The position numbers and the translations under genes were made by a program. From contig JACTMU010000091.1 of assembly GCA_014584465.1 (NCBI GenBank), forward strand, positions 1 to 32,904: a DNA stretch of 32,904 nt, in the 5' to 3' direction. Positions 1 to 32,904 of the stretch are shown in pieces. Positions within the stretch are counted from its first letter, which is position 1; the number at the start of each line of letters is the position of its first letter. The DNA is from Pseudomonadota bacterium. Its GTDB lineage: Bacteria; Bdellovibrionota; Bdellovibrionia; Bdellovibrionales; JACTMU01. Below the pieces are notes generated by a model. That model worked only from the letters and a program-made list of their open reading frames with translations. It made no database searches and had not been told where the DNA came from.

Positions 1-28
1 GTGATAGTTTCATGCTGACCTCCTCGGT

Positions 29-1125
29 ATGTGTTTGATGGAGTCAAACTATCGCGGTGTTGAAAACTTCGCTACACCGGTTTATGGAGCGCTCACGTTC
101 AAAAGCAATATTGACCGTGTTTTGTCAGGATTTGATCGACTTATTTTTCATGGAGGCATTCGGTCTTTGATGTACGAAGTCGGGATGGCTGCTCACCTCT
201 ACTCTAGGGGTGTGTATCTGAAAGATTTTAAGGACTATGCGCCCCATTGTTCTCAATCTTTAAAAAGAAAACCGAAGAATATTGTTTAGCTCAAGGCAGA
301 CCTTTTATATATCTCAATCGCAGTGGCGAAAGCAAAGAGAAGAAAGCAGAGATTATTGCTCAAAAGAATCAAATTAAGTCAGGCTTGATTTGCAATTTCT
401 CTACTTTAGAGATGGGGAATTCTTATAATGTTGTGGGAAATCGTGCTACTAAAAAACTCGAACTTAAATCGTACCCAACAAAATGCCTCCATATTTATCA
501 TTACTTGATGGAACCAGACTTTGGTTTAATGCATCCTCGTATTCAGACTTGGTTTCCTTTTAGGATTCAAATCTATTGCAACGGTAAAAGGTGGCTAGCA
601 AATCAGATGCAGAACCATGGCATTGATTTCATTCAAAAAGATAATTGTTTTATTTGGATGTCAGATATGGCAAAAGCCTTTGATCGTATTGCTCAGACTA
701 TCAACCCTATCTTTGATGAACTTTTTCCTCAGGGAGAAAAATACTACTGGACTCCGGCTCAAAGCGAATGGGCACAAGATATTTTATTTAAAAATACTGA
801 AAGTCTCGATAGCATTTACAAAGATTTTGTTCGCCATGGAATGCTGGTGTTTGATAGTCCCGATGTCATTAGGTTTTTACAACAAAAATTAACTCAAACA
901 GGAACCATTAATGGCAACTTTAAAGGTGAAGTTATTTCTGACCTTAAAAATCGACAGGAAGGAATTAGGATAAAACACTCAATGGGATCAAACTCTGTTA
1001 AGTTCTACAACAAAGCCGGATCAATTCTGAGAATAGAAGCCACCATAAATGATCCTTCTAATCGGGGCTGTCCGGTAATTCGCTTTTTGATCGATTTCTA
1101 TAAGTTTTCCTTATACCTTCGTTGA
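29..1125 (+). pseudogene. Frameshifted, 3'-truncated relic of an uncharacterised protein family
   Basis: Two plus-strand reading frames look like parts of one protein. The first (29-289) carries SNIDRVLSGFDRLIF and VYLKDFKDYA. The second continues the same protein one frame away from about 241 (APLFSIFKKKTEEYCLAQG) and includes PTKCLHIYHYLMEPDFGLM, IQTWFPFRIQIYCNGKRWLA, EGIRIKHSMGSNSVKFYNK and LRIEATINDP. From memory this matches a family of roughly 450-500 residue proteins scattered through Proteobacteria, with an N-terminal 'FDR...G' segment and a 'GxRIKH..G..s.K.YdK...LR.E.t.ND' segment. The function is not known to me. The frame change falls in or near a CCCC run at 242-245, where the upstream frame of the second part has a stop at 229-231. 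Similarity ends after NDPSN (about 1060), so the C-terminal part is missing; the tail instead resembles the end of the neighbouring lipoprotein. The stretch is clearly richer in A and T than its neighbours, which suggests transfer. A sequencing error at the C run is the alternative to a true frameshift. Confidence 0.6.
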
Positions 1126-1197
1126 GCCTCCTCGAGTTAGCGCCTCTGGCTAGCCCTTCGTCGGCCCGCCTCGGTATAAGAAAAACTTATAGTAATC
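1093..1197. repeat. 25-bp imperfect inverted repeat
   Basis: Arms at 1093-1117 and 1173-1197 match at 23 of 25 positions when one is reverse-complemented; the shared core is CTATAAGTTTT...CTTATACC. They are separated by 55 bp. The left arm lies in the tail of the relic and the right arm inside the 3' end of the convergent lipoprotein gene. Each arm also contains its own small hairpin (TATAAG...CTTATA). It could act as a two-way transcription end, but there is no clean U-tract. The repeat more likely records an inverted duplication of a lipoprotein gene end. Confidence 0.6.
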
Positions 1198-2115
1198 TAT
1201 TGCAAATCTTGAAAAGAGGCGAAATGGCTCATCGTAAATCACTCCTGGATTCAAGGCGATCTCGTTGAGCATGACAAGCTCAGAAGGTCTCTTAGCGTTC
1301 ACATCCCTAAATCGAATGAACACCTCTGGAGGTGCAGTTTCAGAGCCTTTGGAAGATCGGATCACTCGCAGTACTGAATGAATTTCGTGGGTATAGCCAT
1401 AGAGTACGCCCAAATATTCACTTAAATTTTTGGCACTTCGTTGTGCCAACTCATAATCCTGACAATCCGTGCGCATTTCGGCAGACGCCATCACCTCAAC
1501 CTCTTGTCCGGCATCAAGCTCAAAGTGGACTTGACCATTTTGCTCAACAGGTTTCCCTTCTGAGGAGACTTCAAATTTTGCCGCAAGGAAAATAGGCTGA
1601 AAGACAAGGATTCGTGAGATGTAGAAGTAGTAGTAAAATGGTTCGATCACAAAAAATTTCCTTTGTTCATCCAGTGAAAGCTGCACTTTCTCACTTCCTC
1701 GGTTCTTCACCTTCATCTTTAGAAATTTAAGTTCACCCTTTGAAAGTGGGATGCGGCCACTGATGACCCCCTCGGTTCGAACTTGAATTGCATTTTGCCA
1801 ACGCTGCTCCTCTTCGCTCAACTCCCAAGTATCACTCTCCTTTGCTGCCTCTTGTCCGGAATCTTCCGGAAGTTTTGGAGGCACCGCTGACGACCCACCG
1901 GCTTGCCCTTTCTCTTCCTCTTGAGGACTCCCTTTGGCATCACCTTCATTTAAATTCTCCGATGGCTTCTCATCTGTACCGGGCACCCCTGGCTCCGGAG
2001 GCACCTCTTTAGGTTTTTCATCTTCGACATAGATCACCTCCTTTTGCTCTTTGGGTTGACAAGAGATGTTTGTGATCAGACCTGCACTCAGCAGTAGTAC
2101 AATCCAGTGGTTCAT
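1150..2115 (-). CDS. Putative lipoprotein, paralogue of the upstream gene
   Basis: Unrecognised secreted lipoprotein of 321 residues. I chose the ATG at 2115 because GGGAG sits 7 nt upstream and translation then opens with a signal peptide, MNHWIVLLLSAGLITNISC, whose Cys would be lipidated. In-frame upstream ATGs at 2145 and 2142 exist, the first in an ATGA overlap with the preceding stop, so coupling is possible. After the Cys comes a low-complexity Pro/Glu/Lys/Gly linker of about 90 residues, typical of surface-exposed linkers. A folded domain follows with TEGVISGRI, EPFYYYFYISRI, VHFELDAGQEVEV, a single conserved-looking Cys (RTDC) and the aromatic tail RFAIDYYKFFLYRGG. The next gene upstream has the same order of segments (TVEGV, WQPYY, THFVTVGPGESIDL, RSNC, AYYYTDAMYFTAYP), so the two are divergent tandem paralogues. 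Role unknown; the outer membrane is the likely location. Confidence 0.75.
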   Translation of the reverse strand: MNHWIVLLLSAGLITNISCQPKEQKEVIYVEDEKPKEVPPEPGVPGTDEKPSENLNEGDAKGSPQEEEKGQAGGSSAVPPKLPEDSGQEAAKESDTWELSEEEQRWQNAIQVRTEGVISGRIPLSKGELKFLKMKVKNRGSEKVQLSLDEQRKFFVIEPFYYYFYISRILVFQPIFLAAKFEVSSEGKPVEQNGQVHFELDAGQEVEVMASAEMRTDCQDYELAQRSAKNLSEYLGVLYGYTHEIHSVLRVIRSSKGSETAPPEVFIRFRDVNAKRPSELVMLNEIALNPGVIYDEPFRLFSRFAIDYYKFFLYRGGPTKG

Positions 2116-2141
2116 TGTTTTACTCCCTTTTTCATTGTTCA

Positions 2142-3188
2142 TCATTGATCTTTGTAAGTTTCGAGGCAATCATCGCTCGTATGATCCTCTATGGGATAGG
2201 CGGTGAAGTACATGGCGTCCGTATAGTAATAGGCGCTGAGCTCACGATCATGGTGTCCTAGAATTCGATCCGGTGATACTGCAACAGGTGAAACTCCGCG
2301 GATTGGAATTCGTTGAGCAATATTGCTTTGCGCGCCAGCATCAAGCCCCTTCTTGTGAACGAGTCTATAGTTGTCATCCATGAGATAGAGGTTGACATAG
2401 TTCTTATACTCGTCGGTCAAATCATAGTAGACCCCCATCAGAGCCATGCGACTGTAGCTCTCCGCAGTTGGAGTTCCCATTTGAGAACAGTTCGATCTCC
2501 ACTCAATGTAGCCAGGAAGATCGATGCTCTCTCCAGGCCCAACAGTGACGAAATGGGTCCTTCCTCTTAGCTCTGCCCCTCCCTCTCTAGGAACCCGATA
2601 GAAGACCCTGGTCACATGATGGCCGTAGAGAAAGGTCCGCTTTCTCTCAAAGTTTTTGTAATAGGGTTGCCATGCAAAGCCATTTTCACTCTCCTCGATG
2701 GAGAGGATGACCGGTTCTGAATTGTAGTTATGGATTCGCACTTCGATCACTCGAGGATTTGTTTCATTGGCAAACCTGAGGACATTGTAGACCCCTTCGA
2801 CCGTCACGGATGTCGCAAGTTTGGAACGCTTCATTGCTCGTTCTGCCGAGCGCATTTCAAGCAGGAGATCCTCATTCGGATCAGAATTGGGTTTGTTTCC
2901 TCCTGAAGAAGCTACACCGTTGGCTCGGCTCTGGGTGGATCCATGTTTCAAAGAACCCACAGACTTCTCCGGAGAGCTGCGTGGAAAGGAGCTTGATTCT
3001 GAAGATGCCCCCTCCTCGTTGGGTGTGTGATCCTCTTCCAATGGAGGATCTTCATTTTGATCAACCCCATCCTTCTTCTCAGGAATTGAAACCATCGGAT
3101 CGTCGGCTTGCTGCTCACGAACCTCCATCTTCTTTTCAGGTTGGCATCCGAGCATCCCGGACATAAGAAACATCAGAACCCATTTCAT
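2142..3188 (-). CDS. Putative lipoprotein, paralogue of the downstream gene
   Basis: Secreted lipoprotein of 348 residues with no recognised domain. It opens with MKWVLMFLMSGMLGC, a short signal peptide ending in a good lipobox (MLGC), and a GGGGG ribosome binding site lies upstream of the ATG. Residues 16 to about 110 are an acidic, Ser/Pro/Glu-rich linker. The C-terminal 240 residues form the folded part: VTVEGVYNVL, VRIHNYNSEPVILSIEES, FVTVGPGESIDLPGYIEW, a Cys in WRSNCSQ and a tyrosine-rich end, SAYYYTDAMYFTAYP. It shares domain order with the next gene, whose likely start is 27 nt downstream, so the two are probably co-transcribed. The divergent protease gene lies 207 nt away. Function cannot be named from sequence; a surface or periplasmic binding role is only a guess. 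Confidence 0.75.
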   Translation of the reverse strand: MKWVLMFLMSGMLGCQPEKKMEVREQQADDPMVSIPEKKDGVDQNEDPPLEEDHTPNEEGASSESSSFPRSSPEKSVGSLKHGSTQSRANGVASSGGNKPNSDPNEDLLLEMRSAERAMKRSKLATSVTVEGVYNVLRFANETNPRVIEVRIHNYNSEPVILSIEESENGFAWQPYYKNFERKRTFLYGHHVTRVFYRVPREGGAELRGRTHFVTVGPGESIDLPGYIEWRSNCSQMGTPTAESYSRMALMGVYYDLTDEYKNYVNLYLMDDNYRLVHKKGLDAGAQSNIAQRIPIRGVSPVAVSPDRILGHHDRELSAYYYTDAMYFTAYPIEDHTSDDCLETYKDQ

Positions 3189-3298
3189 TGAGACCCCCTT
3201 TCACCCGGAAAGAAGCTCTGCAAATGGCGGTCCAAAGCCCAACGGCGGCCCAAAACGGTCACTCACTATGAAAATAGTTCTCTTGACCTGAAAGCCAA

Positions 3299-3328
3299 TT
3301 GTCAGAAGAGTTTTCTGGAGTTTATAAA
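3299..3328 (+). promoter_or_regulatory. Sigma-70-like promoter of the cysteine protease gene
   Basis: TTGTCA (3299-3304) and TATAAA (3323-3328) are separated by 18 bp and lie about 70 bp upstream of the chosen ATG at 3396. Both hexamers match the consensus at 5 of 6 positions. No competing gene lies on this strand. Confidence 0.5.
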
Positions 3329-3395
3329 AGATCAGAACACGTGATGTCCCAAAAATTTGGGGCGGTCCGTGACAAAAGGAAAGGGGGTTTTGACT

Positions 3396-4973
3396 ATGGG
3401 GCACAGACAGATCCATTCAAGAACGATTTGGGCACTCTTTACAATTTTCTTTGGCCAGCCCTTACCTGCCACCGACGTCTTTTGGCCCTATCCGCAGGCC
3501 TCCAGAAATCTCACACGATCCAATCCTCCGTCGGTTGAAAATGTATCCCTCGTCAATCCTTTTGGAGAGATTCGCGACCAAGGAGCCTTAGGCACCTGCG
3601 CCAGTCACGGATGGCTAGCCATGCTCGAAAATCAGATCTACTTGGAAAGAGGTATCACATTGGACCTCTCCGAACGCTACCAGATCTTCACAAACTACCA
3701 GACCACTAAGAACATTGGGAGCAGCTCGACGGTCATCGCACAATACCCCAATCTCGTAGCTCAATTCGGGGTTATGCCAGAGACTCTCTATCCCTACTCG
3801 GTTCTCAATCAAAACGAAGCACGATTTGATCCTGATGGTGCCCAGGGACTCTCACACGATCCATCAAATCAGACGGTGGAACATGCCATCGCTCAAACTC
3901 AAGCCGATGAGCAGCGTGCCACCATTTTACAACAAGACCATTTTCTCGGACGGCTTCCGGACACTGGGGCATTTCCGATTGCCCTGCCTCTTCAAGTCAA
4001 GAGGATCTCTCAGCCCAGACTCGTTCCAATGGTCCTTGACCTTCGCAACTCTCGTCAGCAGCGAACTGTGCCCTGTTTCTCTCAATCGGCGGAAACTCCG
4101 CAGTTGCGAGTCACTCCAAAAGAGTTTCTCCAGCTCTGCTTTGATCACCAGCCCGAGGAGTATTTCACCTGCACATCTGGACCAAACTTCGCCGCCTCCA
4201 CCATCCGAATTCCGGGAGGCCCTAGTGGCCTACGACAGTTTTGTGAAAACCCAGCCACCTATGCCCGCCAGGTCGCGCGCGCATTTCTTGAACGAGCACG
4301 CCTCTCACTTGCGATCCTGATCGATGAACTCAAACATGGTCGGACCGTTGAAATTGGTTTGGCTTCTCCAGATGGCGGAAGCGCGTCCCATCGAGCACTT
4401 TGGTCTTCAAACGATGAGTCCAATGCTGGCCATGCCGTCATTGCCGAAGGGTACATCTCCCGCGATGAACTTCGGGATCTTGCCGAGCAGAAACGGGGGA
4501 TGCTTGCTTCTGGCATGTTCGACCGCCTAGCCCATACCTTTGATCAGAATCTTTTCCAGGAGGGAAAGATTTCCGTCGATGAGGTATTCCAAATTCCTGG
4601 AAATCAGGCTACGCCTGAGGAACTTCGATCCCTGCGCCTCTCATCTCGATTTGGAAAAATGGTCCTTGAAGAGGGCGGAATCATTCTCTTTAGAAACTCT
4701 TGGGGACCCATCTCAATTGGAAGCAATGGATACCAGGCACTCACCTACAAATACCTTGAAGCCAATAGCTTCCTCATCTTGGGACGGCGCCTACCGATCA
4801 ACTCTGATGATCCCCTTGCACTCCCAACCTACCCTCGAGATGCAGCTCCGGGATGCCCACAAACCGTCCTGCCTGTCAAAGGAGACTGGTTTCAAACACA
4901 ACAAGACGAAAGTCGTGCGTTGCAAAAGATTCAACCGATCCTAGAGAACCATTGCCGAGCTCGTGGACTATAG
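3396..4973 (+). CDS. Secreted papain-like (C1) cysteine protease
   Basis: Predicted exported protease of 525 residues. The ATG at 3396 is chosen over the TTG at 3357 because AGGGGG lies about 10 nt upstream and the protein then starts with a signal-like segment (HSRTIWALFTIFFGQPLPA). The catalytic set can be read directly: DQGALGTCASHGW gives the oxyanion-hole Gln62 and nucleophile Cys68, NAGHAVIAEGY gives His346, and LFRNSWGP gives Asn434. These correspond to papain Gln19, Cys25, His159 and Asn175. The spacing is odd: about 278 residues separate Cys and His (134 in papain) and 88 separate His and Asn (16 in papain), so two large insertions are present. There is no recognisable propeptide; only about 45 residues lie between the signal and the core. 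A digestive or envelope-processing role outside the cytoplasm is plausible. The substrate is unknown. Confidence 0.82.
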   Translation: MGHRQIHSRTIWALFTIFFGQPLPATDVFWPYPQASRNLTRSNPPSVENVSLVNPFGEIRDQGALGTCASHGWLAMLENQIYLERGITLDLSERYQIFTNYQTTKNIGSSSTVIAQYPNLVAQFGVMPETLYPYSVLNQNEARFDPDGAQGLSHDPSNQTVEHAIAQTQADEQRATILQQDHFLGRLPDTGAFPIALPLQVKRISQPRLVPMVLDLRNSRQQRTVPCFSQSAETPQLRVTPKEFLQLCFDHQPEEYFTCTSGPNFAASTIRIPGGPSGLRQFCENPATYARQVARAFLERARLSLAILIDELKHGRTVEIGLASPDGGSASHRALWSSNDESNAGHAVIAEGYISRDELRDLAEQKRGMLASGMFDRLAHTFDQNLFQEGKISVDEVFQIPGNQATPEELRSLRLSSRFGKMVLEEGGIILFRNSWGPISIGSNGYQALTYKYLEANSFLILGRRLPINSDDPLALPTYPRDAAPGCPQTVLPVKGDWFQTQQDESRALQKIQPILENHCRARGL

Positions 4974-5068
4974 GAGCGGTGCTGCATCCATTGGTTCCCT
5001 ACCCATCAGAGGGGTGGAGAACAAACTGGACTTCCTCGGCGTCAAAAAGATGTCGATGTCTCTACAGT

Positions 5069-7594
5069 ATGTCTGAGTATGATGAGAGAGAGTACTATCC
5101 CATTTTGGTGAGCTGCATTCGGCCCAAGCGAGTGGTTCCATTTGATTGCTTTGTCCTCCTCTCCAAAGTCAATCGTGTCGTTCATTGGGTCAAATGTCGA
5201 GAGATCTTCTCTCAAGAGAAATATGAAAAGCTTCAAACCAAAAACTACAGCCGCATCCACATTCGCATTGAGGACAAATCAAAATACTTTGCCTATTTGG
5301 ATGCATTTTTGAAGACCGAAATCGGACAAACTGTTCTTAAAGAGATCATTCGCGAAGTTGGTTCTGGGAACCAAGTTGAAGGAATTCCGAACTCAACCGA
5401 ATACACTCTGACTTCATTGGATTCGAACTTACTTGAATCTCCACCACCACCGGAATCAGAGCCCTCACTGCCCGTGGTCGCAAGTGAACCCAACGATCCA
5501 TTCTTTGACAAATCAGACGTCAACCGAGAAGATGATTCACTCTTTTTTGTTAAGTCCAATGAGAATCTCGAAGAGGATTCCTTGGGTCATCAGCGCATAG
5601 TAGAGCTCATGAACGAAAAGATTCTTGATCTGAAGGTCAAATTGAGCTCAAAGAAAGAGCAAGATGAACTTCACGAACAGGTGATCAAAGAGATCACCCA
5701 AGAGATCAATGATGAGATCTTGAAAATCAAGGGGCTCAAAGATCTGTCCGACCAGGAAGATGTGAAGCATACCATCAAAGAGGTCACCGAACGAATCAAC
5801 GAACAACTTCTCAAGATCAAGGGGGGATCTTTCGGCGACCCCGAGGGCTTTCAGGTTCTCTATGGGTCCGTTCGACGCATTGAACGCGAAGTTGCGAAGG
5901 TCGCTCAATGGGAATCTCGAACCGACTTTCCTAAGATCAATGACGAAGATCTCATCAACATTGTCGAAACGGTACAAAGTCACTCACAGCACATTCGTGA
6001 ACTCGTTGGCCCCAGCCATCGAACGGACATCTCTGAAGCGATCAATCTGATGATTCAAGATGTTGAAAAGGAGATCGGATGCAAGATCCTGCTTGATCCT
6101 CTCTCTGGAGTCTACAAATCCCCACCTGACTACATGGACAGTTTTTACGACCTCAGCAGCAAGAGCCTTGTTGAACTTCTGAGCAACGACGACCATGGCT
6201 CTACTGCCAAACTCAAACACCTTGTCTACTATCAAAGCCAGGTCATCAAACAGCTCGAAAGTGATCTCTTGGCAACCGAAAAGGCCTTTCAAATACTGAA
6301 AGACCAGTGGTTCCTCTTTCATGTCCAAGCCAAAAACAGGCTCGACCCTCTCGATCTTGTGACCACCAAAAAGATCGATGCCATTGTGAAGGCCTTTGAA
6401 CAGATCTACAAGAAGCTCAATCGAACACACGAAAACCTTCACCGGTCCTCCTCGATGATCTCCGATGTTTTTCAACTCGATCAATTTTCGGCAGACTCAA
6501 CACTTCTTTCGGAGATTGAGCATGAGTTGAACCCAAGTGAGACCTCTGCAAGCCCTGAAAACAAAGAGGACCTTGAAGTTGATCCAACACAAACCCAAGT
6601 TGAAGAGTCCCTCTCCAGACAAGGTAGTGATGAACAGTTGCAGTCTGAAAACAAGGTATTGCAAGTTCAGGTGGAAAATTTGCAATCGCTTCTTGACTCT
6701 GAGGGGCAAAAATCAGGTGAACTTCGAACACTCATGGATCGATCTGAACTCTATAGCAAATCCCTAGAGGAAGAAAACCGTACACAAAAATCGATGATTG
6801 AGCAATTGACCGAAAAGCTTGAGAAACTTCAGTCTGCTGAGTCACGATACCATGAGACCATGAGCGACTCACACAAGAAGATCTTAGAAATTCAGTCTGA
6901 ACTCGCTTCAAAGAAAGAGGAGATTCAGGACCTAAGAACATCGATATCATTTCACGAAAAAGAGCTCGATGTTTTGCGAAAAAACGAAAAGTGGAAAGAG
7001 CTTGTAGAGATGAAAGAGAAACAAAACAGGGATCTTCAATCGAGCTTTGAGAAGAGTCTAACGGAAGCCAAAGAAGACCGAAGTCAAAAACTCTCACTTT
7101 CCACGAAACTTGAACAATCTAAAGAGCAGCACAAACTCCTATCCCAAAAGATGGGAAGGCTCTCCGTACAGTATGAAAATCTGAAGAAAAAGTATCGCAC
7201 CATTGAGGTCAAGACTTCCGTCAAAGAGGACCTTCTTGAGCAATCGCGCCTTTCACTTTCAAAAGTCACAAGAATTGCAGACACACTCAAGAAAGAGAGA
7301 GAAAAATACATTGGAAAGACCAACCAACTGCTCAAAGATTACAAATTGATGATGGATAAAGCCAAAGCTCTGAACGAAAAGGTGGCTGTTGACGAACAAC
7401 AACTTTCTCGCCTACAAAAAGAGACTGATTCTGAAAAGGCCAAGAACAATCGCCAGAGAGATGAAATTCAAGAGTGGAAAACCAAATACAGTCAAGAACA
7501 GGTTAAAATCAAAACACTAAGCCAAGACATTCGAACTCTTGAACTCAAAATTCAACGCTTGGAAGCACAGCTTGAGCAAAAAAAAGCAGTCTGA
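5069..7594 (+). CDS. Large coiled-coil protein with a small N-terminal domain
   Basis: An 841-residue protein that I cannot name. I start it at the ATG of MSEYDEREYYPIL, because upstream codons of the open frame overlap the protease gene and look non-native; the ribosome binding site is weak. Residues 9 to about 90 (PILVSCIRPKRVVPFDCFVL ... YSRIHIRIEDKSKYFAYL) form a compact domain. It resembles the N-terminal modules seen before HD-GYP or regulatory domains in Bdellovibrio-type genomes; this is recalled only and is unproven. A Pro/Glu linker follows (ESPPPPESEPSLP). Residues 175-264 hold three tandem helical repeats of 30 residues, and the final 350 residues are classical heptad coiled coil rich in Glu, Lys, Gln and Leu. 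There is no signal peptide or membrane segment, so it is cytoplasmic. A scaffold or filament role is an inference. The gene starts 95 nt after the protease and overlaps the next gene by 23 nt. Confidence 0.75.
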   Translation: MSEYDEREYYPILVSCIRPKRVVPFDCFVLLSKVNRVVHWVKCREIFSQEKYEKLQTKNYSRIHIRIEDKSKYFAYLDAFLKTEIGQTVLKEIIREVGSGNQVEGIPNSTEYTLTSLDSNLLESPPPPESEPSLPVVASEPNDPFFDKSDVNREDDSLFFVKSNENLEEDSLGHQRIVELMNEKILDLKVKLSSKKEQDELHEQVIKEITQEINDEILKIKGLKDLSDQEDVKHTIKEVTERINEQLLKIKGGSFGDPEGFQVLYGSVRRIEREVAKVAQWESRTDFPKINDEDLINIVETVQSHSQHIRELVGPSHRTDISEAINLMIQDVEKEIGCKILLDPLSGVYKSPPDYMDSFYDLSSKSLVELLSNDDHGSTAKLKHLVYYQSQVIKQLESDLLATEKAFQILKDQWFLFHVQAKNRLDPLDLVTTKKIDAIVKAFEQIYKKLNRTHENLHRSSSMISDVFQLDQFSADSTLLSEIEHELNPSETSASPENKEDLEVDPTQTQVEESLSRQGSDEQLQSENKVLQVQVENLQSLLDSEGQKSGELRTLMDRSELYSKSLEEENRTQKSMIEQLTEKLEKLQSAESRYHETMSDSHKKILEIQSELASKKEEIQDLRTSISFHEKELDVLRKNEKWKELVEMKEKQNRDLQSSFEKSLTEAKEDRSQKLSLSTKLEQSKEQHKLLSQKMGRLSVQYENLKKKYRTIEVKTSVKEDLLEQSRLSLSKVTRIADTLKKEREKYIGKTNQLLKDYKLMMDKAKALNEKVAVDEQQLSRLQKETDSEKAKNNRQRDEIQEWKTKYSQEQVKIKTLSQDIRTLELKIQRLEAQLEQKKAV

Positions 7595-7928
7595 ACCAAA
7601 ACCTACGATTTCCAACCCCTCGTGGTTGTCGAATCATGGCGACCATGTTCTCTTACATCTCTACGTTCAACCCGGCGCCAAAAAAGATCAGATCAAAGGT
7701 GTTCAAAGTTTAGGTTCATCCCGCAAGGAGCGACTTAAGATCCAGATCCATGCACCGCCTGTCGATGGCAAAGCCAACGACCATCTTTTGAAATTTCTCT
7801 CTGAGATCTTCCAAATCCCCAAATCACGTTTAACTCTGGTTCGAGGTGCGACCTCCAAATCCAAAGACATTCTATTTGATGGGATCTCTGCTGAAGAGAT
7901 TTCCAAGATCCTATCGCCCATGTTATAG
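7572..7928 (+). CDS. DUF167 (YggU-type) protein
   Basis: Small cytoplasmic protein, 118 residues from the TTG at 7572, which has GGAAG 10 nt upstream; no ATG is available in the frame. The family signature is clear: LYVQPGAKKDQIKGV, then LKIQIHAPPVDGKANDHLLK, then LVRGATSKSKDILFDG. DUF167 proteins have a small alpha/beta fold. Their biochemical role is not established, so no function is assigned. The gene begins inside the end of the coiled-coil gene. Its stop codon overlaps the stop codon of proA on the opposite strand. Confidence 0.85.
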   Translation: MSKKKQSEPKPTISNPSWLSNHGDHVLLHLYVQPGAKKDQIKGVQSLGSSRKERLKIQIHAPPVDGKANDHLLKFLSEIFQIPKSRLTLVRGATSKSKDILFDGISAEEISKILSPML

Positions 7929-9209
7929 ACATGGCTTGTGGGTAAACCGTCGTGCACCGGTTCCCACATAGCCTGCCACAATTTGCCCCTTCCCTCGCAA
8001 TAGATACTTGTAGCTCACCAGCCCCTCAAGTCCCACAGGACCACGAGCATGGGTCTTTGATGTGCTGATTCCAATCTCAGCGCCCATTCCAAATCGAAAC
8101 CCATCTGCAAAACGAGTCGAGGCATTGGCAAAGACGCTTGCGGAATCCACACGTTCAAGAAATTCTTCAACCACCTTTGCATCTTCGCTGATGATCATGT
8201 CCGTGTGATGAGAACCAAACTCATTGATGTGCTCAACGGCATCGTCAAGACCACTCACACCCTTCACCGCAAGGGTCAGATCTCCATACTCCCTATGCCA
8301 AGAGGCAACTTCATCGACCTCGGAGAGGGTCTTTCGAGTCCAAGGACATCCCAAGATTTTAACTCCTCGCTCCTTGCAGCGAGAGTGGAACTCCTTCAGA
8401 AAGGTGTCCCCCCACGATTGATCCACCAAAAGAGTCTCCACAGAGTTGCAGGCCGAAGGGTACTGAGTCTTGGCATCGAGAATAAGATCCCACGCCTTCT
8501 TCAAATCTGCACCCTCATGTAGATAGATGTGACAGACCCCATCTGCGTGACCCAAAACAGGCACCAGACTCTCTCTTTGCACGGACTGAACCAACTCATT
8601 GGAACCACGCGGGATCACCAGATCAATGTACTGAGGAAACGAAAGAACTTTACGAATCTCCTCGCGAGAATCCACCAGCATGATCCAATTTTTGGGCAAT
8701 CTCTTGTGATTTCCTGAAACACGACGAGTAAGTTCAAACATCGCATGATTGGTGTGATGAGCCTCCTTGCCTCCTTTAAGAATAAGGGCGTTGCCACTCT
8801 TGAGCGCCAAGGCGGCCACCTGAGGAAACACATCGGGACGAGACTCAAAAATCACTGCAAAGACACCCAACGGAACGCTCTTCTTTTCTAAAATGAGGCC
8901 TTCGTCAAGCTCTCGACACCATAAGGTCACTCCCGTGGGATCTTCAAGCCTTTTCAAATCCCTTAGCCCTGAGATCAAATCGGCAACTTTGTTCGAATCA
9001 AACTTAAGTCTCTGGTAGAGACTCTGAGAAATCTTTTTTTCCTGTTCTTTGAGGTCTCTCTGATTTGCTGAAAATAGACTCTCTTGACTCGTCTCAAGCT
9101 CATTTGCAAGATCCTCCAAGATGGCATTCTTCTCTTCCGCCTTGAGAGAAGCCATTTGAAACGAAGCCCTTTTCACCTCTTTGAGTCTGAACTCCAGATC
9201 ACTGCTCAT
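7923..9209 (-). CDS. proA: Gamma-glutamyl phosphate reductase
   Basis: Catalyses NADPH-dependent reduction of gamma-glutamyl phosphate to glutamate semialdehyde, the second step of proline synthesis in the cytoplasm. The 428-residue length is normal for ProA. Diagnostic segments are PLGVFAVIFESRPDVFPQVA, KSGNALILKGGKEA, the catalytic Cys in YPSACNSVETLL, the HTDMIISED segment and the C-terminal ISTSKTHARGPVGLEGL. The start is MSSDLEFRL at 9209, which has GGAG 8 nt upstream and overlaps the end of proB by 11 nt; the longer open frame upstream is just proB read in another frame. The overlap implies translational coupling with proB, as expected for partners that channel an unstable intermediate. 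Confidence 0.97.
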   Translation of the reverse strand: MSSDLEFRLKEVKRASFQMASLKAEEKNAILEDLANELETSQESLFSANQRDLKEQEKKISQSLYQRLKFDSNKVADLISGLRDLKRLEDPTGVTLWCRELDEGLILEKKSVPLGVFAVIFESRPDVFPQVAALALKSGNALILKGGKEAHHTNHAMFELTRRVSGNHKRLPKNWIMLVDSREEIRKVLSFPQYIDLVIPRGSNELVQSVQRESLVPVLGHADGVCHIYLHEGADLKKAWDLILDAKTQYPSACNSVETLLVDQSWGDTFLKEFHSRCKERGVKILGCPWTRKTLSEVDEVASWHREYGDLTLAVKGVSGLDDAVEHINEFGSHHTDMIISEDAKVVEEFLERVDSASVFANASTRFADGFRFGMGAEIGISTSKTHARGPVGLEGLVSYKYLLRGKGQIVAGYVGTGARRFTHKPCL

Positions 9210-10338
9210 GGTTATCTCCAAACAGTACGAGATCGTCGCGATGGACGACCTCTTCAATGTCCACACCCAAAATCTCTCGCACCTTTTCGCTTCGAGATCC
9301 CATGATCTTTTCAACTTCACTTCGATGGAACAGCACGATCCCCCTCCCAATCTCCTGGGCACCCTCATCCTGGATGCTCACGACTTGCCCCCTTGAAAAG
9401 TCGCCCTCGACACCCACAACCCCCACAGGAAGAAGACTTGAATTTCGCTCGGTCATCGCTCTTTTGGCCCCCTCATTGACTTTCAAAACACCACTGAAAC
9501 CACAGGAAAACCCTATCCATGTCTTTCGACCGCCCACCAACTTGACCTGCGGCAGTATGTGAGTCCCCTCATGCCTTTCTGTATAGAAGAGATCTTGAAC
9601 AATCCCCTCCTTCAGACCCGAAGCTACGATCACTTTAACTCCGCTGATGGAGGCAATACGGGCTGCTTCAAGTTTGGTGCGCGCACCTCCTCGCCCCGTC
9701 TGAGATTGGGTGCCCACCTTGACCTTGCTCAATTCATGCAAGTTGGAGATTGACGGAATGGGAAGCACCTGCGAAGAGCTCACCGAAGGATCTTTTGCGT
9801 AGATCCCATCCACCTGAGTGAGAATGACCAGAAGATCGGCCATGATCTTTGCAGAGACAAGCGCAGACAATTTGTCGTTGTCTCCAAAGCTCTGATCTTG
9901 GTGTCTCATGGCAAGCTCTGAGGTCGACACGGGGTCATTTTCATTGACGATCGGGATAACCCTTGCCTTAAGCAACGTTTCAAATGTCTTGCGCAAATTG
10001 AGATAGGTTGTTCGATGAGCAAGTTCGCGTGCCGTAAGAAGTAGTTGAGCTGAAACGATCCCGAGCGAAGCCAAAACCTCCTGGTAAAATGAAATCAGGT
10101 GGCCTTGACCCACAGCTGCACAAGCCTGCTTTTCCTCAAGGCTCAATTTGTGCTTCCACCCCAACTGCAACCGCCCCGCGCCCACGGCTCCAGAGGAGAC
10201 GATGACCACCTCTCGTCCCTCTTCCCACACTCTTTTGACATCTGAAAGAAAGCGGGTCAGCCGTGTTCGAGCCAGGCCGCCCACTTGATCCATAACAACA
10301 CCCGTCCCGAGCTTAAAGACGACCCGCTGAGATTTCAC
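9199..10338 (-). CDS. proB: Glutamate 5-kinase
   Basis: Phosphorylates L-glutamate with ATP to gamma-glutamyl phosphate, the committed and normally proline-inhibited step of proline synthesis. Seen in order: RVVFKLGTGVV, VIVSSGAVGAGR, VNENDPVST, FGDNDKLSALVSAKI and LVILTQVDGIYAKDP of the amino-acid kinase fold. A C-terminal PUA domain of about 100 residues follows (SSLLPVGVVGVEGDFSRGQV...). I choose the GTG at 10338, giving 379 residues starting MKSQRVVFKLG, because GGAGG lies 5 nt before it. The ATG at 10350 has its Shine-Dalgarno sequence directly abutting it. Overlaps proA by 11 nt. No proC is present in the window. Confidence 0.95.
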   Translation of the reverse strand: MKSQRVVFKLGTGVVMDQVGGLARTRLTRFLSDVKRVWEEGREVVIVSSGAVGAGRLQLGWKHKLSLEEKQACAAVGQGHLISFYQEVLASLGIVSAQLLLTARELAHRTTYLNLRKTFETLLKARVIPIVNENDPVSTSELAMRHQDQSFGDNDKLSALVSAKIMADLLVILTQVDGIYAKDPSVSSSQVLPIPSISNLHELSKVKVGTQSQTGRGGARTKLEAARIASISGVKVIVASGLKEGIVQDLFYTERHEGTHILPQVKLVGGRKTWIGFSCGFSGVLKVNEGAKRAMTERNSSLLPVGVVGVEGDFSRGQVVSIQDEGAQEIGRGIVLFHRSEVEKIMGSRSEKVREILGVDIEEVVHRDDLVLFGDNHEQ

Positions 10339-10538
10339 CGACTCCTCCATCTCCTCATTGAACCCGACTCTGCAATTCGAAGCGGTTTTCAGCCCATCTC
10401 CAATCCTGATCCGGGTCCTCATTTCAGATCCAAATTTAAGGGTCCTACGCAATGGTTCCAATGTCAAAGTCGTCTCTTAAATCGCTGGAAATTCGGTCCC
10501 AAAGAGGGACGATTTCTCAGCATGATCTGGATCTCCAG

Positions 10539-10568
10539 TTGACAACTCTTACGTTGGCTCTTCATTAT
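10539..10568 (+). promoter_or_regulatory. Sigma-70-like promoter of the beta-barrel gene
   Basis: A perfect TTGACA (10539-10544) lies 18 bp from CATTAT (10563-10568, 4 of 6 matches to the -10 consensus). The site is about 50 bp upstream of the ATG at 10620, in the divergent gap between proB and this gene. Confidence 0.45.
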
Positions 10569-10619
10569 GGAAGAGAGTTGATGTTTTGCAGGCATTTGAG
10601 GGGTTTTGAGGGAGGCATC

Positions 10620-11102
10620 ATGAAACAACTTCTGACTCTTTTTCTTGGTATAATCCTTGGAATTTCCTGTTGGGGAAAAGATCTCACAAGTCGGCTTGGA
10701 GTTGGCTACACGAACCAATTCACTACGAGCCTTCCGGCGATCACGGCACGGTACTATCCCAATGATCAATTGGGTTTTTCGGCAGCCCTAGGCGTGGACA
10801 CCGAAAAGAATGCCTCCAAGTTTGGTTTTCTTGCCAAACTTTATCGCGTCATTTTTCAAGAGGAGAATATGAATTTCTTCATGGGAGCTGGCGCCGGAAT
10901 CTTAAGCATGGAAAATCAAGGCCAGAACAGCTCGGGATTTGAACTTGGAGGCTTCATTGGTGGTGAATACTTTTTTACAGGACTCTCAAGCCTTGGATTT
11001 AGCTTTGAAGCGGGCGTGGGAATTGTTTCGATCTCAGATGGCGTAAGATTTCGCACGACCGGACAATCCCCTCTGAACGCAGGAATCATTTTCTACTTCT
11101 AA
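10620..11102 (+). CDS. Small outer-membrane beta-barrel-like protein
   Basis: A 160-residue exported protein starting at the ATG after GGAGG. MKQLLTLFLGIILGISCWG is a signal peptide, cleaved probably after the small residues near position 16-20. The remainder alternates polar and hydrophobic residues with Gly-rich turns (SRLGVGYTNQF, MNFFMGAGAGILSM, FELGGFIGGEYFFTGL, LGFSFEAGVGIVSI). It ends in a terminal aromatic, NAGIIFYF, as outer-membrane barrels do for BAM recognition. The size fits an 8-stranded barrel. No specific family is recognisable. Its own promoter is visible upstream and the ridA start follows 30 nt after the stop, so the two may be co-transcribed. Confidence 0.75.
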   Translation: MKQLLTLFLGIILGISCWGKDLTSRLGVGYTNQFTTSLPAITARYYPNDQLGFSAALGVDTEKNASKFGFLAKLYRVIFQEENMNFFMGAGAGILSMENQGQNSSGFELGGFIGGEYFFTGLSSLGFSFEAGVGIVSISDGVRFRTTGQSPLNAGIIFYF

Positions 11103-11131
11103 TTTTAACTTAGTTTTTAAGGAGAGTTTGA

Positions 11132-11515
11132 ATGCCAAAGAAGATCATTACGTCCGACCACGCTCCAAAACCTGTAGGCCCCTATTCTCAAGCTGTGGAA
11201 TCAGGTGGTTTTCTCTTCTGCTCGGGTCAGATCAGCATCGATCCGAAAACCAATGAGGTTCATACCTCCTCCATACAGGCTGAGACGGAACAGATCATGA
11301 AAAACATCGAGGCTGTACTCAATGCTGCGCAGTTGAAGTTTGATGATGTGGTGAAGACGACCATTTTTCTCACCAGCATGTCCGACTTTGCGACGGTCAA
11401 TGAGATTTATGCGCGACATTTTTCAAAGGCCCCTCCGGCACGCTCTTGTGTGGCGGTGTCGGCCCTCCCCAAAGGAGTTCATGTGGAGATCGAGGTCCTA
11501 GCCAAATGCCCCTGA
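11132..11515 (+). CDS. ridA: RidA family reactive enamine/imine deaminase
   Basis: RidA proteins hydrolyse reactive 2-aminoacrylate and related enamines/imines released by PLP enzymes, protecting other PLP enzymes in the cytoplasm. The 127 residues match the family throughout: APKPVGPYSQAVESGGFLFCSGQ, TEQIMKNIEAVLNAAQ, VVKTTIFLTSMSDFATVNEIY and the active-site region PPARSCVAVSALPKGVHVEIE, where the Arg that binds the substrate carboxylate and the following Cys/Glu pattern are present. A strong AAGGAGAG ribosome binding site precedes the ATG. It follows the barrel gene and precedes the DUF218 gene with short gaps. Confidence 0.95.
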   Translation: MPKKIITSDHAPKPVGPYSQAVESGGFLFCSGQISIDPKTNEVHTSSIQAETEQIMKNIEAVLNAAQLKFDDVVKTTIFLTSMSDFATVNEIYARHFSKAPPARSCVAVSALPKGVHVEIEVLAKCP

Positions 11516-11545
11516 TCCAAAAAGAGAGCAGTCTATGAGCGCCAG

Positions 11546-12106
11546 ATGAGACATTGGTTGTGGCTTCTCTTTTTTTCTCTGTTCTGCCTTTTTTTCTTGG
11601 GACTTGGGCTTTACCAGGAGATCCATCACATCTCCTCCCAACCCATCTCATCGTGGACCGAAGATCAATCGGCCGACTGTGCCGTGGTTTTGACGGGATC
11701 CCCAGGTAGAGTGCGCGAAGGCATTGATCTTCTCACACATGGCTCTGTACAAAAGCTCATTCTTTCTGGAGTCTTCCCCCACTCGAAGCTCAAAGAGATC
11801 CTTCCCATGTGGCCTTACTATGCCAACTTACGTGAAGAAGATGTCATCTTAGAAAAGAGATCCTCCACCACATTTGGAAATGCTCAACAGGTGTTCCCAT
11901 TGGTTGAGGCACTCCGCTGTCGCGACATCATCCTTGTGACAGATCAGCTCCACATGCATCGTGCGCTTAAGACCTTTAAGGCAATCTTCCCCTCTGAGTT
12001 TCCAATCTATGGGAGATCCACTGCGCGAGGTTCTTACTCTTCAGATTGGGGTCGCCTCCTCAATGAAGCAACTCGATCTCTCTTCTACTCCCTCTGGGCC
12101 TACTGA
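11546..12106 (+). CDS. DUF218 (YdcF-like) membrane-anchored protein
   Basis: A 186-residue protein with one N-terminal membrane segment (residues 3-23, rich in Leu and Phe), followed by a DUF218 domain. The domain signature is CAVVLTGSPGRVREGIDLL, VQKLILSG, then a ...EKRSSTTFGNAQ segment and IILVTDQLHMHRALKTFKAIF. Family members include YdcF and the SanA/ElyC proteins, linked in other bacteria to envelope integrity, but the reaction is not settled, so no enzyme activity is given. The domain would face the periplasm if the N-terminus stays inside. The stop codon (TGA) directly abuts the stop of the convergent speE. Confidence 0.85.
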   Translation: MRHWLWLLFFSLFCLFFLGLGLYQEIHHISSQPISSWTEDQSADCAVVLTGSPGRVREGIDLLTHGSVQKLILSGVFPHSKLKEILPMWPYYANLREEDVILEKRSSTTFGNAQQVFPLVEALRCRDIILVTDQLHMHRALKTFKAIFPSEFPIYGRSTARGSYSSDWGRLLNEATRSLFYSLWAY

Positions 12107-12973
12107 TCAGACTTGAATCTCTCGCTTCATGAAGGCGGGAAGGGCAAAACTCGCCTCATGCATCTCTGCCGAATACCACTGAAATTCAAGCCCCAGATCC
12201 GAGACCCTTTGAGAAGAAAAATCGCCATGAGGAGCAGGCAATGGTGACACCTGATCCGAAGCAAAAGTAAAGGACCAAAGCCCTCCCGGATAGGTGAGAT
12301 TGGAAAAATTGTAGATGTAAACCTTTGCAAAGTGCTCTCGAAGGGTCTCCACAAGACGTTTCTGAATGGACAATCCATAAAAAGGGGACTCCCCTTGTGA
12401 GACCACAACACCCCCAGGACCAAGGATTCTGCGAACCTCCCCGTAGAAGGCTGAACCAAAAAGAGGTGTTGCAGGACCTATCGGGTCCGTCGAATCTACC
12501 AAAATCAAATCAAAGTTCTCGTTGCACCCCTTTACAAATTCAACGCCATCGCCACAGATCACCTTCACACGAGGGTCTGTGAGCTTGGACGCTGTCTGAG
12601 GGAGGTGTCGTCTGCAGGCCTCTAGCACAACTTCATCAATCTCAACAAGATAGCACTCCTCGACACTGGGATGTCGCAACACTTCGCGCACAGTTCCCCC
12701 ATCTCCCCCACCGATCACCAAGACTCTCCTTGGGTGCGTTAGGGTAAAGAGTGGAACATGGGCCATCATCTCGTGGTAGACAAACTCATCCCTCTCAGAG
12801 ACCATAAAGAGTCCATCATTGAGCAAAACGCGACCATGCTCTAAGGTCTCTACGACATCCACCTGCTGATAGGGGCTCCGTTGAGAAAAGAGTGTCCGAA
12901 CGACTCGAAAACCAACACGTGAACTCTCTCTATGACGCTCATCGACCCAGAGATCCAACGAAGACTCCTTCAT
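12107..12973 (-). CDS. speE: Spermidine synthase
   Basis: Transfers the aminopropyl group of decarboxylated SAM to putrescine, giving spermidine and 5'-methylthioadenosine. The 288 residues show the expected order: an N-terminal beta-hairpin domain (SPYQQVDVVETLEHGRVLLN), DEFVYHEMMAHVPL, the nucleotide loop VLVIGGGDGGTVREVLRH, VEIDEVVLEACR, and the catalytic-loop motif LILVDSTDPIGPA with acidic residues at 160 and 163. QGESPFYG and the tail PAFMKREI close the fold. The ATG overlaps the stop of the upstream decarboxylase by ATGA, so the supplier of the aminopropyl donor and its consumer are translationally coupled. It ends flush against the convergent DUF218 gene. Confidence 0.95.
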   Translation of the reverse strand: MKESSLDLWVDERHRESSRVGFRVVRTLFSQRSPYQQVDVVETLEHGRVLLNDGLFMVSERDEFVYHEMMAHVPLFTLTHPRRVLVIGGGDGGTVREVLRHPSVEECYLVEIDEVVLEACRRHLPQTASKLTDPRVKVICGDGVEFVKGCNENFDLILVDSTDPIGPATPLFGSAFYGEVRRILGPGGVVVSQGESPFYGLSIQKRLVETLREHFAKVYIYNFSNLTYPGGLWSFTFASDQVSPLPAPHGDFSSQRVSDLGLEFQWYSAEMHEASFALPAFMKREIQV

Positions 12974-13941
12974 CGTATCATCTCTCCCATCTCCAAGGAG
13001 CTGCTGATGGGAATGGCCCTTTGAATCCCCAACTCAGGCGCAAGAAAACTGTGAAACTGAGTCCAAAGTCCTGAAGAGAGCTTCTCAAACACCTGAGCCT
13101 TTCGTTGAAAAGAGCCCCCAAGATGGAATGTTCTTACCTCTTTAGAAAAGAGAACCACATCAAAAGCTCGCGGCTGAAACAGATCCACAACTTCCTTCAC
13201 AAATTCTGGCAACGTATTGATTTTCAAAGGATCATTGGTTTCAAAACTTGCATAAGAGTGGAACTCTTCGGGAGACACATGCAGAGTTCCGTAACAGGAG
13301 CCTGAAATCGCATTCACCGAATAACCACGAGGTTCAAAAATATAGTCATCCACCTCAAAGCCCGAAAAGAGTCTCTCTGAAATTCCAAGCGACTTGATCT
13401 TACGACTTCGATCACTGTGATCAAAGGCCTCCCGCGCCTCACCTTGCAAGCCATGCATCAATATCTCAAGCGTCGTCTCCTCTGAGAGGGACTCCTTGTC
13501 GGCTCGATCAAAATGCCACAAATAGATGTAGTGGTCATCAAGTTCACCAAAACGAAATCCTCTCCCCTTCATCCACTGAGACAACACATGGCAATCTTCA
13601 ATAAAGTCGGAGGGCTGATAGCGTGGAAAGACCTCATTTTTTCTCTCATAGTAGAAGGTTTCAACCTGCTCCAGCGAGATGAAATTGAAAAGATGTCCAA
13701 CCGCCTCCACCAAATGAGTGCGGCCACAGGTGATCATGATCGCCTTGCGATCAAAGACAAAAAGACTCGATTCGGATAAGAGATAGGCATCTACATGATC
13801 ATTGGAAATTCTTGAGAGAATGGTCGCTCCAGCCTTCGTGACGACCTCTTCCCAAACACTCCCCGGCAGGGACCGAAGCGAAGGGGCATAGGCTGAGACA
13901 ATAAGTTCACTCTTTTTTTCAGAGCCCTCGAAGTGGTACAT
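12970..13941 (-). CDS. Eukaryotic-type (class II) S-adenosylmethionine decarboxylase
   Basis: Pyruvoyl enzyme that makes decarboxylated SAM for spermidine synthesis. The protein starts at MYHFEGSEKK (GGAGAGG upstream) and has 323 residues, close to human AMD1 (334) and far longer than the 115-130 residue bacterial SpeD. Landmarks line up with the human enzyme: FEGSE (human F7/E8/E11 region), the self-cleavage site LLSE57|S58SLF, TCG with Cys72 (human Cys82), TLEILM (putrescine-site helix), F202...GYS208VN (human F223, S229), H221VSPE (human H243, E247) and SFE234TND (human E256). All residues needed for processing and catalysis appear present. The gene begins 7 nt after an acyl-CoA dehydrogenase stop and overlaps speE by ATGA. 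The speE partnership strongly favours SAM decarboxylation. A changed substrate, as reported for some SpeD relatives, remains the alternative. Confidence 0.92.
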   Translation of the reverse strand: MYHFEGSEKKSELIVSAYAPSLRSLPGSVWEEVVTKAGATILSRISNDHVDAYLLSESSLFVFDRKAIMITCGRTHLVEAVGHLFNFISLEQVETFYYERKNEVFPRYQPSDFIEDCHVLSQWMKGRGFRFGELDDHYIYLWHFDRADKESLSEETTLEILMHGLQGEAREAFDHSDRSRKIKSLGISERLFSGFEVDDYIFEPRGYSVNAISGSCYGTLHVSPEEFHSYASFETNDPLKINTLPEFVKEVVDLFQPRAFDVVLFSKEVRTFHLGGSFQRKAQVFEKLSSGLWTQFHSFLAPELGIQRAIPISSSLEMGEMIR

Positions 13942-13948
13942 TTCTGTC

Positions 13949-15130
13949 TTACCTCTCCAAGGCCTCTGGTGCACGACACAGATCACGCACCATATTCTTT
14001 TGGTGGGCTTCCAGAGTGCCTCCACCAATTTCAAGCAACTTGGCATCACGCCACAAGCGCTCAACGTGGTACTCACCAACGTAGCCATATCCACCAAGAA
14101 CCTGAATGGCCCGATCTGCTATGTTCTTACCCATCGTCGAAGCGATCAACTTGACCCCATCGGAATTGAGACGCTGATCCCCTGAGGTCAAACTCATATT
14201 TCGGGCAGTCTCATACAAATAAGATCGAACAGACTGTAGTTCTGCATAACTGTCGGCGATGTACTTTTGAATCTGCCCAAAGTGGTGCAGTGGTTTTCCA
14301 AAGGCACTCCGCTCATTGGAGTAGTTCACCATGATCTTAAGAGCTCTTCGAGCGATCCCCACACTCATCGCAGCCAAGGTGACCCTTTCAATCTCAAGAT
14401 TTCTCATCATATGGTGAACCGAGTCACCCTCTTGGCCAACCAGATTCTGGTGAGGAACGCGACATTCGTGAAAGACGAGCTCTGCCGTATTGCTGGCTCT
14501 CATCCCCAATTTGTCTGTGATCTTCTGTCCCACACTGTAACCTGAATGGCTCTTCTCAACCATAAAGGTCGAGATGTCATTTCTTCCTGAACCACTTCTT
14601 GCATAAACAAGAACGCAATCAGCAGGGGTCCTCTCCTCATCGATGGCTCCATTGGTGATCCACATCTTTCGGCCTTCAAGTTCGTAGTGATCACCATGGC
14701 GACGTGCCGTTGTGCTCATCGAAAGCACATCGGTCCCTATGTCAGGTTCGGACATGGCCATCGCCCCGATCCACTCTCCCGAACAGAGTCGTGGAAGAAG
14801 TCTTGCCTTTTGCTCTTCATTGGCATTGAGATAGAAGTTATTGACACACAAAATGGCGTGAGCCAAGTAGGCCAAAGTAAGCCCAGGATCCGACATGGAC
14901 ATCTCTTCATGAACGATGACGGCCCCAACGGCGTCCATCCCAGCTCCCCCATATTGGGGATCGACCGTCAATCCAAGAAGTCCCAACTCCCCCAACTTTC
15001 GAAAGAGAGGCAAATTGAATCGCTCTTCTCGATCAAATTGGTGAGCTTGTGGCTCAATCTCACGTTCGACCAAAGCACGAACGGTATTGCGAAGCATCAA
15101 GTGTTCTTCAGATGGGTTAAAGAGATCCAT
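13949..15130 (-). CDS. Acyl-CoA dehydrogenase, isovaleryl-CoA dehydrogenase type
   Basis: FAD-dependent dehydrogenase of 393 residues that oxidises a short branched acyl-CoA, probably isovaleryl-CoA in leucine breakdown, passing electrons to ETF. Family segments: YGGAGMDAVGA, AMSEPDIGTDVLSM, GRKMWITNG, TDKLGMRASNTAELVF, SNERSAFGKPLHHFGQIQ and QVLGGYGYVGEYHVERLWRD. The catalytic base position is telling: NLEIE248RVTL matches the Glu of isovaleryl-CoA dehydrogenases (LDLERLVL), while the position used by medium-chain enzymes is Gly here (EIGGGTLEAHQ). GAGGAGAG precedes the ATG. It sits first in a tight run with the SAM decarboxylase and speE, an unusual association. No other leucine-degradation gene is visible, so the substrate is inferred from that one active-site feature. 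Confidence 0.88.
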   Translation of the reverse strand: MDLFNPSEEHLMLRNTVRALVEREIEPQAHQFDREERFNLPLFRKLGELGLLGLTVDPQYGGAGMDAVGAVIVHEEMSMSDPGLTLAYLAHAILCVNNFYLNANEEQKARLLPRLCSGEWIGAMAMSEPDIGTDVLSMSTTARRHGDHYELEGRKMWITNGAIDEERTPADCVLVYARSGSGRNDISTFMVEKSHSGYSVGQKITDKLGMRASNTAELVFHECRVPHQNLVGQEGDSVHHMMRNLEIERVTLAAMSVGIARRALKIMVNYSNERSAFGKPLHHFGQIQKYIADSYAELQSVRSYLYETARNMSLTSGDQRLNSDGVKLIASTMGKNIADRAIQVLGGYGYVGEYHVERLWRDAKLLEIGGGTLEAHQKNMVRDLCRAPEALER

Positions 15131-15152
15131 CTCACTCTCCTCTTACTGCATC

Positions 15153-15181
15153 TGATTTGCACACTCTAAGTGTGCAAATCA
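15153..15181 (-). promoter_or_regulatory. Perfect 13-bp hairpin in the leader of the dehydrogenase-speD-speE run
   Basis: A 13-bp perfect inverted repeat (arm TGATTTGCACACT) with a 3-nt loop lies between nrdJ and the dehydrogenase gene, its near edge 23 nt from the ATG at 15130 and just upstream of the Shine-Dalgarno sequence. There is no U-tract on either strand, so an ordinary intrinsic terminator for nrdJ is unlikely. It may be a dimeric repressor operator or an mRNA leader hairpin. Confidence 0.5.
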
Positions 15182-15183
15182 AA

Positions 15184-15229
15184 GTTGAGCTCAACCAAAT
15201 CCGCGGATCCTTCAACCCACGTTTGGGTT
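15184..15229. repeat. Three further short palindromes in the nrdJ to dehydrogenase gap
   Basis: Adjacent to the 13-bp hairpin are GTTGAGCTCAAC (15184-15195), ATCCGCGGAT (15199-15208) and AACCCA...TGGGTT (15214-15229). The run of T at 15239-15246 is on the plus strand, where no gene ends, so this is not an obvious terminator for nrdJ. Confidence 0.5.
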
Positions 15230-15297
15230 CCCACCGCATTTTTTTTGAGGGCCCACTTTGCCCCAAAGAGGAGGCTTTGTAAAGACCTTGCTTAAAT

Positions 15298-18200
15298 TTA
15301 TGAGCACCCCATCGAGTTGCCGCAGTTCAAGCAGCGATAGCAGCTGCCATTTCGAACGGTCGTATGTCCACACTCATTGCAAAATGGAGCATCTCCCATC
15401 AGAGTCGATAGCTGACTGTCCAGAGCACCAATGCCCACGCCGCCACTTCCTCCGTGAGCCGTTGAAGCCTCTGGCTTCTTGGGAACCACGGCCATCTCAA
15501 GTGGAAGCGCAAGCTGCTCTCGATCCACGTTGGCTTTGGACTCGATCACCGTCATTTGGCCATTGCGACGATTCATCGCGAGGGCCTCCGTATTGGGCTT
15601 GACGTGGATAAATTCAGTCTTCCCAAGATACTCCATCCCAAGCAACCGAAAGACATAGTCAAGAATGCTTGTGGCCTGTTTGATGTTGGGATGATCCACC
15701 ATCCCCTGAGGTTCAAAACGGGTGAAGGTGAACTTTTCAACGTAATCCTCAAGGGGGACACCGTACTGAAGACCCATGGAGACACTGATCGCAAAACAGT
15801 TGAGCAAACTTCGCAAAGTCGCCCCCTCTTTATGCATATCGATGAAGATCTCACCCAAGCGCCCGTCATCGTACTCACCGGTGCGAAGGTAGATCTGATG
15901 ACCTCCCACTCGACCCTCAACGGTCATCCCGGTTCGCTTTTGAGGCATCTTTCGACGTCGAGCTGGAGCATACTGTAGAGCTTGCGCAATGGCCTCTTCC
16001 AAATCCTTTCGAGTGTAGACTGCGGCCTCCTCGCCCTCTCCAACTGGCTTCTCGGCCCTCTCACTCTTCTTCTTGGTCTGAGTCGAAAGTGGCTGACTGA
16101 GCTTACAACCATCTCGATAGACGGCCACGGCCTTCAAACCCAAACGCCAGCTCATCTCATAGAGCGACTTGATGTCAGAAACGGTCGATTCTTGAGGCAG
16201 GTTGACCGTCTTGGAAATGGCCCCGCTAATAAAGGGCTGAACCGCTGCCATCATCTTGATGTGTGCTTCTGGAGCGATGAATCTCACACCATCAGGTCCA
16301 CACTTGTTCGCACAATCAAAGACCTTCATGTGCTCAAGCTTAAGCTCAGGAGCACCCTCAAGAGTCATTCGTCCACAGATCACTTGAGAGGCCTCTTTGA
16401 TCTGCTTCTTATTAAAACCCAACGCCTCCAAAACGGATCTTCCATCCAACTCACTCTCATCAAGGCGAAGACGGGCCATTCCCTCCTTTCCTATAACCCA
16501 AGGAGCAATGGCCGAATTCAAATCAAAAGCTGATGGAAGGGCCTTTTCGATCTTTGAAAAATCCTCATCACAAAAACCCTTGCCAGCCAAAGTCTGTCGA
16601 TTGATGTGAGGAGTCCCGTCAAGACGTGAAGTCCCAATTGCAAACTCGATGATTCTCCCCACCTGCTCATCTCCATAACCAAGAGCTCGAAGAGCCTTTG
16701 GCACAGACTGGTTGACAATCTTAAAGTAGCCACCACCGGCAAGTTTTTTATACTTCACCAAGGCAAAATCGGGTTCAATGCCAGTCGTATCACAATCCAT
16801 CAAAAGACCGATGGTGCCGGTTGGTGCCAAAACCGAAACTTGCGCATTACGAACGCCATACTCTTCACTGAGCTCAAGCACCTCATTCCAAACCGATTTC
16901 ACACTCGTTGCCATGTACTCTGGCAAGCAGCTCATATCAATCTCATTTGCCTTTTGAAAGTGCTGCCCCAAAACTCTACTCATGGACTCCCGATTCTCTT
17001 CAAACCGGACAAAGGGGCCCTTCACGGCCGCGATCTCCGCGCTGGTCCGATAGGCCTCTCCATGCATGATGGCAGTGATGGCAGCAGCCCACACCCTGGC
17101 CTCATGACTGTCATAGGGAACTCCTTTGATCATCAAAAGGGTCCCTAAATTGGCGTATCCAAGCCCCAAAGGACGAAATTCATGACTGTTCTGAGCGATC
17201 CTTTCAGTTGGGTAACTTGAAAAATCGACCAAGATGTCCTGAGCTGTTAACAAAATCCTACTGGCATGACGAAATGATTCGACGTCAAATGATCCATCTT
17301 CTCGTAAAAACTTAAGAAGATTAAGTGAAGCCAAGTTGCAGGCAGAATCATCCAGGAACATATACTCAGAACAGGGGTTGCTCGCATTGATGCGACCCGT
17401 GGTGGCACAGGTGTGCCATTTCTGAATGGTCGAATCAAACTGCAAACCAGGATCGGCGCAAGCCCACGCGGCAAATGCGATCTGATCCCAAAGGTCCGTT
17501 GCTCGATAGGTGTCCATCACCTCTCCAGAAGTTCGGGCCTTCGTCGTCCAATCTTTGTCCTCTAGGACTGATTCCATAAACTCATCGGGAATACGGACGG
17601 AATTGTTGGAATTTTGTCCACCCACAGTGCGATAGGCCTCCCCATTCATATCCGAAGAGTATCCGGACTCCACCATCAGCTTAACTTTTTTCTCTTCCCG
17701 AACCTTCCAATTGATGAAGCTTTCAATTTCAGGATGATCCATGTCCAAGCAGACCATCTTGGCCGCCCTTCGTGTGGTTCCTCCCGACTTGGTCGCACCA
17801 GCTCCACGATCAAGGACCTCAAGAAAGCTCATAAGTCCTGAACTTTGGCCTCCTCCAGAGAGTCGCTCCTGTTTGCCTCGGACCTTTGAAAAATTGGTCC
17901 CGGTCCCCGAGCCATACTTGAAGATTCTAGCCTCACTCTTTGCAAGCTCAAAGATGGCCATGAGGTCATCTTCCACACTTTGAATGAAGCAAGCAGAACA
18001 TTGAGGGTTCTCATAGGCGGTTTTGGTAAGTTCGATACGATCATGAACTGGGTTCCAAAAGAAATTTCCCGATGTCCCTTCAATTCCATACTCTTGAAAA
18101 AGGCCGCAGTTAAACCAAACAGGGCTGTTGAAGGCCCCCTTTTGCTGAAGCAGTATATGAGAAAGCTCATTTTCAAAACTCTGAGCCTCTTCAGATGAGT

Positions 18201-18606
18201 GAAAGTAGCCACCTAGATTCTCTCCAGCTTTTCGAATTGTGTGTGCGACTCGATAGACCACCTGGCGAACCGATGTCTCGTGACCTGTTTGAGGAACCCC
18301 AGCTTTTCTGAGATATTTGCTCATACAAATGTCTGTCGCAAGTTGGCTCCAACTTGCCGGCACCTCAATGTCTCTCATCTCAAAAACCGTTTCACCCGCA
18401 GCACCTGTGATCGTGCTGGTTCGGCGCTCCCACTTCATCTGGTGGTAAGGGTTCTCACCTCGCTTGACAAAGTGGTGAGGAAAAAATGCACCTGTTTTTG
18501 AACCCCTCACAGCTACGCTCCTTTTGCCTTGACCTTTGGGTGCGCGAGTAGCCTCCCTTGCACTTCCCATCGCGGACTCCATCTCCTCAACATGTTGCTG
18601 CTCCAT
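15298..18606 (-). CDS. nrdJ: Adenosylcobalamin-dependent (class II) ribonucleoside-diphosphate reductase
   Basis: Reduces ribonucleotides to deoxyribonucleotides for DNA synthesis using a coenzyme B12-generated thiyl radical, with or without oxygen. I start at MEQQHVEEMESAM (18606), which has GGAGGAGAG upstream, giving 1102 residues; open frame further upstream covers the regulatory leader. Landmarks: GAFNSPVWFNCG, NPQCSACFIQSVEDDL with the redox Cys, FKYGSGTGTNFSKVRG, SGGTTRRAAKMVCLDMDHPE, NPCSEYMFLDDSACNLASLNL with the radical-site NPCSE, and LAPTGTIGLLMDCDTTGIEPDFAL. At the C-terminus TGMTVEGRVGGHQIYLRTGEYDDG matches the long NrdJ extension, ending in a CxxC...CxxC zinc-ribbon-like tail (CNECGHTT, CYRCLNCGNSMGC). 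No cobalamin riboswitch was recognised in the leader. Two NrdR-like boxes lie about 185-230 bp upstream of the start. Confidence 0.95.
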   Translation of the reverse strand: MEQQHVEEMESAMGSAREATRAPKGQGKRSVAVRGSKTGAFFPHHFVKRGENPYHQMKWERRTSTITGAAGETVFEMRDIEVPASWSQLATDICMSKYLRKAGVPQTGHETSVRQVVYRVAHTIRKAGENLGGYFHSSEEAQSFENELSHILLQQKGAFNSPVWFNCGLFQEYGIEGTSGNFFWNPVHDRIELTKTAYENPQCSACFIQSVEDDLMAIFELAKSEARIFKYGSGTGTNFSKVRGKQERLSGGGQSSGLMSFLEVLDRGAGATKSGGTTRRAAKMVCLDMDHPEIESFINWKVREEKKVKLMVESGYSSDMNGEAYRTVGGQNSNNSVRIPDEFMESVLEDKDWTTKARTSGEVMDTYRATDLWDQIAFAAWACADPGLQFDSTIQKWHTCATTGRINASNPCSEYMFLDDSACNLASLNLLKFLREDGSFDVESFRHASRILLTAQDILVDFSSYPTERIAQNSHEFRPLGLGYANLGTLLMIKGVPYDSHEARVWAAAITAIMHGEAYRTSAEIAAVKGPFVRFEENRESMSRVLGQHFQKANEIDMSCLPEYMATSVKSVWNEVLELSEEYGVRNAQVSVLAPTGTIGLLMDCDTTGIEPDFALVKYKKLAGGGYFKIVNQSVPKALRALGYGDEQVGRIIEFAIGTSRLDGTPHINRQTLAGKGFCDEDFSKIEKALPSAFDLNSAIAPWVIGKEGMARLRLDESELDGRSVLEALGFNKKQIKEASQVICGRMTLEGAPELKLEHMKVFDCANKCGPDGVRFIAPEAHIKMMAAVQPFISGAISKTVNLPQESTVSDIKSLYEMSWRLGLKAVAVYRDGCKLSQPLSTQTKKKSERAEKPVGEGEEAAVYTRKDLEEAIAQALQYAPARRRKMPQKRTGMTVEGRVGGHQIYLRTGEYDDGRLGEIFIDMHKEGATLRSLLNCFAISVSMGLQYGVPLEDYVEKFTFTRFEPQGMVDHPNIKQATSILDYVFRLLGMEYLGKTEFIHVKPNTEALAMNRRNGQMTVIESKANVDREQLALPLEMAVVPKKPEASTAHGGSGGVGIGALDSQLSTLMGDAPFCNECGHTTVRNGSCYRCLNCGNSMGCS

Positions 18607-18631
18607 CTCTCCTCCGTTCCCTAGCATGTTG

Positions 18632-18677
18632 TTGCAAATCCTACTTGCAATCCAATTTCCCTTGCAATCAAATTTCA
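18632..18677 (-). repeat. TTGCAA direct repeats in the nrdJ leader
   Basis: TTGCAA, itself a palindrome, occurs at 18632-18637, 18645-18650 and 18662-18667. The last two lie in a 17-bp tandem duplication (18644-18660 and 18661-18677, 14 of 17 matches). A 17-bp unit would break a reading frame, which supports this being leader and not coding sequence. Confidence 0.55.
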
Positions 18678-18789
18678 CTTTACGACATTTTTTGGCTCTC
18701 TCGGCATTTCAAGAGTCCAAACAACTCGATTAAATCTCACTTGCGTCCCTAAAAACAGAACATGGCAAAAACCGAACGTCAAGAGATTG

Positions 18790-18836
18790 CCACTATATGT
18801 AGTTTTATTCCCATTTTGCCTCTCTACAAATAGTGC
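18790..18836 (-). promoter_or_regulatory. Paired NrdR-box-like palindromes upstream of nrdJ
   Basis: Box 1 is CCACTATATGTAGTTT (18790-18805, 13 of 16 matches to the published NrdR consensus acaCwAtATaTwGtgt). Box 2 is TCTCTACAAATAGTGC (18821-18836, 11 of 16). Their start-to-start distance is 31 bp, the three-helical-turn spacing typical of NrdR sites. On the minus strand box 1 contains a -10-like TATAGT (5 of 6), so NrdR binding could block transcription towards nrdJ. I see no convincing -35 hexamer. Confidence 0.65.
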
Positions 18837-19211
18837 TGAAGTCGAGCGAATCCACCTACTTGCTGCAAATGGCCAGCAAGCAACTTTTCTTAAATTATCT
18901 GAAAAATTTTGGGTGCCCCCAACCGATTTCAAAGGGGAAGTTAGTTCTATCAACGCCCATTTTGGGTTGCAACCGATAACCTTCATGGCCAACAAAATTT
19001 TTATTTTTGGCCTTTCTGTCCAAGAGTGTTAAACTCACCCGGCAACTCGCTGAAAGCAGGAACTGTGAGGCCTCAGCTGACTTATCTGATCGCGTCAGCT
19101 CGCTCTTTGCAACGACGTTTCATGAATTGCAGTTTGCTGCGCAAAGCCGAAGCCAGCCCGCATGCCAGTTGCAAAGGAAGAGAAACAGGACAAGAAGAAT
19201 GATGATGATCG

Positions 19212-19239
19212 AAAGAGTGCAAGAAAAAGAGTGCAAGAA
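19212..19239 (+). repeat. 14-bp perfect tandem duplication
   Basis: AAAGAGTGCAAGAA occurs twice back to back (19212-19225 and 19226-19239), ending 15 bp before the ATG of the cysteine desulfurase. The unit length is not a multiple of three, arguing against the in-frame upstream extension being translated. It sits next to the ribosome binding site and could alter leader folding. Confidence 0.7.
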
Positions 19240-19254
19240 AGGGATGAGAGGACA

Positions 19255-20424
19255 ATGACAAGAGAAGTGATCTATCTGGACAACCACGCTACGACGCCGC
19301 TTGATCCAAGGGTCTTTGAGGCCATGAAACCCTATTTGACGGAGCATTACGGAAACGCCTCAAGCAGCACACACCCGTTTGGTTGGAAGGCGGCCCACGC
19401 CGTTGATCATGCTAGAAAAGAGGTCGCTCGACTCATCGGAGCACTCCCTAAAGAGATCTTCTTCACCAGTGGGGCCACGGAGAGCAACAACTTGGCTCTG
19501 CTAGGCTTTCCCTTTTCTCACTCAAATCCTCACATGATCACCACAGCTGTGGAACACAAATCGGTGCTCAAAACAGCCCAAGCTCTTTCTAAGCGAGGAG
19601 TTGAGGTGACGTTTCTGCCCGTCGATCCCGACGGATGCGTGGACGTTGAAAAGGTGGCCAATGCCCTTCGCCCGGGCACCGAATTGATCTCAATCATCTT
19701 TGCCAACAATGAGATTGGCTCCATCAACCCCATCAAAGAGATTGGTGCCTTGGCGAAGATGAAAAAGATTGCCTTCCACACCGATGCGGCTCAGGCGAGC
19801 GGAAAAATCCCTATTGATGTCAATGAAATGTCGATCGATCTTCTTTCGATTTCGGCTCATAAGATCTATGGCCCCAAAGGGTGTGGTGCCCTCTATGTCC
19901 GACAAAAGGATCCACGCATTCGGCTCAATCCCATCATGTTCGGAGGCTCCCAAGAGCAGGATCTTCGCCCAGGCACTTTGAATGTTCCTGGAATTGTAGG
20001 ACTAGGAGAGGCCTGCTCCCTGGCTGAAACGGAAATGTCCAAGGAGTGCGAGCGACTCACTCTCTATCGAGATCAAATCCTTAATGGCCTTTCTCGTGAA
20101 ATTCCAGGCTTAAAGATCAACGGCTCTCTCATTCATCGCCTCAGCAACAACGTCAATATCTCAATCCCAGAGATTTCGCCTGACCTTCTCTTTGAAGGGC
20201 TTCGTGATGTCGCCTATTCAAGTGGAGCTGCATGCCTGAGCTCAAGTGGTGAGACAAGTCATGTCCTTAGAGCCATTGGCCTCTCCGAAAGACTTGCTCG
20301 CACCACTCTTCGACTCGGTTTGGGACGCTTCACAACGGAAGCTGAGGTGCAGAGAACTCTTGAGCTGATCGTAAAGACTGCCAAGAGCGTGCGACACGAA
20401 TCAGCTCACTTTGCTCCACTCTAG
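19255..20424 (+). CDS. Cysteine desulfurase (NifS/IscS family)
   Basis: PLP enzyme that takes sulfur from cysteine as an enzyme persulfide for Fe-S cluster, thiolated tRNA and cofactor synthesis. The 389 residues from MTREVIYLDN include DNHATTPLDP, GNASSSTHPFGW, the PLP-binding FTSGATESNNLAL and VEH101KS, the aspartate in FHTD177AAQASGK, the Schiff-base lysine in SAHK203IYGPKG, RPGTLNVPG and the catalytic cysteine in SSGAAC327LSSSGETSHVL. The start at 19255 has GAGAGG upstream; an in-frame extension to 19162 lacks a ribosome binding site and contains the tandem duplication. No iscU, iscA or regulator gene is adjacent, so whether it works as IscS or NifS cannot be decided here. It converges on the ferredoxin gene. 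Confidence 0.93.
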   Translation: MTREVIYLDNHATTPLDPRVFEAMKPYLTEHYGNASSSTHPFGWKAAHAVDHARKEVARLIGALPKEIFFTSGATESNNLALLGFPFSHSNPHMITTAVEHKSVLKTAQALSKRGVEVTFLPVDPDGCVDVEKVANALRPGTELISIIFANNEIGSINPIKEIGALAKMKKIAFHTDAAQASGKIPIDVNEMSIDLLSISAHKIYGPKGCGALYVRQKDPRIRLNPIMFGGSQEQDLRPGTLNVPGIVGLGEACSLAETEMSKECERLTLYRDQILNGLSREIPGLKINGSLIHRLSNNVNISIPEISPDLLFEGLRDVAYSSGAACLSSSGETSHVLRAIGLSERLARTTLRLGLGRFTTEAEVQRTLELIVKTAKSVRHESAHFAPL

Positions 20425-20441
20425 ACCCAGATCCAAATGGA

Positions 20442-20478
20442 CGGAAACGCGCACCAATCCTTAACGATCTCGTTTCCG
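20442..20478. terminator. Possible bidirectional hairpin between convergent genes
   Basis: CGGAAACG (20442-20449) and CGTTTCCG (20471-20478) form an 8-bp perfect stem with a 21-nt loop. It spans the 36-bp gap between the desulfurase stop and the ferredoxin stop and runs into the ferredoxin coding end. There is no U-tract, so terminator function is weakly supported. Confidence 0.3.
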
Positions 20479-21051
20479 ATGGGATTGGGAGTTTCGATTG
20501 CGTGAAGACTGGTCACGTCGAGGTCGGTTGCCGCTCCGATCGTCCCGCTTCTCTTCCTTCCAAAGTTCTTTGTAGAAACCCGTCTTTGGCGAATCGGTGC
20601 GCTCCTGCTTGATCCTCTGTAAAACCATATCTTTTTCTTGCTGCTCTATGATCTTTTGCACCTCTCGCTCTTTGGCATCTTCTCGATTCTGCCCCTCCAT
20701 CATGATGTTCCCAGTGACGGCTTGACTCCCCTCTTCCTTCTTCTGAGCCACCGCTTTGAGTTTTTCAAGTTGTTCAGAAACATCCACAACGATGTCCCCA
20801 AAGCATCGCAGTTGGCAGGCAAGTCGTCGATGGTCGACAAAATGGGCCGTACCAATGAGTTGAAGTTCCGCATTGGAGGGAGGAAGAACATTGTGCTCCC
20901 CCTCCACAATGTGAATGCGACACTCGGCACATGAGGGAATTCCCTTACACACCGATTTGATCTCGATTCCATTTTTATGAGCGGCGTGAAGAACACTCTC
21001 TCCAGGGCCAATCTCCACCTCTTTGTCGATCGGAACAAACTTCACTTTCAT
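20461..21051 (-). CDS. [2Fe-2S] ferredoxin with long charged, Arg-rich C-terminal tail
   Basis: Residues 1-92 are a plant/adrenodoxin-like [2Fe-2S] ferredoxin fold: [17 protein letters not shown]35KGIPSC41 region, AEC44[14 protein letters not shown] and RRLAC79QL, giving the expected CX5CX2C...C cluster ligands; a fifth Cys (83) follows. Residues 93-196 are unlike ordinary ferredoxins: a Glu/Lys/Gln helix (about 93-165) followed by an Arg/Asn/Asp/Ser-rich tail ([20 protein letters not shown]...) that looks disordered and nucleic-acid-binding. The ATG overlaps the tyrS stop by ATGA, so it is coupled to tyrS and to rny. Electron transfer is implied by the fold. A role linked to RNA is inference from the tail and the neighbours. 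Confidence 0.9.
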
Positions 21052-22271
21052 CGGACCGTCACCTTCACAAATCGTTTTTTCCCCACCTTCAAAATGAATT
21101 GATCTCCCTTTTTCAGTTCTACCTCCAACTTAGGGTCTGAGATCTTCTGTTCTGCCAGTGAGACTCCTCCGCCCTGAATCAATCTTCGAGCTTCACTCGT
21201 CGACTCAACCATTCTGCACTCCTTAAGGAGGTAGCAGATCCCAATACGCTGAACATCGAAAATCTGCTCTTCCATCTGATCTGGTACACCTTTATCGACA
21301 AAGATGCGATCAAACTCTTCTGCCGCAGCCTGTGCCGCCGCTTCTCCATGGTATCGTCTAACAAAGAACTTGGCCAAATCCACCTTGGCCTGACGGGGAT
21401 GCAAAGTCCCTGACTCTAAACTGGATTTCAATCTCTTAAGATCCTCATCAGATAGGTCCGTCAAAAGTTCGTAGTACTTCACCATCAAACTGTCGGAAAC
21501 CCTCATCGTCTTTCCAAAGATCTCCCGAGGAGGTTCTTTCACACCAATGTAGTTGCCAAGACTCTTGGACATCTTTTGGACACCGTCGAGTCCCTCTAAA
21601 ATGGGAGTGGTCATCACACATTGAGGTGGTTGCCCGTAGGCCTTTTGCAGATCTCGCCCAACCAGGAGATTAAAAAGTTGGTCCGTCCCTCCCAACTCCA
21701 CATCCGCCTTCATGACCACAGAGTCGTAACCTTGCACCAATGGATAGAGAAACTCGTGAATCGAGATGGAGAGATGGTTCTTAAATCTCTTATGAAAATC
21801 ATCTCTTTCAAGCATTCGTGCCACGGTTTGTTGGCTTGCCAAACGCACAAATTCAGTGGAAGAGAGGGCCCCGAGCCATTTGGAATTAAAGAGCACCTCC
21901 GTCTTTTGGGGATCTAAGATTTTAAAAACCTGATCAACGTAGGTCTCCGAATTTTTCTTAATGATCTCTTCACTCAGTGGGGGACGGGTTTCATTCTTTC
22001 CTGTGGGATCTCCAATCATCGCCGTAAAATCCCCGATCAAAAAAAGAATGTGGTGCCCAAGTCTTTGAAATTGGGCCATCTTGTTCATCACGACGGTGTT
22101 GCCAAGATGAAGATCTGGTGCTGTTGGATCAAACCCCGCCTTTATGCGCAGTGGGATCCCAGTTGCAACGCTCTTCTCAAGTTTCTTAAGCAGCTCTTCC
22201 TCTGAGACAAAATCAACGACTCCTCGCTTAAGAATCTCCAGTTGCTCCCGCGCTGAAATCTTAGCGGGCAT
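21048..22271 (-). CDS. tyrS: Tyrosyl-tRNA synthetase
   Basis: Charges tRNA-Tyr with tyrosine using ATP. The 407-residue protein starts at [10 protein letters not shown] (22271), within the end of rny (11-nt overlap). Class I signatures are present: HLGN at 55-58 in the HIGH position and KMSKS at 233-237. [21 protein letters not shown] is the tyrosine-binding region of bacterial TyrRS, and a C-terminal S4 domain follows ([14 protein letters not shown] ... [18 protein letters not shown]). HLGN rather than HIGH with this length suggests the TyrZ-like branch; that subgroup call is tentative. No T-box is possible here, since the gene starts inside rny. Confidence 0.96.
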
Positions 22272-23844
22272 GTTCCACCGCTCGAGTCTCACGAATCACA
22301 GTCACTTTAACCTGTCCTGGATAGTTGAGCTCTCTTTCAATCTTTCGAGCAATGTCTCGACTGAGCATCACGGCCTGTTCATCGGTGACCTTGCTCCCCT
22401 CAACCATCACTCGAACTTCCCGACCCGCTTGAACGGCAAAGGTTCGAACAACCCCATCAAAACTGTTTCCGATAGACTCAAGCCCCTCAAGGCGCTGAAT
22501 GTAGGACTCCATCATAGATCGTCGAGCCCCTGGGCGAGCCCCTGAGAGGGCATCGGCCGCCTGCACAAGGTGTGCAATCACACTGTTGGGTTTTTCATCC
22601 TCGTGATGGGCACGAATCGCATGACAGATGATCTCCTGCTCACCATGGCGTTTGGCAAAGTCCGCCCCGATCACCGCATGAGATCCCTCAATGCTGTGAT
22701 CTAAGGCCTTTCCAATATCATGAAGCAGTCCAGCTCTTCGTGCCATCTTCACGTCGGCACCAAGTTCAGCTGCCATCATCCCAGCCAAGAAGCCAACTTC
22801 AATGGAGTGGGTGTAGTTGTTCTGAGTGTAGGAGGTCCGGTACTTCAAACTTCCGACAAGCTTGATGATCTCCTGATTCAAATTATGAACGCCAAGGTCA
22901 AAACAGGCGCGCTCTCCATCTTCTTTGATGTTCTTAAAGAGGTCGGTCTTGACCTTATCAATGACCTCTTCAATCCGAGAAGGGTGAATGCGTCCATCTT
23001 CCATCAGCTTCTCAAGTGCTCGCTTGGCCACTTCTCTACGTACAGGATCAAATCCAGAGATCACAACTGCTTCAGGCGTATCATCCACAATAAGGTCAAC
23101 CCCACATGCCGCCTCGAGCGCTCGAATGTTTCGCCCTTCGCGTCCAATGATCTTTCCCTTCATCTCATCACTCGGTAGAGCGATGACACTGACCGTGCGT
23201 TCCGCTGTGTACTCACCTGAGTATCGAGAAATCGCCAACGAGATGATCTTTTTGGCCTTCTTTTCAGCCTCCTCTTTGGCCTCTTCCTCAATCTTGGCGG
23301 CCAATTTGGCACCTTCGTGACGAGCCTCATTCTCAACCGCCACCAAAAGCTCCCGCTTGGCCTCTTCGGCCGACATTCCCGCAGCGGTATTCAGCTTCTC
23401 TTTGAGCTCATCAAGTTTTTCATGAGCCTCTTTTTCCATTGTTCGCAAACGCTTTTCCGCAATGTCCAAACGCTTTGAGGCCTCCTCCATATCCTTTTCC
23501 AAGTGCTCCAACTTGGCCTCTTTCTGGCTGTAGGAACGCTCAAGCCGCCCCTCCTTCTCCTTCAACGCCTGCTCACCAGACTTGATCTGCTGCTTTTGCC
23601 TCTGAATGTCTGTTTCCACATTCTTTCTGGCCCGAGTCTCAAAATCTTTGGCGCGCCCCTTGGACTCTTTTTCAATCTTGGCTGCCGTCGACTTCGCACG
23701 ATCAATGATTCGACCTGCCTCAGCCTCCGCCTCACCCACCTTCTGTTTTCTATCCTTAACCTGGTGCCATCGAAATGCAGCAGCTCCTGCGCCCACACCC
23801 AATATCAGGCCAACCAAGCCCATAATCCAAACCATCATCTCCAT
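22261..23844 (-). CDS. rny: Ribonuclease Y
   Basis: Membrane-bound endoribonuclease that starts turnover of many mRNAs. The 527 residues have the full domain order: an N-terminal membrane anchor (residues 4-24, [18 protein letters not shown]), a long coiled coil to about residue 195, a KH RNA-binding domain ([20 protein letters not shown], then [20 protein letters not shown]) and an HD hydrolase domain with [13 protein letters not shown] and [10 protein letters not shown]. The end, [19 protein letters not shown], is typical. GAGGGTGA precedes the ATG. The gene overlaps tyrS and lies 32 nt after the cyclo-ligase. Confidence 0.96.
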
Positions 23845-23876
23845 TCACCCTCTTTGTCTTACAGCCCCTCGCACTT

Positions 23877-24458
23877 TCACACCCGTACACCAGCACCAGT
23901 GGAAACTTTGAAGATCTCTTTTTCCGTTATAATGAAATCCATCTTTACATCGTGACTCTCCATCGGAAGAGCCTGCGGACCTACTTGCACATCAAAAGCC
24001 ACACCTACCTTAAGCGCACCCAATCCACCCACAGCCCTGTCGTAAAATCCCTTTCCTGAACCTAAACGCCCACCTTGACGATCAAATGCCACACCTGGAA
24101 CCAAGAACCCCTGCATCTCTTGAGATGACACCTCAAGTGAAGAGTCCACATCTGGCTCCAATATATTCCATCTGTTTTTGACAAACGCTGTGCTGTGGGA
24201 GGGCACATAAAACCTAAGTTCCTCCCTTAAAGAGACTGGATAACTCCATGTAATGTGAGATGATTTTTCCACTGCAAATGCAGGATCTGCCTCAGATCCC
24301 GCAGCCACGTAGGTGGCCCAAGTGCCTTTTTGGCTCTTCAAAAAATCGTAGAGCCTCTCATTAAGCCTTTGGCCGGCCGATGGATCGGCACCATCTTCGG
24401 CCTTAACAAAAGAAGCTCTCAACTTTCGATAGCGTTCTCTTAACTGCGCCTTCAACAC
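23877..24458 (-). CDS. 5-formyltetrahydrofolate cyclo-ligase
   Basis: Converts 5-formyltetrahydrofolate to 5,10-methenyltetrahydrofolate with ATP, returning the storage form to one-carbon metabolism. The 193 residues show an N-terminal Arg-rich start (RERYRKLRASF), TWATYVAAGSEADP, and the diagnostic GFLVPGVAFDRQGGRLGSGKGFYDR, which holds the ATP/folate-binding loop. The C-terminal part (VGVAFDVQVGPQALPMESHDVKMDFIITE) also fits. The start is GTG at 24458; the nearby ATG is out of frame and stops at once. Placement just after zapA is the arrangement seen in many Proteobacteria (zapA then ygfA/fau). Confidence 0.92.
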   Translation of the reverse strand: MLKAQLRERYRKLRASFVKAEDGADPSAGQRLNERLYDFLKSQKGTWATYVAAGSEADPAFAVEKSSHITWSYPVSLREELRFYVPSHSTAFVKNRWNILEPDVDSSLEVSSQEMQGFLVPGVAFDRQGGRLGSGKGFYDRAVGGLGALKVGVAFDVQVGPQALPMESHDVKMDFIITEKEIFKVSTGAGVRV

Positions 24459-24510
24459 ATCCCAAAACCTTCACTCTGTTCATCAAACAAGCACCCTCTC
24501 TTAAGAAAGT

Positions 24511-24837
24511 TCAGACTGTTGCGCTCGAGCGCGTCTGATTGTTCGTGCCTATTCGATTCAGTCGGGATGATTCAAGTTCTGAAATAACCTGGCGGGTTTG
24601 GCTTTCCAACCTCCCTAGCTCCTCTCGTACCTGCGCTTTCAGCTTTGCCAAATCCTCTGCAATGTTGAGGGAAACCAGGAGGGCCACATTTTGAATGGAT
24701 CCACTCTTTGATAAAGATAATGCCTCTTGAAATTTTTGATCGACGTAGGTCACAAGCTCGTTGACCTTCTCCGGATCATGCGAGGTCTTCAATTTTAGTG
24801 GTATGCCTGCTATAGTGATATCTACGATCTGTCCCAA
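24511..24837 (-). CDS. zapA: Cell division protein ZapA
   Basis: FtsZ-associated protein that cross-links FtsZ filaments at mid-cell. The 108 residues give the family pattern: VDITIAGIPLKLKTSHDPEKV at the start, VNELVTYVDQKFQEAL, IQNVALLVSLNIAEDLAKLK, then a C-terminal coiled coil (QVREELGRLESQTRQVISEL) that mediates tetramer formation. The start codon is TTG at 24837, with GAGAG upstream; no ATG is available near the family's usual N-terminus. Only 52 nt separate it from the cyclo-ligase. Confidence 0.88.
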   Translation of the reverse strand: MGQIVDITIAGIPLKLKTSHDPEKVNELVTYVDQKFQEALSLSKSGSIQNVALLVSLNIAEDLAKLKAQVREELGRLESQTRQVISELESSRLNRIGTNNQTRSSATV

Positions 24838-25092
24838 TGCTGCTCTCTATCAATCACCTGTTATTGTTGCTTCAGTCAAATCATCCTAACTCTAATTTCT
24901 CAATGTTCTTCATAACATAGAAACTTACTTGCTAACTTCTTCTTTAGTACAAAGTGCAAACAGGGTCAATTCTGTCACGTTTCGTGTTGCATCAATGACT
25001 CAGGCGCATCCGCTCATCTAAAACTATTATGTTACATTAGAAGGTGAGAGACTGCGTTGAACCTGGATCAAAAATGTGAGATCCGCCATTGT
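24838..25092. other. Intergenic region upstream of zapA
   Basis: 255 bp without a gene. On the minus strand CAGGTTCAA (about 25058-25066) can pair at 8 of 9 positions with TTGACCCTG (24961-24969), closing a region of about 106 nt that contains a small CACG-AAA-CGTG hairpin. This may be a structured leader or small RNA. TTGACC in the same place could also be a -35 element for zapA, though I see only a weak -10. Confidence 0.3.
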
Positions 25093-26697
25093 TCACTTCT
25101 CACGGTAGCGGTAGAGGTGGTTGCTGAAGAGCCCCACAATTCGACGATAATCTCCTAACGTGTCAAGATGGACGGAGCTGGTGTTGATCGACTCTTTGAG
25201 ACCCCGTCCCAATCGATCAATGTGGGACTCTCGCATTTGACGCTCCGCCATGCGTACCTGCCTCTTAAGTTCGATCACCTCATCAGCAAGAGAGGCATCT
25301 TCCATCTGAAAACAACTTAGGGAGAGCTCTGCAACCTTGAGAACCTTTGCATGGAGCTCTTGGATCTCCTTCCAGCCAACCGTACTGAAGGTCAGCTTCA
25401 ATGCGTTCATCTTCTGGGCAAGCTCTACGATGTTGTTGTCAACGACATCGGCCGCGCTTTCTAGATCGCTTCCAAAGGAGATCATTTGAATCACCTTTTT
25501 ATCGACCCCCACTTCGCTCTCATTTGCGTAGTCCAACAGAAACATGTTGATCTCTTTGTGAAGCATGTCCACACGGGTGTCCATGGCTCGAATCTTGTCA
25601 ACCAGCTCGGGATCATCCCCTTCATAGAGTTGAATGGAACTACGAATCATCTCAACCACCATATCCCCCATCCTCAGCAGTTCTCGCTTGGCATAGCCGA
25701 GGGCAAGTGTCGCCGACTGATAGGTGGCCCGATCAATGAACTGAACTTTGAACTCTCGCTCGGAATCGGGACGTGGCATGAGCTTCTCAATGACCTTGGC
25801 TCCCAAACCAATGAAAGGATAAAATGCAATGGCCGCAAAGATGTTGTAGACGGTGTGCACGTTGGCAATGTCGCGAGTCACGTTGGCGCTTGCAACCCAA
25901 CGGGAGAAGGGCTCAGAGATCAAACTGAAGATGGCCACACTGATGATTTTATAAAAGAAGTGGGCCCAGGCAACCTGTTTGCCCACATGGTTCCCGCCCA
26001 CAGCGGCAAGGAGGGCCGTAAATGTGGTCCCAACATTGGCTCCGTAAACCCAAAAGAGTGCATCGTAGAGTGAGATCACACCCGAAGAGGCAAGCCCCAT
26101 CGCAAACCCAATGGTGACTGCACTGCTGTGAACAAATGCAGAGAAGGTCGTTGCCACCAAAAAGGCTGCAATGGGGTAGTGACTCAAGTAGGTAAATCCC
26201 TTCACCATAAAATCCAGCTCTAGAAAGATCTTGGTCCCTTGCCCGATGAGTTCAATCCCGAAAAATATGAGCCCAAACCCCATGATCGCACCGGAAACAT
26301 TGCGAACTGTCCTTTTTTTAGAGGCAAAATAGCCCACAAAGGCTAAGGTGAAGATTCCCAAACCATACTGTGCCACATTGAAGCTGATCAACTGCACGGT
26401 AAAAGTCGTGCCAATTGCAGATCCAATGATCACACCCATCACTTCAGAGAGTGTGATGACCCCTGCCGATCCCAAACCCACAAGCATCGACGTCACAGCT
26501 CCAGAACTCTGAAGTAGAATCGTAAGGACCACACCCACAAGAATGGTGAGATAGTGACGATTGGCCATTCTCCCCAGGAGATCTCGAACTGGATTTGCAG
26601 CAAGCTTTTGAAGAGAGTCACTGGCAATCGACATACCGAACATCATCACAGCAACACCGGCAAGGAGGATCACAAGAGAGGGGTGAGAGAGAACCAT
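25093..26697 (-). CDS. Na+/phosphate cotransporter with C-terminal PhoU-like domain
   Basis: Inner-membrane NptA/PNaS-family transporter that imports phosphate with sodium. From the ATG at 26697 it has 534 residues. The membrane half carries two inverted repeats, each with the signature QSS/HSS turn: TILLQSSGAVTSMLVGLG and SAFVHSSAVTIGFAMGL, plus GSAIGTTFTVQLI and GANVGTTFTALLAA. The C-terminal 200 residues are a PhoU-like four-helix regulatory domain (YAKRELLRMGDMVVEMI ... MDTRVDMLHKEINMFLLDYA). A TTG at 26733 would add 12 residues and has GGGG upstream; the ATG has no ribosome binding site but sits exactly where a transcript could start. No pst or pho regulon genes are in the window. Confidence 0.88.
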   Translation of the reverse strand: MVLSHPSLVILLAGVAVMMFGMSIASDSLQKLAANPVRDLLGRMANRHYLTILVGVVLTILLQSSGAVTSMLVGLGSAGVITLSEVMGVIIGSAIGTTFTVQLISFNVAQYGLGIFTLAFVGYFASKKRTVRNVSGAIMGFGLIFFGIELIGQGTKIFLELDFMVKGFTYLSHYPIAAFLVATTFSAFVHSSAVTIGFAMGLASSGVISLYDALFWVYGANVGTTFTALLAAVGGNHVGKQVAWAHFFYKIISVAIFSLISEPFSRWVASANVTRDIANVHTVYNIFAAIAFYPFIGLGAKVIEKLMPRPDSEREFKVQFIDRATYQSATLALGYAKRELLRMGDMVVEMIRSSIQLYEGDDPELVDKIRAMDTRVDMLHKEINMFLLDYANESEVGVDKKVIQMISFGSDLESAADVVDNNIVELAQKMNALKLTFSTVGWKEIQELHAKVLKVAELSLSCFQMEDASLADEVIELKRQVRMAERQMRESHIDRLGRGLKESINTSSVHLDTLGDYRRIVGLFSNHLYRYREK

Positions 26698-26703
26698 GAA
26701 TTT

Positions 26704-26733
26704 AGAATAATACGGGGTTGGTAAGTGTGACAA
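26704..26733 (-). promoter_or_regulatory. Possible promoter giving a leaderless cotransporter mRNA
   Basis: On the minus strand TTGTCA (26733-26728) is followed after 18 bp by TATTCT (26709-26704). An overlapping TATTAT lies at 15-bp spacing (26712-26707). Transcription starting 7 nt beyond TATTCT would begin at the A of the ATG at 26697. This conflicts with using the TTG at 26733 as start codon. Confidence 0.35.
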
Positions 26734-26787
26734 ATAGACCCCGCCCTAGGTCACGTCTTAAAACCCGGATCTGAGATTAGAAATGGG

Positions 26788-27909
26788 CTACAAGATGGCT
26801 TCGACAAACTCCTGGGCCACAAAGGGACGAAGATCCCCCATCTTTTCGCCAACACCAATCAGTCGGATTGGAAGACCCAGCTCGTATGCCACACCTACGG
26901 CCACCCCACCTTTGGCGGTTCCGTCGAGCTTCGTAAGAACCACGCCCGAAACCTCTAGACTTGAGTGAAACTCTCGTGCCTGCACCAGAGCGTTTTGACC
27001 TGAGCTTGCATCCAGCACCAAAAGAATTTCATGTGGCGCCTCAGGCAAGATTTTAGCTATGACTCGCTTCATCTTCTTAAGCTCTTCCATCAGATTCTTG
27101 TGTGTATGGAGGCGTCCAGCTGTATCAACCATAACCACATCAAACCCCTGAGCCTTTGCACGCTCGACGGCTTGATAGGCGACCGCACTCGGGTCTGTCA
27201 CCCCTTCTGGAGAGAAGATCTCCACCTGAGCCCTCTCGGTCCAAACCTTCAGCTGCTCACCTGCCGCAGCTCGAAACGTATCTCCCGCTGCAACCATAAC
27301 TCGCTTTCCCCCTTGGGCAAGTTGGGCTGCAAGTTTCCCGATCGTCGTGGTCTTTCCTGCTCCATTCACACCCACCACCATCCAGACCACAGGCGAGGAG
27401 CTCACATCCAAACCTCCAAAAGTTCCTCCGGACCCATCGCTCTTTGTGAAGATTGAGACCACCTCATCTCGAAGCGCTCCACGCACAACTTCAAAGTCGG
27501 CCATCTCACGCTTGGAGAGCTTTTCTCCAAGGACCTCCATCAAACGCCGCACCGTCTGAGGCCCCAAATCACTCGTGTAGAGAATCTCTTCAAGCTCCTC
27601 AAGATCTTGAGCCGGAAGCGTGCCCTTGGCCGCAAAGATCTCCTTCACACGCCCCAAAAAACTCCTCTTGGTCTTTTCCAAAGCTCGTTCCAAGGTGATC
27701 GAGGCCGCTGCCACCGCCTCGCCCTCCTGCGGGGGTGAAGCCTCAATCTCCCCAACCTCTGGAGCTGCAGCAACACTCTCCTTCGATGGCCACTCTTGAC
27801 CACGATCTTCCGACCCCTTCCTCAGTCTTCGATAGATTGCCCCTACACCAAAGAAAAGTCCCAAAAGAATCAGCGCACCCGTAAACCACCAAAGCCCATA
27901 GACACCCAT
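26788..27909 (-). CDS. ftsY: Signal recognition particle receptor FtsY, membrane-anchored form
   Basis: SRP-dependent protein-targeting GTPase that docks ribosome-SRP complexes at the inner membrane. From the ATG at 27909, with GGAGGGGGAG just upstream, it has 373 residues. Residues 5-25 form a membrane segment (GLWWFTGALILLGLFFGVGAI), followed by an acidic/Ala-rich linker. The N domain lies around residues 75-155 (LEEILYTSDLGPQTV). The G domain has GVNGAGKTTTIGKLA (180-194), GDTFRAAAGEQL, MVDTAGRLHTHKNLMEEL, LTKLDGTAKGGV and the closing GVGEKMGDLRPF. E. coli FtsY lacks a true transmembrane anchor, so this is a naturally anchored version. An alternative ATG at 27924 has a poorer ribosome binding site. 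Confidence 0.95.
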   Translation of the reverse strand: MGVYGLWWFTGALILLGLFFGVGAIYRRLRKGSEDRGQEWPSKESVAAAPEVGEIEASPPQEGEAVAAASITLERALEKTKRSFLGRVKEIFAAKGTLPAQDLEELEEILYTSDLGPQTVRRLMEVLGEKLSKREMADFEVVRGALRDEVVSIFTKSDGSGGTFGGLDVSSSPVVWMVVGVNGAGKTTTIGKLAAQLAQGGKRVMVAAGDTFRAAAGEQLKVWTERAQVEIFSPEGVTDPSAVAYQAVERAKAQGFDVVMVDTAGRLHTHKNLMEELKKMKRVIAKILPEAPHEILLVLDASSGQNALVQAREFHSSLEVSGVVLTKLDGTAKGGVAVGVAYELGLPIRLIGVGEKMGDLRPFVAQEFVEAIL

Positions 27910-27931
27910 AAACTCCCCCTCCATTCCTCAA

Positions 27932-28040
27932 AGATTGAATTTATAACCTTAAGAGCGACTTTGAGGCAACTCAATCGGTCATCGAAAGCAATACTCGAAA
28001 TTCAATCTAGGTTAAGAAGACTTTTCGTCGACCGACGAAA
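27932..28040. repeat. Inverted repeats around the ftsY promoter
   Basis: AGATTGAATTT (27932-27942) and AAATTCAATCT (27998-28008) are perfect 11-bp inverted copies with 55 bp between them, bracketing the proposed ftsY promoter. Farther upstream TTTCGTCG-AC-CGACGAAA (28023-28040) is a perfect 8-bp stem. Neither is followed by a U-tract. They could be operators or part of a transcript end for the gene upstream. Confidence 0.45.
27940..27969 (-). promoter_or_regulatory. Sigma-70-like promoter of ftsY
   Basis: On the minus strand TTGCCT (27969-27964) and TATAAA (27945-27940) are separated by 18 bp, placing the transcript start about 24 nt before the ftsY ATG. Confidence 0.45.
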
Positions 28041-28166
28041 CTCCTGAAGAACACGGCAAAAAATTCGATGAGCCGTCTGCAAAGAGATTCATTTTTCTGG
28101 TGGATCGATAAACTCAATCGAATCCCCAATTCAAACAGAAGGGGGGACCTCACTTCAGCTGTTTTT

Positions 28167-28934
28167 TTACATATTTTGCATATAGAAAGGCATGGAGGGG
28201 CTATTCCCAGCTCCCCCTTGGTATCGAAGAATCACGGCCGATATCCCCGTCGCTAGGGCGCTATTATAGAGACCGAGAGGCAGGTTTTCCCAGGACTGAG
28301 CCAAAGCGGCCGGTCCTGCGCTGCCAATGACATTTGATATTGTTGCCCCTACTGACTGAATATCCATTCTTGCGGCGTGGGCACTTGGCAAGAATGCCGA
28401 GAAGAGGCGGTCGATGAGAGATTGAGCTTGGCTCAGGAGCGTAGGGTTTTCAGGAGTTGCTTGGATGAGTTGGGCTTGGGGTTGAGAGAAGATGCGGATG
28501 AGATCCTGTTCGATCTCATCGGGCGTTCGATTTTGTTTGATTGATACCTCTTTTCCGTTGATGAACATGACTCCTGCGGTCAGACGCGAAAAATCTTGAA
28601 TCACCACTGGGCTGTCAGGCGACCTCCAAACAATGGCTGTTCCTCGAAGCTCTCGAGGCAAAATGAGCATCTTTTCAATCTTGCGGTTTTGAATGTACTC
28701 TCGAAGTCGTACGGTGGGGAGATCGTCACCTTCAAGATCTTTAAGAAGATCCCCAAAGGTCTTATACCGTGAGAGTCGTTCATAGGTGCTTGCCACCACC
28801 TCTTCGGTGTAGCTGGGCCTTGAACTCTCTGCCTGAGAGGAATTCCACATCAAGAGCAGTCCCGAGAGCAGAGAAAATAAGGAAGCACTCTTTGCCAAAT
28901 TCTTTAATCCGTAAATTGCAAGTTTCAAACTCAT
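28167..28934 (-). CDS. Exported protein of unknown function
   Basis: A 255-residue protein that I do not recognise. The ATG has a GAGGG...AAAGG Shine-Dalgarno region. Residues 1-36 look like a signal peptide: basic start, hydrophobic LFSLLSGLLLMW, then SSQA as a cleavage-type end. The middle is mixed alpha/beta and charged (YERLSRYKTFGDLLKDLEGD, TPDEIEQDLIRIFSQPQA). The last 60 residues are Gly/Ala/Ser-rich and mildly hydrophobic (SVGATISNVIGSAGPAALAQ), possibly membrane-associated. There are no cysteines in the mature part. It lies 343 nt after typA and 257 nt before ftsY on the same strand, so it is probably its own transcription unit. Confidence 0.6.
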   Translation of the reverse strand: MSLKLAIYGLKNLAKSASLFSLLSGLLLMWNSSQAESSRPSYTEEVVASTYERLSRYKTFGDLLKDLEGDDLPTVRLREYIQNRKIEKMLILPRELRGTAIVWRSPDSPVVIQDFSRLTAGVMFINGKEVSIKQNRTPDEIEQDLIRIFSQPQAQLIQATPENPTLLSQAQSLIDRLFSAFLPSAHAARMDIQSVGATISNVIGSAGPAALAQSWENLPLGLYNSALATGISAVILRYQGGAGNSPSMPFYMQNM

Positions 28935-29278
28935 ACCTTTACCCTCAAATCCTTATGGAAATGGTTGTTTCAAAATCTTAAAACCCATCTGCTCTTCAAA
29001 GTGAAAAATTCTACCGTTCAAAAGCTGAAATGCAGCTTTCGCCAAGAATTCTCGTCTATAGAATTGCAGATTGGATTGAGAACCCATGAGACCGATCCTG
29101 CGATCGAATGCAAATGGTAAACTTAGACCTCAAACGCCCCGGTTGGACTGAGTTCAGTATCCCATGGTCGATTGAAATTAGCGAGAAAATTCGATTTTCA
29201 TCAAATCCGATGTCTCAACATGAAACGCTCAAGGAGCCCATTTCTCATTTTAGATCCGGATCCAAACAAGAACTCGAA
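28935..29278. other. Intergenic region between typA and the exported protein
   Basis: 344 bp without a gene on either strand. A 7-bp hairpin, AAAGCTG-AAATG-CAGCTTT (29021-29039), is followed on the minus strand by TTTT, so it may weakly end typA transcription. No promoter stands out. A long plus-strand frame beginning at 29108 continues antisense through typA and is a shadow. Confidence 0.4.
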
Positions 29279-31114
29279 TCAAACGGGGCCTCGAAGCGCT
29301 CGGTTTCGTTCATGGGGGTTGAGAATCCGGCAGCGAATCCGAATGTTCTTCGGAGTCACTTCAATGAGTTCTCTTTCGGAAATCCAGTCCATCGCCTGCT
29401 CCAAGCTCATGGGCTTAACCGGAGTGAGGCGTATGGCCTCATCCGCCCCTGCCGAACGGGTGTTGCTCAACTTCTTCTCTCGACAGACGTTGACCTCAAG
29501 ATCATTGCTCTTGCTGTGTTCGCCAATCACCATCCCTTCATAAACCATCGTGGCTGGGGTGATGAAGTGGCGCCCCCGATCCTCAAGGTGAAAGAGCGCG
29601 TAGGGTGTGGCCTGTCCGACCCGATCCGAGATCATGGCGCCCGTGGTTCGGCTGGCAAACTCACCCTTGTAGGGCTCATATCCACCAAATTCTGTATTCA
29701 GTAATCCCGTGCCGCGAGTGTCCGTCAAAAACTCCGTACGATATCCGAAGAGGCCTCGCGCAGGAATGTGAAACTCAATGCGACTTCGCCCCGATCCCTT
29801 GGTGGAGACGTGAGTGAGCACACCCTTTCGATTTCCCAGCTTTTGTGTCACCACCCCCACGTAGTTGTCATCGACGTCCACAACGACATTCTCCATGGGT
29901 TCGCAAAGAACTCCATCCATCGTTCTAAAGATCGCCTGGGGTTTGCTCACAAGCACCTCATAGCCCTCTCGTCGCATCTTTTCTAAGAGAATTCCCAATT
30001 GAAGCTCCCCACGGGCCAAGACCTTCCACGAATCGGTGGCTCCGGTAGAATCCAAACGCAAAGAGACATTGTAGAGCAGTTCTCGCTCAAGCCGCTCTTT
30101 CAGTTTTCGACTCGTGACCTGATTGCCGTCACGACCCGCAAAGGGTCCGTCATTGACGGAGAAGATCATTCCCACCGTCGGTTCGTCGACCCGAATGCGA
30201 GGCAAGGGTTGAGGATGAAGGGGTGAAGCGATCGTATCTCCAATGAAGATCTCCTCAAATCCTGCCACCACCGCAATGTCACCCGCATGAAGCTCTTTCA
30301 CTTGAACCTGCTCACTTGCCTTAAAGGAAAAGAGAGCCTTCACCTTGGCCTTCGTTTGCGATTTCTCATGCAAAAGGAGGATCTCATCATTGAGGTGAAT
30401 GGCACCAGATTGAATCCGACCAATTGCGAGGCGACCCACATAATCATTGTAATCCACATTGGAGATTAAGATCTGAAGAGGACCACGAGGATCACCCTTA
30501 GGCGGAGGGATCAGCTCAAGAATGGCGTCAAAGAGTGGTTTGAGATCCTTTCCTGCCATGGGTTCTGAGGGATCTAGAAGTGCAACCCCCTGCTTGGCCA
30601 CCGTATAGATGGTCTTAAAATCACACTGCTCTTCGGAGGCATCCAAATCGATGAAGAGGTTGAAGATCTCTTCATGCACCTCTTGAATTCGAGCGTCCGA
30701 TCGATCAATCTTGTTGATACAAACCACAATGGCCAGATTCTGTTCAAGAGCCTTCTTGAGTACGAAGCGAGTTTGAGGAAGAGGTCCCTCACTGGCATCC
30801 ACCAGCAGTAGAGCTCCATCCACCATGTTGAGCACTCGCTCAACCTCTCCACCAAAATCGCTGTGCCCGGGGGTATCGACAATGTTGACCTTGACATCTT
30901 TGTAGATGAAAGAGGCATTTTTAGCCGCAATGGTAATTCCCCTCTCCCTCTCCAAATCCATCGAATCCATATAGCGCTCATCCACCACCTCGTTGTGACG
31001 AAACGAACCGCTTTGTCGCAAAAGATGATCGACCAAAGTCGTCTTACCATGATCTACGTGAGCAATGATTGCAATATTACGAATGGTCTCAATGTTATGG
31101 GACGCCTCTGCCAC
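29279..31114 (-). CDS. typA: Ribosome-binding GTPase TypA/BipA
   Basis: Translational GTPase that helps ribosome assembly and stress adaptation. The 611 residues match the family along the whole length: G1 in [17 protein letters not shown], switch residues in [15 protein letters not shown]3 in [17 protein letters not shown] and G4 in NKIDRSDAR. An EF-Tu-like domain II follows ([15 protein letters not shown]), then [19 protein letters not shown] and the TypA-specific C-terminal domain including [20 protein letters not shown] and [16 protein letters not shown]. The start is GTG at 31114, weakly preceded by AGGCTGG; no in-frame ATG lies close. A candidate promoter lies upstream on the minus strand, TTGCGC (31181-31176) and TACGAT (31157-31152) with 18-bp spacing. 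Confidence 0.96.
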
Positions 31115-31325
31115 AGTTTACCAGCCTTGTTAGGGAGAAATGACATAGCGAATCGTATCTCAGAAGATCGATTTAGCGCAACGAAATTATCATTTTAACT
31201 TATGAATTCTCATCAATTCAAATAAGTAGGCCCCCTATATCAATAGGACTATGATTGAAGCTCCTTGTGGGGTCGAACCCAACGTTGAACCCAACAAAGA
31301 GAAACCATGAAAAAAGGAGTTCAAA

Positions 31326-31748
31326 ATGAAAAAAGTTATATGGACCGTCACCTTCTTGATGGGGATTGCACCTCAAAGCCATGCGCTTCACTACTTCAAC
31401 TGCTCCAACACGGATGGCTCTGCCAAAATCGTAGAGCACGAAATCTGGGGAGCCAATCCCGTTGGATGCTACTATCAGGGAGTAGAGCTTAAGGGCGCCA
31501 CCGTGCACCTACAAAACGCAAGTAAGATGGTCGTGGATTATCAAGAAAATGGCCCCATTGGAGCTCTTGATTGGGAAGAGACCTTTACAATTAAAGCGAT
31601 CTTTTCTATCCCAGATGCAACCACTGGAAATGATTCAGTTAATGAGTCGCGCAAAGTCATTGAAACCCATCTCATTTGCCGAGAGGTTTCGACCTCCGCT
31701 CTGGACTTTGCAGGTCGGTTTTCTCCTTGCGAAGTGATCTACGAATAG
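31326..31748 (+). CDS. Small exported protein with four cysteines
   Basis: A 140-residue protein with no recognised family. AAAGGAG precedes the ATG at a good distance. MKKVIWTVTFLMGIAPQSHA is a clear signal peptide with SHA as a cleavage site. The mature protein (about 120 residues) has four cysteines (FNCSN, VGCYY, LICRE, SPCEV), an even number consistent with two disulfide bonds outside the cytoplasm, and a beta-rich pattern with hydrophobic alternation. In the leader GAACCCAAC is repeated at 31275-31283 and 31287-31295. It is divergent from typA and converges on the aldolase gene. Function unknown. Confidence 0.7.
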   Translation: MKKVIWTVTFLMGIAPQSHALHYFNCSNTDGSAKIVEHEIWGANPVGCYYQGVELKGATVHLQNASKMVVDYQENGPIGALDWEETFTIKAIFSIPDATTGNDSVNESRKVIETHLICREVSTSALDFAGRFSPCEVIYE

Positions 31749-31771
31749 ACCCAAATTGGTGACCCTAGGCT

Positions 31772-31793
31772 GGAGCGAAACATCCCTCGCTCC
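31772..31793. terminator. Hairpin between convergent genes
   Basis: GGAGCGA and TCGCTCC form a perfect 7-bp GC-rich stem with an 8-nt loop, 23 bp after the stop of the exported protein and 36 bp before the aldolase stop. No T-run follows on either strand, so termination may be weak or factor-dependent. Confidence 0.4.
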
Positions 31794-31829
31794 GCCCCCA
31801 AAACCACCGGCCCTCATAGCCCCGATCGG

Positions 31830-32723
31830 TCAGACCTCAAACCGACTCTTGATGGTTTGATAGAAATCATAGGCGTGCCGGGGCTCCTCATTTTCGTGAA
31901 CCACCTCTCGTAGGGCTTGAATCATCGCCACGGGAGATTCACTTTGAAAGATGTTTCGTCCCATATCCACACCAAGAGCCCCTTCTTGAATCGCCCTGTA
32001 GGCCATCGTAAGAGCATCCAACTCCTCAAGTTTCTTGCCCCCGGCAATCACAATTGGAACGGGGCATGAGGCTGTGACCGTTTCAAACCCCTTTTCAACG
32101 TAGTAGGTCTTGACATAGGTCGCACCCAGCTCAGCCAAGATTCGAGTGGCAAGCCTCATGTATTGAGCATCACGGGTTAACTCCTTGCCTACGGCCGTCA
32201 CGCCAAGTGTGGCAATGCCATAACGATTCCCCAGGTCAATGAGTCGTGTCATATTGTGAATCGACTGAGTCTCCATCTTTCCGCCAACAAAGACCTGCAC
32301 CGCCACAGCTGAAGCATTGAGACGAATGGCCTCCTCAATGTCCAGGGCGATCTGCTCATTGGAGAGCTCACTGAGTATCGATGGACCAGCACTTGCTCGA
32401 AGCACAATCCCGCCTCTGTAGGTTGAGGGAATGGTCGATCTCAAAATACCCCGAGTCAGCATGATGGTGTCGGCCCACTCAAGCAAAGGGTTGATCGTCA
32501 CATCGATCCGTTCGAGCCCCGTGGTGGGACCCTGAAAATATCCATGGTCAAAGGCCAACATCACAGTCCGCCCACTCTTTGGATCAAAGATCTGATTGAG
32601 ACGATTTTGAAGCCCCCAATCCAGGGAGTGGCTCCCCTTTAACGTATAGGGTGATCCTTGGACTGGTCGGTCCAAGAAAAACTCTTTATCTCCGCGACCT
32701 GACGACGATTCTGCTTCGGCCAT
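31830..32723 (-). CDS. LsrF-like class I aldolase/thiolase
   Basis: Close relative of E. coli LsrF, the thiolase that splits 3-hydroxy-5-phosphooxypentane-2,4-dione during autoinducer-2 breakdown. Length is 297 residues (291 in E. coli), and long segments match from memory: [85 protein letters not shown] and [11 protein letters not shown], then [12 protein letters not shown]. Lys205 in VKTYYVE matches the Schiff-base lysine of LsrF. GGAGGGG precedes the ATG. None of the other lsr genes is in the window, so a role in AI-2 processing is uncertain; relatives are often annotated as fructose-bisphosphate aldolase class I. A TTGACA element lies about 60 bp upstream. Confidence 0.88.
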
Positions 32724-32759
32724 AATTCCCCTCCATCTCCATTTTCACAAATCGGACCC

Positions 32760-32788
32760 AACATTCCCCATGCAAAATCGGGTGTCAA
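32760..32788 (-). promoter_or_regulatory. Possible promoter of the LsrF-like gene
   Basis: On the minus strand a perfect TTGACA (32788-32783) is followed after 17 bp by AATGTT (32765-32760), only 3 of 6 matches to a -10. Position, about 40 nt before the ATG, is suitable. Confidence 0.35.
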
Positions 32789-32904
32789 ACGATTTTCCTA
32801 TCCTGTTATACAGCCGCGCATAAGTTCGGGGACATAGCGTTAATGAAAAGGTTTGAGGTATCCAGTGATTGATTGGGGAGTTTTTTGGATTTTACCAAAG
32901 ACAT

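Follow-up and report, generated by a model that had tools for sequence, protein, structure and literature searches.

A class II S-adenosylmethionine decarboxylase gene overlapping speE in Bdellovibrionota: probable role in spermidine synthesis and membership of a bacterial operon lineage

Results

The amd-speE locus

We analyzed a 32,904-nt stretch of a Bdellovibrionota genome (contig JACTMU010000091.1, assembly GCA_014584465.1), which is referred to as a whole as the window. Its polyamine locus contains the following features:

12107..12973, minus strand: speE, spermidine synthase (polyamine aminopropyltransferase), 288 aa; NF002010 and TIGR00417; ATGA overlap with amd
12970..13941, minus strand: amd, class II S-adenosylmethionine decarboxylase (AdoMetDC) proenzyme, 323 aa; PF01536, phmmer, AlphaFold2 and Foldseek
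13768..13773, minus strand: codons of E57 and S58, the predicted self-processing site (human E67/S68), in the context LLSE57/S58S; placed by alignment and unchanged across all 50 bacterial sequences compared
13949..15130, minus strand: acyl-CoA dehydrogenase gene, 7 nt upstream of amd; PF02771/PF02770/PF00441

The amd ORF comprises 323 codons between an ATG at 13941 and a stop at 12970. The ORF listing prolongs this frame to a TTG at 14097, but the ATG is the preferred start since it directly precedes the conserved FEG motif and is served by a GGAGAGG ribosome site, located inside the end of the upstream gene. At its 3′ end, amd meets speE in the junction CG-ATGA-AG. The GC and GC3 values of amd are like those of the neighboring genes. 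The acyl-CoA dehydrogenase gene is probably co-transcribed with amd, with no role in polyamine synthesis implied, and 5 of 30 named Bdellovibrionia loci likewise have such a gene immediately upstream of amd; this arrangement was seen in the window (13949-15130) and in loci L071, L074, L075, L114, and L122. Further upstream, positions 15298-18678 encode a 1126-aa B12-dependent (class II) ribonucleotide reductase with a TSCPD domain.

Family assignment and predicted fold

The only Pfam match of the amd protein is to PF01536, the eukaryotic-type AdoMetDC family (213.9 bits vs. a cut-off of 22.2), and an E-value of 4.4e-63 means that the match is not due to chance. No match to the class I SpeD profile (PF02675) was found in the protein. 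The score against TIGR00535, a stricter NCBIfam equivalog, was 172 bits and hence formally short of the curated cut-off of 233, as would be expected of a bacterial branch. Among solved structures, the closest relative by phmmer was human AdoMetDC (1msv, E 5e-32). An AlphaFold2 model, built with a 50-sequence alignment as input, had a pLDDT of 91.2 and a pTM of 0.91, and when it was compared to the PDB with Foldseek, the top match was 1msv_A, with TM-scores of 0.84/0.85 across 326 columns. The leading matches were the full-length human proenzymes 1msv and 1jl0 (TM 0.82-0.86), followed by other human, trypanosome, and potato class II chains, while the class I SpeD structures 1tlu and 1vr7 (Thermotoga, Aquifex) aligned to only about 119 columns. 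The human-type class II architecture proposed in a first-pass annotation of the locus is thus borne out by profile and prediction, and the protein is predicted to be a complete two-domain class II enzyme with the human fold.

Processing and active-site residues

Landmark residues were placed by alignment with human 1jl0/1msv, and conservation was counted in 50 bacterial sequences, including that of the window. The human residues E8, E11, E15, C82, S229, H243, E247, and E256 correspond to E5, E8, E12, C72, S208, H221, E225, and E234 of the window protein, and the alignment puts the processing serine and the S208/H221 pair in register. All of the landmarks named by the first-pass annotation (FEGSE, E57/S58, Cys72, S208, H221, E225, and E234) were therefore correctly placed relative to the human proenzyme. 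E5, E8, E12, E57, S58, C72, S208, and H221 are invariant in the 50 bacterial sequences. E225, however, is not a family landmark in bacteria, since the position is occupied by Q in 30 of the 50.

Three positions depart from the human enzyme. Human K80 is replaced by I70, in a column that is I or L in all bacterial sequences; human D174 is replaced by E155, whereas the other 49 bacterial sequences have D; and human C226 is replaced by R205, in a variable column. In the human enzyme, D174, E178, and E256 form the site of putrescine stimulation. At the equivalent positions, the window protein retains E159 and E234 but carries E155 for D174, as well as I70 for K80. Putrescine stimulation is not universal among class II enzymes; to our knowledge, the potato enzyme lacks it. 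E155 and R205, two unexplained changes near the putrescine and active sites, count against a working enzyme.

Pathway partners in the genome

The window genome (3.75 Mb, 99.7% complete) contains a single copy of amd and no class I SpeD (PF02675) gene. Its SpeE exceeds both NCBIfam cut-offs, with 340 bits against NF002010 (cut-off 260) and 284 bits against TIGR00417 (cut-off 249.6). A 634-aa biosynthetic arginine decarboxylase, SpeA (752.8 bits vs. a cut-off of 624), and an agmatinase (202.8 bits vs. 174.3) are encoded, as is a diaminopimelate decarboxylase. On paper, the route from arginine through agmatine and putrescine to spermidine is complete.

Distribution of class II and class I genes

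The occurrence of class II genes in bacteria has already been published (PMC10407285, citing Li 2019), and the first-pass annotation described them as uncommon there. Most bacteria fit that description, but this phylum does not: PF01536 was found in 69 of 291 sampled genomes and PF02675 in 129. Only 7 of the 291 possess both classes vs. about 31 expected (Fisher p 6e-12, with related genomes not independent), and class II amd thus largely excludes class I SpeD in Bdellovibrionota. In the two of these seven that were examined (L148 and L149), the PF02675 protein joins a SpeD-like domain to a membrane segment that resembles the N-terminal part of membrane aminopropyltransferases; hence, these two are no clear breach of the pattern. 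Elsewhere, class II is sparse, occurring in 2 of 120 Elusimicrobiota, 14 of 237 Myxococcota, and 4 of 246 Planctomycetota genomes, in the seed genome alone among 321 Gammaproteobacteria, and sparsely in Acidobacteriota. When 84,980 species genomes were scanned with a sequence pattern, 353 class II loci were recovered, and the 80 best were retained; the pattern came from a narrower alignment, as one including human, potato, and T. brucei had no sufficiently conserved stretch. Among these best 80 of 353 loci were fifteen genomes from several phyla from which class I SpeD is absent. No class II gene was found in the viral contigs, phages, and plasmids searched as possible vehicles, in agreement with PMC9992855.

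Several other gene forms were observed during the survey. Proteins combining a SpeD-like domain with a multi-pass membrane segment of the PRK03612 N-terminal type occur with or without class II amd (L148:2187-3278, L149:1559-2635, L150:1747-2817, and L158:1908-2981). Family f2, which has no class II genes, encodes a SpeD-SpeE fusion of 427-437 aa, and such single chains with a class 1b SpeD were found mainly in this family (L052:1483-2766, L161:2130-3413, and L162:2152-3465). Six genomes of family f12 (G002, G011, G019, G041, G064, and G072; L154 and L155) carry two separate PF02675 genes each, of ~135 and ~155 aa. One of the two is divergent, and such a pair may represent SpeD together with an arginine or ornithine decarboxylase derived from SpeD. 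Two frames, of 198 and 275 aa, match PF01536 only in part (G273 C24:15703-16140 and G239 C43:24141-24371) and are possibly decayed or truncated class II genes. Lastly, PF02675 frames of 260-300 aa in Bacteriovoracia-type genomes were considered as a tandem SpeD fusion or intermediate, but this was rejected, the one scanned being a class 1a SpeD of the E. coli type that scored slightly below its cut-off.

Phylogeny of amd and speE

The sequences nearest to the window amd are bacterial, with 42-48% identity, vs. about 30-35% for eukaryotes. A quick tree of 105 sequences separated every bacterial sequence from those of human, potato, and T. brucei (SH-aLRT 98). In a careful tree of 76, the window protein belonged to a group of 72 bacterial sequences, with the three eukaryotes and one Planctomycetota sequence, L178, on the far side of the branch (99/95); L178 itself was placed only tentatively (96/46). 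The window sequence paired with that of another bacterium, L136, in the quick tree (SH-aLRT 91), near Elusimicrobiota and Myxococcota sequences, but the careful tree gave this pairing no strong support. Gammaproteobacterial amd was nested among Bacteriovoracia-type amd in the careful tree (99/94), which suggests transfer between bacteria.

Of the named Bdellovibrionota loci, 38 of 40 have speE directly downstream of amd, as do 7 of 12 Elusimicrobiota loci, and most of the remaining loci have homologous speE frames at the same place. The SpeEs linked to class II genes, from Bdellovibrionota, Elusimicrobiota, Holophagae, a Planctomycetota locus, and L136, formed one clade (100/99), apart from the SpeE of SpeD-SpeE fusions, gammaproteobacterial SpeE, and eukaryotic spermidine synthases; a sister relationship between eukaryotic spermidine synthase and this clade, considered as a sign of operon transfer, was neither favored nor rejected (p-AU 0.46). 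The window SpeE paired with L136 (97/90), the same partner as for amd. Since the SpeE phylogeny parallels that of amd, the two genes behave as a single unit in inheritance or transfer. Together they constitute a bacterial operon lineage that Bdellovibrionota and Elusimicrobiota share with single genomes from other phyla.

Discussion

Function of the amd protein

The first-pass annotation took the ATGA overlap with speE as a sign of a working spermidine pathway, a proposal now backed by the sequence, the predicted fold, the operon, and the presence of SpeA and agmatinase. With both of these enzymes encoded, class I SpeD absent, and amd overlapping speE, spermidine synthesis is the best reading of the locus. 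It is very likely that amd encodes a working class II AdoMetDC that feeds SpeE for spermidine synthesis, within a bacterial amd-speE operon lineage. What we observe directly is the sequence family, the residues, the predicted fold, the operon, the pathway partners, the absence of class I SpeD, and the bacterial placement, and it is from these that we infer the protein's cleavage, activity, substrate, and product.

The probable mechanism of processing and decarboxylation is carried over from human AdoMetDC, the observation in the window protein being the presence and position of the residues concerned. The proenzyme would cleave itself between Glu57 and Ser58, with Ser58 attacking the preceding peptide bond, aided by Ser208 and His221, to give an ester. 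Splitting of the ester would leave a pyruvoyl group, derived from Ser58, at the start of a chain of ~30 kDa and release a free chain of ~6 kDa. S-adenosylmethionine (SAM) would then form a Schiff base with the pyruvoyl group and lose CO2, after which Cys72 would serve as the proton donor. SpeE would transfer the aminopropyl group from decarboxylated SAM to putrescine made via SpeA and agmatinase, or to agmatine. Indeed, most tested spermidine synthases accept agmatine as well (PMC11107197), so the substrate of SpeE could be either compound. The amd-speE pair would in this way stand in for class I SpeD in the window genome.

A protein that retained the fold and self-cleavage could nevertheless have turned to ornithine or arginine, as class 1b SpeD homologues of bacteria and archaea have done. 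Such switches are common among class 1b homologues (PMC10407285), and E155 and R205 are unusual among the 50 sequences compared. However, the published cases are class 1b proteins, mostly from genomes without speE or encoded beside a second speD (PMC10407285), whereas the window genome, which has speE, offers no AdoMetDC candidate other than amd; amd also overlaps speE, and agmatine is already supplied by SpeA. We consider a change of substrate very improbable. That amd is an inactive paralogue serving only to activate another AdoMetDC is scarcely credible, since dead class II paralogues of this type do occur in trypanosomes (prozyme, 5tvm/5tvf) but the window protein has the full set of processing and catalytic residues and its genome lacks a second AdoMetDC to activate. 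A working AdoMetDC thus remains the preferred reading, and annotation of spermidine synthesis in Bdellovibrionota should expect the class II form.

Transfer and origin

Eukaryotic class II enzymes scarcely resemble class I SpeD in sequence, and their origin is debated (PMC10407285). The same paper states, citing Li 2019, that the bacterial class 2 genes have a eukaryotic source, which would favor a recent acquisition of amd by the window lineage from a eukaryote. Likewise, constraining the window amd with three eukaryotes cost 22.4 log units but gave a p-AU of 0.074, above the 5% level and therefore short of formal rejection. In contrast, the closest relatives are bacterial by identity, both amd trees place the gene among bacteria, its base composition is host-like, and it has the same operon partner as its bacterial relatives, with a matching SpeE phylogeny. 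Recent transfer is also argued against by the frequency of class II in the phylum, the depth of a bacterial group spanning several phyla, and the coherence of the operon partner; we regard it as highly improbable. The suggestion in the first-pass annotation that the gene bears on transfer or eukaryotic origin consequently finds no sign of a recent event, but retains some value with regard to ancient exchange.

A single ancient exchange between eukaryotes and bacteria, in either direction, is compatible with the data, with three eukaryotic sequences in the tree. It is conceivable, although we put this forward only tentatively and think it less likely than not, that class II AdoMetDC arose in bacteria within the amd-speE operon and was then received from that lineage by eukaryotes. 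If true, this would reverse the published view that bacteria took class II from eukaryotes. A Planctomycetota genome, G1031 (L178 and L182:2191-3144), carries an amd that groups beside human, potato, and trypanosome, with an adjacent speE inside the bacterial class-II-linked clade. Eukaryotic contamination was considered as a source of L178 and rejected, since the contig is gene-dense, its genes are uninterrupted, and a speE of the bacterial clade is aboard. L178/L182 is a possible near-root bacterial lineage and, in the event of a bacterial origin, would have survived from close to the branching point; its amd-speE locus is the most useful lead on the direction of exchange. A deep bacterial branch of several phyla with its own operon partner also provides a broad bacterial-side sequence set for testing that direction. 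New here are the findings that class II is common in the phylum and largely excludes class I, and that the gene is part of a deep bacterial group that spans several phyla and has a coherent operon partner.

Comparison with known systems

The window protein shares with the eukaryotic class II enzymes (human AMD1, 1msv/1jl0; potato, 1mhm; T. brucei, 5tvf) a two-domain single chain with a full-length structural match, the FEGxEK motif, the LSE/SS processing site, and the active-site Cys, Ser, His, and Glu residues. It differs in being about 30-35% identical to them, in lacking the short insertions of the human and potato enzymes, in having I70, E155, and R205 in place of human K80, D174, and C226, and in being encoded in an operon with speE. 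The bacterial class II proteins of Bdellovibrionota, Elusimicrobiota, Myxococcota, and marine Gammaproteobacteria belong to the same PF01536 family and the same phylogenetic group, although the window protein is only about 35-48% identical to the relatives sampled, a sample without other genomes of the organism's own family. The amd-speE operon is common to the window, Bdellovibrionota, and Elusimicrobiota, whereas the sampled gammaproteobacterial and myxococcal class II loci have no adjacent speE. Class 1a/1b SpeD (PF02675) performs the same reaction, and 1tlu/1vr7 match part of the model, as noted above, but these proteins are about 110-260 aa in length, vs. 323 aa, and in one related family are fused to SpeE. 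Finally, the SpeD-SpeDC fusions of Lentisphaerota and relatives also have two SpeD-type domains per chain, and in some of them the second domain has no working processing site, but they are class 1b in sequence (PMC10407285), whereas the window protein matches class II only.
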